A stretch of DNA of 64,000 nucleotides. Source: Stenotrophomonas hibiscicola ATCC 19867. GTDB taxonomy: Bacteria; Pseudomonadota; Gammaproteobacteria; Xanthomonadales; Xanthomonadaceae. The position numbers were made by a program, and so were the translations under genes. The notes under the pieces are model-generated. The model searched no databases. It saw nothing but the letters and a program-made list of their open reading frames with translations, and was not told the DNA's origin. Of this stretch, positions 1-64,000 are shown one piece after another; the stretch's first letter is position 1, and each line of letters starts with the position of its first letter. The stretch spans positions 310,001-374,000 of the forward strand of contig NZ_KB907502.1 of the NCBI RefSeq assembly GCF_000382065.1, read 5' to 3'.

Positions 1-1704
1 CCGCCGGGCACGGTGAACGTCTACTACGAAGCGGCGACGGTAATCGTCGCACTGATCCTGCTCGGCCGCTTCCTCGAAGCGCGCGCCAAGGGCCGCACCT
101 CGGAGGCGATCAAGCGTCTGGTCAACCTGCAGGCCAAGGTCGCCCACGTGATCCGTGACGGTCGCACCGTCGATATCCCGGTCAATGAAGTGCAGAGCGG
201 CGACGTGGTGGAAGTGCGGCCAGGCGAGCGTGTGCCGGTCGATGGCGAGGTGGTTGAAGGCCGCAGCTACATCGACGAATCGATGATCAGCGGCGAGCCG
301 ATTCCGGTTGAGAAGCAGCCGGGCAGCAGCGTGGTGGGCGGTACGGTCAACCAGAAGGGCGCACTGACGGTGCGCGCCACGGCCGTGGGCGCGCAGACCC
401 TGCTGGCGCAGATCATCCGCATGGTCGAACAGGCGCAGGGCTCGAAGCTGCCGATCCAGGCCGTGGTCGACAAGGTCACGTTGTGGTTCGTGCCGGCGGT
501 GATGCTGGCCGCGCTGGCGACCTTCGCAGTCTGGCTGATCTTCGGCCCGTCGCCGGCGCTGAGCTTCGCGCTGGTCAATGCGGTGGCGGTGCTGATCATT
601 GCCTGCCCATGCGCGATGGGCCTGGCCACGCCGACCTCGATCATGGTGGGGACCGGTCGTGGCGCCGAAATGGGCGTGCTGTTCCGCAAGGGCGAAGCGC
701 TGCAGCTGCTGAAGGATGCGCAGGTGGTGGCGGTGGACAAGACCGGCACGCTGACCGAGGGTCGCCCGCGCCTGACCGACTTCGAGATCACGGACGGCTT
801 CGATCGCAGCACCGTGCTGGCGGCGGTTGCCGCAGTGGAATCGCGCTCTGAACATCCGATCGCCCGCGCCATCGTCGATGCAGCCACTGAACAGGGCATT
901 GCACTGCCGTCGATGGTCGATTTCGAATCGGTCACCGGCATGGGCGTGCGTGCCAGCGTTGATGGTGCGCGGGTGGAGGTCGGTGCCGATCGCTTCATGC
1001 GCGATCTGGGCGTGGACGTCACTTTGTTTGCGGCGCTGGCGGCAGAGCTGGGCACCCAGGGCAAGTCGCCGCTGTATGCCGCCATTGACGGTCGCCTGGC
1101 CGCAATCATCGCGGTATCCGATCCGATCAAGCCGAGCACGCCGGCCGCGATCGCGGCACTGCATCAGCTTGGCCTGAAGGTGGCGATGATCACCGGTGAC
1201 AACGCTGGTACCGCGCAGGCGATCGCGCGCCAGCTCGGCATCGACGAAGTGGTGGCCGAGGTGCTGCCGGAAGGCAAGGTCGAGGCGGTGCGCCGCTTGA
1301 AGACCACACATGGCCATGTCGCCTTCGTCGGCGACGGCATCAACGATGCGCCGGCACTGGCCGAGGCCGATGTCGGCCTGGCGATCGGAACCGGTACCGA
1401 TATCGCGGTGGAATCGGCCGACGTGGTGCTGATGTCGGGTAACCTGCAGGGTGTGCCGAATGCCATTGCGTTGTCGAAGGCGACGCTGGGCAACATCCGG
1501 CAGAACCTGTTCTGGGCCTTCGCCTACAACACGGCGTTGATTCCGGTGGCCGCCGGCGTGCTGTATCCGGTCTGGGGCGTGCTGCTGTCACCGGTGTTCG
1601 CGGCCGGTGCGATGGCCCTGTCCAGCGTGTTCGTGCTGGGCAATGCGCTGCGCCTGCGCCGCTTCCAGCCACCGATGGCGGATGCCGCCGCCGTCACTCA
1701 CTGA
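1..1704 (+). CDS. copA: Cu(I)-exporting P1B-type ATPase, C-terminal part (5' end outside window)
   Basis: Pumps Cu(I) out of the cytoplasm using ATP. The reading frame is open from base 1 and no plausible start is visible, so the N-terminal metal-binding domains and first membrane helices lie to the left. Visible in order: actuator domain with SGEP, the membrane metal-site motif [11 protein letters not shown], the phosphorylation motif DKTGTLTEG, an SEHP nucleotide-binding motif, the hinge [10 protein letters not shown], and last helices with N..YN and MSS residues of the Cu(I) (P1B-1) subgroup. cueR starts 12 nt after the stop, so the two are probably cotranscribed. Identification is firm; only the length is unknown. 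Confidence 0.95.
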
Positions 1705-1715
1705 AGGGATTACCC

Positions 1716-2171
1716 ATGAACATCGGTGAAGCCGCCAAAGCCTCCAGCGTGTCGGCGAAAATGATCCGCTACTACGAACAGATCGGCCTGATTCCCGCCG
1801 CTGATAGAACCGAGTCGGGCTACCGGGCGTATTCGCAGGCGGACATCCACCGCCTGCGTTTCATCCGCCGCGCACGCGATCTGGGCTTCCAGGTGGCCGA
1901 GATCACCGATCTGCTCGGCCTCTGGAACGATACCTCGCGGCACAGCGCCGACGTCAAGCACCTGGCCGAGCAGCACATCGCCGATCTGGAGCAACGCATC
2001 GAGCACATGCGGCAGATGGCCGACACGCTGAAGTCGCTGATCAGCTGCTGCGCGGGCGATGAGCGCCCGGAGTGCCCGATCCTGGAGCGGTTGGGTGAGG
2101 ACGATGGGACGCTGGTACCGGTCGATACCGCGAAGACTGGTGCGGTGCGGCGGCGTACGCACAAGCATTGA
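1716..2171 (+). CDS. cueR: Cu(I)-responsive MerR-family activator CueR
   Basis: Senses cytoplasmic Cu(I) and activates copper-export promoters by untwisting a long-spacer promoter. The 151-aa protein has the MerR winged helix at residues 1-70 (MNIGEAAKASSVSAKMIRYY), a dimerisation helix, and the metal-loop pair of cysteines in SCCAGDERPECPIL, the spacing of CueR-type monovalent sensors. It follows copA by 12 nt. A matching operator with a 19-bp spacer lies in front of the convergent copZ-like gene at 2479-2509. A strong hairpin directly follows the gene. Confidence 0.92.
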   Translation: MNIGEAAKASSVSAKMIRYYEQIGLIPAADRTESGYRAYSQADIHRLRFIRRARDLGFQVAEITDLLGLWNDTSRHSADVKHLAEQHIADLEQRIEHMRQMADTLKSLISCCAGDERPECPILERLGEDDGTLVPVDTAKTGAVRRRTHKH

Positions 2172-2189
2172 CTCGATATCGCATGCATG

Positions 2190-2229
2190 AAAAAGCCCGC
2201 CGGGTGCTGTAGTACCCGGCGGGCTTTTC
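2190..2229. terminator. Bidirectional rho-independent terminator between cueR and copZ-like gene
   Basis: The stem AAAAGCCCGCCGGGT pairs perfectly with ACCCGGCGGGCTTTT around an 8-nt loop. The A-run on the left and T-run on the right let it end transcription from both convergent genes. Confidence 0.9.
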
Positions 2230-2250
2230 AGTATGGGACAGGACAGGGGA

Positions 2251-2445
2251 TCAGGCAGTACGCGGCGGGAAGCCGGCATCGGTCAGTGCCGCCACGATCT
2301 GCGCTTCGCTGGCCGAGGTCTGCACCTGCACTCGGCGGCTGGCCGGATCTGCCTGCACGCTGGCCTGCGGATCGATCAGTTCGATCGCCTTGGTCACGCT
2401 GCGCGCGCAACCGCCGCAGGTCATGCCTTCAACATGGAATTCCAT
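2251..2445 (-). CDS. copZ: Heavy-metal-associated (HMA) copper chaperone, CopZ-like
   Basis: Small cytosolic copper carrier of 64 aa that would hand Cu(I) to the ATPase encoded next to it. It is a single HMA domain with the binding motif GMTCGGC near the N-terminus (MEFHVEGMTCGGCARSV). The start at 2445 is chosen because AAGGAG lies 6 nt upstream on the minus strand; an upstream in-frame ATG would add 14 residues but overrun the promoter. It is convergent with cueR and preceded by a CueR-type promoter. Confidence 0.88.
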   Translation of the reverse strand: MEFHVEGMTCGGCARSVTKAIELIDPQASVQADPASRRVQVQTSASEAQIVAALTDAGFPPRTA

Positions 2446-2478
2446 CCGTAGCTCCTTGGGTGCTCTTGGGGTCGAGTC

Positions 2479-2509
2479 AGTGTGCACCTTCCAACGATGG
2501 CAGGGTCAA
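2479..2509 (-). promoter_or_regulatory. CueR-type promoter/operator of the copZ-like gene
   Basis: Read on the minus strand: TTGACC (-35), a 19-bp spacer, then CACACT (-10). The spacer carries the imperfect 7-7-7 dyad ACCTTCC/GCAGGGT (read on the plus strand at 2486-2506). A 19-bp spacer with a central dyad is the hallmark of MerR/CueR promoters. The -10 is weak, as expected for an activator-dependent promoter. Confidence 0.65.
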
Positions 2510-2538
2510 GTGCCGGGCTGAACGACAGGCAAGGCGGC

Positions 2539-2576
2539 AAAAAAAACGGCAGCCGCCTGTACCAGCGCGGCTGCCG
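2539..2576 (-). terminator. Rho-independent terminator of the TonB-dependent receptor gene
   Basis: On the minus strand CGGCAGCCG pairs with CGGCTGCCG over a 12-nt loop and is followed directly by eight T residues, 69 nt after the receptor stop codon. Confidence 0.88.
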
Positions 2577-2644
2577 TGGAGGAACGTCCCCGCCAGGGCG
2601 GGGCGTGGGTTGCACCGGGCGCGCCCGGGCAACCCGGTGTTGCC

Positions 2645-5600
2645 TTAGAACTTCCAGGTAGCGCCGAAGTACAGCTGGCGGCCTGCATAGGTATTGGAGA
2701 TCAGGCGTGCCTTGGTGTCGCTTCCCAGGTGCACGCGCTGCTCGGACTTGGTGGCGTTGATCACCGAGGCGGTCAGGGTCCAGTCCGGGGTCAGGTTGTA
2801 GGCAACATTCAGATCCAGCTGGTCATACGGTTCGGTGTAGACGGTGAGGCCATTGTTGAGCCCGCCGACCACTTGGCCGCGACGGTTGAACGAAGCGCGC
2901 GCGAGGAACTTCTCGTTCTCGTAGAAGACCGTCACGTTGGCCTGGTTCTTGGCGCTGCCGACCAGCGGCGAGGAGCCGATTTCCTGCCCGTCCAGAACAA
3001 TGGAAGCCAGGTTGGTGTCGTTGTAGGTGTAGTTGGCCTGCACGCCGAAGCCGAAATCGAAGGTGTACTGGCCATACAGCTCGACGCCCTGCGACACACC
3101 ATCGCGGCCATTGGCCTGGGTCTCGTAGCGCTGCACGTTCACCGCTTCACCGTTGATGACCATGGGCGTGTCGCGCACCACCGGCAGGGTGAAGTTGTCC
3201 ACGTTCTTGCGGAACAGGCTGACGCCGGCGACCGCGCCCGGCTGGAAGTACCACTCCAGGCCCAGGTCGAACTGGGTGGCCTTGAACGGCTCCAGCTGCT
3301 TGTTGCTGCCCTGGCCGACCCAGCCTGCGGTCGATGCGCCACCGGCAACGCGGCGATCATTGACGTACTCCTCGCTGTAGTAGCTCAGTGCGCCCGGTGC
3401 TGCGATGTCGGTGTAGCCAGGTCGGGCGATCACCTTCGATGCGGCACCACGCAGCACCAGCGTGTCGGTGATGTCCCATGCGATGTTGAAGCTCGGCAGC
3501 ACGTCGGTGTAGGTGCGGTCCACGCCGATCAGGCTGTAGGTCTTGCTCTGCGCCAGGTCATGCGGCAGGCGCACGAAGCCGCTCTCGCAGCTGTAGGTCG
3601 GGTAGGCCGCAGCGGCGGGGTCGGTGCACGCCATCGGCGCACCGGATGCGTTGTCCAGGAAGTAGTCGTTGAACTTCTCGATCGAGTCGGAAGACTGCGC
3701 GAACTGCTTGGTGCGCACCACACGCACGCCGACATTGCCGCGCAGGCGCTCGGTGCGGAAGTTGGCCTGGAAGTAGCCGGAGTAGATCTTCTCGTTGACG
3801 TTGTAGACGAAGTCTTCCTCGGTACGGTTGTGCGAACCACCGTAGGTCTTGTTCAGATAGTCGATGTACGCCGGGTAGTTGATGCCCGGGAACACGTTGG
3901 CATTGAAGCCACCGGCAATGTTGCTGATCGGATTGGACAGGAAGAAGCCGGGCTGCGCATCGCCGGCAGTCGGATCGCAGCCACTCTGGTAGCGGCTGTT
4001 GTCATAGTCGGCCGGGTCACGGCCGGGGCACACCCAGTAGGTGTTGCCGGTGTTGCGGTGCACCTTGCCGTCGCGGTATTTGGCACCGAACTGGATTGAA
4101 TCCAGCCAACCGGACTCGAACAGCTTGGTCACGTCGGCCTGGAAGTAGTTCTGCTTGACCTCGGTGCGCTTCCACGACGAATCGGTCGAGCCGGTGTCGA
4201 CTTCGGCGATGCCGTTCATCAACTGCTGCTGCAGGTCGGGCGAGAAGGTGGCAGACGGCGTGCCGGTCAGGTCCCATGCGCTGTACTGGTTACCGGACAG
4301 GTAGTCGTTGCCGACCTTGCGGCGCGGCTTGGCCGACATGCGGAAGTTCATCGACGGACCACCTTCGGACCAGGTGCGGCCACCGGTGAACGAGGCCTTC
4401 CACAGCGGGCTGATGTCCCAGTCGATGGTCAGGTCGGCGGTCTGCGACAGCGCCTTTTCCTTGCTGTAGCCACCGGTCAGCTGCGGTGTCGGAATCGTGC
4501 AGTCGTCCGGGCCCCAGCCGCCGGGCTTGAGGCCGGCGGCCTTGGCCTGGTCTTCGCTGCAGTAGTAGGTCTTTCCAGCCAGCTTTTCGAATTGGGCACC
4601 CGTGACGGTGTTGCCGCTGGCATCGAAGTCCAGGCCATTGAGAAGGCGGCCTCCGGCCCAGTTGCCGTCCTGGTTGTAGCGCGCCATGCTCCATTCCGGA
4701 ATCTTCAGCATGTTCTGGGTGTAGTCACCCTGCAGCTCGAAGCGGAAGTAGTTGGCGGTCATCGTGACGTTGTCGACCGGCTTGAACTGGAAGGTCAGCT
4801 GGCCGCCCTTGCGCTCGCGCTTTTCTTCCTTCACCGCGAAGTTGACCGAGGTCGGCATGAAGAAGTCGCTGTAGTTGCCGCCGGTCTGGTTGTTGAAGCC
4901 GGACTTGCCCCACCAGTAGTGGATGCCATCCTGCTGCTGCACGTTGCCATAGGCGTCGCGTGCCCTGCCGGCGCCGTACCACTGGTAGTCCTCGGTGCTG
5001 GCTTCCATGGTGCGGGTCGTGCGCTTCTGCTGCGTCACGCCGACCAGCACGCCGAAACGCTCATCCTTGCTGTGCCACGAATACAGGGCCGAGGCCTGCG
5101 GGTCGATATCGTGGTGGGTATCGGAGGAGGTGCCCTCGAGCGTGACGAAGCCCGAGTTGGACTCCATGTCCAGCGGACGGCGGGTGTGCAGGATGACCGT
5201 GCCGCCGATGCCGCCTTCGTCGATGCGTGCTTCCGGCGACTTGAACAGCTCGGCGCTGGACAGCATGTTCGACGGCAGCAGGGTGTAGTTGAACGAACGG
5301 GTGGCTTCGTCGTTGGTTTCCGACGTGGCCACGTAGTTGCCATTCAACTGGGTCAGGGTCAGGTCCGGCGCAAGGCCGCGCACGCTGACACTCTTGCCTT
5401 CACCACCGCTGCGGGTAATTACCACGCCGGGCACGCGCTGCAGTGCGTCGGCCACGTTCTTGTCGGGGAACTTGCCGACGTCCTCGGCGGTGATCACTTC
5501 GACAACGGCGTTGGCGTCGCGCTTCTGCTCAAGGCTCTTTTCGATGGCGTAGCGGTAGCCGGTGACCTGGACGCTGTCCAGAGTGGTGGCATCCGGCGCG

Positions 5601-5716
5601 CCGGTAGACGTGGCCTGTTGCGCGGCGGCGCCAGCCGGAATGACGGCGGCGGCCAATGCCAGCGCGATGGCCAACGACAGTGCGTCCTGGCCATGCGTAC
5701 GTATTGAATGCTTCAT
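2645..5716 (-). CDS. TonB-dependent outer-membrane receptor of the mannoside locus
   Basis: Outer-membrane transporter of 1023 aa that would import mannose-containing oligosaccharides with TonB energy. It has a signal peptide (MKHSIRTHGQDALSLAIALA, cleavage after AAAQ), a TonB box (LDSVQVTGYR), a plug domain (VADALQRVPGVVITR, SVSVRGLAPDLTLTQLNG) and a long beta-barrel ending GATWKF with the usual terminal Phe. The start at 5716 has GGAG 8 nt upstream; an in-frame ATG at 5722 is too close to it. The substrate is inferred from the divergent GH92/GH2/isomerase genes and from two LacI-type operator copies upstream; a different oligosaccharide cannot be excluded. Confidence 0.9.
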   Translation of the reverse strand: MKHSIRTHGQDALSLAIALALAAAVIPAGAAAQQATSTGAPDATTLDSVQVTGYRYAIEKSLEQKRDANAVVEVITAEDVGKFPDKNVADALQRVPGVVITRSGGEGKSVSVRGLAPDLTLTQLNGNYVATSETNDEATRSFNYTLLPSNMLSSAELFKSPEARIDEGGIGGTVILHTRRPLDMESNSGFVTLEGTSSDTHHDIDPQASALYSWHSKDERFGVLVGVTQQKRTTRTMEASTEDYQWYGAGRARDAYGNVQQQDGIHYWWGKSGFNNQTGGNYSDFFMPTSVNFAVKEEKRERKGGQLTFQFKPVDNVTMTANYFRFELQGDYTQNMLKIPEWSMARYNQDGNWAGGRLLNGLDFDASGNTVTGAQFEKLAGKTYYCSEDQAKAAGLKPGGWGPDDCTIPTPQLTGGYSKEKALSQTADLTIDWDISPLWKASFTGGRTWSEGGPSMNFRMSAKPRRKVGNDYLSGNQYSAWDLTGTPSATFSPDLQQQLMNGIAEVDTGSTDSSWKRTEVKQNYFQADVTKLFESGWLDSIQFGAKYRDGKVHRNTGNTYWVCPGRDPADYDNSRYQSGCDPTAGDAQPGFFLSNPISNIAGGFNANVFPGINYPAYIDYLNKTYGGSHNRTEEDFVYNVNEKIYSGYFQANFRTERLRGNVGVRVVRTKQFAQSSDSIEKFNDYFLDNASGAPMACTDPAAAAYPTYSCESGFVRLPHDLAQSKTYSLIGVDRTYTDVLPSFNIAWDITDTLVLRGAASKVIARPGYTDIAAPGALSYYSEEYVNDRRVAGGASTAGWVGQGSNKQLEPFKATQFDLGLEWYFQPGAVAGVSLFRKNVDNFTLPVVRDTPMVINGEAVNVQRYETQANGRDGVSQGVELYGQYTFDFGFGVQANYTYNDTNLASIVLDGQEIGSSPLVGSAKNQANVTVFYENEKFLARASFNRRGQVVGGLNNGLTVYTEPYDQLDLNVAYNLTPDWTLTASVINATKSEQRVHLGSDTKARLISNTYAGRQLYFGATWKF

Positions 5717-5767
5717 TCCCATCTCTCCCTCTCTCCTGGATTGATCCGGTGACGTGGCACGGACAAC

Positions 5768-5781
5768 TTGAATCGATCTAA
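5768..5781. promoter_or_regulatory. LacI-family operator copy 1 (receptor side)
   Basis: TTGAATCGATCTAA is a near-perfect palindrome (consensus TTRRATCGATYYAA) 52 bp upstream of the receptor start. It is identical to the copy at 6626. It is probably bound by the LacI protein encoded in the adjacent operon. Confidence 0.75.
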
Positions 5782-5888
5782 TTTGAAGTGACTTTGCGGC
5801 TGTCGCCATGTGGGTGGCAGAGCACCGCGCGTGTGGCCTGGTACGTCCTGTTGCTGCTCCCCAACTCCCGGCCATCGCAATGTCGTTC

Positions 5889-5902
5889 TTGGATCGATCT
5901 AA
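5889..5902. promoter_or_regulatory. LacI-family operator copy 2
   Basis: TTGGATCGATCTAA differs from copies 1 and 3 in one base. It lies 121 bp from copy 1, a distance that could allow repressor looping across the receptor promoter. Confidence 0.7.
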
Positions 5903-6027
5903 GCGATGGGCGGGCGATTTTTAGCACGGGTCGCCCGTGGGCGCATGCTGCTGCGCAATATGGTACTGGCGTGGCGAAGGGATGACGGTTTGCTGAAATC
6001 AGTGAAATCGTTTTCGTGCGCAGGGGA

Positions 6028-6226
6028 AGGGTGGGTCGGCAGGGCTGCGCCCTGCACCTGCTTCAAGCCAGGGCAACGTCTACAGCCAAAGCCAAAGCGG
6101 CTCTGGGTTGTCTGTGGCTTGGCGGGGCGGTGTGGGCTGGCAGGACACGCCGTAAACCCGTCCCTGGGGGCTCGATGGCGCCATCCATGGCGCCAACGGT
6201 CCTGCCAGCCCACACCGCCCCGCCTT
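6028..6226 (+). repeat. Nested-stem repeat element A
   Basis: The unit begins with the small palindrome GGCAGGGCTGCGCCCTGC (6038-6055), continues with CTTCAAGCCAGGGCAAC, then forms a 104-bp stem at 6121-6224 whose 26-nt arms are perfectly complementary. The loop carries ACGCCGTAAACCCGTCC and an inner hairpin GGCGCCATCCATGGCGCC. Element C at 61463-61652 has the same arms. It is paired with the inverted element B. Confidence 0.85.
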
Positions 6227-6277
6227 CGACAGTTTCCCGGTGACGGTTGCATTGATCCTGGTGCGGCATGGGGTCAT

Positions 6278-6318
6278 GGGGTCAGATCCGTTTTCCTTTG
6301 GAAAACGGATCTGACCCC
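6278..6318. repeat. Perfect 41-bp palindrome
   Basis: GGGGTCAGATCCGTTTTCC is followed by TTT and then its exact reverse complement. A diverged relative is at 49488-49527, and a half-site (GGGGTCAGATCC) lies between elements C and D near 61730. Confidence 0.8.
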
Positions 6319-6346
6319 CGATTGTTTCGCTATCTGACAGAGATTC

Positions 6347-6369
6347 ATCCACGCATGGCGTGGATCTAC
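6347..6369 (-). repeat. SMAG/REP palindrome (single)
   Basis: ATCCACGCATGGCGTGGATCTAC: an 8-bp stem followed by CTAC, i.e. GTAG-headed on the minus strand. It lies between nested-stem elements A and B. The same palindrome recurs at 19130-19152. Confidence 0.75.
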
Positions 6370-6390
6370 AGATCGCGGAAATCTGTCGAA

Positions 6391-6582
6391 GGCGGGGTGG
6401 GTCCGGTTGCGGGGGGGGCCGCGGCATGGATGCCGCGGCCAAGCCCCCAGGGACGGGTTTACGGCGTCCCCCGCAACCGGACCCAGCCCGACTCCCCACA
6501 GGAAACCAGCTTCTGCTGTTGCTGTTGCTGTTGCTCCAGCTCGGAGCGGGTACAGGGCGCAGCCCTGCCGAACACCCCCTCA
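6391..6582 (-). repeat. Nested-stem repeat element B
   Basis: Same plan as element A but inverted. A 102-bp stem at 6391-6492 has arms GGCGGGGTGGGTCCGGTTGC and complement. It is followed by a GTTGCT microsatellite and the palindrome AGGGCGCAGCCCTGCC. Arms differ from element A while the inner sequence (CGCCGT, ATCCATGC core, minus strand) is conserved. The 48 bp starting at 6369 recur exactly at 61754. Confidence 0.85.
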
Positions 6583-6625
6583 TGCTGCGCCGCAGAATGC
6601 ATTCGGCTGAACCTGCATGCTCTAC

Positions 6626-6639
6626 TTGAATCGATCTAA
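6626..6639. promoter_or_regulatory. LacI-family operator copy 3 (GH92 side)
   Basis: TTGAATCGATCTAA, identical to copy 1, lies 128 bp upstream of the GH92 start. It is the expected control site for the GH92-lacI-transporter-kinase-isomerase transcript. Confidence 0.75.
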
Positions 6640-6766
6640 ATACACGGTCTGGTGGGTCAGGCGTCATTCCAGGGGGAGCTCTCTGCCAGTCACGGCGGGA
6701 CTCAGCGGAACGGTGCCGAACGACCCCGGCCGTCTGCCTCCGCGTCATCGACTACAGGAACCCGAC

Positions 6767-9232
6767 ATGCGCCCAGTGCCGTCCGCTCCCGCCGTCCCAT
6801 CGACCTCGCGCCCGCTGGCGCGCCTGGCCTGCCTGTTGGCACTTTCGGCCATGCCGATGCTGTTGCAGGCCGCGCCGGCAGCGCTGGAGCGGGAGGTCAA
6901 TACATTCATCGGCAGCAAGGACGACGGCAATACGTTCCCGGGCGCGTCGGCGCCGTTCGGCCTGATCCAGGTCAGCCCGATCGGCAGCCACTATTCGGGT
7001 TGGCGCTATGACGACGAGAAGATCCGTGGCTTTGGCCATTCCTTCATCTCCGGTGCCGGCTGCTGGGAACAGGGCGGCCAGGTGTCGGTGCTGCCGGTGA
7101 CCGGCTCGATCGGCCCGGGCGGCGATTTCGATACCGGAAACCCCAAGAAGTTCGACCACAAGACGTATGCCTCGAACTACACGCATGACGGCGAGATCGG
7201 CCAGGCTGGCTACTACAAGGTGCGCCTGACCAGCTACGGCGGCATCGATGCCGAGGCGACCGCGCGCACCCGTGCCGCGGCCGAGCGCTACACCTTCAGC
7301 CAGCGCAGCGGCGATGGCCACGTCCTCGTCAATGTAGGCCAGGCCAACGAACGCCATTCAGTGATCGGCAGCGTGGTCGATGTGGTCGGCGACCGTGTAG
7401 TCGAGGGCAAGCTGGTGACCAAGAGCTTCTGTGGCGGTCATCAGTACACCACCTGGTTCCGCATCGAGTTCGACCGTCCGTTCAAGGCGCATGGCACCTG
7501 GGGCGAGGGCGGTGGCCTGCCGGGTGCGCGGCACAGCATGGAAGGCGAGCAGAAGCCGAACGGTGCCTGGCTGACCTTCGACCTGGCCAAGGGCCAGTCG
7601 GTGACGGCGGTCAGCGCAATCTCGCACGTGGATGCCGAAGGCGCGCGCATCAATCTGCGCGCAGATGGCATGCAGGGGGGAGCGCTGCTCGGTTTCGACC
7701 GCATGCGTGCGTTGTCCCAGCAGTCGTGGCGTGAGCAGCTGGGCCGGGTGCGTGTGCAGGGCGGCAATGCCGACGACCGCGCGGTGTTCTACAGCGCGGT
7801 CTACCACGCGCTGCTGCAGCCGATGACCGGCAACGACGCCGACGGCCGCTACCGCGGCTATGACGATGGTATCCACCGTGCCGACGGCTGGACCTACTAC
7901 GAGTACTTCTCGCTGTGGGATACCTACCGCGCGCAGAACCAGTGGCTGGCGCTGACCCGCCCGGACGTGGCACGCGATATCGGCCGTACCCTGCTGGCGA
8001 TCGACGAGCAGGGTGGTTGGCTGCCGCGCTGGGGCTATGCCAACTTCGAGACCAACATCATGACCGGCGACCCGGTCACCCCGTTCATGGTCGACCTGTG
8101 GCGCTTCGGCGCGCTCAAGGGCCGTGAATCGCAGGCCTGGGATGCGCTGCGCCGCAACGCCTTCGGCACGCCGCCGTTGAACTCGCGCATGGCCGGCCGT
8201 TCCGGCAACCCGACCTATCTGGACAAGGGCTACGTGGTCTACGACCGCGCGTTCCCGTCCAAGGGCATGGACGTCGATCCGCACCATGGCGGTTCGGCCA
8301 CCTTGGAATACGCGCTGGCCGACTGTGCGCTTTCGCAGATGGCCGATGGCCTCGGCCACGCGCAGGACGCGGCGACGCTGCGTGAGCGCGGCCGCAACTG
8401 GCGCAAGGTGTGGGACCCGCAGGTGCGTGACGCCGAGACCGGCTTCACCGGTTTTCCGCGCCCGCGCACCGAGGATGGCCAGTGGTACACCCCGGCCGAT
8501 GGCCACTACAGCCCGCGCTCGCACCATGGATTCCATGAAGGCACGGCGTGGCAGTACCAGTGGCTGGCGCAGCAGGACGTGCCGGGCCTGGTCGAAGCGA
8601 TGGGCGGCCGCGAACAGGCTGGCCGCCGCCTGGACGCCTTCTTCGCCATGGACGCGCTGCAGGCCGACCCGCTCCATGCCGCCCGCAAAGAGTGGGTGGT
8701 CGGGCCGTACAGCTATTACAACCAGTTCCGCTACAACCCGAACAACGAGCCCGACCTGCACTCGCCGTGGCTGTACACGCTGATCGGCCAGCCGTGGAAG
8801 ACCGCTGCCGTGGTGCGCGCTGCGCAGCAGCTGTTCACCAACGCCCCGAACGGCGTGACCGGCAATGACGACCTCGGCACGATGTCGGCCTGGTACCTGT
8901 TCAGTGCCATCGGCGTGTACCCGGCGGTGCCGGGCAGCGGCCAGTTCCTGCTGCACACCCCGCGCTTCAGCAAGGTGGAAGTGGACATGGGCAACGGCCG
9001 CACCCTGCGCATCGACGCGCCGGGCGCCGATGGCCGCCGCCTGCAGTATGTGCAGGGCGTCCAGGTCGACGGCCAGGCGCATGCACCGGTATGGCTGGAC
9101 TGGAACCGCCTGCAGCAGGGCCCGCGCCTGCAGTTCGCGCTCGACGCGAAGGCGCCGGAGCAGGGCTGGGGTACGGCGGTGAAGGACCTACCGGTGTCCT
9201 GGTGCGCGGCACCGGGCAGCCAGCTGCGCTGA
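6767..9232 (+). CDS. GH92 alpha-mannosidase, secreted
   Basis: Calcium-dependent exo-alpha-mannosidase expected to trim mannose from high-mannose N-glycans or similar oligomannosides in the periplasm. The 821-aa protein has a signal peptide (RLACLLALSAMPMLLQAAPA), the N-terminal GH92 sandwich domain starting at VNTFIGSKDDGNTFPGA, and catalytic-domain landmarks SLWDTYRA, NNEPDLHSPWLY and GNDDLGTMSAWY. NEP and NDD hold the acid/base residues of this family. ATG at 6767 has AGGA 8 nt upstream; longer in-frame starts would run back into the operator. First gene of the mannoside operon. Linkage specificity (alpha-1,2 is commonest) cannot be read from sequence. Confidence 0.92.
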   Translation: MRPVPSAPAVPSTSRPLARLACLLALSAMPMLLQAAPAALEREVNTFIGSKDDGNTFPGASAPFGLIQVSPIGSHYSGWRYDDEKIRGFGHSFISGAGCWEQGGQVSVLPVTGSIGPGGDFDTGNPKKFDHKTYASNYTHDGEIGQAGYYKVRLTSYGGIDAEATARTRAAAERYTFSQRSGDGHVLVNVGQANERHSVIGSVVDVVGDRVVEGKLVTKSFCGGHQYTTWFRIEFDRPFKAHGTWGEGGGLPGARHSMEGEQKPNGAWLTFDLAKGQSVTAVSAISHVDAEGARINLRADGMQGGALLGFDRMRALSQQSWREQLGRVRVQGGNADDRAVFYSAVYHALLQPMTGNDADGRYRGYDDGIHRADGWTYYEYFSLWDTYRAQNQWLALTRPDVARDIGRTLLAIDEQGGWLPRWGYANFETNIMTGDPVTPFMVDLWRFGALKGRESQAWDALRRNAFGTPPLNSRMAGRSGNPTYLDKGYVVYDRAFPSKGMDVDPHHGGSATLEYALADCALSQMADGLGHAQDAATLRERGRNWRKVWDPQVRDAETGFTGFPRPRTEDGQWYTPADGHYSPRSHHGFHEGTAWQYQWLAQQDVPGLVEAMGGREQAGRRLDAFFAMDALQADPLHAARKEWVVGPYSYYNQFRYNPNNEPDLHSPWLYTLIGQPWKTAAVVRAAQQLFTNAPNGVTGNDDLGTMSAWYLFSAIGVYPAVPGSGQFLLHTPRFSKVEVDMGNGRTLRIDAPGADGRRLQYVQGVQVDGQAHAPVWLDWNRLQQGPRLQFALDAKAPEQGWGTAVKDLPVSWCAAPGSQLR

Positions 9233-9240
9233 GCCGGACT

Positions 9241-9271
9241 GTGCCGTTCGCGGTCACCCAGCGAACGGCAC
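9241..9271. other. Intercistronic hairpin between GH92 and lacI
   Basis: GTGCCGTTCGC pairs perfectly with GCGAACGGCAC around a 9-nt loop, 8 nt after the GH92 stop. There is no T-run, so it is more likely a partial terminator or a 3'-stabilising hairpin that lowers regulator expression than a full stop. Confidence 0.5.
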
Positions 9272-9328
9272 GGCACGACACGGCCCTGATCCATTAGGCT
9301 TGAGCCTCCAGCGGAGTCCGGGAAGACG

Positions 9329-10378
9329 ATGAACGACAACGGCAGCAGTCCCAGCAAACGCGCCGGCAAGGCGGTGACGGTGACCGACATCGCGCGTGCC
9401 ATCGGCGTGTCACGGGCAACGGTGTCGCTGGTGCTGCGCGGCAGCCCACTGGTCAACGTCGATACCCGCGCCAAGGTCGAGGCCGAACTGCGCCGCCAGC
9501 GTTATGTCTACAACCGCGCGGCGGCCAACCTGCGCCGGCGCACGTCATCAAGCATCGCGCTGGTGATCAACGATCTGTCCAACCCGTTCTTCGCCGAATT
9601 CGCATCCGGTGTGGATGAGGCGCTGGGCGGGCGTGGTTATGTGACCCTGCTGGGCAGCACCGGCGAATCGCCGGAGCGCCAGCAGGCGGTGCTGTCCACG
9701 CTGATGGAGCACACCCCGGCCGGCCTGATCCTGTCGCCGGCCGAGGGCAGTGATACCACGCTGCTGCGGCAGGCGCTGGGTGCCAATGCCAACGTGCTGC
9801 TGTTCAACCGCGAGCTTGAAGGGGCTGACTGGGATTTCCTCACCCTCGACAACCAGCACGGCGCCTATCTCGCCACGCGCCACCTGATCGAGCGCGGCCA
9901 TCGCCAGATCGCCTTCTTCGGCGGCCACGCGGCATCCAGCTCCTGTCATCAGCGCCGCGCCGGTTTCCAGCAGGCGCTGGCCGAGGCCGGGCTGTCGCTG
10001 CCGCCGGGCTGGATGATCGAATCGGCACCGAACCGCCTGGAGGCCGCGGCGCGCACCCATGAGCTGTTTGCCGATGGCCATCGCCCGAGTGCGGCCGTCT
10101 GCTACAACGACACCGTCGCGCTGGGCTTGATGCTGGGCCTGAATTCGCGCGGCATCCGCCCGGGCGGTGACTTCGCGGTCACCGGCTTCGACGACATCTC
10201 CGAGGCGGCGGTAGCGGTGCCGCCGTTGACCACGTTGACCGCCGACCCGCGCGAGCGTGGCCGGCAAGCTGCGGCGCTGCTTCTGCAACGACTGGACGAA
10301 CCGGATGCGCCGCCGCGGCGCACGGTCGCGCCGGTGCAGCTGCGCATCCGCGAAAGCAGTGCCGCACGACCGAACTGA
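9329..10378 (+). CDS. LacI-family transcriptional regulator of mannoside genes
   Basis: A 349-aa repressor with an N-terminal helix-turn-helix at about residues 17-65 (VTDIARAIGVSRATVSLVLR, then VYNRAAANLRR, the hinge helix) and a periplasmic-binding-protein-like sugar domain (SSSIALVINDLSNPFFAEF; ending VTGFDDISEAA). It lies inside the GH92 operon, 96 nt after GH92, which fits local control. The likely sites are the three TTRRATCGATYYAA palindromes. The inducer is probably mannose or a mannoside, by inference. In xanthomonads comparable regulators have been called ManR; that name is not asserted here. Confidence 0.9.
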   Translation: MNDNGSSPSKRAGKAVTVTDIARAIGVSRATVSLVLRGSPLVNVDTRAKVEAELRRQRYVYNRAAANLRRRTSSSIALVINDLSNPFFAEFASGVDEALGGRGYVTLLGSTGESPERQQAVLSTLMEHTPAGLILSPAEGSDTTLLRQALGANANVLLFNRELEGADWDFLTLDNQHGAYLATRHLIERGHRQIAFFGGHAASSSCHQRRAGFQQALAEAGLSLPPGWMIESAPNRLEAAARTHELFADGHRPSAAVCYNDTVALGLMLGLNSRGIRPGGDFAVTGFDDISEAAVAVPPLTTLTADPRERGRQAAALLLQRLDEPDAPPRRTVAPVQLRIRESSAARPN

Positions 10379-10438
10379 TTCCTTTCATACATCCCTTCCA
10401 CGCAACAACGACCTTCCGCGCATCGAGGCGCGTACCGC

Positions 10439-11752
10439 ATGCCGATCTCCGCAACGCCCCGTCCATCGGGTTCTTCGGGCAACGCACCCGCCGTCACCAA
10501 CGGCAAGGCGCTGGCCGTGGTCACCACGATCTTCTTCATGTGGGGCTTCCTGACCTGCCTCAATGACATCCTGATCCCGCACCTGAAGGCGGTGTTCGAG
10601 CTGAACTACGCCAAGGCGATGCTGGTGCAGTTCACCTTCTTCGGCACCTATTTCCTGATGTCGCTGCCGGCCGGACGCCTGGTGGCGGCGCTGGGCTACA
10701 AGAAGGGCATCGTGGCCGGCCTGCTGATCGCCGGTATCGGCGCACTGGGTTTCTGGCCCGCGGCCGAGCTGCGCGTCTACGGCGCCTTCCTCGGTGCACT
10801 GTTCGTGCTGGCGACCGGCATCACGGTGCTGCAGGTCGCCGCCAACCCGTACGTCGCACTGCTGGGACCGGAGCAGACCAGCTCAAGCCGCCTGACCCTG
10901 GCGCAGGCGTTGAACTCGCTGGGCACGGCCATCGCCCCGATCTTTGGCGGCATGTTGATCCTGTCCAACACGGTGAAGAGTGCCGATGACATCGCGGCGC
11001 TGCCGGCCGCCGAGCAGCTGGCCTACCGTGCCGCCGAGGCGCAGGCCGTGCAGGGTCCATACGTGGGCCTGGCGGTGGCGCTGGTACTGCTGGCGCTGTT
11101 CGTGTTCCTGTTCCGCCTGCCGGCGTTGAGCGACGCCACCGAGCAGGCTGATCAGGGTCACCACCACAGCTACCTGGATGCACTGCGCAAGCGCCACCTG
11201 CTGCTGGGCGTGCTGGGCATCTTCTTCTACGTCGGTGCCGAAGTGTCGATCGGCAGCTTCCTGGTCAATTACCTGTCGATGCCCAACATCGGCGGCTTCA
11301 GCGAACAGGAGGCCACCCATTACGTGTCGGCCTACTGGACGATGGCGATGATTGGCCGCTTCGCCGGCTCGGCGCTGCTGGCGCGCTTCTCGCCCAGCCG
11401 CCTGCTGGCGATCTTCGCGCTGGTCAACGTGGCCCTGCTGGTTACGACCATGCTGACCTCTGGCAGCATCGCGCTGTACTCGGTGGTGGCGATCGGCCTG
11501 TTCAACTCGATCATGTTCCCGACCATCTTCGCACTGAGCATCGAGCGCCTGGGGCCGCTGACCAACAAGGGCTCCAGCCTGCTGATCATGGCCATCGTCG
11601 GCGGTGCCGTGGTGCCGTACCTGCAGGGCGTGCTGGCCGACCACATCGGTGTGCAGGCCAGCTTCATCCTGCCGCTGCTGTGCTACGGCTACATCATTTT
11701 CTACGGACTGGTCGGCGCACGTACGCCGGCTTCCGCAACGCAGGGAGGCTGA
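10439..11752 (+). CDS. Sugar:proton symporter, MFS FucP/GluP family
   Basis: A 437-aa inner-membrane permease with about 12 hydrophobic segments. The first helix carries the FucP-type signature FFMWGFLTCLNDILIPHLK, followed by a hexose-transporter region (AANPYVALLGPE). The family includes L-fucose, glucose/galactose and GlcNAc carriers. Here, between the mannosidase and a fructokinase, its substrate is most likely free mannose. It lies 60 nt after the LacI gene and 7 nt before the kinase. Confidence 0.88.
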   Translation: MPISATPRPSGSSGNAPAVTNGKALAVVTTIFFMWGFLTCLNDILIPHLKAVFELNYAKAMLVQFTFFGTYFLMSLPAGRLVAALGYKKGIVAGLLIAGIGALGFWPAAELRVYGAFLGALFVLATGITVLQVAANPYVALLGPEQTSSSRLTLAQALNSLGTAIAPIFGGMLILSNTVKSADDIAALPAAEQLAYRAAEAQAVQGPYVGLAVALVLLALFVFLFRLPALSDATEQADQGHHHSYLDALRKRHLLLGVLGIFFYVGAEVSIGSFLVNYLSMPNIGGFSEQEATHYVSAYWTMAMIGRFAGSALLARFSPSRLLAIFALVNVALLVTTMLTSGSIALYSVVAIGLFNSIMFPTIFALSIERLGPLTNKGSSLLIMAIVGGAVVPYLQGVLADHIGVQASFILPLLCYGYIIFYGLVGARTPASATQGG

Positions 11753-11759
11753 GTCCGGA

Positions 11760-12755
11760 ATGGGTGCCATTGTTTGCTTCGGCGAAATTTTGATCGATCT
11801 ACTAGCGCAGCCTCCGGCCTCGGCCGAAACCCCGCGCGCATTCCTTCAGTACGCCGGCGGTGCGCCGGCCAACGTTGCGGTGGCGGCAGCGCGACTGGGG
11901 GCGAAGACCCAGTTCGTCGGCATGCTGGGCCGAGACATGTTCGGTGACTTCCTGGCGGACAGCCTGGCCGAGCACGGCGTGGGCACGGATTACATCGTGC
12001 GTACCGATGCGGCAAAGACCGCGCTGGCCTTCGTCGCGCTGGATGCCAGCGGCGAGCGCAGCTTCAGTTTCTACCGCCCACCGGCGGCCGACCTGCTGTT
12101 CCGTGACAGCGACTTCCAAGCCGCGTGCTTCGACAGCGCGCAGTGCTTCCATGTCTGCTCCAACAGCCTGACCGAGCCGGCCATTGCCGAGGCGACCTTC
12201 GCCGGCATGGAGCGCGCCCGTGACGCCGGTGCGGTGGTCAGCCTGGACCTCAATCTGCGCCCGGCGCTGTGGCCGGCCAACGAGGACCCGACGCCGCGCC
12301 TGTGGCAGGCGCTGGAACGTGCCGACCTGGTCAAGCTGTCGCGCGAGGAGCTGGACTACCTGGCCGCGCCGCTGGGCAGTGACGGCGAGGCGACGGTGCT
12401 GCGGCGCCTGCTGGCCGCGCAGGCGCGCTGGGTCATCGTCACCGACGGTGCGGCCACGCTGCACTGGTACACCCGCGACAACCACGGCACGGTCACCAGT
12501 TTCCGCGTGGCCACGGTCGACACCACGGCTGCTGGCGATGCCTTCGTCGGTGGCGTGCTGGTTGGGCTGCTGGAGCGTGGCGGGGCCGGTGCAGGCTTTG
12601 CAGCGTTCTGCCAGGACCCGGAGGCGATCACCGCCACGCTGCGCTTCGGTGCCGCGGTCGGCGCTCTGGCTGTTACCCGCAAGGGCGCGTTCGCCGCGAT
12701 GCCCTCGCTCGATGAAGTGCAGCAGCTGCTGCAGGACCAGGACATTACCGCATGA
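11760..12755 (+). CDS. PfkB-family carbohydrate kinase (fructokinase)
   Basis: Phosphorylates fructose formed from mannose to fructose-6-phosphate. The 331-aa protein has the ribokinase-fold N-terminus (GAIVCFGEILIDLL), the sugar-binding segment YAGGAPANVAVAAARLG, and the anion-hole/catalytic-base motif DTTAAGDAFVGG. The start at 11760 has GGAGG 11 nt upstream, over the transporter stop. Its stop overlaps the next start as ATGA (12752), implying translational coupling to the isomerase. Confidence 0.88.
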   Translation: MGAIVCFGEILIDLLAQPPASAETPRAFLQYAGGAPANVAVAAARLGAKTQFVGMLGRDMFGDFLADSLAEHGVGTDYIVRTDAAKTALAFVALDASGERSFSFYRPPAADLLFRDSDFQAACFDSAQCFHVCSNSLTEPAIAEATFAGMERARDAGAVVSLDLNLRPALWPANEDPTPRLWQALERADLVKLSREELDYLAAPLGSDGEATVLRRLLAAQARWVIVTDGAATLHWYTRDNHGTVTSFRVATVDTTAAGDAFVGGVLVGLLERGGAGAGFAAFCQDPEAITATLRFGAAVGALAVTRKGAFAAMPSLDEVQQLLQDQDITA

Positions 12756-13978
12756 GCACCTCGCCCGATTTCCGTTCACCCGCGTTCCTGCGTGCGCACA
12801 TCGCCGACACGATGGCGTTCTACCACCCGCGCTGCATCGATCCGAACGGCGGCTTCTTCCACTACTTCCGTGATGACGGCAGCATCTACGATGCCAGCCA
12901 CCGCCACCTGGTGAGCAGCACCCGTTTCGTCTTCAACTACGCGATGGCATACCGCGAGTTCGGCAACGCCGAATACCGCGACGCAGTCGAGCATGGCGTG
13001 CGCTATCTGCGCGAGGTGCATCGCAATCCGGCCACCGGTGGCTACGCCTGGACCCTGCGCGATGGCAAGGTCGAGGACGACATGAACCACTGCTATGGCG
13101 TGGCGTTCGTGCTGTTGGCCTACAGCTGCGCACTGAAGGCCGGTCTCGAACAGGCCCGCGCATGGATGGACGAGACCTGGCAGCTGCTGGAAGCGCGTTT
13201 CTGGGAGCCGCAGCACGGCCTCTACAAGGACGAAGCCGATGGGCAGTGGAATTTCACCGGCTACCGTGGCCAGAACGCCAACATGCACATGTGCGAGGCG
13301 ATGCTGGCCGCCTTCGAGGCCAGCGGCGAACAGCGCTATGTGGAGCGCGCGCTGCAGCTGGCCGACAACATGACCCGCCGCCAGGCCGCCAAGGCCGGTG
13401 GCCTGGTGTGGGAGCACTACGATTCCAACTGGGAGATCGACTGGGATTACAACCTGGATGACCCCAAGCACCTGTTCCGCCCGTGGGGCTTCCAGCCGGG
13501 CCACCAGACCGAATGGGCCAAGCTGCTGTTGATCCTGGACCGCCATGTGCAGGCCGATTGGCTGGTGCCGACCGCGCAGCACCTGTTCGACGTGGCCGTG
13601 GCGCGCAGCTGGGACGAGGCGCGGGGTGGCCTGTACTACGGTTTCGCGCCGGAATCGCGCCGGCAGCCGGGCATGGATGGCGCCCCGATCGGTGGCGACA
13701 GTTTCGTCTGCGACGACGACAAGTATTTCTGGGTGCAGGCGGAGACGCTGGCGACCGCCGCACTGATGGCCAAGCGTACCGGCGATGACCGCTATTGGCA
13801 GTGGTACCAGCGTATCTGGGCGTATTCGTGGGAACACTTCGTCGATCACCGGTACGGCGCCTGGTTCCGCATCCTCGATGCCGACAATCGCAAGTACAGC
13901 GACGAGAAGAGCCCGGCCGGCAAGGTGGATTACCACACCATGGGTGCGTGTTACGAAGTGCTGAACGTGGTGCGCTGA
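12752..13978 (+). CDS. AGE-family sugar isomerase, probable D-mannose isomerase
   Basis: A 408-aa (alpha/alpha)6-barrel enzyme of the N-acylglucosamine-2-epimerase family. Conserved active-site segments are NANMHMCEAMLAAFE, QPGHQTEWAKLL and KVDYHTMGACYEV, with the catalytic histidines. The family includes GlcNAc and cellobiose 2-epimerases and mannose isomerases. Mannose isomerase is favoured because it is coupled by a 4-nt overlap to a fructokinase inside a mannosidase operon and no hexokinase or phosphomannose isomerase gene is present here. Confidence 0.82.
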   Translation: MSTSPDFRSPAFLRAHIADTMAFYHPRCIDPNGGFFHYFRDDGSIYDASHRHLVSSTRFVFNYAMAYREFGNAEYRDAVEHGVRYLREVHRNPATGGYAWTLRDGKVEDDMNHCYGVAFVLLAYSCALKAGLEQARAWMDETWQLLEARFWEPQHGLYKDEADGQWNFTGYRGQNANMHMCEAMLAAFEASGEQRYVERALQLADNMTRRQAAKAGGLVWEHYDSNWEIDWDYNLDDPKHLFRPWGFQPGHQTEWAKLLLILDRHVQADWLVPTAQHLFDVAVARSWDEARGGLYYGFAPESRRQPGMDGAPIGGDSFVCDDDKYFWVQAETLATAALMAKRTGDDRYWQWYQRIWAYSWEHFVDHRYGAWFRILDADNRKYSDEKSPAGKVDYHTMGACYEVLNVVR

Positions 13979-13994
13979 AGAGCGTTCGAATTCA

Positions 13995-14052
13995 GTAGTG
14001 CCAGGCCATGCCTGGCAATCCCGCATCGGTAGCGCCGGGCCACGCCCGGCGG
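13995..14052 (+). repeat. Tandem SMAG/REP palindromes between isomerase and GH2 genes
   Basis: Two GTAG-headed palindromes in the same orientation, GTAGTGCCAGGCCATGCCTGGC (13995) and GTAGCGCCGGGCCACGCCCGGC (14029). They occupy the only gap between the isomerase and the beta-mannosidase and may modulate read-through or mRNA stability there. Confidence 0.8.
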
Positions 14053-14068
14053 AAAACAGGAGCCCTGC

Positions 14069-16687
14069 GTGCATCGTCTTTCCCTCGTTGTCCGTCTGCT
14101 CCTGCTGCTGGTTGCAGCCTCCTCCTTCCCGGTAGCTGCAGCGCCGCTGCAGGCACAGTGGGAGTTCCGCATGCTGCCCGGCGACGCGCAGGGCGCCGCC
14201 CACCCAGGTCTGCAGCAATGGCGGGCGGCGACGGTGCCGGGCAGCGTGCACACCGACCTGCTGGCTCACGAATTGATCCGTGATCCGTATGTCGGTGCGC
14301 CCGAGGCCGAACTGCAGTGGATCGGCCTGGCTGCCTGGGAGTACCGCGCGCGCTTCGACGTCGATGCCGCGACGCTGTCCAGACCCAATGCCGAACTGCG
14401 CTTCGATGGGCTGGATACCTACGCCGAAGTCAGCCTCAACGGAAAGCCGCTGCTGCGCGCGGACAACGCACACCGCACGTGGCGTGCCCGGGTCGAAGGC
14501 CGCCTCCGTGCGAGCAAAAATGAACTGCAGATCGTGTTCCGTTCGCCGATCCGCACCCTGCTGCCGGGCGTGCAGGCAATGCCGCGCAAGATCGCTGGCA
14601 ACTACCCGTCGCCGTATGGCGATGAGCCGAAGGACGCGATGGTCGGCAACTTCGCGCGCAAGCCGGCCTACCACTTCGGCTGGGACTGGGGTCCGCGCTA
14701 TGTCACCGCCGGCGTCTGGCGCGGAATCGATCTGCAGGCTTGGGACGCGCACCGCCTGACCGATCTTGCGGTGCGCACGGATGCATTGAGCGCGGAGCAG
14801 GCGAAGCTGGCCGTGCTGCTGCGAGTGGAGCAGGGTGCGGCGGCGGGCTCGGCCGTGGTGAATGTGGATGTGCAGGATCCGCAGGGCCGCAACGTGGCCC
14901 AGGTGCAGCGCACGGTGCTGCTGAAGGCCGGCCAGAACAGCATCGAGGTTCCGGTTGAACTGGCCGATCCGCGGCGCTGGTGGCCAGTCGGCCACGGCGT
15001 GCAGGACCGCTACACGGTGCGGGCCCGCCTGGACCAAGGTGGCGCGCCGGAGCTGGTGCGCGAGCAGCGCATCGGCCTGCGCACGGTTGAACTGCGCCGC
15101 GAGGAAGACGGCAAGGGCGGGCAGGGCTTCGCTTTCGTCATCAACGGCGTGGAGATCTTCGCCAAGGGCGCCAATGTCATTCCGTTCGATGCCTTCCCCG
15201 CACGGGTCGACGCCGCGCGCCTGCGCCAGGTGCTGACCGCCGCACGCGACGCCAACATGAACATGCTGCGCAACTGGGGTGGCGGCTACTACGAGGACGA
15301 TGCGTTCTTCGACATCGCCGACGAACTGGGCCTGCTGGTCTGGCAGGACTTCATGTTCGGTGGTGGCATGCAGCCGGGCTACGATCCGGCCTTCCGTGCC
15401 AGCGTGGTGGCCGAGGCACGCGACAATGTGCGCCGGCTGCGCCATCACCCCAGCATCGTGCTGTGGTGTGGCAACAACGAGGAAGAAACCGCCTGGAAGG
15501 ACTGGGGCCACGGTCGCGACCTGAAGGCAGCCGACCCTGCGTTTGCAGCGAAGGTCTGGCAGGGCTATGTCGACCTGTTCGGCAATGATCTGCGTCAGGT
15601 AGTGGGGGAGGAGGGGCTGGGCGTGCCGTACTGGTCCAGCTCGCCCAGCAACGACCTGGACGAAAAGGCGAACGACTCGACCCGTGGCGACAAGCACTAC
15701 TGGCAGGTCTGGGGCAATCCGGCGCTGCCGGTGCAGGCTTACCTGCGCGAGACGCCGCGCTTCATGTCCGAGTACGGCCTGCAGGCATGGCCGTCGGTGG
15801 CCACCGTGGACCAGATCGCCACCCGCGCCGAGCAGCGCATCGACAGCCCGGTGATCCGCGCGCACCAGAAATTCATGGCCGGCGAGGGCAACAGCCGCCT
15901 GCTGCACTACATCGAACTGGGTTACGGCACGCCGAAGGACTTCGAGGACTTTGTCTACCTCAGCCAGGTGATGCAGGCCGATGGCATCGCGCTCGCCGCG
16001 TTGCACCATCGCGCTTCGCGGCCGTACACGATGGGCTCGCTGTACTGGCAGCTCAACGATGTCTGGCCGGGTGCTTCATGGTCCAGCGTGGACTACTTCG
16101 GTCGCTGGAAGGCGCTGCACTTCGCCGCGCGGCGCTTTTTCGCGCCGGTCACGGTAGCGGCGCTGCGCGATGAGGGCAGTACGCGGGTACGCCTGATCAA
16201 TGACGGTGCGGCGCTGGATGCACGTTGGCGGCTGCGGGTGATGGACGTGGAAGGGAAGGTGCTGCGCCGTCGCGAGGACGCGGTGACGCTGGCGGCGTCG
16301 GGTGTGACCTCGATCGGTGATTTCCGCGATGCCGAGCTGCTGGCCGGTGCCGACCCGAAGCGCACGGTGGCGGTGTTCGAGCTGCTGCAGAACGGGGCGG
16401 TGGGCGCGCGGCAGGTGGTCGGATTCGTCGAAGCCAAGGACCAGATGTTGCCGCGGCAGAAGCTCAAGGCCACGTTGTCCATCGAAGGCGACCACTATCG
16501 ACTACGGCTGGAAAGCGCGGCGTACGTGCGCGCGGCGTGGATTGATTTCGGTGCGTTGGATGTGCAGGTCGAAGACAACCTGCTGGACTTGCTGCCAGGC
16601 GAAACCCGCGATATCGCCGTACGCGGCCCGGTGGATCTGGTTACCCTGCGCGAAGCGCTGAAGGTGAAAACCCTCAACGATCGATGA
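14069..16687 (+). CDS. GH2 beta-mannosidase, secreted
   Basis: Removes terminal beta-linked mannose, for example the core Man-beta-1,4-GlcNAc of N-glycans or manno-oligosaccharides. The 872-aa protein has a signal peptide (LVVRLLLLLVAASSFPVAAA), an N-terminal sugar-binding domain, an Ig-like domain and a TIM barrel. The acid/base Glu is in LWCGNNEEE and the nucleophile Glu in FMSEYGLQAWPS. GTG start with AGGAG spaced 6 nt. Last gene of the mannoside locus; a hairpin with a T-run follows at 16785. Confidence 0.9.
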   Translation: MHRLSLVVRLLLLLVAASSFPVAAAPLQAQWEFRMLPGDAQGAAHPGLQQWRAATVPGSVHTDLLAHELIRDPYVGAPEAELQWIGLAAWEYRARFDVDAATLSRPNAELRFDGLDTYAEVSLNGKPLLRADNAHRTWRARVEGRLRASKNELQIVFRSPIRTLLPGVQAMPRKIAGNYPSPYGDEPKDAMVGNFARKPAYHFGWDWGPRYVTAGVWRGIDLQAWDAHRLTDLAVRTDALSAEQAKLAVLLRVEQGAAAGSAVVNVDVQDPQGRNVAQVQRTVLLKAGQNSIEVPVELADPRRWWPVGHGVQDRYTVRARLDQGGAPELVREQRIGLRTVELRREEDGKGGQGFAFVINGVEIFAKGANVIPFDAFPARVDAARLRQVLTAARDANMNMLRNWGGGYYEDDAFFDIADELGLLVWQDFMFGGGMQPGYDPAFRASVVAEARDNVRRLRHHPSIVLWCGNNEEETAWKDWGHGRDLKAADPAFAAKVWQGYVDLFGNDLRQVVGEEGLGVPYWSSSPSNDLDEKANDSTRGDKHYWQVWGNPALPVQAYLRETPRFMSEYGLQAWPSVATVDQIATRAEQRIDSPVIRAHQKFMAGEGNSRLLHYIELGYGTPKDFEDFVYLSQVMQADGIALAALHHRASRPYTMGSLYWQLNDVWPGASWSSVDYFGRWKALHFAARRFFAPVTVAALRDEGSTRVRLINDGAALDARWRLRVMDVEGKVLRRREDAVTLAASGVTSIGDFRDAELLAGADPKRTVAVFELLQNGAVGARQVVGFVEAKDQMLPRQKLKATLSIEGDHYRLRLESAAYVRAAWIDFGALDVQVEDNLLDLLPGETRDIAVRGPVDLVTLREALKVKTLNDR

Positions 16688-16708
16688 GGGCAGGTGAACC
16701 ATGTTCTG

Positions 16709-16765
16709 GTAGGTGTCAACCTTGGTTGACACATCGGCCGTATGCCAACCAAGGTTGGCAACTAC
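16709..16765. repeat. Inverted pair of SMAG-like palindromes
   Basis: GTAGGTGTCAACCTTGGTTGACAC and, inverted, GCCAACCAAGGTTGGCAACTAC. They lie between the convergent GH2 and mtnC genes. Confidence 0.7.
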
Positions 16766-16780
16766 CAGAAGCGGAGCCGG

Positions 16781-16816
16781 GTAGGTGCGGACCGTTGGTC
16801 CGCACACCTTTCTTTT
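16781..16816 (+). terminator. SMAG-derived hairpin acting as probable terminator of the mannoside operon
   Basis: GTAGGTGCGGACCGTTGGTCCGCAC forms a 9-bp GC stem with a 3-nt loop and is followed by ACACCTTTCTTTTTT. It fits a rho-independent terminator for plus-strand transcription, built from a GTAG-headed repeat. Confidence 0.5.
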
Positions 16817-17512
16817 TTACAGTTGGATCTGCTGGAAGTTCTCGACCCGCTCGTGGCCATTGGCGGCCTGGCCGGTGCGCGGCATCGGGTAGTCGTCGCG
16901 GCGGTCGATCAGGCGCGTCTGCAGGCCGGCTTCACGGGCGGCATCCAGCTCTTCCACCACATCGGACAGGAACAGGATCTCGCCGGCCGGTACGCCGATG
17001 GCCTGCACGATGCGGCGGTAGCTGTCGGTCTCGCGCTTGCCGCCGATCTCGGTATCGAACCAGCCCGACACCAGTGGGCTGAGGTCACCGGCATCGCTGA
17101 AACCGAAGAACAGCTTCTGCGCCGGCACCGAACCGGAGGAGTACACGTACAGCGGCAGGCCGGAAGCGTGCCAGCCCTTCAGCACCGGCGCTACTTCCGG
17201 GTAGAAGTGCGCGGTGTAGTCGCCACGGCGGTAGCCTTCGTCCCAGATCAGTCCCTGCAGCGCCTTCAGTGCGGTGTGCTTGCGGTCCTGGTCGATCCAG
17301 CCCTGCAGCGTTTCGGCCACCAGGCTGTCCTGGCAGGCACCGCCGATCTCGGTAGCCACCGCATCCAGCCAGCGGCGGACGTCCGGCTGCTGGCCATGCT
17401 CGGCGACAAACGCGGGCAACGCCTTGCGCGCATAGGGGAACAGCACGTTCTTGACGAACGAGATGCTGCTGGTGGTGCCTTCGATGTCGGTCAGGATGAC
17501 GCGGGCTTGCAT
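16817..17512 (-). CDS. mtnC: 2,3-diketo-5-methylthiopentyl-1-phosphate enolase-phosphatase
   Basis: Methionine salvage: enolises and dephosphorylates diketomethylthiopentyl phosphate to the acireductone. The 231-aa HAD-family protein has the E1 signature [23 protein letters not shown] (nucleophile Asp in TDIEGT), the phosphate-binding SSGS motif ([16 protein letters not shown]) and a C-terminal DVVEELDAA Mg site. It follows mtnD by 3 nt in the mtnB-mtnD-mtnC order, so it feeds directly from MtnB and passes its product to MtnD. Confidence 0.93.
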
Positions 17513-17515
17513 GGA

Positions 17516-18073
17516 TCAGGACGCCTGGGTGGGTACGTAACGAGGGAACTTCTGCGCGATGTCGGTGCCGGTGAAATGACCCACCCAGCCGTCCGGCTCG
17601 GTGAAGAAGCGGATCGCCACGAAACTCGGTTCATCGCCCATGTCGAACCAGTGGGTGGTGCCATCGGGCACGGCGATCAGGTCGTCCTTCACGCACTCGA
17701 TCTCATAGACCTTGTCACCCACGTGCAGGGTGAACAGGCCGGAGCCGGCGACGAAGAAGCGCACCTCGTCTTCCTTGTGGAAGTGCTCGTCGAGGAACTT
17801 CTTGCGCAGCTCGGCGCGGTTCGGGTTGTCCGGGGCGATCGAGGCCACGTCCACGCTCTTGAAGCCGCGCTCGGCGACCAGGCGGTCGATGTCCGCACGG
17901 TAGGCGGCGAACACTTCCTCCTGGCTGGCGCCCGGCGCGACTGGCGCGGTGGCCTGCCAGCGCTCGAAGGTGACGCCGATCTTCTGCAGTTCGGCAGCGA
18001 TGACCGCGCCGTCCTGGGTGTCCAGCAGCGGCGATTCGGGGCGGGTGTCGTCGTAGATGCGCAGTCGGCTCAT
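17516..18073 (-). CDS. mtnD: Acireductone dioxygenase
   Basis: Oxidises the acireductone to the 2-keto acid precursor of methionine (Fe form). The 185-aa cupin has metal ligands in [13 protein letters not shown] and a later His in [11 protein letters not shown]. The start at 18073 ([13 protein letters not shown]) matches the family length; longer in-frame starts would extend into the gap before mtnB. Middle gene of the mtnBDC set. Confidence 0.93.
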
Positions 18074-18164
18074 GGCGGCAGCTTGAACGTCTCGGGGGAA
18101 GACAGGGTAGCAGGGTGGGGGCGGGGCGCAGATTCCGGATCGGCATCTGCACCTGCGCGCCGGT

Positions 18165-18806
18165 TCAGCTGCGCAGCTTGCGCAGTTCCAGTTCGCAGTG
18201 GAACAGGAATTCGAACGCTTCCAGGTGGCGGCGTGCTTCGGCCATATCGCGGCCCCAGGCGTACAGCCCATGGCCGTCGATCAGGTAGCCCCACAGGTTC
18301 TGCCGGTCGAGCAGGTCATCGACCTGCTGCGAAAGCACGTTCATGTCCTGGGTATTGGCGAACACCGGCACGTCGATGGCCATCTCGTGGGTGCTGTTGC
18401 CGGCGAAGGCCTTCAGCAGCTCGTAACCCTCCAGGCGGATGTGGCCCTGCGGCGCATACAGGCGCGAGGCGATGGTCTGCACCGGCGAATGCGTATGCAG
18501 CACGCAGCCGACCTCCGGGAAGCGGCGGTACAGCTGGGTGTGCAGCAGGGTCTCGGCGGACGGGCGCAACGGACGGCCCACGGCCTGGCCGTCGAAGTCC
18601 ACCACCATGATGTCATCCTCGATCAGGCGGCCCTTGTCCTTGCCCGAGACGGTGATCGCCGCGTGGCGGTCGTCCAGGCGGTGGGAGAAGTTGCTGCTGG
18701 TGGCCGGGGTCCAGCCGGCGTGGGCCAGTTCGCGGATGTTGTCGATCAGCAGCTGGGCCAGTTCGCTCAGGCGCGCGGTGTCGTACGGGAAGGTGGGGGC
18801 GTTCAT
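18165..18806 (-). CDS. mtnB: Methylthioribulose-1-phosphate dehydratase
   Basis: Dehydrates methylthioribulose-1-phosphate in methionine salvage. The 213-aa class-II-aldolase-fold protein has the zinc-binding HTHSP motif, further ligands around the DGHGLYAWG segment, and substrate-site residues in [12 protein letters not shown]. Start [13 protein letters not shown] at 18806. The gap of 91 nt to mtnD has no terminator. mtnA and an upstream nucleosidase/phosphorylase are not in this window. Confidence 0.92.
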
Positions 18807-18880
18807 GTCGGCGATTTTACTGGATTCGGCCAACGGCTGAGCCCCTCGTGGCTGGAGGCGGGGCTGGATTTCTTGCTTTG

Positions 18881-18982
18881 GCCGGGCGGGTGGGCTGTGC
18901 AGGGGACGCCGTGAACCCGTCCATGGGGGCTTGGCCGCGGCATCCATGCCGCGGACACCCCTGCACAGCCCACCCGCCCGGC
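18881..18982 (+). repeat. Nested-stem repeat element E
   Basis: A 102-bp stem with 25-nt complementary arms (GCCGGGCGGGTGGGCTGTGC and complement). The loop carries ACGCCGTGAACCCGTCC and the inner hairpin CCGCGGCATCCATGCCGCGG. Arms differ from A-D but the loop is conserved. The distal GGCAGGG palindrome of other copies is not visible. Confidence 0.8.
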
Positions 18983-19060
18983 CATGGACAGTTTCCGTGC
19001 GCGCCAGCCACGGAATGAAGAAGGAAGAGCGAAAAGCGGGTCGCGGCGCTGCGCTTGCTT

Positions 19061-19085
19061 GGAGCGGAGCATGGCTCCGCTCTAC
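19061..19085 (-). repeat. SMAG/REP palindrome
   Basis: GAGCGGAGCATGGCTCCGCTCTAC, CTAC at the right end, between elements E and F. Confidence 0.7.
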
Positions 19086-19129
19086 AGAGGATTCATCGAA
19101 CGGAGAAAATTCATTTCCCGGATGAATTC

Positions 19130-19152
19130 ATCCACGCATGGCGTGGATCTAC
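19130..19152 (-). repeat. SMAG/REP palindrome
   Basis: ATCCACGCATGGCGTGGATCTAC, identical to the copy at 6347-6369, in the equivalent place between paired nested-stem elements. Confidence 0.75.
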
Positions 19153-19176
19153 CGGACGCGCCGGGAGACTGTCAGG

Positions 19177-19350
19177 GGCAGGGAGGCATGGGTTCGCGGG
19201 GGTGTCAGCCGCATGGATGCGGCTGCCAAGCCTACATGGACGTACTTGCGGCGTCCCCCGCGAACCCATGCCTCCCCGCCAAACCCACAGTCCCGCTCTT
19301 GCCATTGCTCCGGCTTCAAAGGCGGGTGCAGGGCGGCAGGCCCTGCAATG
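19177..19350 (-). repeat. Nested-stem repeat element F
   Basis: A 104-bp stem at 19177-19280 with 26-nt arms (GGCAGGGAGGCATGGGTTCG and complement) that differ from all other copies. The inner hairpin is CAGCCGCATGGATGCGGCTG. A distal GGCTTCAAAGGCGGGTGCAGGGC segment follows, ending 10 nt before the permease stop codon. Confidence 0.8.
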
Positions 19351-19359
19351 CAAAACCCC

Positions 19360-20787
19360 TTACTTCCCCCGCAGGCGGCTGTGCCTGAAGCCGTAGCAGA
19401 AATAGATCACGAAACCGACGAAGGTCCAGACGCCCATCAGCATCCAGTTGTGCATCGTCATCGCCGACAGCAGCGCCAGGCAGCTCAGCACGCCCAGGCT
19501 GCAGATCAGCCAGGCCATCGGCATGCGGAACGGGCGCGGCAGGTCCGGCTGGGTGCGGCGCAGGATCAGCACGCCGGCACACACGGCGGCGAACGCGATC
19601 AGCGTACCCATCGAGGTCAGCTCGCCGAGGATGTCCAGCGGGAACAGTGCCGCCAGCAGCGCGATGCCGATGCCGGTGATCACCGTGTTGATGTGCGGGG
19701 TGCGGTACTTCGGGTGGATCTTGGTGAACACCGGCGGCAGCAGACCGTCGCGGCCCATGATCATGAAGATGCGCGGCTGGCCGATGATCATCACCAGCAC
19801 TACCGATGACAGGCCGACCAGCGCGCCGACCTCGACCACCCAGCGCAGCCAGCCCAGCTGCGGGTGTGCGGCCACGGCAGTCACCACCGGCTCGTCGGTG
19901 CCCAGCAGCTGGAACGGCACCAGGCCAGTCATCACTGCGGCCATCGCGATGTACAGCACGGTGCAGATCACCAGCGACAGCATCATGCCGATCGGCATGT
20001 CACGCTGCGGGTTCTTCGATTCCTGGGCCGCCACCGATACCGCCTCGAAACCGATGTAGGCGAAGAACACCATCGCCGCGCCACGCAGCACGCCTTCCAT
20101 GCCGTACTTGCCCGGGCCTTCATTGGCCGGAATGAACGGGGTCCAGTTGCTGGTGTCCACGTACTTCCAGCCGACCACGATGACCAGCACGATCAGGCCG
20201 GTCTTGAGCACGACCATTGCCATGTTCATCGCCGAGGACTTGCTGATGCCGACGTAGCACAGCCAGGTGAGCAACAGTACCAGTGCCGCGGCGGGCAGGT
20301 TGGCGATCGCGCCGGTGGGCCGCAGCTGTGCGTCCAGTGGCGCACTGACCAGCGCCGCCGGTAGATGGATGTCGAACTGGCTGAGCAGGCTGAGGAAGTA
20401 GCCGGTCCAGCTGACCGCCACCGCCGATGCAGAGACGCCGTATTCGAGCACCAGCATCCAGCCGATGAACCAGGCCGACAGTTCGCCGAAGGTGGCATAG
20501 GTATAGGTGTAGGCGCTGCCGGAGACCGGCACCATCGAGGCGAACTCGGCGTAGGCCAGCGCGCAGAAGGCGCAGCAGATGGCGGCCAGCACGAACGACA
20601 GCATGATCGCGGGGCCGGCGTGGTTGGCGGCCGCCTGGCCGGTGATGACGAAGATGCCGCCGCCGATCACCGCGCCGATACCCAGGGCGGTCAGGCCCCA
20701 GGGGCCGAGGTGGCGACGCAGGCTCAGGCCGTTGGCGTCTTCATGGGCGGCATGCGGGTGCTTGGTGGCCCACAGTTGCTTGAACAT
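19360..20787 (-). CDS. APC-family amino-acid permease (CAT/YfnA type), copy 1
   Basis: A 475-aa inner-membrane transporter of about 12 helices. It has the APC N-terminal motif GIGAVIGGGIFVITGQAAAN, and YIGFEAVSVAAQESKNPQRD, typical of cationic/branched amino-acid permeases of the YfnA group. The substrate is unknown. It lies downstream of a closely similar permease (20870-22345) in the same direction, separated by 82 nt and a hairpin, so it is probably a tandem duplicate. Confidence 0.88.
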   Translation of the reverse strand: MFKQLWATKHPHAAHEDANGLSLRRHLGPWGLTALGIGAVIGGGIFVITGQAAANHAGPAIMLSFVLAAICCAFCALAYAEFASMVPVSGSAYTYTYATFGELSAWFIGWMLVLEYGVSASAVAVSWTGYFLSLLSQFDIHLPAALVSAPLDAQLRPTGAIANLPAAALVLLLTWLCYVGISKSSAMNMAMVVLKTGLIVLVIVVGWKYVDTSNWTPFIPANEGPGKYGMEGVLRGAAMVFFAYIGFEAVSVAAQESKNPQRDMPIGMMLSLVICTVLYIAMAAVMTGLVPFQLLGTDEPVVTAVAAHPQLGWLRWVVEVGALVGLSSVVLVMIIGQPRIFMIMGRDGLLPPVFTKIHPKYRTPHINTVITGIGIALLAALFPLDILGELTSMGTLIAFAAVCAGVLILRRTQPDLPRPFRMPMAWLICSLGVLSCLALLSAMTMHNWMLMGVWTFVGFVIYFCYGFRHSRLRGK

Positions 20788-20833
20788 GTGTGGTGGTCTT
20801 GTCGAAGCGCGCCATGACCGGCGCGCGGGGAAA

Positions 20834-20862
20834 ACGGACGGGCCGGCGCGAGGCCGGCCCGT
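20834..20862 (-). terminator. Terminator-like hairpin between the two permease genes
   Basis: On the minus strand ACGGGCCGGC pairs perfectly with GCCGGCCCGT and is followed by CCGTTTTCC. The T-run is short, so termination may be partial. Confidence 0.6.
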
Positions 20863-20869
20863 AGGCGGA

Positions 20870-22345
20870 TCAGGGCGATTTGGCCAGCTTGCTGTTGCGG
20901 ATGCCGTAGCCCAGGTAGATCAGCAGGCCGAGCAGCGTCCAGCCCACGAACAGGTGCCAGTGCACCACGAACGCCTGCCAGAACAGGAACAGGCAGGTGG
21001 CCGCGCCCAGCGGGCAGATGATCCACACCATCGGCACGCGGAACGGGCGATGGATCTCCGGCTTGGAATAGCGCAGCACGAGCACGCCGATGCAGACCGT
21101 GGCGAAGGCAAGCAGGGTACCCATCGACACCAGTTCACCCAGCACGTTCAGCGGCACCAGGCCAGCCAGCGCGGCGGCGATCACGCCGACCACGATGGTG
21201 GCCACATACGGGGTACGGAAGCGGGTGTGGACCTTGCCGAAGAACTTCGGCAGCAGGCCGTCGCGGGAGATGGTGTAGGCGATGCGGGTCTGGCCCATCA
21301 TCATCACCAGCACCACGGAGGACAGGCCGGCGATGGCGCCGATCTCCACGAACGTCTTCAGCCAGGACAGGGTCGGGTAGGGCTCCAGCGCGGTCGCCAC
21401 CGGCTTGTCGGTGCCCAGCAGGTGATACGGCATCATGCCGGTCAGCACCGCACAGACGATGATGTAGACGAGGGTGCACACGGCCAGCGAGCCGAGCAGG
21501 CCGATCGGCATGTTGCGCTGCGGGTCCTTGGTTTCACCGGCGGCGGTGGAGACCGCATCGAAGCCGATGTAGGCGAAGAACACGATGGTGGCCGCGCGGA
21601 ACACGCCGCTCCAGCCGAACTCACCCGGCACGCCGGTGTTTTCCGGGATGAAGGGCTGCCAGTTGGCCGGGTCGATGTGGGCTGCGCCGATGCCGATGAA
21701 CAGGCAGATGACGGTGACCTTGATCGCCACGATGATCGCGTTGACGAAGGCCGACTGGGTCACGCCCACGTACAGCAGGCCGGACACCGCTGCCACGATC
21801 AGCACTGCCGGCAGGTTGAACAGCTTGCCGGAGGCGATGAACTCGCTGCCGGTCCAGGCAATCGGGGCCGCGCTCAGGGCATCCGGGAACGGCATGTGCA
21901 GCGTGGTGGTGATGAAGCTGATCAGGTAGGCCGACCAGCCCACCGCGACCGAGGCCGAAGCGAACAGGTATTCCAGCACCAGGCACCAGCCGATGAACCA
22001 GGCCATGCCTTCGCCGAGAGTGGCGTAGGAGTAGGAGTAGGCGCTGCCGGAGACCGGCATCATCGCCGCGAACTCGGCGTAGCACAGGCCCGCCAGGGCG
22101 CAGGCGAAACCGGCGATCACGAACGACAGCATGACCGCCGGGCCGGCGTGGTTGGCCGCGGCCTGGCCGGTCAGCACGAAGATGCCTGCGCCGATCACCG
22201 CACCCACGCCAAGCAGGATGAGGTGTTTAGCCGTGAGGGTCCGTTTCAACGTGGCTTCGCCGTCCAGGCTGCCTTCGATGGGTTCGCCAGCATCGACGTG
22301 CCCGGCCGGTTCAACCGGCTTGACCCTCAACAGAGCTTTCAGCAT
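20870..22345 (-). CDS. APC-family amino-acid permease (CAT/YfnA type), copy 2
   Basis: A 491-aa inner-membrane permease with LLGVGAVIGAGIFVLTGQAA at the first helix and YIGFDAVSTAAGETKDPQRN in the middle. Many segments match the neighbouring copy. It carries an extra hydrophilic N-terminus (about 35 residues, VKPVEPAGHVDAGEPIEGSL). The start at 22345 is set by AGGAAG 6 nt upstream. Divergent from the NUDIX gene. Substrate not assigned. Confidence 0.88.
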   Translation of the reverse strand: MLKALLRVKPVEPAGHVDAGEPIEGSLDGEATLKRTLTAKHLILLGVGAVIGAGIFVLTGQAAANHAGPAVMLSFVIAGFACALAGLCYAEFAAMMPVSGSAYSYSYATLGEGMAWFIGWCLVLEYLFASASVAVGWSAYLISFITTTLHMPFPDALSAAPIAWTGSEFIASGKLFNLPAVLIVAAVSGLLYVGVTQSAFVNAIIVAIKVTVICLFIGIGAAHIDPANWQPFIPENTGVPGEFGWSGVFRAATIVFFAYIGFDAVSTAAGETKDPQRNMPIGLLGSLAVCTLVYIIVCAVLTGMMPYHLLGTDKPVATALEPYPTLSWLKTFVEIGAIAGLSSVVLVMMMGQTRIAYTISRDGLLPKFFGKVHTRFRTPYVATIVVGVIAAALAGLVPLNVLGELVSMGTLLAFATVCIGVLVLRYSKPEIHRPFRVPMVWIICPLGAATCLFLFWQAFVVHWHLFVGWTLLGLLIYLGYGIRNSKLAKSP

Positions 22346-22478
22346 GCAGTACTTCCTAGTGATCGGATTGGGTGGGCCGCCGATACGTTGCCGGCAACCC
22401 TGGAATGGTGAAGGCCGCGCGAACGGCCCGCTGTATCTTAGCCAAAGCTGAAGCCAACGCACAAGCGCAATCGCAACA

Positions 22479-23093
22479 ATGAACGGCGATAATGAGCAGC
22501 ATTTTTCCAAACTCCGCCCATTCATGAGCCAGACCGCCGAAACCCTTGCCATGCTTGACGATCGCCTGCGTGGCCTGCTGCGGGACTATGCCCGCCGCGA
22601 GCCTGCCCACTACGCACTGGCTGCCGAATTCGGCACATTGTTGGACGATCCGGAAGATCCGTTCCGTCGTGAACGGCTGGCTGGTCACTTCACCGCCAGC
22701 TGCTGGCTGGTCAGTGCCGATGGCCAGCGCCTGCTGCTGACCCATCACCGCAAGCTGCAGCGCTGGCTGCAGCTGGGCGGCCACGCCGACGGCGACCGCG
22801 ACCTGGCCCAGGTCGCGCTGAAGGAGGCCGAGGAGGAGTCCGGCCTGAGCGGTCTGGTGCTGGAAAACCCGGCCATCTTCGACATCGACAAGCACTGGAT
22901 TCCGGAGCGCAAGGACGTACCGGGGCATTGGCACTACGACGTGCGTTTCGTGATCCGGGCGCTGGGTGGCGAGGCCTTCGTGCTCAGCGAGGAGTCGCTG
23001 GAGCTGGCCTGGCGGCCGGTGACCGAGGTCGCCGCCGATCCGGAATCGGATGAGTCGATGCAGCGCATGGCGCGCCGGTGGTTGGCGCGCTAG
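22479..23093 (+). CDS. NUDIX hydrolase
   Basis: A 204-aa hydrolase of a nucleoside-diphosphate-linked substrate. The Nudix box is present as GGHADG..D..LKEAEEESGL: the REUXEEXGU core is kept as KEAEEESGL, and the first Glu is replaced by Asp. No clear ribosome-binding site supports 22479; an in-frame ATG at 22524 (MSQTAETLAMLDD) gives a 189-aa protein and may be the true start. Substrate unknown. A SMAG pair lies just after the gene. Confidence 0.82.
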   Translation: MNGDNEQHFSKLRPFMSQTAETLAMLDDRLRGLLRDYARREPAHYALAAEFGTLLDDPEDPFRRERLAGHFTASCWLVSADGQRLLLTHHRKLQRWLQLGGHADGDRDLAQVALKEAEEESGLSGLVLENPAIFDIDKHWIPERKDVPGHWHYDVRFVIRALGGEAFVLSEESLELAWRPVTEVAADPESDESMQRMARRWLAR

Positions 23094-23099
23094 CAACCT

Positions 23100-23166
23100 G
23101 TAGAGCCGAGCCGATGCTCGGCTCGATGCGGGCCGGAACCGCAGCCGAGCATGGGCTCGGCTCTAC
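23100..23166. repeat. Inverted SMAG/REP pair
   Basis: GTAGAGCCGAGCCGATGCTCGGCT and, inverted, AGCCGAGCATGGGCTCGGCTCTAC, joined by about 19 nt. They lie between the convergent NUDIX and serA genes and could form a long hairpin that ends both transcripts. Confidence 0.85.
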
Positions 23167-23187
23167 ACGTGCAAGGCGGGATGCGCG

Positions 23188-24429
23188 TCAATACAGAATG
23201 CGCGTCCGCAGCGTGCCTGGAATCGCGGCCAGCTCGTCGCGCACGGCGGCGGCCTGCGCCTCGCTGGCGGTGATGTCGATCACCACGTAACCCACCTTCG
23301 GGTCGGTGCGCAGGAACTGGCCGTCGATGTTGACGTTGTGGCGCGAGAAGATCTCGTTGACCTTGGACAGCACGCCCGGCACGTTCTGGTGGATGTGCAG
23401 CAGGCGCAGGCTGTCTTCGTGTTCGGGCAGGGTCACTTCGGGGAAGTTGACCGCCGACAGGGTGCTGCCGTTGTCGCTGTAGCGCACCAGCTTGGCCGCC
23501 ACTTCCACGCCGATGTTGTCCTGCGCTTCCAGCGTGCTGCCGCCGACGTGCGGGGTGAGGATGACGTTGTCGTGGCGGGTCAGCGGCGATTCGAAGATAT
23601 CGCCGTTGCCCTTCGGCTCGACCGGGAACACGTCCAGCGCGGCGCCACCGACGTGGCCGCTGGCCAGGGCCGCGTCCAGCGCATCGATGTCGACCACGGT
23701 GCCGCGCGCGGCGTTGATCAGGTGCGCGCCCTTGCGCATCTTCGCCAGCTCGGTGCTGCCGATCATCCACTGCGTGGACGGGGTCTCCGGCACGTGCAGG
23801 GTGACGATGTCGGCGCGCGCCAGCAGGTCGTCCAGGCTGGCCGCTGCACGGGCATTGCCCAGCGCCAGCTTGGTTTCCACGTCGTGGAAGATCACCTGCA
23901 TGCCCAGCGATTCGGCCAGCACGCCGACCTGGGTGCCGATGTGGCCGTAACCAATGATGCCCAGCGTCTTGCCGCGCACTTCATGGCTGCCGCTGGCTGA
24001 CTTCGACCAGCCGCCGCGATGGCATTCGGCGTTCTTCTGCGGAATGCCACGGGTCAGCATGATCGCCTCGGCGATCACCAGTTCGGCCACGCTGCGGGTG
24101 TTGGAGTAGGGCGCGTTGAACACCGGGATGCCGGCCAGTTCGGCCGCGTCCAGGTCGACCTGGTTGGTGCCGATGCAAAAGCAGCCCACCGCGATCAGGC
24201 GCTTGGCCTCGGCCAGCACCTCGGCGCTGAGCTGGGTGCGCGAGCGGATGCCGACGATGTGCGCCTCGGCGATGCGCGCCTTCAATTCGTCCTCGGGCAG
24301 TGCCTTGGTGTGCGCCTCGATCTGGCTGTAGCCGGCCGCGCTGAACACCTCCACGGCGGTCTGGCTGACCCCCTCCAGCAACAGCACGCGGATATCCTGC
24401 TTCGGGAACGAGGTCTTCTTCGGCGACAT
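23188..24429 (-). CDS. serA: D-3-phosphoglycerate dehydrogenase
   Basis: First step of serine synthesis: 3-phosphoglycerate to 3-phosphohydroxypyruvate with NAD. The 413-aa protein has a Rossmann motif (GIIGYGHIGTQVG), a catalytic region with His in HVGGST, and a C-terminal ACT domain (LHIHQNVPGVLSKVNEIF), the length and plan of the E. coli enzyme. Family members of this type also reduce 2-oxoglutarate to D-2-hydroxyglutarate. Start MSPKKTSFPKQDIRV at 24429. Divergent from the FAD dehydrogenase at 24599. Confidence 0.93.
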   Translation of the reverse strand: MSPKKTSFPKQDIRVLLLEGVSQTAVEVFSAAGYSQIEAHTKALPEDELKARIAEAHIVGIRSRTQLSAEVLAEAKRLIAVGCFCIGTNQVDLDAAELAGIPVFNAPYSNTRSVAELVIAEAIMLTRGIPQKNAECHRGGWSKSASGSHEVRGKTLGIIGYGHIGTQVGVLAESLGMQVIFHDVETKLALGNARAAASLDDLLARADIVTLHVPETPSTQWMIGSTELAKMRKGAHLINAARGTVVDIDALDAALASGHVGGAALDVFPVEPKGNGDIFESPLTRHDNVILTPHVGGSTLEAQDNIGVEVAAKLVRYSDNGSTLSAVNFPEVTLPEHEDSLRLLHIHQNVPGVLSKVNEIFSRHNVNIDGQFLRTDPKVGYVVIDITASEAQAAAVRDELAAIPGTLRTRILY

Positions 24430-24598
24430 GGGGCAACACGGCCAGTGGGACAGGGGCTGACCACTATGCCAGATCGAAGCCCCCATGGTGCAGTGCGCAA
24501 TTGGTTGCATCCGTAGCTATCTGCCTGCTCGCAGGGCTGGACGCTGGCGCGTGCCGCTGGCACGCTTGCCCGTTCTTCACGCCCCGCGCTGGACCGTC

Positions 24599-25987
24599 AT
24601 GACCGATTCCCGCATTGCCTCGCTGCAGCAGGCCTGTCCCGGCCTGAAGCTGAAGACCGACCCGGCCGACCTGGAGCATTACGGGCGCGACTGGACCCGG
24701 CGCTGGACGCCGGCGCCGTTGGCGGTCGCACTGCCGGCCACGGTCGAGGAGGTACAGGCGGTGATGCGCTGGAGTGCGGGTGAGGGCGTGCCCGTGGTGC
24801 CGTCCGGCGGCCGTACCGGCCTTTCCGGTGGCGCGGTGGCGGCCAATGGCGAGCTGGTGCTCAGCCTGGAGCGGATGAACAAGGCGCTGGCCTACGACGC
24901 GGTCGATCGCACCCTGGTGGTGCAGGCCGGCATGCCGCTGGAGGCCGTGCACAACGCCGCGCTGGACCACGGCCTGATCTATCCGGTGGATTTCGCTGCA
25001 CGCGGGTCGTGCACGATCGGCGGCAACATCGCCACCAATGCTGGCGGCATCCGTGTGATCCGCTACGGCAACACCCGCGAGTGGATCGCCGGGCTGAAGG
25101 TGGTTACCGCCAGCGGCGAACTGCTGGAGCTCAACAAGGGCCTGATCAAGAACTCCAGCGGCTATGACTTCCGCCAGCTGCTGATCGGTTCGGAAGGCAC
25201 GCTGGGCGTGATCGTCGAGGCGACAGTGAAACTCACCGATCCGCCGCCAGCCAGCAACGTGATGCTGCTGGCCGTGCCCAGCTTCGAGGTGCTGATGCAG
25301 GTGTTCGCCGCGTTCCGCGCGCGCCTGCAGCTGCAGGCCTTCGAGTTCTTCACCGACCGGGCGCTGGAGCACGTGCTGGCGCATGGTGCGCAGGCACCGT
25401 TCGACGAGGTGCACCCGTATTACGTGGTCACCGAGTTCGCCGCCAACGACGAAGCGCAGGAAGCGGCGGCGATGGCCGCCTTCGAGGACTGCATGGGCAA
25501 CGGCTGGGTCAGCGACGGGGTGATCAGCGCCAGCGATGCCCAGGCCGCCCAGCTGTGGCGCCTGCGCGAAGGCATCACCGAATCGCTGGCGCGCTACAAA
25601 CCTTACAAGAATGATGTCTCGGTGCGGATCTCGGCGATGCCTGCGTTCCTGGCCGAGACCCAGGCACTGATCGGGCAGGCCTACCCACACTTCGACGTGG
25701 TCTGGTTCGGCCATATCGGTGACGGCAACCTGCACATCAACGTGCTCAAGCCCGACGACACCAGCGACGCCGATTTCGTGGCGCAGTGTGAACACGTGAC
25801 CAAGCTGTTGGCGCAGGTGCTGGCCCGGTTCGATGGCAGCATCTCGGCTGAACACGGCATCGGCCTGGTCAAGAAGGGCTACCTGGACAGCACCCGCGGC
25901 CCGGCCGAGATCGCCCTGATGAAGGCGGTCAAACGTGCGTTCGATCCTCAAGCGCGGCTGAATCCCGGCAAGCTGTTCGACGTTTGA
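24599..25987 (+). CDS. FAD-linked D-2-hydroxyglutarate dehydrogenase-like enzyme (FAD_binding_4/GlcD type)
   Basis: Oxidises a D-2-hydroxyacid; by context probably D-2-hydroxyglutarate back to 2-oxoglutarate. The 462-aa protein has a PCMH FAD-binding domain (VVPSGGRTGLSGGAVA, RGSCTIGGNIATNAGG) and a C-terminal vanillyl-alcohol-oxidase domain with metal/substrate motifs HIGDGNLHINV and SAEHGIG. Start MTDSRIASLQQA at 24599 gives the family length. In pseudomonads such an enzyme is coupled to SerA, whose side reaction makes D-2-hydroxyglutarate; here the genes are divergent neighbours. D-lactate or glycolate specificity is the alternative. Confidence 0.85.
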   Translation: MTDSRIASLQQACPGLKLKTDPADLEHYGRDWTRRWTPAPLAVALPATVEEVQAVMRWSAGEGVPVVPSGGRTGLSGGAVAANGELVLSLERMNKALAYDAVDRTLVVQAGMPLEAVHNAALDHGLIYPVDFAARGSCTIGGNIATNAGGIRVIRYGNTREWIAGLKVVTASGELLELNKGLIKNSSGYDFRQLLIGSEGTLGVIVEATVKLTDPPPASNVMLLAVPSFEVLMQVFAAFRARLQLQAFEFFTDRALEHVLAHGAQAPFDEVHPYYVVTEFAANDEAQEAAAMAAFEDCMGNGWVSDGVISASDAQAAQLWRLREGITESLARYKPYKNDVSVRISAMPAFLAETQALIGQAYPHFDVVWFGHIGDGNLHINVLKPDDTSDADFVAQCEHVTKLLAQVLARFDGSISAEHGIGLVKKGYLDSTRGPAEIALMKAVKRAFDPQARLNPGKLFDV

Positions 25988-26049
25988 GCCGGGCAAATCC
26001 TTCACGCACCCGTTACGCTCCACGCATCCTCACAACCGGCTTCGAACCG

Positions 26050-26349
26050 ATGACCCGTCCGCTTCTGCTGCTCGCCCTGCTGTCCCTGCCGCTGGCCGGC
26101 TTCGCTTCCAGCTTCGCCGGCACCTCGGCCGGTTCGGCCACGGGTGCGTCCTCCGGTTCCTCGGGCAGCAGCTCGGGTGATGACAAGGTGGTGCTGGCTG
26201 CGCGCGACGATGCGGCTGCATTCGTCGCCAGCGATGGCGAGATTCGTGGCGCCCGCCTGCAGGCCGCACTGGTCCACCTGCGTGAGCAGAGCGCCGCCGC
26301 ACAGCAGCAGAGCGATCTGGAACTGGCCCGCGCGCTGCTGGCACGTTGA
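26050..26349 (+). CDS. DUF2388 family small exported protein
   Basis: A 99-aa protein of unknown function. It has a signal peptide (MTRPLLLLALLSLPLAGFAS), a Ser/Gly-rich stretch, then the conserved block KVVLAARDDAAAFVASDGEI with LQAALVHLRE, diagnostic of DUF2388. A DUF4105 gene follows in the same direction, a pairing also seen in pseudomonads. No strong ribosome-binding site. Confidence 0.8.
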   Translation: MTRPLLLLALLSLPLAGFASSFAGTSAGSATGASSGSSGSSSGDDKVVLAARDDAAAFVASDGEIRGARLQAALVHLREQSAAAQQQSDLELARALLAR

Positions 26350-26383
26350 TCCAGGCTGCATGACCTCGGCGTCATCGCCTTCT

Positions 26384-26459
26384 GTAGAGCCGAGCCATGC
26401 TCGGCTGGATGCCCAGCGCACGCGGATCGCAACAGCAGCCGAGCATGGCTCGGCTCTAC
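26384..26459. repeat. Inverted SMAG/REP pair
   Basis: GTAGAGCCGAGCCATGCTCGGCT and, inverted, AGCCGAGCATGGCTCGGCTCTAC, lying between the DUF2388 and DUF4105 genes. Confidence 0.85.
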
Positions 26460-26481
26460 AGAGGCTTGGCCGGTGGAACGC

Positions 26482-26504
26482 AGCCACGCATGGCGTGGCT
26501 CTAC
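26482..26504 (-). repeat. SMAG/REP palindrome overlapping the DUF4105 start
   Basis: AGCCACGCATGGCGTGGCTCTAC. The right half of the stem reads GTG GCT CTA, the first codons of the best available start of the following gene. Confidence 0.75.
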
Positions 26505-28255
26505 TGCTGGTCGCCCACGTCGCGCACGCAGCTGATCGCCTGCAGCTGGACCCGGCAGGGTTGAGCCCTGCACAGCAGCAGGTGGCGACGCAGACCCTGG
26601 CCGACGTGCAGGCACTGCTGCCGGATGGCCTGCTCCGCGCATTGCCGGCACAGGTCCAGGTGCGCTGGCGCGATGACCTGCCGGCCGATGTGCACGGCCG
26701 CGCGTTCGCCGGGCGCATCGCCCTGCGTCGCGAGCTGCTGGATGATGCCGTGCCCGGCGCGCGCCGCGCACGCCGCAGCGCGCTGGTACACGAACTGACC
26801 CATGTCGCCGACCGTACGGGGGCGAACTGGTCACGCAGTGTGCGCTGGCGTGATCTGGCTGGATGGCAGCGCAAGCCCTGGCATCTCGGCCGTGGCGACA
26901 ACGATTTCCGTGACCGCAGTCCCGATGCGTATGAACTGAAGGACCCGGCCGAGTACCTGGCAGTGAACGCCGAGCATTTCGTGCTCGACAGCGAGTTCGC
27001 CTGCCGGCGCCCGGCACTGGCGCAGTGGTTCCAGGTCCATTTCGGAACCCCGCCATCGCTGCCACAGTCGCACTGCGCGAACGCGTTGCCATTGCTGCAG
27101 GCCGAATCGGAAGAGGGGGCGGCATCGCTGCTGCAGCTCGACCCGGCGCGTGTCTACGCCGTGGACTACCTGTTCGCCGAGGGCAGTGCGCAGCCGATGA
27201 GCCGCTGGGGGCACAGCATGCTGCGGCTGGTGATCTGCCGGCCGGGCCGTGCACCGGGTCCGGACTGCCGCCTGGACCTGGAGTACCACCGCGTGCTGTC
27301 GTTCCGCGCGTTCGTCGGCGATGTGCAGATTTCCAACTGGCGCGGCTTGACCGGCGGCTACCCGTCGCGGCTGTTCGTGCTGCCGCTGCAGCAGGTGGTG
27401 GACGAGTACACCAAGGTGGAACTGCGGGGCCTGCAGTCGTTGCCCTTGCAGCTGCAACGCGACGAGATTGCCAGCCTGCTCGAGCGCACCGCGCAGGTGC
27501 ACTGGAGCTATGACGGGCGCTATTACTTCGTCAGCAACAACTGTGCGGTGGAGACCGCCAGGCTGCTGCAGGCCGGAGTGCCCCGGCTGGGCGAGGACGG
27601 GCTGGCCCAGCTGAGTCCGCGCGGTCTCAAGCGGCGGCTGGCGCGGCTGGGCATGCTCGACGAGCGGGTACTCACGGACCGCAACGCAGCGCAGGCACAG
27701 GGCTATTACTTCGCTTCCGCGCGCGACCACTACCAGCAGTTGTTCACAGTGGCGGCGACCCAGCTGGCCTTGCCCGCGCGCGATGTGCGCGGCTGGTTGA
27801 AGCTGCCGGCAGAACAACGGGCACCGTGGCTGCTGAAGGGCAACCTGCGCGCCAGTGCCGGCCTGCTGCTGCTGGAACAGGCGGCACAGCGGCGTGCCGA
27901 ACTGCGCGCACGCGATGTGCTCAAGCGGCAGCTACTGGCTGCTGCGGACAGCGCGGAAACCCGCAGCCTGCGCAGCCTGCTGGCGCAGAGCGGGCAGTGG
28001 TTGCGCCCGGGGACGCTGCTGCAGGGCGGCTACGGGTTGCCGCTGGCCGATGAGCAGGCGGTGCTGGCCGAAACGGTTGCCACTGCCAGCGCAGAGGCGG
28101 TGCCGGCCTGGCAGGCGCTGCGCGTGCAACTGCGCCAGCAGTTGCCGGTGGGCCAGCGCAACGAGATGGATGCGATCGATGCCAACCTCGCCGCACTTGG
28201 CGCGCGCCTGCGGGAACAGGCAGCCACGCCCGCTACTGGCGCGGCAGTTCGATGA
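26495..28255 (+). CDS. DUF4105 protein with N-terminal HExxH motif
   Basis: About 586 aa, function unknown. The reading frame is open further left through REP repeats, but coding similarity is only plausible from about 26495, where GTG starts a short hydrophobic stretch (ALLLVAHVAHAADR) that looks like a truncated signal peptide. An N-terminal region has LVHELTHVADRTG, an HExxH zinc-protease motif. The DUF4105 domain (about residues 210-400) has the conserved SRWGHSMLRLV and SNNCAVETARLL segments, with a possible catalytic Cys. The start is uncertain because a SMAG element covers it. The 3' end overlaps the convergent kinase gene by 23 bp. Confidence 0.75.
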   Translation: MALLLVAHVAHAADRLQLDPAGLSPAQQQVATQTLADVQALLPDGLLRALPAQVQVRWRDDLPADVHGRAFAGRIALRRELLDDAVPGARRARRSALVHELTHVADRTGANWSRSVRWRDLAGWQRKPWHLGRGDNDFRDRSPDAYELKDPAEYLAVNAEHFVLDSEFACRRPALAQWFQVHFGTPPSLPQSHCANALPLLQAESEEGAASLLQLDPARVYAVDYLFAEGSAQPMSRWGHSMLRLVICRPGRAPGPDCRLDLEYHRVLSFRAFVGDVQISNWRGLTGGYPSRLFVLPLQQVVDEYTKVELRGLQSLPLQLQRDEIASLLERTAQVHWSYDGRYYFVSNNCAVETARLLQAGVPRLGEDGLAQLSPRGLKRRLARLGMLDERVLTDRNAAQAQGYYFASARDHYQQLFTVAATQLALPARDVRGWLKLPAEQRAPWLLKGNLRASAGLLLLEQAAQRRAELRARDVLKRQLLAAADSAETRSLRSLLAQSGQWLRPGTLLQGGYGLPLADEQAVLAETVATASAEAVPAWQALRVQLRQQLPVGQRNEMDAIDANLAALGARLREQAATPATGAAVR

Positions 28256-29309
28256 CGAAACGGCTGCCGCCGGCGTCGCCCGCCGCGCAGTAGACGCGGC
28301 CGCCGTGCGCGTCGGCGATGGCCTTGACCACCGCCAGGCCGAGGCCACTGCCGCCGCCCTGGCGTGAACGTGAGCCGTCGGCACGCATGAACGGGCTGAA
28401 GATGTCGGCGTGCAGCTCCGGATCGATGCCCGGGCCCTCATCCTCGATTGCCACTTGCACATGTCCCGGTGTGTCATGCACGGCAATCCGCACCTTGCCC
28501 GGGCTGGCATAGCGGCGTGCGTTCTCCAGCAGCGCCAGCAGCGCCTGGCGGAGGCGGGTCGGGTCGCAGTGCGCGTTGTGTTCCTCGCGGCTGGTTTCCA
28601 GCTCCAGCACGAAGCCGGCGGCGCGGAACTGCGGATCGACCAGGGTCATCACCGAATGCACTTCGGCCACCACATCGGTGCGCGCGCGGCGTACGTCCAG
28701 CCGCGCGTTGTCGGACAGGCTCAGCACGCGCAGATCCTCGATCAGGCGCGAGAGGCCCTCGACCTGCGCCAGCAGGCTGCGGAACTGTGACTCGTCCGGC
28801 TGGAACACGCCCTCGGCGAGCCCTTGCAGGCGACCGCGCAGGATCGTCACCGGCGTGCGCAGCTCATGGGCGATGGCCGCGTGCCACATCGCGCGCTCGC
28901 TCTCCATGTGCTGCAGGCGGCGGGCCATTGCATTGAAGTCCTCGACCAGGGTCGCCACTTCACCCGGCGAATTCTCCTCGACGCTCGCGCGCGCCCCGAG
29001 GTCGCCGCCGGCAAGCGCACGCACACTGTCCACCAGTGAATTCAGTGGCGACAGGATCCGGTGCGCAAGACGGAACGAAGCGGCGATGGCCAGCGCCAGT
29101 CCGGTCAGGATCACGCCCACCATCCATGCCAGTTCCGGCCCGGTCGGCAGCCAGCTTTCCGGCTCCTCGGTGCTGCCGGGGAAGAACTCGACCAGCACCG
29201 CGTACAGCAGCCACGACGACAGGATCATCATCACGATGACGCCGATCACCATCAGCGACATCGAGATGATGATGTGGCGGCTGAGCCCGGAACGGCGCAG
29301 GCGCGCCAT
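28233..29309 (-). CDS. smeSy: Sensor histidine kinase of the SmeYZ efflux locus
   Basis: Inner-membrane kinase of 358 aa: two membrane helices (about residues 12-36 and 58-80), a HAMP domain (HRILSPLNSLVDSVRALAGG), an H-box HAAIAHELRTPVTILRG with the phospho-His, and an HATPase domain (NARRYASPG, DEGPGID, GGGSGLGLAVVKAIA). Its start overlaps the response-regulator stop as TGATG. The kinase-regulator pair is divergent from the MFP/RND genes, the layout of smeSyRy-smeYZ in S. maltophilia. The overlap of its 3' end with the DUF4105 gene is real convergent overlap. Confidence 0.85.
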   Translation of the reverse strand: MARLRRSGLSRHIIISMSLMVIGVIVMMILSSWLLYAVLVEFFPGSTEEPESWLPTGPELAWMVGVILTGLALAIAASFRLAHRILSPLNSLVDSVRALAGGDLGARASVEENSPGEVATLVEDFNAMARRLQHMESERAMWHAAIAHELRTPVTILRGRLQGLAEGVFQPDESQFRSLLAQVEGLSRLIEDLRVLSLSDNARLDVRRARTDVVAEVHSVMTLVDPQFRAAGFVLELETSREEHNAHCDPTRLRQALLALLENARRYASPGKVRIAVHDTPGHVQVAIEDEGPGIDPELHADIFSPFMRADGSRSRQGGGSGLGLAVVKAIADAHGGRVYCAAGDAGGSRFVIELPRQ

Positions 29310-30058
29310 CAGCGGTCGGCCATCAGCCGGTAGCCGACACCGCGCACGCTGGCCGGAACATTGACCATGCCTACTTCGTCCAGTTTGCGGCGCAGCTTGC
29401 TGACATGGCTGTCGACGGTGCGTTCCAGCGCTTCGCTTTCCGGCAGGCATTCGTGCATCAGTTCGCTGCGGCTGAAGATGCGGGTCGGCGCCAGCGCCAT
29501 GCAGTGCAGCAGCTTGAACTCGGTGAGCGTGAGCAGCACTTCGTGGCTGTAGCCTTCGCCCTCCACATGCACGGCATGGGTGGCCGAGTCGATCAGCAGC
29601 GGGCCCGCCCGCAGCGCGGTCGGTGCATCCACGCGCGAGGCGCGCAACGTACGCCGCAGCACGGCGCGCACGCGTGCTGCCACTTCGGCCGGATTGAACG
29701 GCTTGACCACGTAGTCGTCGGCGCCCATGCGCAGCGCGGTGAGCTTGTCCAGGTCCTGGTCCAGTGCGGTCAGCATGATCACCGGCGTTTCACCGCGCTG
29801 GCGCAGCTGGGTCAGCACGCTCCAGCCATCCAGGCGCGGCAGCTGCACATCAAGCAGGACCAGGTCGGGGCGGGCGCTGCGGTGCAGGTCCAGCGCGCTG
29901 TGGCCGTCGGCGGCGCGCAGCGTACGCAGTCCTTCGCGTTCCAGATAGGCGGTGAGAATATCGGCGATCTCGGCCTCATCCTCGACGATCAGGACGAGGG
30001 CGGCGAGGGCAGGGGCGGCATGCATGCAGGGGCGGGGCCTTAAGGTGCTTGCCTCCAT
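29309..30058 (-). CDS. smeRy: OmpR-family response regulator of the SmeYZ efflux locus
   Basis: A 249-aa regulator: receiver domain with phospho-Asp in LVLLDVQLPRLDGWS and Lys in DDYVVKPFNPAEV, then a winged-helix DNA-binding domain (ERTVDSHVSKLRRKLDEVG, RGVGYRLMA). The start at 30058 is chosen for GGAG 5 nt upstream. It lies back to back with smeY (96-bp gap), where it presumably acts. Assigned to SmeRy rather than SmeR because no outer-membrane-channel gene accompanies the pump. Confidence 0.85.
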   Translation of the reverse strand: MEASTLRPRPCMHAAPALAALVLIVEDEAEIADILTAYLEREGLRTLRAADGHSALDLHRSARPDLVLLDVQLPRLDGWSVLTQLRQRGETPVIMLTALDQDLDKLTALRMGADDYVVKPFNPAEVAARVRAVLRRTLRASRVDAPTALRAGPLLIDSATHAVHVEGEGYSHEVLLTLTEFKLLHCMALAPTRIFSRSELMHECLPESEALERTVDSHVSKLRRKLDEVGMVNVPASVRGVGYRLMADR

Positions 30059-30154
30059 CGTATCTCCACAGTTCCTCCATCGAAACCCCATCATCGCCAC
30101 GCACACTTCACGCTTCAGAACCTATCAGCCGCCTGCGCGGCATTGTGCACAGCA

Positions 30155-31300
30155 ATGAGAACCTTCAGGACTCCGGTCGCGTTGATCGCGGCCCTCGCCC
30201 TGGCCGTGACGGCCTGCTCCGCCCCCGAAGCCACGCCCGAAGTGGCACCGCGCGTCAGCGTGGTCACTGTCGGCCCGCAGGTCGTGCAGCGCGACGATGA
30301 ACTGCCCGGCCGTGTCGCCGCCGTTCGCACCGCACAGATCCGTGCGCAGGTCGGCGGCATCGTGCAGCGCCGCCTGTTCGAACAGGGCGCCGAAGTGCGC
30401 GCCGGCCAGGCCCTGTTCCAGATTGATCCGGCGGCGTTCCGTGCCGATGTCGACTCGGCACTGGCAGCGCTGCAGCGCAGTGAGGCAGCCCTGGGCCGCA
30501 GCCGCGTGCAGTCGCAGCGCCTGCATGCGCTGGCGGCCGCGCAGGCGGTCAGCCAGCAGCACCGCGACGATGCCAGTGCCGAGTACGAACAGGCCCGTGC
30601 CGCGGTGAACGAGGCGCGCGCGATCCTGGCCCGCCGCCAGCTCGACCTGCGCTATGCCACGGTCAGTGCACCGATTGCGGGCCGCATCGACCAGGCGCTG
30701 GTGACCGAAGGTGCACTGGTCGGCGTGGCCGATGCCGAGCCGATGGCGGTGGTGCAGCAGATCGACCAGGTCTACGTCGATGTGCGCCAGCCAGCGGCGC
30801 AGCTCGAGTCGCTGCAACGCAGTGCCGGTGGCGGCGAGCTGCCGGTGACGATCATCGGTGCGGCCGGCAGGCCGCTGCCCGAACGTGGCCAGATGCTGTT
30901 CTCCGGCATCAATGTCGATGCGCGCACCGGTGATGTGATCCTGCGCATCCTGGTCGACAACCCGCAGCGCCAGCTGCTGCCCGGCATGTACGTGCGCGCG
31001 AAGGTGCCGCGGGGTGCGCCGGCCAGCGCACTGACCGTGCCGCAGCAGGCCGTGCTGCGCAGTGCCGGTGGCCAGGCCTATGCCTGGGTGATCGGTGGCG
31101 ATGGCAAGGCGGTGATCCGCACGCTGGAAGTGGACGGTAGTGTCGATCGCCAATGGCTGGTGCGCACGGGCCTGAAGGCGGGCGAAAAGGTGGTGGTCGA
31201 AGGCCAGGAACGCCTGCAGGAAGGCGTGGTGGTCGATGCGCGCGACTGGCAGATGCCGGTCGCCAGCGCCGGCGCGGTGCAGGCCGGCAGCAAGGGCTGA
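30155..31300 (+). CDS. smeY: RND efflux periplasmic adaptor lipoprotein
   Basis: Membrane-fusion subunit linking the inner-membrane pump to an outer-membrane channel. The 381-aa protein has a lipoprotein signal with lipobox VTAC (ALALAVTACSAP), a lipoyl domain (AQVGGIVQRRLFEQGAEV), a coiled coil at about residues 95-150, and a beta-barrel/MP domain (TVPQQAVLRS). 36 nt before smeZ. No outer-membrane gene follows, as in smeYZ, so a channel encoded elsewhere must be used. Confidence 0.88.
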   Translation: MRTFRTPVALIAALALAVTACSAPEATPEVAPRVSVVTVGPQVVQRDDELPGRVAAVRTAQIRAQVGGIVQRRLFEQGAEVRAGQALFQIDPAAFRADVDSALAALQRSEAALGRSRVQSQRLHALAAAQAVSQQHRDDASAEYEQARAAVNEARAILARRQLDLRYATVSAPIAGRIDQALVTEGALVGVADAEPMAVVQQIDQVYVDVRQPAAQLESLQRSAGGGELPVTIIGAAGRPLPERGQMLFSGINVDARTGDVILRILVDNPQRQLLPGMYVRAKVPRGAPASALTVPQQAVLRSAGGQAYAWVIGGDGKAVIRTLEVDGSVDRQWLVRTGLKAGEKVVVEGQERLQEGVVVDARDWQMPVASAGAVQAGSKG

Positions 31301-31336
31301 GCCTCTACCGGGCCGGTCCCTCCAGGAAAATCCAAC

Positions 31337-34300
31337 ATGGCACGTTTCTTCATCGATCGCCCGGTGTTCGCCTGGGTGCTGGCGATCTTCATCATCCTGG
31401 CCGGCGTGCTGGCGATCCCGCGGCTGGCAGTGGAGCGCTATCCAGCAGTCGCCCCGCCCAGCGTCAGCATCTATGCCAGCTACCCGGGTGCCAGCCCGCA
31501 GACGCTGAACGACGCGGTGGTCGGCCTGATCGAGCGCGAGCTGTCCAGCGTCAAGCACCTGCTGTATTTCGAGTCGTCGGTGGACACCTCCGGCGAAGCC
31601 TCGATCACCGCGACCTTCAAGCCGGGTACCAATCCGGAGCTGGCGCAGGTGGACGTGCAGAACCGGATCAAGGCGATCGAGCCGCGCCTGCCGCGCAGCG
31701 TGCGCCAGAACGGCCTGTTCGTGGAAGCAGCCGATTCCGGCTTCCTGATGCTGGTCGGCCTGCGTTCGCCCGATGCCAGCGTCAGCGAGGCCGCACTGGG
31801 CGACTTCATGGCGCGCAACATCATCGAGGAGCTGCGCCGCATCGATGGCGTCGGCCGCGTGCAGCTGTTCGGTGCGGAGCAGGCGATGCGCGTGTGGCTG
31901 GACCCGACCCGGCTGACCGGCTATGGGCTGACCATGGGTGACGTGGCCGCTGCCATCGAGCAGCAGAACCTGGAGATCTCGCCGGGGCGCATCGGTGATT
32001 CGCCGGGTGTTCCAGGCCAGCGCATCACCGTGCCGCTCAGCGCCGACGGCCAGTTGTCCACGCCGGAACAGTTCGCGGCGATCGTACTGCGCGCCGGGGC
32101 CGACGGTTCACGGGTGGTGCTGGGTGATGTCGCCCGCGTCGAACTGGGCGCGCAGAGCTATGCCTGGGGCACCCGCGAGGACGGCCATCCGGCCACCGCT
32201 GCCGGGGTGCAGCTGCGGCCGGGCGCGAATGCGGTGCGCACGGCGTCGGCGGTCCGTGAGCGCATGGCCGAGCTGGCGCCGCTGTTGCCGCGCGGCGTGG
32301 AGGCGAGCATCCCGTTCGACACCGCGCCGTTCGTGAAGATCTCGATCCAGAAGGTGGTGCAGACGCTGCTGGAGGCGATGCTGCTGGTGTTCGCGGTGAT
32401 GTACCTGTTCCTGCAGAACTGGCGCTACACGCTGATTCCGGCGCTGGTCGCACCGATCGCGCTGCTCGGTACCTTCGCGGTGATGCTGGCGCTGGGCTTC
32501 TCGATCAACGTGCTGACCATGTTCGGCATGGTGCTGGCGATCGGCATCATCGTCGACGACGCGATCGTGGTGGTCGAGGGGGTGGAGCGGATCATGGCCG
32601 AGGAGGGCCTGCCGCCGCGCGAGGCGACCATCAAGGCGATGCGCGAGCTGACCAGCGCGGTGATCGGCATCACCCTGGTGCTGACCGCGGTGTTCATTCC
32701 GATGGCCTTGGCCAGCGGCTCGGTGGGCGCCATCTACCGCCAGTTCACCGTGGCGATGGCGGTGTCGATCCTGTTTTCGGCGCTGCTGGCCCTGAGCCTG
32801 ACGCCGGCGTTGTGCGCGACGCTGCTGCGCCCGAACACCCATGGCCATCATGGCCGTGGCGGGCTGTTCGGTGCCTTCAATCGTGGCTTCGAGGCGTTGA
32901 CTGGGCGCTACCAGCGCGGCGTGGCCTCCGTGCTGCAGCGGAGCGGGCGGGTCATGGGCGTGTTCGCGGCGCTGGTGGCGGCGCTGCTGCTGGGCCTGCA
33001 CTGGCTGCCGGGCGCCTTCCTGCCGGAAGAGGACCAGGGCTACTTCATGACCTCGATCCAGCTGCCGGCTGAAGCCACGGCCGAACGCACGCTGGCCGTG
33101 GTCGAAGCCTACGAACGGCACGTGGCGTCACGCCCGGGCATCGGCTCCAACCAGTCGATCCTCGGGTACAGCTTCTCCGGTTCCGGCCCGAGCGCGGCGC
33201 TGACCTACACGATGCTGAAGGATTGGGGCGAGCGTGCAGGGGCCACCGCGGCCGGCGAAGTGGAGGCCGCGCAGCAGGCGATGGCCACGATTGCCGAGGG
33301 CGAGGTGATGAGTGTGATGCCCCCGGCGATCGACAGCCTGGGCCGTTCGTCCGGCTTCTCGCTGGCCCTGCAGGCGCGTACCGGGCAGAGCCAGGCCGAA
33401 CTGCGTGCGGCCCTGCAGCAGCTGCTGAAGCTGGCCGAGGCCAGCCCGCTGCTGTCGGAGGTGCATGCCGATGGCCTGCCAGCAGGTACCAGCGTGCGGC
33501 TGGACATCGACCGCGCCAAGGCCGAGGCGATGGGCGTGGGGTTCGAGCAGATCAGCAGCACGCTGTCGGCGGCGATGGGCTCGCAGTACGTCAACGACTT
33601 CCCCAACAAGGGCCGGCTGCAGCAGGTGATCCTGCAGGCCGATGCACCGCACCGGATGGAGCTGGAGGATGTGCTGAAGCTGTACGTTCGCAACAGCGAA
33701 GGCGGCATGGTGGCGTTGTCGGAACTGGTGACGCCGCACTGGACCGAGGCGCCGCTGCAGCTGCAGCGCTATCTCGGCTTCCCGGCGCTGAATCTGTCCG
33801 GCGCACCGGCCTCCGGCGTGTCGACCGGCCAGGCCATGGCGGAGATGGAGCGGTTGGCGGAGAAGCTGCCGTCCGGTTTTGCCCTGCAGTGGACCAGCCA
33901 GTCGCTGCAGGAGCGGGAGTCCGGTGCGCAGGCGCCGTGGTTGCTGCTGTTGTCGATGCTGGTGGTGTTCCTGGTGCTGGCGGCACTGTACGAGAGCTGG
34001 TCGATCCCGCTGGCGGTGATGCTGGTGGTGCCGCTGGGCCTGCTTGGTGCGGTTGCTGCGGTGCTGTTGCGGGGCATGCCCAACGACGTGTTCTTCAAGG
34101 TCGGCATGATCACCGTGATCGGGCTGTCGGCGAAGAACGCGATCCTCATCGTCGAGTTCGCGCGCCAGCTGCAGCAGCAGGGTCGCGGCCTGGTTGAAGC
34201 AGCGCTGGAGGCAGCGCGGCTGCGACTGCGGCCGATCGTGATGACCTCGCTGGCATTCGCGCTGGGCGTGGTGCCGCTGATGCTGGCGCAGGGCGCGTCG

Positions 34301-34486
34301 AAGGAAACCCAGCAGGCGATTGGAACCGGTGTGTTCGGCGGCATGGTCAGTGCGACCGTGCTGGCCGTGTTCTTCGTGCCGGTCTTCTATGTAGTGGTGC
34401 AGGGCGCGCGGCAGTGGATCGCGCAGCGCCTGCGCAGACGCCGGCCGATGCCGGGAGGAACCGTGGATGGAACGGAACATCGTTGA
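31337..34486 (+). CDS. smeZ: RND multidrug efflux transporter (HAE1 family)
   Basis: A 1049-aa proton-driven drug exporter of the AcrB type. It has 12 membrane segments in two halves with two large periplasmic loops. Proton-relay residues are visible: the DD pair in GIIVDDAIVVVEG (helix 4) and Lys in GLSAKNAILIVEFA (helix 10). AGGA precedes the start by 9 nt. SmeYZ is known from S. maltophilia for aminoglycoside and co-trimoxazole efflux; the specificity here is inferred from locus layout. Its last 20 nt overlap the next gene. Confidence 0.88.
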   Translation: MARFFIDRPVFAWVLAIFIILAGVLAIPRLAVERYPAVAPPSVSIYASYPGASPQTLNDAVVGLIERELSSVKHLLYFESSVDTSGEASITATFKPGTNPELAQVDVQNRIKAIEPRLPRSVRQNGLFVEAADSGFLMLVGLRSPDASVSEAALGDFMARNIIEELRRIDGVGRVQLFGAEQAMRVWLDPTRLTGYGLTMGDVAAAIEQQNLEISPGRIGDSPGVPGQRITVPLSADGQLSTPEQFAAIVLRAGADGSRVVLGDVARVELGAQSYAWGTREDGHPATAAGVQLRPGANAVRTASAVRERMAELAPLLPRGVEASIPFDTAPFVKISIQKVVQTLLEAMLLVFAVMYLFLQNWRYTLIPALVAPIALLGTFAVMLALGFSINVLTMFGMVLAIGIIVDDAIVVVEGVERIMAEEGLPPREATIKAMRELTSAVIGITLVLTAVFIPMALASGSVGAIYRQFTVAMAVSILFSALLALSLTPALCATLLRPNTHGHHGRGGLFGAFNRGFEALTGRYQRGVASVLQRSGRVMGVFAALVAALLLGLHWLPGAFLPEEDQGYFMTSIQLPAEATAERTLAVVEAYERHVASRPGIGSNQSILGYSFSGSGPSAALTYTMLKDWGERAGATAAGEVEAAQQAMATIAEGEVMSVMPPAIDSLGRSSGFSLALQARTGQSQAELRAALQQLLKLAEASPLLSEVHADGLPAGTSVRLDIDRAKAEAMGVGFEQISSTLSAAMGSQYVNDFPNKGRLQQVILQADAPHRMELEDVLKLYVRNSEGGMVALSELVTPHWTEAPLQLQRYLGFPALNLSGAPASGVSTGQAMAEMERLAEKLPSGFALQWTSQSLQERESGAQAPWLLLLSMLVVFLVLAALYESWSIPLAVMLVVPLGLLGAVAAVLLRGMPNDVFFKVGMITVIGLSAKNAILIVEFARQLQQQGRGLVEAALEAARLRLRPIVMTSLAFALGVVPLMLAQGASKETQQAIGTGVFGGMVSATVLAVFFVPVFYVVVQGARQWIAQRLRRRRPMPGGTVDGTEHR

Positions 34487-34859
34487 AGATCTGCATGAGC
34501 GGCAGTTGGCAGCGCTGGAACAGCGCCTGCGGCAGGCATTGCTGGATGACGACCACGATGCGCTGACCGCGCTGGTATCGCCGGCCTTGTTCATGATGGA
34601 TGGCCACGGCGGCCGCATGCTCGACCTGCCGTGGCTGGGCGACTGGCTGACCGGAAACCTGCAGGTGCGTAGCCTGCAGTCGTACGCGGTGGAAACGTTG
34701 CTGTGCGGACGCCTGGCATTGTTGTCCAGCGACGTGCGCTTGTCGGTGCGCGGGCAGGGCCAGGAGCGCGAGCTGAAACTGCGCCTGCTGCGGGTGTGGA
34801 CCTGCAGTTCCGGCGAAAGCGGCGCGCAGCTGCTGTCGATGGCGGTACTGGCCGCATGA
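34467..34859 (+). CDS. NTF2-like (SnoaL/DUF4440-type) small protein coupled to smeZ
   Basis: A 130-aa cytosolic protein with no signal peptide. N-terminal helices (LHERQLAALEQRLRQALLDD) and the following D..ALTALVSPALFMMDGHG and SYAVETLLCGRLALLSSDVR segments fit the NTF2-like cone fold; no catalytic residues can be assigned. GGAGG inside the end of smeZ precedes the ATG by 8 nt and the two genes overlap by 20 nt, so translation is coupled. Role in efflux unknown. Confidence 0.72.
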   Translation: MERNIVEDLHERQLAALEQRLRQALLDDDHDALTALVSPALFMMDGHGGRMLDLPWLGDWLTGNLQVRSLQSYAVETLLCGRLALLSSDVRLSVRGQGQERELKLRLLRVWTCSSGESGAQLLSMAVLAA

Positions 34860-34942
34860 GCGCGGTCAGGCCGCTTTCAGGCCCCGCTCACCGCGAGGTG
34901 GTAGGGTCGAGCATTCCTGTAGTGCCGACAAGGAGTCGAGCC

Positions 34943-35635
34943 ATGCGTGTAGTTCCCAGTCTGTTGGCAGCCTCCCTGGGGTTGGTGCTGGTCGCGTGCC
35001 AGCCGGCCCAGGCACCCGCGGCGGGCAGCAATGACGCCCCGCCTGCCACGCCGCAGCCGAGCGCCAACACGGAAGGTGGCAGTGAGACCGCCTACCAGTG
35101 TGGTGATCTGAGTGTGGGCGCGACATTCAATGGCGAGGATGCTGCCACGCTGGTGATCGGCGAGCGTAGCTTCGCCATGACCTCCGAGCGCGCGGCATCC
35201 GGCGCCAAGTACAGCGATGGTCTCGGCAACAGCTTCTGGACCAAGGGCAGCGATGATGGCCTGCTGAGCCTGATGGGCGAACCGGATCGCGAGTGCCATG
35301 CGGTGGAAGCTACCGAAGGCGATGGCAGCGCCGGCAATGCGGCATTCCGTGCCACCGGCAATGAACCCGGCTGGCTTGCAGTCGTCGACGGCGATGCGCC
35401 GGGCCTGCAGGTGGAGGTCGATTATGGCGAGCGCCGCTTCGACGTGGCCAAACCCACCCAGGGCGCTGATGGATGGAGCGGAAAGGCGTCCGACGGCACC
35501 GACGTCAAGCTCAGCTTCCAGCGCACCACCTGCCAGGATGACATGAGCGGCGAGGCGTTCGAGGCCAAGGCGATGCTGACTGTCGGTACCCGCCAGTACC
35601 ATGGCTGCGGCAACTTCGGTGCGAAACAGCCGTAA
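34943..35635 (+). CDS. Lipoprotein with MliC (C-type lysozyme inhibitor) and COG3650-like domains
   Basis: A 230-aa predicted lipoprotein: signal and lipobox (SLGLVLVACQPAQ), an Ala/Pro-rich linker, an MliC-like domain at about 50-115 (TAYQCGDLSVGATFNGEDA, GAKYSDGLGNSFWTKG), then a second domain (FRATGNEPGWLAVVDGD, ending YHGCGNFG) resembling the COG3650 family. It probably sits in the outer membrane facing the periplasm and may protect against host lysozyme. AAGGAG is 7 nt before the start. Confidence 0.78.
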   Translation: MRVVPSLLAASLGLVLVACQPAQAPAAGSNDAPPATPQPSANTEGGSETAYQCGDLSVGATFNGEDAATLVIGERSFAMTSERAASGAKYSDGLGNSFWTKGSDDGLLSLMGEPDRECHAVEATEGDGSAGNAAFRATGNEPGWLAVVDGDAPGLQVEVDYGERRFDVAKPTQGADGWSGKASDGTDVKLSFQRTTCQDDMSGEAFEAKAMLTVGTRQYHGCGNFGAKQP

Positions 35636-35659
35636 CCGCTGCCACCGATGATCCGTCCG

Positions 35660-35687
35660 CTGCCTGCGGCGAACACGCCGCAGGCAG
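35660..35687. terminator. Hairpin between convergent lipoprotein and yeiP genes
   Basis: CTGCCTGCGGCG pairs perfectly with CGCCGCAGGCAG over a 4-nt loop. There is no clear T-run on either side, so a role in termination is likely from position but not certain. Confidence 0.5.
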
Positions 35688-35715
35688 GAACAGGCAGCCG
35701 ATCAGCGCGAGGCGC

Positions 35716-36282
35716 TTAGTCGGCACGGCCGGCGAATTCGCCCGTGGCGGTGTTCACCAGCACGCGTTCGCCATTGACGATGTACTCGGGCACCATGATT
35801 TCGATGCCGGTGTTGAGCTTGGCCGGCTTCGGGCGCTTGGTGGCGGTGCCACCCTTCAGTTCCGGCGGCGTCTCGATCACCTCCAGCACCACGGAGGCCG
35901 GCAGCTGGATCGCCACCGGCTGCTCGTCGATCACCTGCACGTAGATGCCGGTCAGGCCGTCGGTGATGTAACCGGCGTCGTCGCCGATCACGTCCGCATC
36001 CAGGGTGTACGGGGTGTAGTCCTCGTCATCGAGGAAGACGAAGGCATCGCCGTCCTTGTACGAATAGGTGGACTGGCGGCGCAGCAGTTCGACCTCGACC
36101 AGGTTGTCGTCGGCATCGAAGCTGGCGTCGAGCTTGTTGCCGCCCGGCACGCTGTACATGATGAAGCGGAAGCGGACGTTGCCGCCGCGACCCTGCGGCG
36201 AGCTGCGCTCGATGTCGCGGATCTGGTACACGCCGTTGTTGTACTCGACGACGTTGCCCTTCTTGATGTCGTTGGCTTTCAT
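35716..36282 (-). CDS. yeiP: Elongation factor P-like protein YeiP (EfpL)
   Basis: A 188-aa EF-P paralogue that enters the ribosomal E site and relieves stalling on difficult peptide bonds. Three OB/KOW-type domains are visible. The domain-I loop reads SSPQGRGGN, with Arg where EF-P has its modified Lys, which marks the YeiP branch. The C-terminal domain ends [20 protein letters not shown]. 49 nt downstream of the SDR gene. Confidence 0.92.
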
Positions 36283-36331
36283 GGTGATCTAGGTCGTTGG
36301 GGGAGGGCGCCGTCCCGGCGCCCGGGGGGAA

Positions 36332-37102
36332 TCACTTCGGAGCGAGGCGGGTAGCGCCGTCCAGGCGGATGGTCTCGCCGTTGAGGTAGGTGTTGCCGAG
36401 AATGAAGCCGACCAGACTGGCGAAGTCTTCCGGCTTGCCCAGGCGCGACGGGAACGGGATCGAGGCGGCCAGCGACTGCTGCACGGCTTCGGGCATGCCA
36501 TCGACCATCGGCGTCCAGAACACGCCAGGAGCAATCGTATTGACGCGGATGCCGAAGCGCGACAGTTCGCGCGCCATCGGCAGCGTCATCGACACCACGC
36601 CGCCCTTGCTGGCCGCATACGCGGCCTGGCCGATCTGTCCTTCATAGGCAGCGATGCTGGCGGTGTTGATGATCACGCCGCGCTCGCCGTCTTCGCCGGC
36701 GTCGTTGTGCTGCATGCGGTTGGCCGCGGCCTTGGCGACGTTGAAGCTGCCGACCAGGTTGACCATCACCGTGCCCTGGAAGCCGGCCAGCGGCATCGGG
36801 CCTTCCTTGCCGAGCACGCGACCGGCACCGAGGATGCCGGCGCAGTTCATCGCCACGTTCAGGCCGCCGAGGAAATCGTGGGCCTGGTCGATGGCTGCAG
36901 CCACGGCCGCCTCATCGCTGACGTTGACATTGAAATAGCGGGCCTTGTCGGCACCCAGCCCGGCAACGGCAGCTGCACCCTTGTCGTCGTTGAGGTCGAA
37001 CAGAGCCACCTTGCCGCCCTGGGCGACGAGGTGCTGGGCCACGGCCAGGCCGAGGCCGGAGACGCCGCCAGTGATCACGGCACGTACGGAAGACAGCTGC
37101 AT
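36332..37102 (-). CDS. SDR-family 3-hydroxyacyl-CoA dehydrogenase (HSD10 type)
   Basis: A 256-aa short-chain dehydrogenase. NAD motif GGVSGLGLAVAQHL, NNAG variant MNCAGILG, catalytic Ser-Tyr-Lys as NTASIAAYEGQIGQAAYAASK. The insertion FNVAKAAANRMQ..DGERGVIIN is typical of the HSD10/type-II 3-hydroxyacyl-CoA dehydrogenases used in fatty-acid and isoleucine breakdown. It lies 101 nt after liuE in the same direction, which fits acyl-CoA catabolism. Confidence 0.85.
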   Translation of the reverse strand: MQLSSVRAVITGGVSGLGLAVAQHLVAQGGKVALFDLNDDKGAAAVAGLGADKARYFNVNVSDEAAVAAAIDQAHDFLGGLNVAMNCAGILGAGRVLGKEGPMPLAGFQGTVMVNLVGSFNVAKAAANRMQHNDAGEDGERGVIINTASIAAYEGQIGQAAYAASKGGVVSMTLPMARELSRFGIRVNTIAPGVFWTPMVDGMPEAVQQSLAASIPFPSRLGKPEDFASLVGFILGNTYLNGETIRLDGATRLAPK

Positions 37103-37203
37103 TGCACGGTCCTGCAGGTTCGAGAACCGCCGATTCTAACGGAAGCGGCGACCGTCGCCGTTGTGCGCTGCGCCGCCCGAGCGGGAGCGGCGCAGCGGGG
37201 TGC

Positions 37204-38100
37204 TCAGCCGGTCGCTGCGAGCGCCTGGCCGGTGCGGCTGGCGGTGGCGCGGCCGAGCAGGCCGGCCAGCCAGCGGCCGGTCTCGGCCAGTGCCGGCAGG
37301 TCCACGCCGCTCTCCAGGCCCAGGCCCCGCAGCAGGTAGACCACGTCTTCGCTGGCGACGTTGCCGCTGGCACCCTTGGCATACGGGCAGCCACCGGCCC
37401 CGGAGACGGCACTGTCGACCACGCGCACGCCTTCTTCCAGGCAGGAGGCGATGTTGGCGATGGCCTGGCCGTACGTGTCGTGGAAGTGCACGGCCAATGC
37501 TTCCATCGGAATCTCGGCCGCCACCGCCTGCAGCATCGCCCGTGCCTTGCGCGGGGTGCCGACGCCAATGGTGTCGCCCAGCGAGATTTCGTAACAGCCC
37601 ATCTGGTGCAGCGCGCGCGCCACGCGCACCACGTCGGCCAGCGGCACCTCGCCCTGGTAGGGGCAACCGAGCACGGTGGAGACGTAGCCACGCACGCGCA
37701 CGCCATCGGCGGCGGCGCGGCGGAGGATCGGCTCGAACCGGGCCAGCGACTCGTCGATGCCGGCATTGGTGTTGGTTCGGTTGAACGCCTCGGACGCGGC
37801 AGTGAACACCGCCACTTCCTCCACGCCCACCGCGCGGGCGCGGTCGTAGCCCTGTTCGTTCGGCACCAGTACCGGGTAGTGGATGCCCGGGCGGCGCTGG
37901 ATGCCGGCGTAGACTTCGGCGGCATCGGCCAGCTGCGGAATCCACTTCGGGCTGACGAAACTGGTCGCCTCGATGCTGCGCAGGCCGGTGGCCGACAGGC
38001 GGTTGATCAGTTCGATCTTGTCGGCGGTGGACACCGACTGCTTTTCGTTCTGCAGGCCGTCACGCGGGCCGACCTCGACGATGCGGACGTAGTCGCTCAT
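37204..38100 (-). CDS. liuE: Hydroxymethylglutaryl-CoA lyase
   Basis: Cleaves HMG-CoA to acetoacetate and acetyl-CoA, the last step of leucine degradation. The 298-aa TIM-barrel protein has EVGPRDGLQNEK with the metal-binding Asp, LGDTIGVGTP, the metal ligands HFHDTYG, and the signature GAGGCPYAKGASGNVA with the catalytic Cys. Start MSDYVRIVEVGP at 38100 overlaps the stop of the VOC gene by 4 nt. Confidence 0.93.
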   Translation of the reverse strand: MSDYVRIVEVGPRDGLQNEKQSVSTADKIELINRLSATGLRSIEATSFVSPKWIPQLADAAEVYAGIQRRPGIHYPVLVPNEQGYDRARAVGVEEVAVFTAASEAFNRTNTNAGIDESLARFEPILRRAAADGVRVRGYVSTVLGCPYQGEVPLADVVRVARALHQMGCYEISLGDTIGVGTPRKARAMLQAVAAEIPMEALAVHFHDTYGQAIANIASCLEEGVRVVDSAVSGAGGCPYAKGASGNVASEDVVYLLRGLGLESGVDLPALAETGRWLAGLLGRATASRTGQALAATG

Positions 38101-38498
38101 GCAGCCACCTCGCCGACGGGGCGATGGCAGACCGCTTCGATGTTGTTGCCGTCCGGGTCGAGCACGAAGGCGGCGTAGTAATCCGGGTGGTACCACGGGC
38201 GCAGGCCCGGCGCGCCGTTGTCGCGGCCACCGGCGGTGAGGGCGGCGGCGTGGAAGGCGTCCACCTGCGCGCGGCTGGCGCAGGCGAAGGCCACGTGCAC
38301 GCCGTGGCTGGCGGTGCCGCCATTGCCGAGCCAGAAGAACGGCTTGCCGTCGCTGCCGAAGCCGACGTGGTCGTGGTCGCCGGTCAGTTCGGCGCTCACT
38401 TCCATCACCACGCCGATCTGCAGTGGCGCCAGTGCCTGCAGGAAGAAGGCCTTGCTGCGCGCCAGGTCGGCGCTGGTCAAACCAAGATGATCGAGCAT
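38097..38498 (-). CDS. VOC (glyoxalase/bleomycin-resistance) family protein
   Basis: A 133-aa metal-binding fold made of two beta-alpha-beta-beta-beta units. Likely metal or substrate residues are His in MLDHLGLTS, His in ASHGVHVAFA and Glu in DPDGNNIEAVCH. Function unknown. Start at 38498 (2 nt after liuC) has GGAAG 7 nt upstream. It is coupled to liuE by a 4-nt overlap, so it may act on a leucine-pathway thioester or by-product. Confidence 0.82.
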   Translation of the reverse strand: MLDHLGLTSADLARSKAFFLQALAPLQIGVVMEVSAELTGDHDHVGFGSDGKPFFWLGNGGTASHGVHVAFACASRAQVDAFHAAALTAGGRDNGAPGLRPWYHPDYYAAFVLDPDGNNIEAVCHRPVGEVAA

Positions 38499-38500
38499 GT

Positions 38501-39289
38501 TCAGGCTTCCGTGACCCAATGGGGGGCGCGCTTGTCTAGGAAGGCGCCCAGGCCCTCCTGGCCCTCGGCGGACACCCGCAGGCGCGCGATCAGGGCGGCA
38601 TTATCGCGATCCAGGGTGTCGCGGTCATGGCTGTCCCGGACCTGCCGCACCAGCTGCTTGGCGGTGGACGAGGCGATCGGGCCTGCCTTGTCGAGCAGGG
38701 CCAGCTGGCGTTCCAACGCCTCGTCCAGGCGCTCGGGTTCGACCAGCTGGTGGACCAGGCCGATCCGCAGTGCGGTCTCGGCATCGAAGTGCTCGCCGGT
38801 GGCGAACCATCGACGGGCCTGGCGTGGGCCGATGGCCTCGATCACATAGGGGGAGATCACCGCCGGCAGCAGGCCCAGGCGGCTTTCGGTCAGGCCGAAG
38901 CGGGCCGCGGTGCTGGCGATGGCGATGTCGCAGCAGGCGACCAGGCCGACACCGCCGCCGAAGGCCGCGCCGTGGACCCGTGCCAGGGTCGGCTTGGGCA
39001 GCTCGTCCAGGGTGCGCATCAGCCGGGCCAGGGCCAGCGAGTCCTCGCGGTTATCGGCTTCGCTGGCCGCAGCCATGCCGCGCATCCACTGCATGTCGGC
39101 GCCGGCCGAGAAGGAGGCGCCATGGCCGGCCACCACCACGGCCCGGATCGAATCGTCCCGTCCGGCGGCCTCCAGCGCGGCGGTCAGCCGGGCGATCAGG
39201 CTGGCGTCGAAGGCATTGTGCAGTTCCGGCCGGTTCAGCCAGAGGGTGATGACGGCGCCGCGGCGCTCGATCTGCAAAGCATCGTTCAT
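38501..39289 (-). CDS. liuC: Enoyl-CoA hydratase, probable 3-methylglutaconyl-CoA hydratase
   Basis: Hydrates an enoyl-CoA; by its neighbour liuE probably 3-methylglutaconyl-CoA to HMG-CoA. The 262-aa crotonase-fold protein has oxyanion-hole segments SFSAGADMQWM and GAAFGGGVGLVACCDIAIA and the ARFGLTESRLGL block. First gene of a tight liuC-VOC-liuE set. The usual partners liuA, liuB and liuD are not in this window. A 16-bp palindrome overlaps its promoter. Confidence 0.88.
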   Translation of the reverse strand: MNDALQIERRGAVITLWLNRPELHNAFDASLIARLTAALEAAGRDDSIRAVVVAGHGASFSAGADMQWMRGMAAASEADNREDSLALARLMRTLDELPKPTLARVHGAAFGGGVGLVACCDIAIASTAARFGLTESRLGLLPAVISPYVIEAIGPRQARRWFATGEHFDAETALRIGLVHQLVEPERLDEALERQLALLDKAGPIASSTAKQLVRQVRDSHDRDTLDRDNAALIARLRVSAEGQEGLGAFLDKRAPHWVTEA

Positions 39290-39305
39290 GGGATTCCAGG
39301 GTCAC

Positions 39306-39326
39306 TCCATACCTGTATGGATCATA
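39306..39326 (-). promoter_or_regulatory. Candidate operator and -10 box of the liuC transcript
   Basis: TCCATACCTGTATGGA (39306-39321) has perfect 7-bp arms and a 2-nt centre. On the minus strand it abuts and overlaps TATGAT (39326-39321), a good -10, 32 nt before the liuC start. No matching regulator gene is visible, and the sequence does not look like the known MerR-type LiuR site. Confidence 0.45.
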
Positions 39327-39373
39327 GCGGGCCATTGGTCATGGGCCATGACGCGACGCGGGAATGTTAGAAT

Positions 39374-39388
39374 CGAGAACCATTTACA
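39374..39388 (+). promoter_or_regulatory. Possible Fur box upstream of feoA
   Basis: CGAGAACCATTTACA matches the 7-1-7 Fur pattern TGAGAAT-N-ATTCTCA at 10 of 14 positions, 20 bp before feoA. Iron repression of feoABC is expected from known biology; the site itself is only a fair match. Confidence 0.4.
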
Positions 39389-39408
39389 TCCAGCAGAGAA
39401 CACGCTAG

Positions 39409-39663
39409 ATGACGCTGTCCGAACTGCCGCTGCACATCTCGGCCGTGGTCGAGTCCGTGCAGGACCTGCACGCCAACGATGCCATCGCCCGTCGCCTGCG
39501 CGAGCTGGGTTTCGTCAATGGCGAGGAAGTGCGCCTGGTGGCCAAAGGTCCGGTGGGGGGCGAGCCGCTGCTGGTGCAGGTCGGGTTCACCCGGTTCGCG
39601 CTGCGGATCAGTGAGGCCAAGCGCGTCGTGGTAGACGCCAACCGCCAGGAGCGACGCGCATGA
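39409..39663 (+). CDS. feoA: Ferrous iron transport protein A
   Basis: An 84-aa cytosolic SH3-like protein that supports FeoB. Family landmarks are LRELGFVNGEEVRLVAKGPV and the terminal RISEAKRVVV. Its stop overlaps the FeoB start by 4 nt, so translation is coupled. Confidence 0.92.
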   Translation: MTLSELPLHISAVVESVQDLHANDAIARRLRELGFVNGEEVRLVAKGPVGGEPLLVQVGFTRFALRISEAKRVVVDANRQERRA

Positions 39664-41525
39664 GCGCTTCCGCTGCCACCGCCCCGCTGCGCATTGCGCT
39701 GGTCGGCAACCCCAACAGCGGCAAGACCGCGCTGTTCAACCAGCTGACCGGCAGTCGGCAGAAGGTCGCCAACTACACCGGCGTCACCGTAGAGCGCAAG
39801 GAGGGCCGCCTGCGTGCGCCGTCCGGCCGTGAATTCGCGGTGCTTGATCTGCCGGGCGCCTACAGCCTGCATCCGGCCAGCCTGGACGAGGCGATCACCC
39901 GCGACCTGTGCCGGGGCTTCTACCCGGGCGAAGCCGCGCCGGACGTGCTGCTGTGCGTGATCGACGCCACCAACCTGCGCCTGCACCTGCGCTTCGCGCT
40001 GGAGCTGCGTGAGCTGGGCAAGCCGATGGTGGTCGCGCTGAACATGGTCGACGCCGCACAACGCCGCGGCATCCAGGTGGATGTGGCCGCGCTGGAACGC
40101 GAGCTGGGCGTGCCGGTGGTGGAGACCGTGGCGGTGCGCAAGCAGGGCGCCAAGGCCTTGGTCGAGCGCCTCGATGCGATGGTGCCGCACCTGGATGCGC
40201 CGGTGCCGGGCCCGGAAGGTGGCATCGACTACCACGCCAAGGTGCGCGAGATCCTTTCGGTCGCCGTGCGCATGCCGGCGCGAACCGCGAAGATCGACGA
40301 CGCGCTGGACCGCTGGCTGCTGCACCCGGTGTTCGGGCTGATCAGCCTTGCGGTGGTGATGTTCCTGATCTTCCAGGCGGTGTATGCCTGGGCGACGCCG
40401 TTGATGGATGGCATCGAGGCTGGCTTCGCCTGGCTCGGTACTCTCGTTGGCAGCGTGTTGCCGGAGGGTCCGCTGGCCAGCCTGCTGACCGACGGCATCA
40501 TCGCCGGTGTCGGTGGCGTGGTCGTGTTCCTGCCGCAGATCCTGATCCTGTTCTTCTTCATCCTGGTGCTGGAGGAATCCGGCTACCTGCCGCGCGCGGC
40601 GTTCCTGCTCGACCGCATGATGGCCGCTGCCGGCCTGTCTGGCCGCTCGTTCATCCCGCTGCTGTCCAGCTTCGCCTGCGCGGTGCCGGGCATCATGTCC
40701 ACGCGCAGCATCCAGGACCCGCGTGACCGCCTGGCCACCATCCTGGTCGCACCGCTGATGACCTGTTCGGCGCGCCTGCCGGTGTACGCGCTGCTGATCG
40801 GTGCGTTCATTCCGCAGAAGACCGTGTGGGGCGTGTTCAACCAGCAGGGCCTGGTGCTGTTCGGCCTGTACGTCGCCGGCATCCTCAGTGCGCTGGCGAT
40901 GTCGTGGATCATGAAGAAGTGGCGCCGCGACAAGAGCGAGCATCCGCTGATGCTGGAGCTTCCGTCGTACCGGCTGCCGCATGCGCGCGACCTGGCGGTG
41001 GGGCTGTACGAGCGCGGCATGATCTTCCTCAAGCGCGTCGGCGGCATCATCCTGGCGCTGACCATCCTGCTGTGGGTGCTGCTGTCGTTCCCAGCGGCGC
41101 CGGCGGGCGCCACGATGCCGGCCATCGACTATAGCTACGCCGGCCAGATCGGCCATGCGATGGCGGTGTTCTTCGCACCGCTGGGCTTCAACTGGCAGAT
41201 CTGCATCGCGCTGATCCCGGGCCTGGCCGCGCGTGAGGTGGCGGTGTCGTCGCTGGCGACGGTGTATGCGCTGTCGGCGGCGGATGACGATGCGGCCAGC
41301 CAGGCACTGACCCCGTTGATCAGCGATGGCTGGTCGCTGGCCACGGCCCTGTCGCTGCTGGTCTGGTACATCTACGCACCGATGTGCATCTCGACGCTGG
41401 CCACCATCAAGCGCGAGACCAACTCGTGGAAGCAGATGGGCTTTGCCGCGTTCTACCTGTTCGCCGCAGCTTACGTGGCGGCGCTGATCACCTACCAGGT
41501 GACCAAGGCGCTGGGAGGTGGCTGA
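39660..41525 (+). CDS. feoB: Ferrous iron transporter B
   Basis: A 621-aa inner-membrane Fe(II) importer with an N-terminal G-protein domain: G1 GNPNSGKTALFNQLTG, G3 DLPGAYSL, G4 NMVD (ALNMVDAAQ). The membrane part has the two Gate motifs (LPRAAFLLDRMMAAAGLSGRSF; CSARLPVYALLIGAF). It is shorter than E. coli FeoB (773 aa) but common in xanthomonads. TGATG overlap with the next gene. Confidence 0.93.
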   Translation: MSASAATAPLRIALVGNPNSGKTALFNQLTGSRQKVANYTGVTVERKEGRLRAPSGREFAVLDLPGAYSLHPASLDEAITRDLCRGFYPGEAAPDVLLCVIDATNLRLHLRFALELRELGKPMVVALNMVDAAQRRGIQVDVAALERELGVPVVETVAVRKQGAKALVERLDAMVPHLDAPVPGPEGGIDYHAKVREILSVAVRMPARTAKIDDALDRWLLHPVFGLISLAVVMFLIFQAVYAWATPLMDGIEAGFAWLGTLVGSVLPEGPLASLLTDGIIAGVGGVVVFLPQILILFFFILVLEESGYLPRAAFLLDRMMAAAGLSGRSFIPLLSSFACAVPGIMSTRSIQDPRDRLATILVAPLMTCSARLPVYALLIGAFIPQKTVWGVFNQQGLVLFGLYVAGILSALAMSWIMKKWRRDKSEHPLMLELPSYRLPHARDLAVGLYERGMIFLKRVGGIILALTILLWVLLSFPAAPAGATMPAIDYSYAGQIGHAMAVFFAPLGFNWQICIALIPGLAAREVAVSSLATVYALSAADDDAASQALTPLISDGWSLATALSLLVWYIYAPMCISTLATIKRETNSWKQMGFAAFYLFAAAYVAALITYQVTKALGGG

Positions 41526-41773
41526 TGGATACCGGGCTGCTGATCCAGTACCTGATCATCGCGGTGGCCGTGCTGGTCAGCGCCTGGGTGGTGCTGAAGA
41601 AGCAGTTCCCCGGCACGGTGCGCACGCTGCGCGGTGCCTTGGCGCTGGCTCTGCTGAAGCCGGGCCGCGCGGCCTGGGCGCAGGCGCTGGGGCGGAAGAT
41701 CGCGCCGCCTGCCAGCGGAGGTGGCGGTGCCTGTGGCGGTTGCGACAGTTGCGGGCCGACCAACAAGAAGTAG
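41525..41773 (+). CDS. FeoB-associated Cys-rich membrane protein (DUF6587-like)
   Basis: An 82-aa protein with one N-terminal membrane helix (LIQYLIIAVAVLVSAWVVL) and a C-terminal Gly/Cys-rich tail ending GACGGCDSCGPTNKK, with three cysteines that could bind iron or act in redox. The start overlaps the FeoB stop (TGATG). It occupies the place of FeoC in enterobacteria but is not homologous by sequence. The stop codon TAG is the TAG of a SMAG element. Confidence 0.82.
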   Translation: MDTGLLIQYLIIAVAVLVSAWVVLKKQFPGTVRTLRGALALALLKPGRAAWAQALGRKIAPPASGGGGACGGCDSCGPTNKK

Positions 41774-41793
41774 CGTCGAGCCATGCTCGACGG
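41770..41793 (+). repeat. SMAG/REP palindrome containing the stop codon of the feo operon
   Basis: GTAGCGTCGAGCCATGCTCGAC. Bases 41771-41773 (TAG) are the stop of the preceding Cys-rich protein. The hairpin may terminate or protect the feo mRNA. Confidence 0.8.
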
Positions 41794-41860
41794 CGGCTGT
41801 GCGGCGGGTGCGAACTTTCGGCCTGTGGGTGCGAACCTTGGTTTGCACGCTTTCCGGGGT

Positions 41861-42322
41861 TCAGACCTCTTTGCGGATGATCGCGCGAAAGCGTCCCTCC
41901 TGCTGCATCCGCCGTACCGAGGCGCGATTTCCATGGGTCGCTGCGAAGCCCGCCACGTCGGCAAGGGCATTGAGCAGCAGGCGCTTCATCGCGTTGCGAT
42001 CGCCAGCATCGAGCAGGTCATGAAGATCCTGCTGGGTGAAAGCCCGGCGCAGGCCTGGCGTCTCTTCGATACGCCAGTCGACATGCGGCGTGGGGATGCT
42101 GGAGCGGTACCTGAAAGCCGTTTCAAGATCGTCGGGCGTGAGGGGGTGCACGAGCAACTCTGGAAAGTAGAGTCCGGCATTCACATAGAAACCGCGGCTT
42201 TCGCTGGCGCGTTGGTGATTCACGACAAGCAGGGCGTCATCCAGCAAGCGGTAGCGGGTGGTCGTGGTCCCGGCATAGCCGGTCTTCCTGGCGCACTTGC
42301 TGAAGACGGTCGCGGATTTCAT
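41861..42322 (-). CDS. DUF4304-like hypothetical protein
   Basis: About 153 aa, cytosolic, no known function. The N-terminal block RYRLLDDALLVVNHQRASES followed by RGFYVNAGLYFPEL resembles DUF4304 proteins. Start MKSATVFSKCARK at 42322 is tentative: no ribosome-binding site is clear, and an upstream in-frame ATG at 42412 would add 30 unconvincing residues. Convergent with the feo operon. Confidence 0.6.
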   Translation of the reverse strand: MKSATVFSKCARKTGYAGTTTTRYRLLDDALLVVNHQRASESRGFYVNAGLYFPELLVHPLTPDDLETAFRYRSSIPTPHVDWRIEETPGLRRAFTQQDLHDLLDAGDRNAMKRLLLNALADVAGFAATHGNRASVRRMQQEGRFRAIIRKEV

Positions 42323-42539
42323 GGGCGTTGCCTGGGCCGGAAGAGGGGACCACAGCCTTGAGTGGCCGCGTTTCTGCGTCCAGTGGTAAACGCGACATCT
42401 ACGGTGTCGCATGCGCTCCGCCTGGTGCAGTCAAGAGAGGCGTACCCAGGGAGGAACGAGCATCCATTGCGCGGAAGGTCACCCAGCGTCGCAGTGACGG
42501 CGCTTGCCGGAGCAGGCGTGCTGCCGCTAGCCTGCAGGC

Positions 42540-43268
42540 ATGAACCAGACTCCCCTGCGATTGCTCATTCACGGCGCCTCCGGGCGCATGGGCCAGGCCC
42601 TGCTGCGGCTGGCCGCCGAACATCCCGAAACCCTTCAGATCGTGGCCGCAGTGGCCGGCCGTGCGCCGGCGCAGCGCGTGGTCGACGGCGTGCCGTTCTT
42701 CGGTGCCAGCGAACTGCCCGGCGCGCCGGTGTTCGACGTGGCGATCGACTTCAGCCTGCCGGAGGGTTTCGACCCGATGCTGGCGTTGTGCGTGGAACGC
42801 GGCGCGGGGCTGGTGTCGGGTACCACCGGCATCTCCGGCACGCAGCGGCAGGCGCTGGATGCAGCAGCGGCGAAGATCCCGTTGGTCTGGGCGTCGAACT
42901 TCAGCCTGGGCGTGGCGGTGCTGGACGAGCTGGTGGAGCGCGCCGCGCAGGCGCTGGCCGGCTGGGACTGCGATATCGTCGAATCGCACCACACGCAGAA
43001 GAAGGACGCACCGTCAGGCACCGCGCTAACCCTGGGCGCGGCCGCGCAGCGCGGCGGAGCGGAGCCGCACTACGCGAGCCTGCGTGCTGGCGACATCGTA
43101 GGTGAGCATCTGGTGCAGTTCACCGGGCTGGGCGAGCGCATCGAGCTGGTGCACCGGGCCACCAACCGCGACATCTTCGCCCGCGGCGCGCTGTTCGCCG
43201 CCCGCCAGCTGCAGGGCCGGGCTCCGGGCAGCTACCGGGTGCGGGATCTACTGGACGGGCCGCGTTAA
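42540..43268 (+). CDS. dapB: 4-hydroxy-tetrahydrodipicolinate reductase
   Basis: Lysine and diaminopimelate synthesis; reduces HTPA with NAD(P)H. The 242-aa protein has the nucleotide motif IHGASGRMGQALL, the substrate motif ESHHTQKKDAPSGTAL with the catalytic His-His and Lys, and GEHLVQFTGLGERIEL. Slightly shorter than the 273-aa E. coli enzyme, as in xanthomonads. Followed by an inverted SMAG pair and then carA. Confidence 0.94.
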   Translation: MNQTPLRLLIHGASGRMGQALLRLAAEHPETLQIVAAVAGRAPAQRVVDGVPFFGASELPGAPVFDVAIDFSLPEGFDPMLALCVERGAGLVSGTTGISGTQRQALDAAAAKIPLVWASNFSLGVAVLDELVERAAQALAGWDCDIVESHHTQKKDAPSGTALTLGAAAQRGGAEPHYASLRAGDIVGEHLVQFTGLGERIELVHRATNRDIFARGALFAARQLQGRAPGSYRVRDLLDGPR

Positions 43269-43271
43269 CCG

Positions 43272-43329
43272 GTAGCGCCGGGCCGTGCCCGGCGTCGGTG
43301 TCGGTTCGCCGGGCATGGCCCGGCGCTAC
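43272..43329. repeat. Inverted SMAG/REP pair between dapB and carA
   Basis: GTAGCGCCGGGCCGTGCCCGGC and, inverted, GCCGGGCATGGCCCGGCGCTAC with a short linker; it can form one long hairpin and would separate dapB from carA transcription. Confidence 0.85.
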
Positions 43330-43423
43330 CAGCGGGCGCCGCATACGCCGCCGGATTGAAATGAATGCGCAATCGCCTGTTCATGAAGCGCGATAACCGC
43401 TGGCGCGAGCGCCCCGGCAGCGC

Positions 43424-43429
43424 TACAAT
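43424..43429 (+). promoter_or_regulatory. Candidate -10 box of carA
   Basis: TACAAT, a near-consensus -10, lies 128 nt before the carA start and would give a leader of about 120 nt, with a T6 run at 43483-43488 (ccgcgcTTTTTTgc). The -35 is poor. No clear attenuator stem was found in the leader. Confidence 0.4.
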
Positions 43430-43556
43430 TCGCACTCGCCGAATCACGAAAGCCGGACCGGTCCCAGACCGTACGTCCGCGCTTTTTTGCAACCGGATTT
43501 CCGTGAAGCGCAGGCGTGACTTCGGCAGCCCCCTCGGTAGCCAAAGTGAGATTCCC

Positions 43557-44684
43557 GTGACCCAAGCCGCAATCCTCGTCCTCGAAGACGGCACCGTATT
43601 CGAGGGCGAATCCGTAGGCGCGCCCGGCCTGTCCGTCGGTGAAGTGGTGTTCAACACCGCCATGACCGGCTATCAGGAAGTATTGACCGACCCGTCCTAC
43701 GCCCGGCAGATGGTCACGTTGACCTATCCGCATATCGGCAACACCGGCATGACCGACCAGGACGATGAAGCGTCCAAGGTATGGTCGGCCGGTCTGATCG
43801 TGCGCGACGTCCCGCGCCGTCCCAGCAACTGGCGCAGCCAGCTGTCGCTGCAGGACTGGCTGATCCAGCGGGGCGTCGTCGCCATCGCCGGCATCGACAC
43901 CCGCAAGCTGACCCGCATCCTGCGCGAGAAGGGCGCGCAGAATGGTGCGCTGATGGCCGGCGACATCGACGTGGAAAAGGCACTGGAAGCCGCCCGCAAG
44001 TTCCCGGGCCTGAAGGGCATGGATCTGGCCAAGGTCGTCACTACCGAGAAGACCTACACCTGGACCGAGGGCCAGCTGGACCTGGATGCCAATGCTTTCG
44101 TCAGCGTGCCGGCCCGGTTCAAGGTCGTGGCCTACGACTTCGGCGTGAAGACCAACATCCTGCGCATGCTGGCCGAGCGCGGCTGCGAAGTGACCGTGGT
44201 GCCGGCGCAGACCCCGGCCGCCGAAGTGCTGGCACTGAAGCCGGACGGCGTGTTCCTGTCCAATGGCCCGGGCGACCCGGAACCGTGCGACTACGCCATC
44301 GACGCGATCAAGGCCTTCATCGACGTGAAGATCCCGACCTTCGGCATCTGCCTGGGCCACCAGCTGCTCGGCCTGGCCTCTGGCGCGCAGACCATGAAGA
44401 TGGGCCATGGCCACCACGGTGCCAACCACCCGGTGCAGGACCTGGACAGTGGCCGGGTGATGATCACCTCGCAGAACCACGGTTTTGCGATCGATGAAGC
44501 AACCCTGCCGCCGACCCTGCGCGTGACCCACCGTTCGCTGTTCGACGGCACCAACCAGGGCGTGGCCCGCACCGACGTGCCGGCGTTCTCGTTCCAGGGC
44601 CATCCGGAAGCATCCCCGGGCCCGCACGATGTCGGTCCGCTGTTCGACCGCTTCGTGGCGCTGATGGAGCAGGCCAAGGCGTGA
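43557..44684 (+). CDS. carA: Carbamoyl-phosphate synthase small subunit
   Basis: Glutaminase subunit that supplies ammonia to CarB for arginine and pyrimidine synthesis. The 375-aa protein has an N-terminal CarA domain ([15 protein letters not shown]) and a class-I glutamine amidotransferase domain with the catalytic Cys in [13 protein letters not shown] and the His-Glu pair in [14 protein letters not shown] start at 43557, supported by homologous start [12 protein letters not shown]; no ATG fits. carB follows after 148 nt. Confidence 0.94.
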
Positions 44685-44832
44685 TCAGTACGCCGCCGGC
44701 CTGCCGGTGGCGTCGCGATGGACCGTAAACCCCGCATCGCTGCTGCCCCTGGCGCGGCGCTGCGGATCAAGATTCCTGATCGACAGCGTGCGATCACCCC
44801 CCTTGTCACGCTGTACTGACTTAGAGAAGAAA

Positions 44833-48071
<3,239 letters not shown>

Positions 48072-48075
<4 letters not shown>

Positions 48076-48548
48076 GAGCCCCCATCACGATGAAGGGCGC
48101 GCAGAAGCTGCGCGACGAACTGGATCACCTGAAGTCGGTCAAGCGCCCGAAGGTGATCGCCGCCATCGCCGAAGCGCGTGAGCATGGCGACCTGAAGGAG
48201 AACGCCGAGTACCACGCCGCGCGCGAGGAACAGGGCTTCATCGAAGGCCGCATCAAGCAGCTGGAAGGCGAGCTGTCGCACGCCGAGATCATCGACGTGA
48301 GCAAGCTCAACGCCGGCTCCAAGGTGGTGTTCGGCGCCAGCGTGACGCTGGCCGACGTGGAAACCGACGAAGAGAAGAAGTACCAGATCGTCGGTGACCT
48401 GGAAGCGGACATCAAGCTGGGCCTGATCGCGATTTCCTCGCCGGTGGCGCGCGCGATGATCGGCAAGCTGGAAGGTGATTCGATCGTGATCGACGCCCCG
48501 GCTGGCCAACGCGAGTACGAGATCGTCAGCGTCAGCTACGTGGACTGA
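48072..48548 (+). CDS. greA: Transcript cleavage factor GreA
   Basis: Rescues backtracked RNA polymerase by stimulating transcript cleavage. The 158-aa protein has an N-terminal coiled coil with the acidic tip [16 protein letters not shown] and a C-terminal FKBP-like domain ([20 protein letters not shown]). Start [13 protein letters not shown] at 48072 overlaps carB by 4 nt; the carAB-greA order is common in gammaproteobacteria. Confidence 0.95.
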
Positions 48549-48552
48549 CACG

Positions 48553-49470
48553 GTGGCAACGGCGACCCTGCTGTTGCCGGCCCGCAGCCGCTTTGCCGCG
48601 GCTGCGTTGCCGGACGATGTGGCACGTGCGCTCGGCCGTGCCACGACCGTGCAGGTCGCGCCGGGCGAACGCGCGCAGCTGACGCGCCATTTTGCGGTTG
48701 CCGCGCCGCACTGGCCGGTGGCCGCGTTGACCCGCCAGCGCGACGTCGGCGATGCGGCCGGCGCCAGCTGGTTGCGTGCCGATCCGGCCTGCATGGTGCC
48801 GGACATGCATGGCGCGCGGATGATGGCCTACGGCGAAACGCTGCGGCCGACGCTGGCCGACAGCCTGGCCCTGCTGCCGGTGCTGCAGCCGTTGTTCGCC
48901 GATGCCGGATTCGTGCTCGACGCACCGGACCCGTCGCGCTGGTACCTGCGCCTGCCGATCGACCTGGCCCTGCCGGACTTCGACAGTCCGGACGAGGTGC
49001 TGGGCGATGACCTGTTCTCGCATCTGCCGGAGGGCGAGGGCGGCCGTCGCTGGCGGGCGCTGATGACCGAGGCGCAGGTGCTGCTGCACAACCATTCCTG
49101 GAACCAGCAGCGCGCCGCGCAGGGGCAACAGCCGATCAATTCGCTGTGGTTCTGGGGCGGTGGCGTGATGCCGGTGTCGGTCAGCACACCGCACGCACAG
49201 GTGCGCAGCCGCGATGCCCTGTTGCAGGGCCTGGCCCTGGCGGCTGGCGTAGCCGTCGATGGCGAGCAGGCGGTGGATGCACTGGTCGACCTGCGCCAGC
49301 TGCGTTCCCTGCAGCAGCTCGGCAACGATGCGATCCGTCCGCTGCTGGCCGCGCTGAAGCGCGGCGAGCTGCAGCGGCTGGTGCTGGATTTCGAGGACGG
49401 CCTGCAGTTCCAGCTGGATCGCGGACAGCGCTGGCAGTTTTGGAAGAAGCCGCGCCAGCTTCACGACTGA
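48553..49470 (+). CDS. rpfE: RpfE-type protein (phosphoglycerate-mutase-like family)
   Basis: A 305-aa cytosolic protein, often annotated as a phosphoglycerate mutase/RpfE-type regulator, biochemical function unproven. Conserved segments include DPACMVPDMHGARMMAYG, LHNHSWNQQRAAQGQQPINS and LWFWGGGVMPVS. In Xanthomonas rpfE lies in the diffusible-signal (rpf) region; here it follows greA by 4 nt and precedes recJ, the same neighbourhood, without rpfF, rpfC or rpfG in view. GTG start. Confidence 0.82.
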   Translation: MATATLLLPARSRFAAAALPDDVARALGRATTVQVAPGERAQLTRHFAVAAPHWPVAALTRQRDVGDAAGASWLRADPACMVPDMHGARMMAYGETLRPTLADSLALLPVLQPLFADAGFVLDAPDPSRWYLRLPIDLALPDFDSPDEVLGDDLFSHLPEGEGGRRWRALMTEAQVLLHNHSWNQQRAAQGQQPINSLWFWGGGVMPVSVSTPHAQVRSRDALLQGLALAAGVAVDGEQAVDALVDLRQLRSLQQLGNDAIRPLLAALKRGELQRLVLDFEDGLQFQLDRGQRWQFWKKPRQLHD

Positions 49471-49487
49471 TCGGGGCTCGGCCGAGC

Positions 49488-49527
49488 GGGGTCGGATCCG
49501 TTTTCCATCGGAAACGGCGCTGACCCC
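49488..49527. repeat. Diverged 40-bp palindrome
   Basis: GGGGTCGGATCCGTTTTCC, then TC and GGAAACGGCGCTGACCCC: a mutated relative of the perfect palindrome at 6278-6318. It lies between the convergent rpfE and DUF1176 genes and may act as a terminator. Confidence 0.65.
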
Positions 49528-49582
49528 CAGGGTTTGCCGGAGTTGCCGGCCAGCGGGCGGCACTATCGCAGGTAGCGGCGCC

Positions 49583-50623
49583 TCAACGGACCTCGCTGAC
49601 CACCGTCGGCAGTGTCCAGTGCCCACCCGCAACGCCCCGGCACTGCCCGGTGGTGAACTCGCTGCTCTTCACGAATCGCGCGCCATCCCAAGCCCAGTCG
49701 TGGCCGGAGAAGCAGTCACCGACGCCGCGCCCACGGAAGCGACCGCTCAACGTAGCGTCGTCGCGATCGAAGTCTTCTGCATCGGACGTGACGAAGCGTG
49801 CTTCGTACGGCGGCTTGTCCTGCACTACCCAGTAGCTGCTGCTGAAGTTGTAGGCACCCACGAAGCAGCTGGTGCTTGCCAGCACATGTTGGGCGTCCAG
49901 TCGCTGGATCTCGATTTCATCTGTCCCGCCATCGCTCAGGCGGCCGCACTCATCCGGCTTCGGCAGGCTGGCGATCAGCGCCTTGCGCAGGCCCGGTGCC
50001 TTGGCCAGTGCCGCGTCCGAGGCGCGCGATGCCACCAGCGTGCCGCGCACGATCACTGGCACCGGCAACGCCGCAGGCACGCTTGCTTCGGGTTTGTCGC
50101 CACGCCGTACCAGCGCACCGGGCGTTCCCAGCCGGCCCTGGGCCTCGTCCATCTTCAGCAGTACGGCTGCTGCACCGCTGTCGGAGATCGGCCAGGCCTT
50201 GCCCTTGCCGTCGATGATCTCGATGCGTGCCTGGCGCGGCAGTGCGGCGACCAGTGCATCGGTCTGTGCCTGCTGTAACAACACTTTGTCCCCGTCGCCG
50301 GTGTCGCGCACCGGGCCCAGGTCCTTGCCGTTCAGGCGCAGGCGCAGTGCCCCGGTCGGCGTCGGGCTTTCGCCATCCTCGCCATTGCGCAGCCGCGCGA
50401 TCACCTTCGCACCCGGGCCGCCGGCGCGCTCAAGCATCAGGCTGAGCAGGTTGCCGGGTTGTTCCGGACTGTAGCCGGCGGCGCGGCAGGTGCGGGTGTT
50501 GTCACAGGCCAGCGACCAGTCGTTGTGTTCGAATTCGACCCCGGGCCTGGGCTCAGGCGTGGCGGAGTGGGCGGCCGGGGCCACGGTGAGTGCCATCAGC
50601 GCGGTCAGCAGGGTGCGGGTCAT
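49583..50623 (-). CDS. DUF1176 family exported protein
   Basis: A 346-aa protein of unknown function with a signal peptide (MTRTLLTALMALTVAPAAHSA). The mature protein begins FEHNDWSLACDNTRTCRAAGY, the DUF1176 hallmark, and has paired cysteines (CRGVAGG near the end). Start at 50623. Convergent with rpfE and divergent from recJ, between two genes otherwise adjacent in the rpf neighbourhood. Confidence 0.8.
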   Translation of the reverse strand: MTRTLLTALMALTVAPAAHSATPEPRPGVEFEHNDWSLACDNTRTCRAAGYSPEQPGNLLSLMLERAGGPGAKVIARLRNGEDGESPTPTGALRLRLNGKDLGPVRDTGDGDKVLLQQAQTDALVAALPRQARIEIIDGKGKAWPISDSGAAAVLLKMDEAQGRLGTPGALVRRGDKPEASVPAALPVPVIVRGTLVASRASDAALAKAPGLRKALIASLPKPDECGRLSDGGTDEIEIQRLDAQHVLASTSCFVGAYNFSSSYWVVQDKPPYEARFVTSDAEDFDRDDATLSGRFRGRGVGDCFSGHDWAWDGARFVKSSEFTTGQCRGVAGGHWTLPTVVSEVR

Positions 50624-50775
50624 GGATGGAAGTCCGTTCCAGGGCAGGCAAGCATGGAAGATGCGGTCGTGAAATCCAAATGCTGCTGGCCGAAGAGCCA
50701 AGTTGCCTCGTCAGCAGCGGCAGCCGACCGGGGGAGCGGTGCAAGTTATGATGTGCGGGTCTTTCGTAACCGGCG

Positions 50776-52539
50776 ATGCCGATGTCCCTTGCCGCCGATG
50801 CTGCGCAGCCGCCCTCTGATACACCGCTGATCCGCCGCCGCGATGCGGTCGTGCCCGGCAGCTGGCCAGAGGGCACGCTGCCATTGCTGGCCCGACTCTA
50901 TGCCAGCCGTGGTGCGGGAACGCCAGAGCTGGCGCTGCCGAAACTGGGCAGCCTACACGCGCCCGAGCTGCTGACCGGTATCGATGATGCAGTGGGCCTG
51001 CTGATCGAAGCCATCGCCAACGACAAGCGCATACTGGTGGTCGGCGATTTCGATTGCGATGGCGCCACCGCCTGTGCGGTCGGCGTGCGTGGCCTGTGCA
51101 TGCTCGGCGCGCAACACGTCTTCCACGCGGTGCCGAACCGCATGGTGCATGGCTATGGCCTGTCACCGTCGCTGGTGGAAGAGCTGGCCGCGCTGCAACC
51201 GGACCTGCTGGTCACGGTCGATCACGGCATCGCCTGCCATGCGGGCGTGACCGCGGCCAAGGCACGCGGCTGGCAGGTGCTGGTCACCGACCATCACCTT
51301 CCCGGGCCGCAGCTGCCGCCGGCCGATGTCATCGTCGATCCGAATCTGGACGGTGATGCGTTCCCGAGCAAATCGCTGGCAGGCGTCGGCGTGATCTTCT
51401 ACGTGCTGATGGCGCTGCGCCGGCACATGCGCGAGGCAGGTGTCTTTGCGGATGGCAAGGGCCCGGACCTGACCACGCTGCTGGACCTGGTGGCGGTCGG
51501 GACCGTTGCCGACCTGGTGGCGCTGGATCCGAACAACCGGGCACTGGTCAGCGCGGGCCTGCGGCGTCTGCGCGCGGGACAGGGCTGTGTTGGCCTGCGT
51601 GCGCTGATCGAAGCCAGCGGCCGTGATGCCGCGCGGCTGACGGCCACCGACATCGGCTTCGCGCTCGGCCCGCGCCTGAATGCCGCGGGCCGGCTGGAAG
51701 ACATGGCGCTGGGCATCGCGCTGCTGCTGACCGAAGACCCGCGCCAGGCGCGCGAGATCGCGCAGACGCTGGAGCAGATCAATTCGGAACGGCGCGCCGT
51801 GCAGCAGTCGATGACCGATGACGCCGAGCAGGCGTTGACCCGGGTGGTGCTGGACATGGCCGGTCAGCGACCGGTGGCGGCCTGCCTGTTCGATGCTGAC
51901 TGGCATCCGGGTGTGGTCGGCCTGGTCGCATCGAAGATGAAGGATCGCCTGCATCGCCCGGTGATCGCCTTCGCCCCGGCCGAACCCGGCGCCGACACCC
52001 TGCGAGGCTCGGCGCGCTCCATTCCCGGCCTGCACATCCGTGACGCCCTGGCGCTGGTCGATGCGCGCCACCCGGGCCTGATCGAACGCTTCGGTGGCCA
52101 CGCCATGGCGGCCGGCCTCAGCCTGCGGCGTGACCACGTCGATGACTTCAAGGCCGCCTTCGTCGCGGTGGTGCTGGAGATGCTCGATCCGGCGGCACTG
52201 CAGCAGCAGGTGCTCAGTGACGGCGAGCTGGCCGCGGACGAGCTGGACCATCGCCACGCCGATGCGTTGCGCCTGGCCGGGCCGTGGGGCCAGGGTTTCC
52301 CCGAGCCACTGTTCGACGGCCACTTCGAAGTGACCAACTGGCGCGTGCTGAAGGAGCGTCACCTGAAGCTGGAACTGCGCCTGCCCGGCGTACCCGGCAC
52401 GATCAACGCCATCCATTTCGGCGGCTGGCACGGCAACGCGCCATCACGTCACGTCCACCTGGCCTACCGGCTGGCCTGCGATGACTACCGTGGCGGCAGC
52501 GCCATCCAGCTGATCGTGGAGCACTGCCTGCCTGCATAG
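50776..52539 (+). CDS. recJ: Single-stranded-DNA exonuclease RecJ
   Basis: 5'-3' ssDNA exonuclease for recombination and mismatch repair. The 587-aa DHH-superfamily protein has VVGDFDCDGATACAVGV, the DHH motif as VLVTDHHLPG, DxD-like DLVAVGTVADLVAL, and the DHHA1 motif FGGHAMAAGLSLR. An in-frame ATG at 50782 is an alternative start. A perfect 24-bp inverted repeat follows the gene. In E. coli recJ is next to prfB; here 7 kb of other genes intervene. Confidence 0.93.
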   Translation: MPMSLAADAAQPPSDTPLIRRRDAVVPGSWPEGTLPLLARLYASRGAGTPELALPKLGSLHAPELLTGIDDAVGLLIEAIANDKRILVVGDFDCDGATACAVGVRGLCMLGAQHVFHAVPNRMVHGYGLSPSLVEELAALQPDLLVTVDHGIACHAGVTAAKARGWQVLVTDHHLPGPQLPPADVIVDPNLDGDAFPSKSLAGVGVIFYVLMALRRHMREAGVFADGKGPDLTTLLDLVAVGTVADLVALDPNNRALVSAGLRRLRAGQGCVGLRALIEASGRDAARLTATDIGFALGPRLNAAGRLEDMALGIALLLTEDPRQAREIAQTLEQINSERRAVQQSMTDDAEQALTRVVLDMAGQRPVAACLFDADWHPGVVGLVASKMKDRLHRPVIAFAPAEPGADTLRGSARSIPGLHIRDALALVDARHPGLIERFGGHAMAAGLSLRRDHVDDFKAAFVAVVLEMLDPAALQQQVLSDGELAADELDHRHADALRLAGPWGQGFPEPLFDGHFEVTNWRVLKERHLKLELRLPGVPGTINAIHFGGWHGNAPSRHVHLAYRLACDDYRGGSAIQLIVEHCLPA

Positions 52540-52552
52540 AAAAAGGGGACGG

Positions 52553-52628
52553 AAAAAGGGGACGGAGGGGATTAAGCCGCTTTTGCCTTGTATGCCAATT
52601 GCGACTTAATCCCCTCCGTCCCCTTTTT
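52553..52628. repeat. Perfect 24-bp inverted repeat downstream of recJ
   Basis: AAAAAGGGGACGGAGGGGAT.. at 52553-52576 is exactly complementary to 52605-52628, around a 28-nt loop. A partial extra copy of the left arm (AAAAAGGGGACGG) precedes it from 52540. It may end recJ transcription. Confidence 0.8.
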
Positions 52629-52698
52629 GGGGGGGGGCGCCAACCCCATTACGGTTGCTGGTGCGTTCAACGATCCACGATCCCACTGGAGTCCGGTC

Positions 52699-55611
52699 AT
52701 GGTCTTCGCCCGTTGCTGCACTGTGTTGTTGTTGGCCCTTGCGGCTTGGCCCGTTGGCGCACAGTCGCCGACGATCTCCCGGCCGCAGTCCGCCACGCCG
52801 CTGCTGATCGCGCCGGCGGCTGAGCAGCCGGTTCAATTACGACAAGCCCGCATCGAAGGCGAAGTGCAGGCCGGCGTCGCCCAGACCCGGATCACGCTGG
52901 AGTTCCACAACCCGAACCGGCGCGTGCTGGAGGGCGAGCTGCAGTTCCCGCTGGCCGAGGGCCAGCAGATCACCGGCTTCGCGCTGGATATCAACGGCGA
53001 GATGCGTGACGCGGTGCCGGTGCCCAAGGACCGCGGTCGCCAGGTGTTCGAGGAGATCGCCCGCCGCGGCGTCGACCCGGCCCTGCTGGAACAGACCGCC
53101 GGCAATCAGTTCCGCCTGCGCATCTACCCGCTGCCGGCCAGCGGTAGCCGGCGCGTGCAGCTGGTGATCCGCGAACCGCTGGCCTTTGCCGGCCAAGGCT
53201 GGCAGTGGACGCTGCCGCTGCAGTTCGCCGCCGGTGCAGCCTCGGTTGAACTGAAACTGCAGGCCCCCGGTACGGCCACCGCGGGTACGGCGCCCTTCCG
53301 CATCAGCGCGGGCCAGCTGCTGTGGCAGGGCAAGGGCGCGCAGTTGCCGCAGCAGCTGCAGTGGAACCTGCCGGCAGCACGTCAGGCGCAGGTGCAGGTG
53401 GCGCCCTGGCAGGATGGACACTACCTGTTGGCACAGCTGCCGGTGGCGGCCAGCAGCACGCCGCGCACGTTGCCCAGCGAGATCGGCCTGCTGTGGGACG
53501 GCTCCGGTTCGGCGGGACAGCGCGATCGCTCGCGTGAGCTTGCCCTGCTGGATCGCTACTTCGCTGCGATGGGTGACGGCACCGTGGCCTTGACCGTGCT
53601 GCGGGATCGCGCCGAGCCGGTGCGTCGATTCCGTATCCGCGCCGGCAACTGGAGCGAGCTGCGCGCAGCCCTGCAGGCCGTGCGCCCGGACGGTGCCAGC
53701 GCGCTGGCCCAGTGGCAGCCGCGATCGAGCGTGAGGGAATACCTGCTGGTCAGTGATGGCCTGCTGACCTATGGGCCGGAACAGCTGCCGGCGATGGCGC
53801 CGGATCAACGCCTGTTTGCGGTCAGCAGCGCCGGCGCGCGCACCGATGCCGTGCGACTGCGGGGTTGGAGTGAGGCGCATGGCGGCCGTTTCGTCGCGCT
53901 GGGCAAGGATGTCGACGCGGCCGCGCATGCGCTGCTGGCGTCGCCGTTGGATGTGCAGGTCGATGCAGGGCGCGGCGTGCAGGACGTGGTCATCGACCGT
54001 CGCAGTGAAGCCCAGGGTTGGCTGTGGCTGCATGCACGACTGGCAGCTGACGGCGTGCCGATGCGGGTGCGCGTGGGTGGCGGCGAATGGCAGGCGCTGC
54101 CGGCCACGCAGAAAAGCGATGACGGCGAACTGCTGGCCGGCCTGTGGGCGCAGGCGCGCCTGCACCAACTGGCCGTCGACCGCCGCGGCAACCGTGAGGC
54201 CATGCAGCGCCTGTCGCAGCAGTTTGGCCTGGTCGGGCCGGACACCTCGTTGATCGTGCTGGAGACGCTGGAGGATTACCTGCGTTATGCCATCCGTCCG
54301 TCCGGCAAGCTGCGCGCGGACTACGACGCGCGGTTCGCACGGCAGGTGACAGACCGCGCCGCTGCTGATCGCCAGCGCCTGGATGAGCTGGCGGCACGCT
54401 GGAAGGAGCGGCAGCAGTGGTGGAACCGCAGTTGGCCGAAGGGAGCGCCGCCGCACGTGAAGGGTGGGGCACTGGAAGTGGCCTCCGCGGACTACGCGAT
54501 GGAATCGGCGCCGGTGGCGACGCTCGCCGCGCCGCCCCCCGCGGCACCGCCCGCCCCGGCACCGATGGCCGCCGCCGCCGAGCAGCGCATGGAAGCCAGC
54601 AGCGCGCGTGCGCGTCGCTCAGCACCTGCATCGAACATGGCCCTCGATTCAATCACGGTCACTGGTGGCCGTGTCGCTGCGCCCGCTGCCGCCAACGACG
54701 GCCAACTCGGCATCCAGCTGGCGGCCTGGCAGCCGGACTCGGCCATCGCCCGGCGCCTGCGCCAGGGCCCGCCGTCGCAACTCTACGACCGCTATCTGGC
54801 CGAGCGCGATGCCCACGCCGACAGCAGCGCCTTCTTCCTCGATGTGGCCGACCTGCTGCTGGAGCAGGGCCAGCGCGAGCTGGCACTGCGGGTGCTGTCG
54901 AACCTGGCCGAGATGGACCTGGACAACCGGCACCTGCTGCGCGTGCTTGGTTACCGGCTGATGCAGGCCGACGCGCCCGCACTGGCGGTGCCGGTGTTCG
55001 AGCAGGTGCTGGCGATGGGCCAGGAAGAGCCGCAGAGCTTCCGCGACCTGGGCCTGGCGCTGGCAGCGGCCGGCAAGCCGCAGCAGGCGCTTGCGCCGCT
55101 GTACCAGGTGGTGGTGCGGCCGTGGGACAGCCGCTTCGATGGCATCGCCCTGATCGCACTGGATGAGCTGACCAACCTGGTGGCACGCAGCACGCCGCGG
55201 CTGGATACCTCGGCCATCGACCCGCGCCTGCTGCAGGCGATGCCGCTGGACCTGCGGGTGGTGCTGTCGTGGGATGCCGACAACAGCGACATGGACCTGT
55301 GGGTGACCGACCCGAACGGCGAGCGCGCCTACTACGGCAACCGCCTGACCTACCAGGGCGGGCAGATGTCGCAGGACTTCACCGGCGGCTATGGTCCCGA
55401 GCAGTTCTCGCTACGCAATGCCAAGCCGGGCAAGTACAAGGTGGAGGCGAACTACTTCGGCAGCCGCCAGCAGCTGGTGACCGGGGCGACGACGCTGATG
55501 CTGCGCCTGACCACCCACTGGGGCACGTCGAAGCAGAAGGACCAGATGGTCACGATGCGGTTGAAGGACCGCGCCGAAACCGTGCTGGTGGGCGAGTTCG
55601 AGGTGCGTTGA
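52699..55611 (+). CDS. Exported VIT/vWA-like/DUF2135 protein
   Basis: A 970-aa periplasmic protein of unknown role. It has a signal peptide (MVFARCCTVLLLALAAWPVGA), a VIT domain at about 45-170 (VQAGVAQTRITLEFHNPN), a vWA-like region from about 255 with a MIDAS-like DGSGSAG, a Pro/Ala linker, TPR-like helices at about 700-840 and a C-terminal DUF2135 domain (VVLSWDADNSDMDLWVTDPNG). The linker holds a TonB-box-like string, ALDSITVTGG, at about 648-657. Start at 52699 with GGAG 7 nt upstream; an in-frame ATG at 52588 would add non-signal sequence and lie in the repeat. Confidence 0.82.
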   Translation: MVFARCCTVLLLALAAWPVGAQSPTISRPQSATPLLIAPAAEQPVQLRQARIEGEVQAGVAQTRITLEFHNPNRRVLEGELQFPLAEGQQITGFALDINGEMRDAVPVPKDRGRQVFEEIARRGVDPALLEQTAGNQFRLRIYPLPASGSRRVQLVIREPLAFAGQGWQWTLPLQFAAGAASVELKLQAPGTATAGTAPFRISAGQLLWQGKGAQLPQQLQWNLPAARQAQVQVAPWQDGHYLLAQLPVAASSTPRTLPSEIGLLWDGSGSAGQRDRSRELALLDRYFAAMGDGTVALTVLRDRAEPVRRFRIRAGNWSELRAALQAVRPDGASALAQWQPRSSVREYLLVSDGLLTYGPEQLPAMAPDQRLFAVSSAGARTDAVRLRGWSEAHGGRFVALGKDVDAAAHALLASPLDVQVDAGRGVQDVVIDRRSEAQGWLWLHARLAADGVPMRVRVGGGEWQALPATQKSDDGELLAGLWAQARLHQLAVDRRGNREAMQRLSQQFGLVGPDTSLIVLETLEDYLRYAIRPSGKLRADYDARFARQVTDRAAADRQRLDELAARWKERQQWWNRSWPKGAPPHVKGGALEVASADYAMESAPVATLAAPPPAAPPAPAPMAAAAEQRMEASSARARRSAPASNMALDSITVTGGRVAAPAAANDGQLGIQLAAWQPDSAIARRLRQGPPSQLYDRYLAERDAHADSSAFFLDVADLLLEQGQRELALRVLSNLAEMDLDNRHLLRVLGYRLMQADAPALAVPVFEQVLAMGQEEPQSFRDLGLALAAAGKPQQALAPLYQVVVRPWDSRFDGIALIALDELTNLVARSTPRLDTSAIDPRLLQAMPLDLRVVLSWDADNSDMDLWVTDPNGERAYYGNRLTYQGGQMSQDFTGGYGPEQFSLRNAKPGKYKVEANYFGSRQQLVTGATTLMLRLTTHWGTSKQKDQMVTMRLKDRAETVLVGEFEVR

Positions 55612-55657
55612 TCACTCGGACGCCCTTGTGGAGTCGAGCTTGCTCGACTGCCTCAAT

Positions 55658-55717
55658 GTAGAGCCGAGCCTGCGCTCGGCTCATGGCAGAAGCAGCCGAG
55701 CGTGGGCTCGGCTCTAC
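55658..55717. repeat. Inverted SMAG/REP pair, left bracket of the low-GC gene
   Basis: A 60-bp pair starting GTAGAGCCGAGCC and ending CTCGGCTCTAC, linker GGCAGAAGC. It matches the pair at 57148-57207 at 55 of 60 positions, including the linker. Confidence 0.88.
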
Positions 55718-55721
55718 ACTG

Positions 55722-56879
55722 CTAGTCTGCGCGCATCCAAGCGTCTAGTTGTCTGGCCAGCGTGCGATTCTTGTGGGCAGACGCAACCGAATCCGTGCCT
55801 GGAACCAAATTGATACCCAGGCTTGTATTTATCTGCTTGACCCATTCGGGAAAGTGATCAAGCGTGGCGCCGATGATTGGCGGCAGTTGGAAGTCGTTGC
55901 TGGTGGGTCTGTCCCGGTAGGCGACGTAGGAGCCATCACCCGAGGTCAGGTTGATTGACCAAGGGCTGTCAGGCCAACTGTTGAGGGTCAGGCTGATCCG
56001 AGGATGTCCGCTCTCGCTGCTGTACTCGCCGTCCTGATAGAGGGTGATTCTGGCGCTCCAGTCTCGGATGTTCTGCACACGCCAACCCTGGCGCTGCACC
56101 AGCTGGACAGCGTCCCCCGCCATGATCCGCATGTCATGCAGTTGCGCCAGATTTTCACAAAGAGCGACGTACTCGCTGTTCTCCGCGCAGTGTGGTCGGG
56201 CGGCTTGGGCAGTCAGGTAAAGCACGGAGAGCGCGTGGTTTCGATCTCCGTCTCCAGACCACTTCCTGACCATCAGGTCATGTGCCATCGGGATGCGCGT
56301 GTCCTCATTGAGTTGTGCAATGAGTGCCATGCCCCAATAGAGGATTGGCCCCATTTCCTTGATATCGTGTTGCAGGGATCGGCCGGCTTCGAGAATGATC
56401 GGGGCCGACGAGCGGAATGGAAGGAATTTTTCGACCTTCTCTCGCTGGGCATGGAACGATTGGTACTTCCTGCAATGCTCCACCAGATGGGTGCGCTGTT
56501 TCAGGTCGGCTGCATTTGCAACCGTGCCACTTGGCAGCTCGCCATGCTCATTGAAGCCGAAGCAGAACAGGTGCTCGAGGCTTCGGCTGGGTGGGCGCGT
56601 GCCGTAGCCCATCGGGAGCTTTGTGAGTTCCAGATAGGCTGCAACAAGGGTGGGAAAGTCTCTCTCAGGGAGTCCGGCGACCTTCCAGTCACCCACGCGC
56701 AGCCAGTGGAAGTAGAAACGTTGCAGCAGATCCCCAGACAAGTGGCGACCTGCTTTCGGTGCAAGTGCTCCGAGTTGGTAGTGATAGCTCGGGTAAATGT
56801 CGCCTTGACATTCCTCAGCAAGCGCAGCTTCTTCCGAGTTAACAAAGGCGACCAGCAGATTGATGTCGGATTGATCCAT
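55722..56879 (-). CDS. Orphan protein of unknown function, atypical base composition
   Basis: A 385-aa predicted soluble protein; no family recognised. It is acidic at the N-terminus (MDQSDINLLVAFVNSEEAAL), has Trp/Phe-rich segments (LLQRFYFHWLRVGDWKVAG, MGPILYWGMALIAQ), and no signal or membrane helix. The start at 56879 has GGGAG 7 nt upstream. GC content and codon use are clearly lower than in the neighbours, and it lies between two 60-bp REP pairs that are nearly identical, so it is probably acquired. Confidence 0.7.
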   Translation of the reverse strand: MDQSDINLLVAFVNSEEAALAEECQGDIYPSYHYQLGALAPKAGRHLSGDLLQRFYFHWLRVGDWKVAGLPERDFPTLVAAYLELTKLPMGYGTRPPSRSLEHLFCFGFNEHGELPSGTVANAADLKQRTHLVEHCRKYQSFHAQREKVEKFLPFRSSAPIILEAGRSLQHDIKEMGPILYWGMALIAQLNEDTRIPMAHDLMVRKWSGDGDRNHALSVLYLTAQAARPHCAENSEYVALCENLAQLHDMRIMAGDAVQLVQRQGWRVQNIRDWSARITLYQDGEYSSESGHPRISLTLNSWPDSPWSINLTSGDGSYVAYRDRPTSNDFQLPPIIGATLDHFPEWVKQINTSLGINLVPGTDSVASAHKNRTLARQLDAWMRAD

Positions 56880-57203
56880 TGCAGCGCTCCCGGCAAAAAG
56901 TGCCTTCCGTCGAAAAGGCGACTTCCTACACTGGCAGGGCGCTGTTGAGCTTCCAATGCGAATAGTTGCAAATGCCATGAACATGCTGCGTATCCGTTGC
57001 CCGTACGAGGTCCCGTGTGGAGTCCCCAGCATCGATGCTGGTCTATCAGCCAGCCAGCACGTCAGCCAAAATGCGCCGGCGCTGGTGCGTCCGTGACAGT
57101 GCCATCAGTAGCGGCCAGCCAGAAGTGGATTGCCGGCCGGTGGACGTGTAGAGCCGAGCCCATGCTCGGCTCAGGGCAGAAGCAGCCGAGCGTGGACTCG
57201 GCT
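56880..57203. other. Intergenic stretch upstream of the low-GC gene
   Basis: Holds the promoter region of the low-GC gene and, at its right end, the second REP pair. No gene or clear promoter was recognised. Confidence 0.6.
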
Positions 57204-57207
57204 CTAC
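57148..57207. repeat. Inverted SMAG/REP pair, right bracket; supplies acyltransferase stop codon
   Basis: A 60-bp pair starting GTAGAGCCGAGCC and ending CTCGGCTCTAC, in the same orientation as the pair at 55658. The final CTA (57204-57206) is the TAG stop codon of the minus-strand acyltransferase gene. Confidence 0.88.
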
Positions 57208-58403
57208 AACCGCGCAGCGTGTGCAACCGGCCACGCTGGCGGATTCGCACGCAGGCCGAACAGCGGCCGCAGCCAACGCACGCGTCGGATCAGCAGTTCG
57301 TGGATCAGCAGGCAGCCGCCGACAGTACCGGCCAGCAGCAGGGCCGGTTCCATCCACCAGCCCAACTGAAGTGGCTTGAGCCAGAACAGCAGGGCGATGA
57401 TCAGGCTCTGGTGCAGCATGTACCACGGATAGATGGCTTCGGTGCAGTACGGCAGCCAGCGGAACGGGCGATCGAGGAAGACCTTTCCCCAGCCGAGGAT
57501 GGCCAGCAGCGCGGTCCATACGTAAAGCGACTGGCTGGCCCGGCCCTGCAGGTCCCAGAACGGTTCGGGCCATTGCCGCAGCGGGGAATCGGCGGGCAGT
57601 ACCTGACCGAGGATGCGCAACCCCAGATACCAGCCGACGGCAGCCAGCGCCAGCCATAGCGTGGTGCGGCGCAGGGCGACCACGCGCTCCCAGAACACCG
57701 GTTCACGACCCAGCAGGTAGCCGGCCAGGAACACCGTCGCGTACTTCGCGTGCTGGTACCAGTCGCCGAGCAGGGCATTGGTGGACGGGTAGATCGGCTC
57801 CAGCCAGATCACCCAGGCCAGCAACAGGGTGGACGGAAGGCCGATCAGCAGCATCGGCGATGCTGCGCAGAGCGCCATCGCGCGGCGAACCACCGCCGTT
57901 CCCAGCAATGGCATCAACAGGGCCAAGGCCAGCGTGTAGTTCCAAAGATAGGCCAGGTACCACAGGTGGTTCCAGGTGATGCCGTACTGCCAGCCGGCGA
58001 AGCTGCCTTCCGGCCACGGCCGCACCTGCCAGTAGCGCAGCAGGAAGTGGCCGAAGCCGGGTGCCACGTGGCCGTTGGCCACGCCTTCGCAATAGGGCTG
58101 GATCGGCACGATCACGAACATGCCGAACAGCAGCGGCAGCAGCAGCCGCCAGGTGCGCAGGCCGGCGAAGCGCAGCAACCTGCCTTCCGGCCGCATCAGC
58201 GCGATGGCGATACCCGAGATCAGGAACAGCAGCGACATCCGCCAGCGGTTGACGAACAGCATCGGCCACTGCAGCCATTCGGCGGTATGCACGCTCTTGA
58301 GGTGAAAGCCCCAGTCGTCCACGTAGGCCATGGCGGTGTGGTAGAGGATCAGCAGGGCGAAGGCGAACACGCGCAGGGCGTCGATGTCGTAGCGTCGGGT
58401 CAT
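57204..58403 (-). CDS. Acyltransferase-3 family membrane protein
   Basis: A 399-aa inner-membrane protein with about 10-12 helices that transfers acyl groups to an unknown carbohydrate or lipid. The N-terminal motif YDIDALRVFAFALLILYHTA has the catalytic His region of the OafA/MdoC family; later WNHLWYLAYLWNY. Start MTRRYDIDALRV at 58403. The stop codon lies in a SMAG element, so the C-terminus may have been reset by repeat insertion. Divergent from the LytTR gene. Confidence 0.85.
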   Translation of the reverse strand: MTRRYDIDALRVFAFALLILYHTAMAYVDDWGFHLKSVHTAEWLQWPMLFVNRWRMSLLFLISGIAIALMRPEGRLLRFAGLRTWRLLLPLLFGMFVIVPIQPYCEGVANGHVAPGFGHFLLRYWQVRPWPEGSFAGWQYGITWNHLWYLAYLWNYTLALALLMPLLGTAVVRRAMALCAASPMLLIGLPSTLLLAWVIWLEPIYPSTNALLGDWYQHAKYATVFLAGYLLGREPVFWERVVALRRTTLWLALAAVGWYLGLRILGQVLPADSPLRQWPEPFWDLQGRASQSLYVWTALLAILGWGKVFLDRPFRWLPYCTEAIYPWYMLHQSLIIALLFWLKPLQLGWWMEPALLLAGTVGGCLLIHELLIRRVRWLRPLFGLRANPPAWPVAHAARL

Positions 58404-58566
58404 GGTGATGGTGTGCCGGAGAGTCGAGCCAAGGTGACGCCGCCCGGTCCGTGCGGCGACTGGCAAGGGGCCGCTGGAACCGACGCAGTGACCAATGGCG
58501 GGGGTGGTGGGACCAATGGAGCCGCTACCCTTTGTCCCTTGAGGCAGGCTGGAGCACCGCAACGAC

Positions 58567-59439
58567 ATGGATGCAGCAATGACCCAGGGCCGACCATCGC
58601 GCTGGCGTACTTCAACCCGCCTGCTGGTATGGGCGGCGATCCTGTCGGCCTCGGCAGTGACCAATGCGCTGGTGGAAGTGATGGACGCCAGTCGCCGCGG
58701 CGCCGATCTCGGGCTGTGGGAGCCGATGATCTGGGAGTTCAGCAGCCTCGGCCTGGTCCTGTTGACCCTGCCGCTGCTGTGGTGGGGCTGCGAGCGCTGG
58801 CCGCTGCATGCCGATACCTGGAAGCAGCGGTTGCCGCTGTATCTGCTGGCCAGCGTCGGCTGGTCGCTGCTGCACGTGGTGGGGATGGTGCTGCTGCGGC
58901 ACCTGGCCTACGGGTCGCTGGGCCATCGCTACCAGGATGATGCCGGCTGGCTGGAGCGTTTTGCCTACGAATACCTGAAGGATGTACGCACGTTTGCGAT
59001 ATTCGTGGCACTGGAGCACTTTGCCAGCTGGTTCGGCCGGCGCAGGCAGGGCGAGGCGAGCCTGCTGGCCGAGCCGGACGTCGGCCCGCCGGTGGAGCCG
59101 GTCGAGCGCCCCCAGCACTTCCTGGTGCGCAAGCTGGGCAAGGAGTTCCTGGTCGCCACGGCGGACGTGGAGTACGCCCAGGCCGCAGGGAACTATGTGA
59201 ACCTGCGGGTACGCGGCCACGACTATCCGCTGCGGATCACCATGGCAGTGCTGGAGCAGCGGCTCGACCCGGGCGAGTTCCTGCGCCCGCACCGCAGCTG
59301 GCTGATCCATCGGGGCCAGCTGCGCTCGATCGAGCCGCTGGACGGTGGCGAGGCCCTGCTGCATATGGCCGACGGGGCGAAAGTGCCGTGCAGCCGGCGC
59401 CAGCTGCCGCTGCTGCGGCAGGCGCTGGGGGCAGGGTGA
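58567..59439 (+). CDS. Membrane-bound LytTR-family transcriptional regulator
   Basis: A 290-aa protein with about four N-terminal membrane helices (residues 15-160) and a C-terminal LytTR DNA-binding domain at about 185-285 (YAQAAGNYVNLRVRGHDYPL, FLRPHRSWLIHRGQL). It has no receiver domain, so it is a one-component membrane regulator. Divergent from the acyltransferase (163-bp gap), which is a likely target. A second in-frame ATG (MTQGRPSRW) four codons later is an alternative start. Confidence 0.85.
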   Translation: MDAAMTQGRPSRWRTSTRLLVWAAILSASAVTNALVEVMDASRRGADLGLWEPMIWEFSSLGLVLLTLPLLWWGCERWPLHADTWKQRLPLYLLASVGWSLLHVVGMVLLRHLAYGSLGHRYQDDAGWLERFAYEYLKDVRTFAIFVALEHFASWFGRRRQGEASLLAEPDVGPPVEPVERPQHFLVRKLGKEFLVATADVEYAQAAGNYVNLRVRGHDYPLRITMAVLEQRLDPGEFLRPHRSWLIHRGQLRSIEPLDGGEALLHMADGAKVPCSRRQLPLLRQALGAG

Positions 59440-59509
59440 GGCCCTCATTCCGGGTACCCGCAGCCTGCGGTATCATTACCAGTCATCTTTTGAATTCATA
59501 ACCGCCGAC

Positions 59510-60635
59510 ATGATCGAACTGAATCCTGTCCGCCAGCGCATCACCGATCTGACCGATCGCGTGCTGTCGCTTCGGGGGTATCTTTGACTACGACGCCAAG
59601 AAAGAGCGTCTTGAAGAAGTAACGCGGGAGCTGGAAAGCCCCGACGTCTGGAACAACGCCGAGTACGCCCAGAACCTGGGCCGCGAACGTTCCAGCCTGG
59701 AAAAGACCGTGGGCGGCATCGCCTCGGTGCTCGATGGCCTGAACGATGCCACCGAGCTGCTGGAGCTGGCCGAGTCCGAGCAGGACGAGGACACCGCCCT
59801 GGCCGTGGTCGCCGACCTGGACAAGCACCAGGCCCACGTGGAGAAGCTGGAGTTCCAGCGCATGTTCTCCGGCGAGATGGACAATGCGGCGGCGTTCGTC
59901 GACATCCAGGCCGGTGCCGGCGGCACCGAAGCCCAGGACTGGGCCGAGATCCTGCTGCGCATGTACCTGCGCTGGTGCGAGTCACGCGGCTGGAAGACCG
60001 AACTGATGGAAGTGTCCGGTGGCGACGTCGCCGGCATCAAGTCGGCCACGCTGCGCGTGGAAGGCGACTATGCCTATGGCTGGCTGAAGACCGAGACCGG
60101 CGTGCACCGTCTGGTGCGCAAGTCGCCGTTCGACTCGGACAACCGCCGCCACACCAGCTTCACCTCGGTGTTCGTGTCGCCGGAAATCGACGACAACATC
60201 GACATCACCATCAACCCGGCCGACCTGCGTACCGACGTGTACCGTTCGTCCGGTGCCGGTGGCCAGCACGTCAACAAGACCGAGTCGGCGGTGCGCATCA
60301 CCCACATCCCGACCAACATCGTCGTGGCCTGCCAGACCGGCCGCAGCCAGCACCAGAACCGCGACAACGCGATGAAGATGCTGGCCGCCAAGCTGTACGA
60401 GCTGGAGATCCAGAAGCGCAACGCCGAGAAGGACGCGGTGGAAGCCACCAAGTCCGACATCGGCTGGGGCAGCCAGATCCGCAACTACGTGCTCGACCAG
60501 AGCCGTATCAAGGACCTGCGTACCGGCATCGAGCGCTCGGATACGCAGAAGGTGCTCGACGGCGACCTGGACGAGTTCGTCGAGGCCAGCCTGAAGGCCG
60601 GCCTGGCCGTGGGCTCCAAGCGCGTCGATGCCTGA
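59510..60635 (+). CDS. prfB: Peptide chain release factor 2, with programmed +1 frameshift
   Basis: Releases peptides at UGA and UAA. Codons 1-25 ([24 protein letters not shown]) end at an in-frame TGA (59585-59587). The site GGGGGTATCTTTGAC lets the ribosome slip +1 from CTT, dropping T59585, and continue [16 protein letters not shown] to 60635; total 374 aa. The coding parts are 59510-59584 and 59586-60635. The stop-codon reader [10 protein letters not shown] (SPF) and the GGQ motif [10 protein letters not shown] are present. A TATCAT at 59471-59476 could be its -10. lysS, the usual neighbour, does not follow. Confidence 0.95.
59570..59590 (+). promoter_or_regulatory. prfB: RF2 autoregulatory frameshift signal
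   Basis: The Shine-Dalgarno-like GGGGG sits 3 nt before the slippery CTT, followed by TGA C, the weak termination context used across bacteria. It differs from the E. coli signal only at AGG to CGG just upstream. Confidence 0.93.
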
Positions 60636-60680
60636 TCGACGCGCCTGCGCGGATAGCATCGCCTTCCGCAACGGAGGGCG

Positions 60681-61463
60681 ATGATGCGCAGCGAAAGTGA
60701 ACGCAAGGAACTGGGCGGCTTCCTTAAGGCCTGCCGCGCCCGTGTCGACCCCGCCACGCTCGGCCTGCCGGCCGGGCGCCGGCGTACCCCGGGCCTGAAA
60801 CGCGAGGAAGTCGCGCTGGCGATCGGGGTCAGTGTCAGCTGGTACACCTGGATCGAGCAGGGCCGTGAAGTGCGCGCCTCGCCCGAGGTGCTGGAGCGGC
60901 TGGCGCAGGTGCTGCGCATGAGCGACGACGAGCGCGCCTACGCGTTCGCGCTGTCCGGCTACGGCGTGCCGCTGGAATCACCGGACGAGAGCGTGACCGA
61001 CGGCTTGCGCCAGCTGGTGGAGGCGATGCAGCCGATCCCGGCCTATGTGCGCAACACCCGCTTCGACATCCTGGCCTGGAACCCGGCCATCGCCGATCTG
61101 TTCGTGGACTACAGCCAGTTGGCGCCGCACGAGCGCAACACGCTGCGGCTGATGTTTCTGTACCCGCCGTACCGCACGCTGATCCTCAACTGGGAAGAAA
61201 TGACCCGCGGCCTGCTGGCAGGCTTCCGTGCGGCGATGGCGCAGGCCCCGGACAAGGCCCCGTTCCTGGCGCTGGTGGAAGACATCGCCGCGCACAGCGA
61301 GGAGTTCCGCCAGTGGTGGCCGGAGCACGATGTGCGCCGGTTCGATGAGGGTGCGAAGAAGCTGAACCATCCCACGCGGGGGTTGCTGGACCTGCAGTAC
61401 GTGGCGCTGGTGCCGGAGAGCCGGCACGATCTTTCCCTGGTGACTTACCTGCCGCGGAAGTAG
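60681..61463 (+). CDS. XRE-family regulator with MmyB-like ligand-binding domain
   Basis: A 260-aa regulator: helix-turn-helix at about 15-75 (GLKREEVALAIGVSVSWYTW, IEQGREVRASPEVLERLAQV) and a PAS-like MmyB domain (NTRFDILAWNPAIADLFVDY, LNHPTRGLLDLQYVAL) that in relatives binds a fatty-acid-like ligand. ATG at 60681 and 60684 are both possible. It commonly controls a neighbouring oxidoreductase; none lies directly beside it here. Confidence 0.85.
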   Translation: MMRSESERKELGGFLKACRARVDPATLGLPAGRRRTPGLKREEVALAIGVSVSWYTWIEQGREVRASPEVLERLAQVLRMSDDERAYAFALSGYGVPLESPDESVTDGLRQLVEAMQPIPAYVRNTRFDILAWNPAIADLFVDYSQLAPHERNTLRLMFLYPPYRTLILNWEEMTRGLLAGFRAAMAQAPDKAPFLALVEDIAAHSEEFRQWWPEHDVRRFDEGAKKLNHPTRGLLDLQYVALVPESRHDLSLVTYLPRK

Positions 61464-61652
61464 GGGGTGTTCGGCAGGGCTGCGCCCTGCACCCGCAGAG
61501 GCTTCAAGCCAAGGCAACAGCAACAGCAACAGCGAGCATCCTTGGGATGGCGGGGCGGTGTGGGCTGGCAGGACACGCCGTGAACCCATCCGTGGGGGCT
61601 CGATGGCGCCATCCATGGCGCCAACGGTCCTGCCAACCCACACCGCCCCGCC
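61463..61652 (+). repeat. Nested-stem repeat element C
   Basis: The palindrome GGCAGGGCTGCGCCCTGC begins at 61473, followed by AGAGGCTTCAAGCCAAGGC, an AACAGC microsatellite and a 104-bp stem (61549-61652). The left arm is the same as in element A; the right arm has one mismatch. It starts at the last base of the XRE gene's stop codon. Confidence 0.85.
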
Positions 61653-61677
61653 TCAGACAAATTTCGCGCGGCTGTTG

Positions 61678-61703
61678 GTAGGTGTCGACCTTGGTCGACA
61701 CAT
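61678..61703 (+). repeat. SMAG/REP palindrome
   Basis: GTAGGTGTCGACCTTGGTCGAC, GTAG-headed on the plus strand, between elements C and D. Confidence 0.75.
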
Positions 61704-61776
61704 CTGTCAGATATCGAAAGAAATTCCGGGGTCAGATCCCAAGAGTATTCCCGACAGATCGCGGAAATCTGTCGAA

Positions 61777-62032
61777 GGCGGGGTGGGTCCGGTTGCGGGG
61801 GCGTGAGCGCCATGGATGGCGCGACCGAGGCTACATGGGTGAGGGCGCTTTGCTTGCGAAGCACTGCTTCGCAAGCGCCCGAACGCCCAGCCGCCGGCGG
61901 CTGGGCCGGACCCCGGAGGGGGATTCACGCCGTCCCCCGCAACCGGACCCACCCCGCCATCCCACGGAATGCAGGCCTTTGACCTTGACGTTGCCCTGGC
62001 CTCTGCGGGTGCAGGGCGCAGCCCTGCCGGCA
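61777..62032 (-). repeat. Nested-stem repeat element D with internal insertion
   Basis: Arms as in element B (GGCGGGGTGGGTCCGGTTGC and complement; stem 61777-61958). The loop is about 80 bp longer: between about 61840 and 61920 it gained two further palindromes, GCTTGCGAAGCA/TGCTTCGCAAGC and GCCCAGCCGCCGGCGGCTGGGC. The distal palindrome GCAGGGCGCAGCCCTGC follows. Confidence 0.82.
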
Positions 62033-62162
62033 CCTATCCCCATTCAGACAGGTAAGTGCAGGTCACAGGATAAGCAGACGCCTTGTTGCCTCCGCCATTC
62101 GGGTCCACATTCCTGCGCAGGAGACGGGCCACCGCCCGTTGTCGAGACACCAGGAGCCCTGC

Positions 62163-63548
62163 ATGTCCGCTGCCCCCACCACCGCCATTTCCCGCGATCC
62201 GGCCACCGGCCGGCAGATCGCCAGCCATCCCTTTGCCACCGATGCCGAGCTGGAAACAATCCTCGATCGCGGCCAGGTCGGCTTTGCGACCTGGAGCGTC
62301 AAGAGCCTGGAACAGCGCGCAGACGTACTGCGTGCGATGGCCGCCGTACTGCGCCGAGACCGTGAGAAGCTGGCCGCGCTGGCCACTGCCGAAATGGGCA
62401 AGGTCCAAGCTGAAGCGCTGGCCGAAATCGAGAAATGTGCCGTGCTGTGCGACTGGTACGCCGACCACGGCGCGCAGTTCCTGCGCGACGAACCGACCCA
62501 TGTGCCCGATGACAAGGCCTACGTGTCCTACCTGCCGCTGGGCGTGGTGCTGGGCATCATGCCGTGGAATTTCCCGTACTGGCAGGTGATGCGCGCGGCG
62601 GTACCGATCCTGATGGGCGGTAACGGCTTCCTGCTGAAGCCGGCCGAGAACATCGTCGGCACCGCGCAACTGCTCGATGCCGCCTGGCGTGATGCCGGGC
62701 TGCCGGAAGGCACCTTCATCGCCGCCAACATCAGCCGCGAGGGTACCAGCCGTGCGATCGCCGATGACCGCATCGCCGCCGTCACCCTGACCGGCAGCGT
62801 GGCCGCCGGCCGCAGCATCGCCGCCCAGGCCGGGCAGGCACTGAAGAAGGTAGTGCTGGAGCTGGGTGGCTCGGATCCGTTCATCGTGCTGGCCGACGCC
62901 GATCTGGACGCCGCCGTAGATGCCGCGGTCGCCTCGCGCTTCCAGAACACCGGGCAGGTCTGCATCGCCGGAAAGCGCATCATCGTCGAGGACGCGGTCT
63001 ACGACCGTTTCGTGGCGCAGTTCTGCCAGAAGGTGCAGGCACTGAGCATCGGCGATGGCCGCGACCCGGCCAACCGCATCGGCCCGATGGCCCGCCAGGA
63101 CTTGCTGGAACAGCTGGATGCGCAGGTACGCGCCTCGGTGGAGGCCGGCGCGAAGCTGCTGGTCGGCGGCCATCAGCTGGATCGCCCGGGCGCGTTCTAC
63201 GCCCCCACCGTGCTGGCCGACGTGGAGCCGGGCATGCAGGCCTTCGATACCGAGACCTTCGGGCCGGTGGCCTCGATCAGCCGCGCCCGTGATGCCGACC
63301 ACGCGGTGGAACTGGCCAACCAGAGCGAGTTCGGCCTCAGCGGCAACCTGTGGACCGGCGACCGCGCCCGAGCCATGCAGCTGGCCCGCCGGCTGCAGAC
63401 CGGCGGTGTGTTCGTCAACGGCTTCTCCGCTTCGGACCCCCGCGTGCCGATCGGCGGCGTGAAGAAGAGCGGCTTCGGCCGCGAGCTCTCGCACTTCGGC
63501 ATCCGTGAATTCGTCAACGCGCAGACAGTGTGGTTCGACAAGCATTGA
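62163..63548 (+). CDS. NAD(P)-dependent succinate-semialdehyde dehydrogenase
   Basis: Oxidises succinate semialdehyde, or a similar semialdehyde, to the acid. The 461-aa ALDH has PWNFPYWQVMRAAVPILMGG, catalytic Glu in VLELGGSDPFIV and catalytic Cys in NTGQVCIAGKR. Overall most like the short SSADH (GabD/Sad) group. AGGAG 6 nt before the ATG at 62163. It is followed after 62 nt by a TPP enzyme, so a carbonyl detoxification or fermentation role is also possible. Confidence 0.85.
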   Translation: MSAAPTTAISRDPATGRQIASHPFATDAELETILDRGQVGFATWSVKSLEQRADVLRAMAAVLRRDREKLAALATAEMGKVQAEALAEIEKCAVLCDWYADHGAQFLRDEPTHVPDDKAYVSYLPLGVVLGIMPWNFPYWQVMRAAVPILMGGNGFLLKPAENIVGTAQLLDAAWRDAGLPEGTFIAANISREGTSRAIADDRIAAVTLTGSVAAGRSIAAQAGQALKKVVLELGGSDPFIVLADADLDAAVDAAVASRFQNTGQVCIAGKRIIVEDAVYDRFVAQFCQKVQALSIGDGRDPANRIGPMARQDLLEQLDAQVRASVEAGAKLLVGGHQLDRPGAFYAPTVLADVEPGMQAFDTETFGPVASISRARDADHAVELANQSEFGLSGNLWTGDRARAMQLARRLQTGGVFVNGFSASDPRVPIGGVKKSGFGRELSHFGIREFVNAQTVWFDKH

Positions 63549-63610
63549 CGCGCGGCTCTCATCCTTCCTGCAACGATCCACCATCAGTCCAGCACAAAGG
63601 ACGGCATCCG

Positions 63611-64000
63611 ATGTCCAAGGGTTCAGATCTGCTCGTCGCCGCACTTGAGAACGAAGGCGTCGAGCGCATTTTCGGTATTCCCGGCGAAGAAAACCTCGAC
63701 GTGGTCGAGTCGCTCCGCCATTCCAGCATCGAACTGGTCATCACCCGCCACGAACAGGCGGCGGTGTTCATGGCGGCCACGTATGGCCGCCTGACCGGCA
63801 AGCCGGGCGTATGCCTGGCAACGCTCGGTCCGGGCGCGCTCAACTTCACCACCGGCGCCGCCTACGCGCTGCTCGGTGCGTGGCCGGTGATCATGATCAC
63901 CGGCCAGAAGGGCATCGTGGCCAGCAAGCAGGCACGCTTCCAGATCGTCGACATCGTCAGCACGATGAAGCCGCTGACCAAGCAGGCGCGGCAGATCGTC
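63611..64000 (+). CDS. Acetolactate synthase-type TPP enzyme, N-terminal part (runs off window)
   Basis: The first 130 codons are visible: MSKGSDLLVAALENEGVERI, the TPP-activating Glu in FGIPGEENLDV, then HEQAAVFMAATYGRLTGKPG and LGPGALNFTTGAAYA, the PYR domain of acetolactate synthase large subunits. It resembles catabolic (AlsS-like) forms more than IlvB, but the remaining sequence is needed to decide. No small-subunit gene is in view. Confidence 0.8.
   Translation, partial: MSKGSDLLVAALENEGVERIFGIPGEENLDVVESLRHSSIELVITRHEQAAVFMAATYGRLTGKPGVCLATLGPGALNFTTGAAYALLGAWPVIMITGQKGIVASKQARFQIVDIVSTMKPLTKQARQIV

Follow-up and report, generated by a model that had tools for sequence, protein, structure and literature searches.

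Repeats of the GTAG type lie mostly near the 3′ ends of unidirectional or convergent genes (PMC3733652), and in the GTAG-type REP dimers described together with a RAYT two inverted units carry outer GTAG tags and recur in many copies (PMC3733652, PMC2817692). In Neisseria meningitidis porA, a gene lying between repeat copies, is lost through REP-cluster recombination, according to the work as cited in PMC3352162. Orphan immunity and polyimmunity loci hold immunity-type genes without an adjacent toxin (PMC3482391; the Vibrio cholerae arrays, PMC5361080; the orphan Tdi genes of Bacteroidales, PMC10470768), set in the same orientation at short spacing, with a content that varies between close genomes and spreads horizontally. 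Among the immunity families, Imm45 is listed with ColE3-type toxins by Zhang et al. (PMC3482391). The window analysed here, a stretch of 64,000 nucleotides from Stenotrophomonas hibiscicola ATCC 19867, contains a gene for a 385-aa protein that is bracketed by two REP dimers, an arrangement which an earlier note on this DNA had read as gene capture through the REP pair. The account that we favour instead, and hold to be probable though well short of certain, is that an orphan immunity-type gene was acquired into the variable slot with which an operon ends and that the dimers are old 3′-end repeats, acting probably as points of deletion and not as capturers.

The orphan gene (55722..56879, minus strand) is intact and has a GC content of 57.5%, against about 65–72% in its surroundings, and thus the atypical composition ascribed to it earlier; its codon positions stand at 63/43/67% GC, and it is under purifying selection (dN/dS 0.16–0.21). 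It is a real gene that was acquired from outside, and the foreign origin proposed in the earlier note is supported by its sporadic occurrence in 5 of 91 Stenotrophomonas genomes (this one, G024, G033, G032 and G003). Identity to the copy of this genome is 77% for G024 and 65–67% for the other three. The protein belongs to no recognised family, as had been said of it: searches of Pfam, its Imm families included, of NCBIfam and of PADLOC returned no match, the best match in PHROGs had an E value of 0.48, and those in the PDB were at chance level (E 0.06 or worse). Neither the orphan nor its Rhizobium relative matches PF08887 or PF08906 (GAD-like / Tdi1), and AlphaFold gave poor models of the orphan, with a pLDDT of 44 from 5 sequences and 50 from 6 sequences. 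No relatives were found in phage records and viral contigs, and profile searches of samples of the order, the class and the phylum found only one relative outside Stenotrophomonas, to the N-terminal half. At L102/L114, from another family of the same order (G139), a shorter protein akin to the orphan's N-terminal part adjoins the gene of a CHAT-like protein, which suggests a two-part build of the orphan.

The only full-length relatives found outside Stenotrophomonas are those on Rhizobium plasmids, where they occur in 17 records with 26–31% identity and E values down to 7e-40; the relatives include WP_011649248.1. In all four annotated Rhizobium records whose island context was read, the relative is the last gene of a T6SS effector island and follows immunity genes of the GAD-like/Tdi1 type, and the islands contain tssI/VgrG, PAAR-like or DUF4150 genes together with hypothetical ones. 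At L109 the partner that overlaps the relative has a match to GAD-like (E 1.8e-23) and a weak one to the Tdi1 C-terminal domain, with a Tox-PAAR-like protein encoded upstream. The orphan is kin to genes of effector-immunity islands, and no toxin gene lies beside it, its neighbours being the genes of the VIT protein, PAP2, the acyltransferase and Imm45. Judged from this gene neighbourhood, the simplest reading is that of a putative orphan immunity gene of a yet undescribed family.

To place the gene in its genus, DNA of the VIT gene was searched in 90 Stenotrophomonas genomes, one per species, and the 60 loci that extend past prfB were read. They run from VIT through the slot, PAP2, the acyltransferase and LytTR to prfB, and almost all parts between VIT and prfB are missing or substituted in some genome. 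The VIT gene (52588..55611, plus strand; an ORF with the Pfam domains VIT and DUF2135, its start codon uncertain) is conserved in its DNA throughout the genus and borders the variable slot on the left, in convergent orientation. The acyltransferase gene (Acyl_transf_3; 57204..58664, minus strand) is given here as its longest ORF, the true start probably being lower. PAP2 (PF01569) is intact in 21 genomes, and in PAP2-bearing genomes such as G015 its start follows the acyltransferase stop by 9 nt, a gap that suggests a single operon. In the window a decayed remnant of this PAP2-family gene lies at about 57005..57120 (minus strand, approximate limits), which corrects the earlier description of the interval as holding a single gene.

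Place and orientation of the orphan agree in all five carriers: it lies between VIT and PAP2, or a PAP2 remnant, and comes after a 22-mer (GCATTTGCAACTATTCGCATTG; 56954..56975, minus strand, in the window) that is possibly a promoter or operator element. The idea that the 22-mer is a dispersed site was rejected, as it occurs only once in this genome. PAP2 was lost in G003 through a different deletion than in this genome, and in G032 and G033 the orphan adjoins Imm45 (PF15572, E 3.7e-23). Imm45 homologues also fill the slot beside VIT without the orphan at L068 (G065), L070 (G073) and L073 (G066), almost directly after PAP2 in G065 and G066 and behind a variant of the 22-mer region in G073. In other loci (L036, L048, L059, L066 and others) a REP unit from a different class holds the TAG stop of VIT in its GTAG tag, and REP units have therefore replaced the gene end in several genomes.

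The two dimers, neither of which was assigned a strand, are each built of two inverted GTAG-REP units. Dimer A (55657..55718) has the 12-nt linker CATGGCAGAAGC and dimer B (57147..57208) the linker CAGGGCAGAAGC, and each is predicted to fold into a single long hairpin (z about –8; –8.5 for A and –8.2 for B). The 62-nt copies are 92% identical in direct orientation, linker included, and over the 60 bp quoted in the earlier note its match of 55/60 was reproduced. The left flank of B (57124..57146, likewise without strand) aligns with its counterpart at dimer B in G024, G009 and G063. Dimer A ends 3 nt away from the stop codon of the 385-aa gene and B provides the TAG stop of the acyltransferase gene, so that both occupy ordinary REP sites at gene 3′ ends.

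As inverted palindromic, GTAG-tagged units with many genomic copies, A and B are GTAG-type REP dimers, and the genome contains at least 96 strict dimers of their class. Our comparison took in 47 of these at least 96, among which other 60-nt dimers agree with each other or with A and B at 50–54 of 60 positions, against 55 of 60 for A and B. The linkers of A and B are identical at 11 of 12 positions, the next best pair among the 78 pairs of the 13 dimers with a 12-nt linker at 9 of 12, and none of the other dimers with a linker this long in the genome has the A/B linker. The dimer class is thus common and the linker is the one unusual feature of the pair. A gene bracketed by dimers is also not rare in this genome, because the 47 strict dimers compared include 7 cases of neighbours at most about 3.3 kb apart.

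Across ten genomes the linkers at the locus are alike at a mean of 9.4 of 12 positions, compared with 5.1 of 12 against other dimers of this genome; such likeness makes common descent from a single local element probable for A, B and the dimers that other species have here. Dimer A comes closest to G083, whose single dimer agrees with it at 59/61, against only 56/61 for B, while B is closest to the B of G024 and to the single dimer of G021 (57/61 each). Because the distance between A and B about equals the distances to dimers of other species, their duplication is old and not recent. One of the five Y1_Tnp genes in this genome (G000:C6:349649-349885; L107:1333-1788) has REPs of exactly the A/B class (GTAGAGCCGAGC) on its flanks and is the likely cognate RAYT; it encodes 151 aa and is apparently intact.

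Several loci show the dimers in altered form. At the VIT 3′ end of L043 (G062) and L057 (G024) they seem collapsed into single hairpins, which fits slippage between internal direct repeats of the dimer (GCTCGGCT). In L052, from the sister species of G024 (G038), REP dimer A carries an IS110-family element (PF01548, PF02371) inserted in its right arm, at about 700–2040. In L037 and L039 (G043 and G045) two dimer-like REP units surround a short stretch only, without PAP2 or the orphan; the stretch resembles a copied acyltransferase tail, a similarity that is not significant (p 0.08).

On a VIT-prfB tree of 61 rows, the distribution of the orphan requires five changes. A block of about 1.6 kb, comprising Imm45 and the orphan, is about 99% identical between G032 and G033, against mostly 64–91% in the adjoining PAP2; between these two genomes dS is 0.04 in the orphan, while VIT and prfB stand at 0.15–0.20 and PAP2 at 0.55. 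Between this genome and G024 the dS of the orphan is 0.71 compared with 0.14–0.26. These contrasting dS values and the shared block indicate that alleles appear to arrive by horizontal transfer without dimers, and the sequences point to passage of the Imm45 and orphan block between species without their help. After entry, orphan alleles appear to be retained by purifying selection.

If the REPs had captured the gene, a segment with the gene and one dimer would have integrated by recombination at a resident dimer, leaving a dimer on both sides. The precise empty site with one REP pair that the earlier note proposed to look for does exist in five related species (a single intact dimer in G048, G083, G035, G068 and G021, with a decayed version in G023); its left flank is that of A and its right flank that of B, and G048 is the sister genome of this one (SH-aLRT 97). 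Together with the common linker of A and B as true copies and the apparently intact RAYT with this REP class at its flanks, these sites speak for capture, but a single-dimer site is expected after deletion via the dimers as well as after insertion. The gene, moreover, occupies the same place without a flanking dimer pair in all four other carriers: no REP dimer stands next to it in G032, G033 and G003, and in G024 there is one REP unit on its left and a dimer on its right only past PAP2. Capture also sits poorly with the resident PAP2 remnant within the interval and with the age of the A/B duplication. Dimers at both the A and B positions are likewise seen in genomes without the orphan, and B stands at the PAP2–acyltransferase junction of orphan-less genomes such as G009, G063, G073 and G066. 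The earlier note had regarded capture as unlikely if the gene were present here in all Stenotrophomonas with the REP pairs varying independently; the REP pairs do vary independently of the gene, while the gene is far from being in all Stenotrophomonas. We thus consider REP capture of the orphan unlikely, with little probability left to it. In G024 and G034 copies of the acyltransferase tail clearly stand on both sides of B, or of its remaining half, the outcome to be expected from recombination between an allele with PAP2 and one with a dimer; in the window the copy left of B is unrecognisable (p 0.24). Deletion of the interval between dimers is plausible from the comparison of sequences. That a self-duplicated local REP dimer serves as a reusable crossover site, the slot being emptied and refilled dimer by dimer in a REP-based cassette exchange, perhaps aided by the RAYT, strikes us as very improbable.

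It is also rather unlikely, in our estimate, that a single insertion in the PAP2 3′ end, with a short target duplication, brought the gene in, the dimers being unrelated to gain and loss. A 32–33 bp direct repeat of the PAP2 3′ end does flank the gene in G032, G033 and G003 (p 0.001), and PAP2 leads straight to Imm45 in G065 and G066, but a PAP2-Imm45 allele may have supplied the second repeat copy through recombination, neither this genome nor G024 shows the repeat, and the segment is without a recombinase gene. As to function, the orphan could be an adaptor or effector of the T6SS islands. A role of the Rhizobium relative as island effector, adaptor or chaperone, kept by the Stenotrophomonas gene, is conceivable though doubtful: position in an island is no proof of immunity, and the protein, at 385 aa, has a large size for an immunity role, which counts against the immunity reading, and is without an immunity-family match. 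Against such a role, the relative comes after tandem immunity genes at the island end, Imm45 adjoins the orphan in Stenotrophomonas, and a TssK search of this genome gave no match.

Under the favoured account, an orphan immunity-type gene, kin to the last gene of the Rhizobium T6SS islands, would have been acquired horizontally and would sit in a variable slot where the 3′ end of the acyltransferase-PAP2 operon converges on the VIT gene. Its spread inside the genus would have gone mainly through recombination in flanking DNA, with one block of Imm45 and the orphan presumably passed between species. The REP dimers would be old, sitting at the 3′ ends of the genes to either side after a local copying event in the distant past; they would not be capturers, and recombination or replication slippage between them would be the most likely route by which the interval was deleted to give single-dimer sites. 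We infer the immunity function, the direction of every gain and loss, and deletion by recombination between A and B. At this locus a REP-bracketed capture that looks flawless, complete with an exact empty site, proves instructive: with several alleles side by side, old 3′-end repeats and repeated recombination explain it better. The most useful outcome is the link to T6SS effector-immunity islands: an unnamed protein family, a candidate new immunity family, is now tied to them and occurs as an orphan in a TssK-less Stenotrophomonas genome.

Compared with the described systems, the locus resembles orphan immunity and polyimmunity loci in all the traits listed at the outset, but it has just one or two genes, lies at the end of an acyltransferase-PAP2 operon and not in a T6SS cluster, and its orphan belongs to an undescribed family with a putative immunity role. 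The Rhizobium relatives come directly after or overlap genes of the GAD-like / Tdi1 T6SS immunity family (PF08887, PF08906), whereas the orphan itself is without a sequence match to it. As in other GTAG-type REP dimers with a RAYT, A and B have outer GTAG tags, inverted units, positions at gene 3′ ends and many copies, and a Y1 transposase gene of this genome has REPs of their class on its flanks; unlike them, A and B have a common linker, the one being a local copy of the other. With porA loss, as far as the citing account describes it, the locus shares a gene between repeat copies and the existence of gene-less alleles, while the Stenotrophomonas deletion is deduced from a comparison of species.
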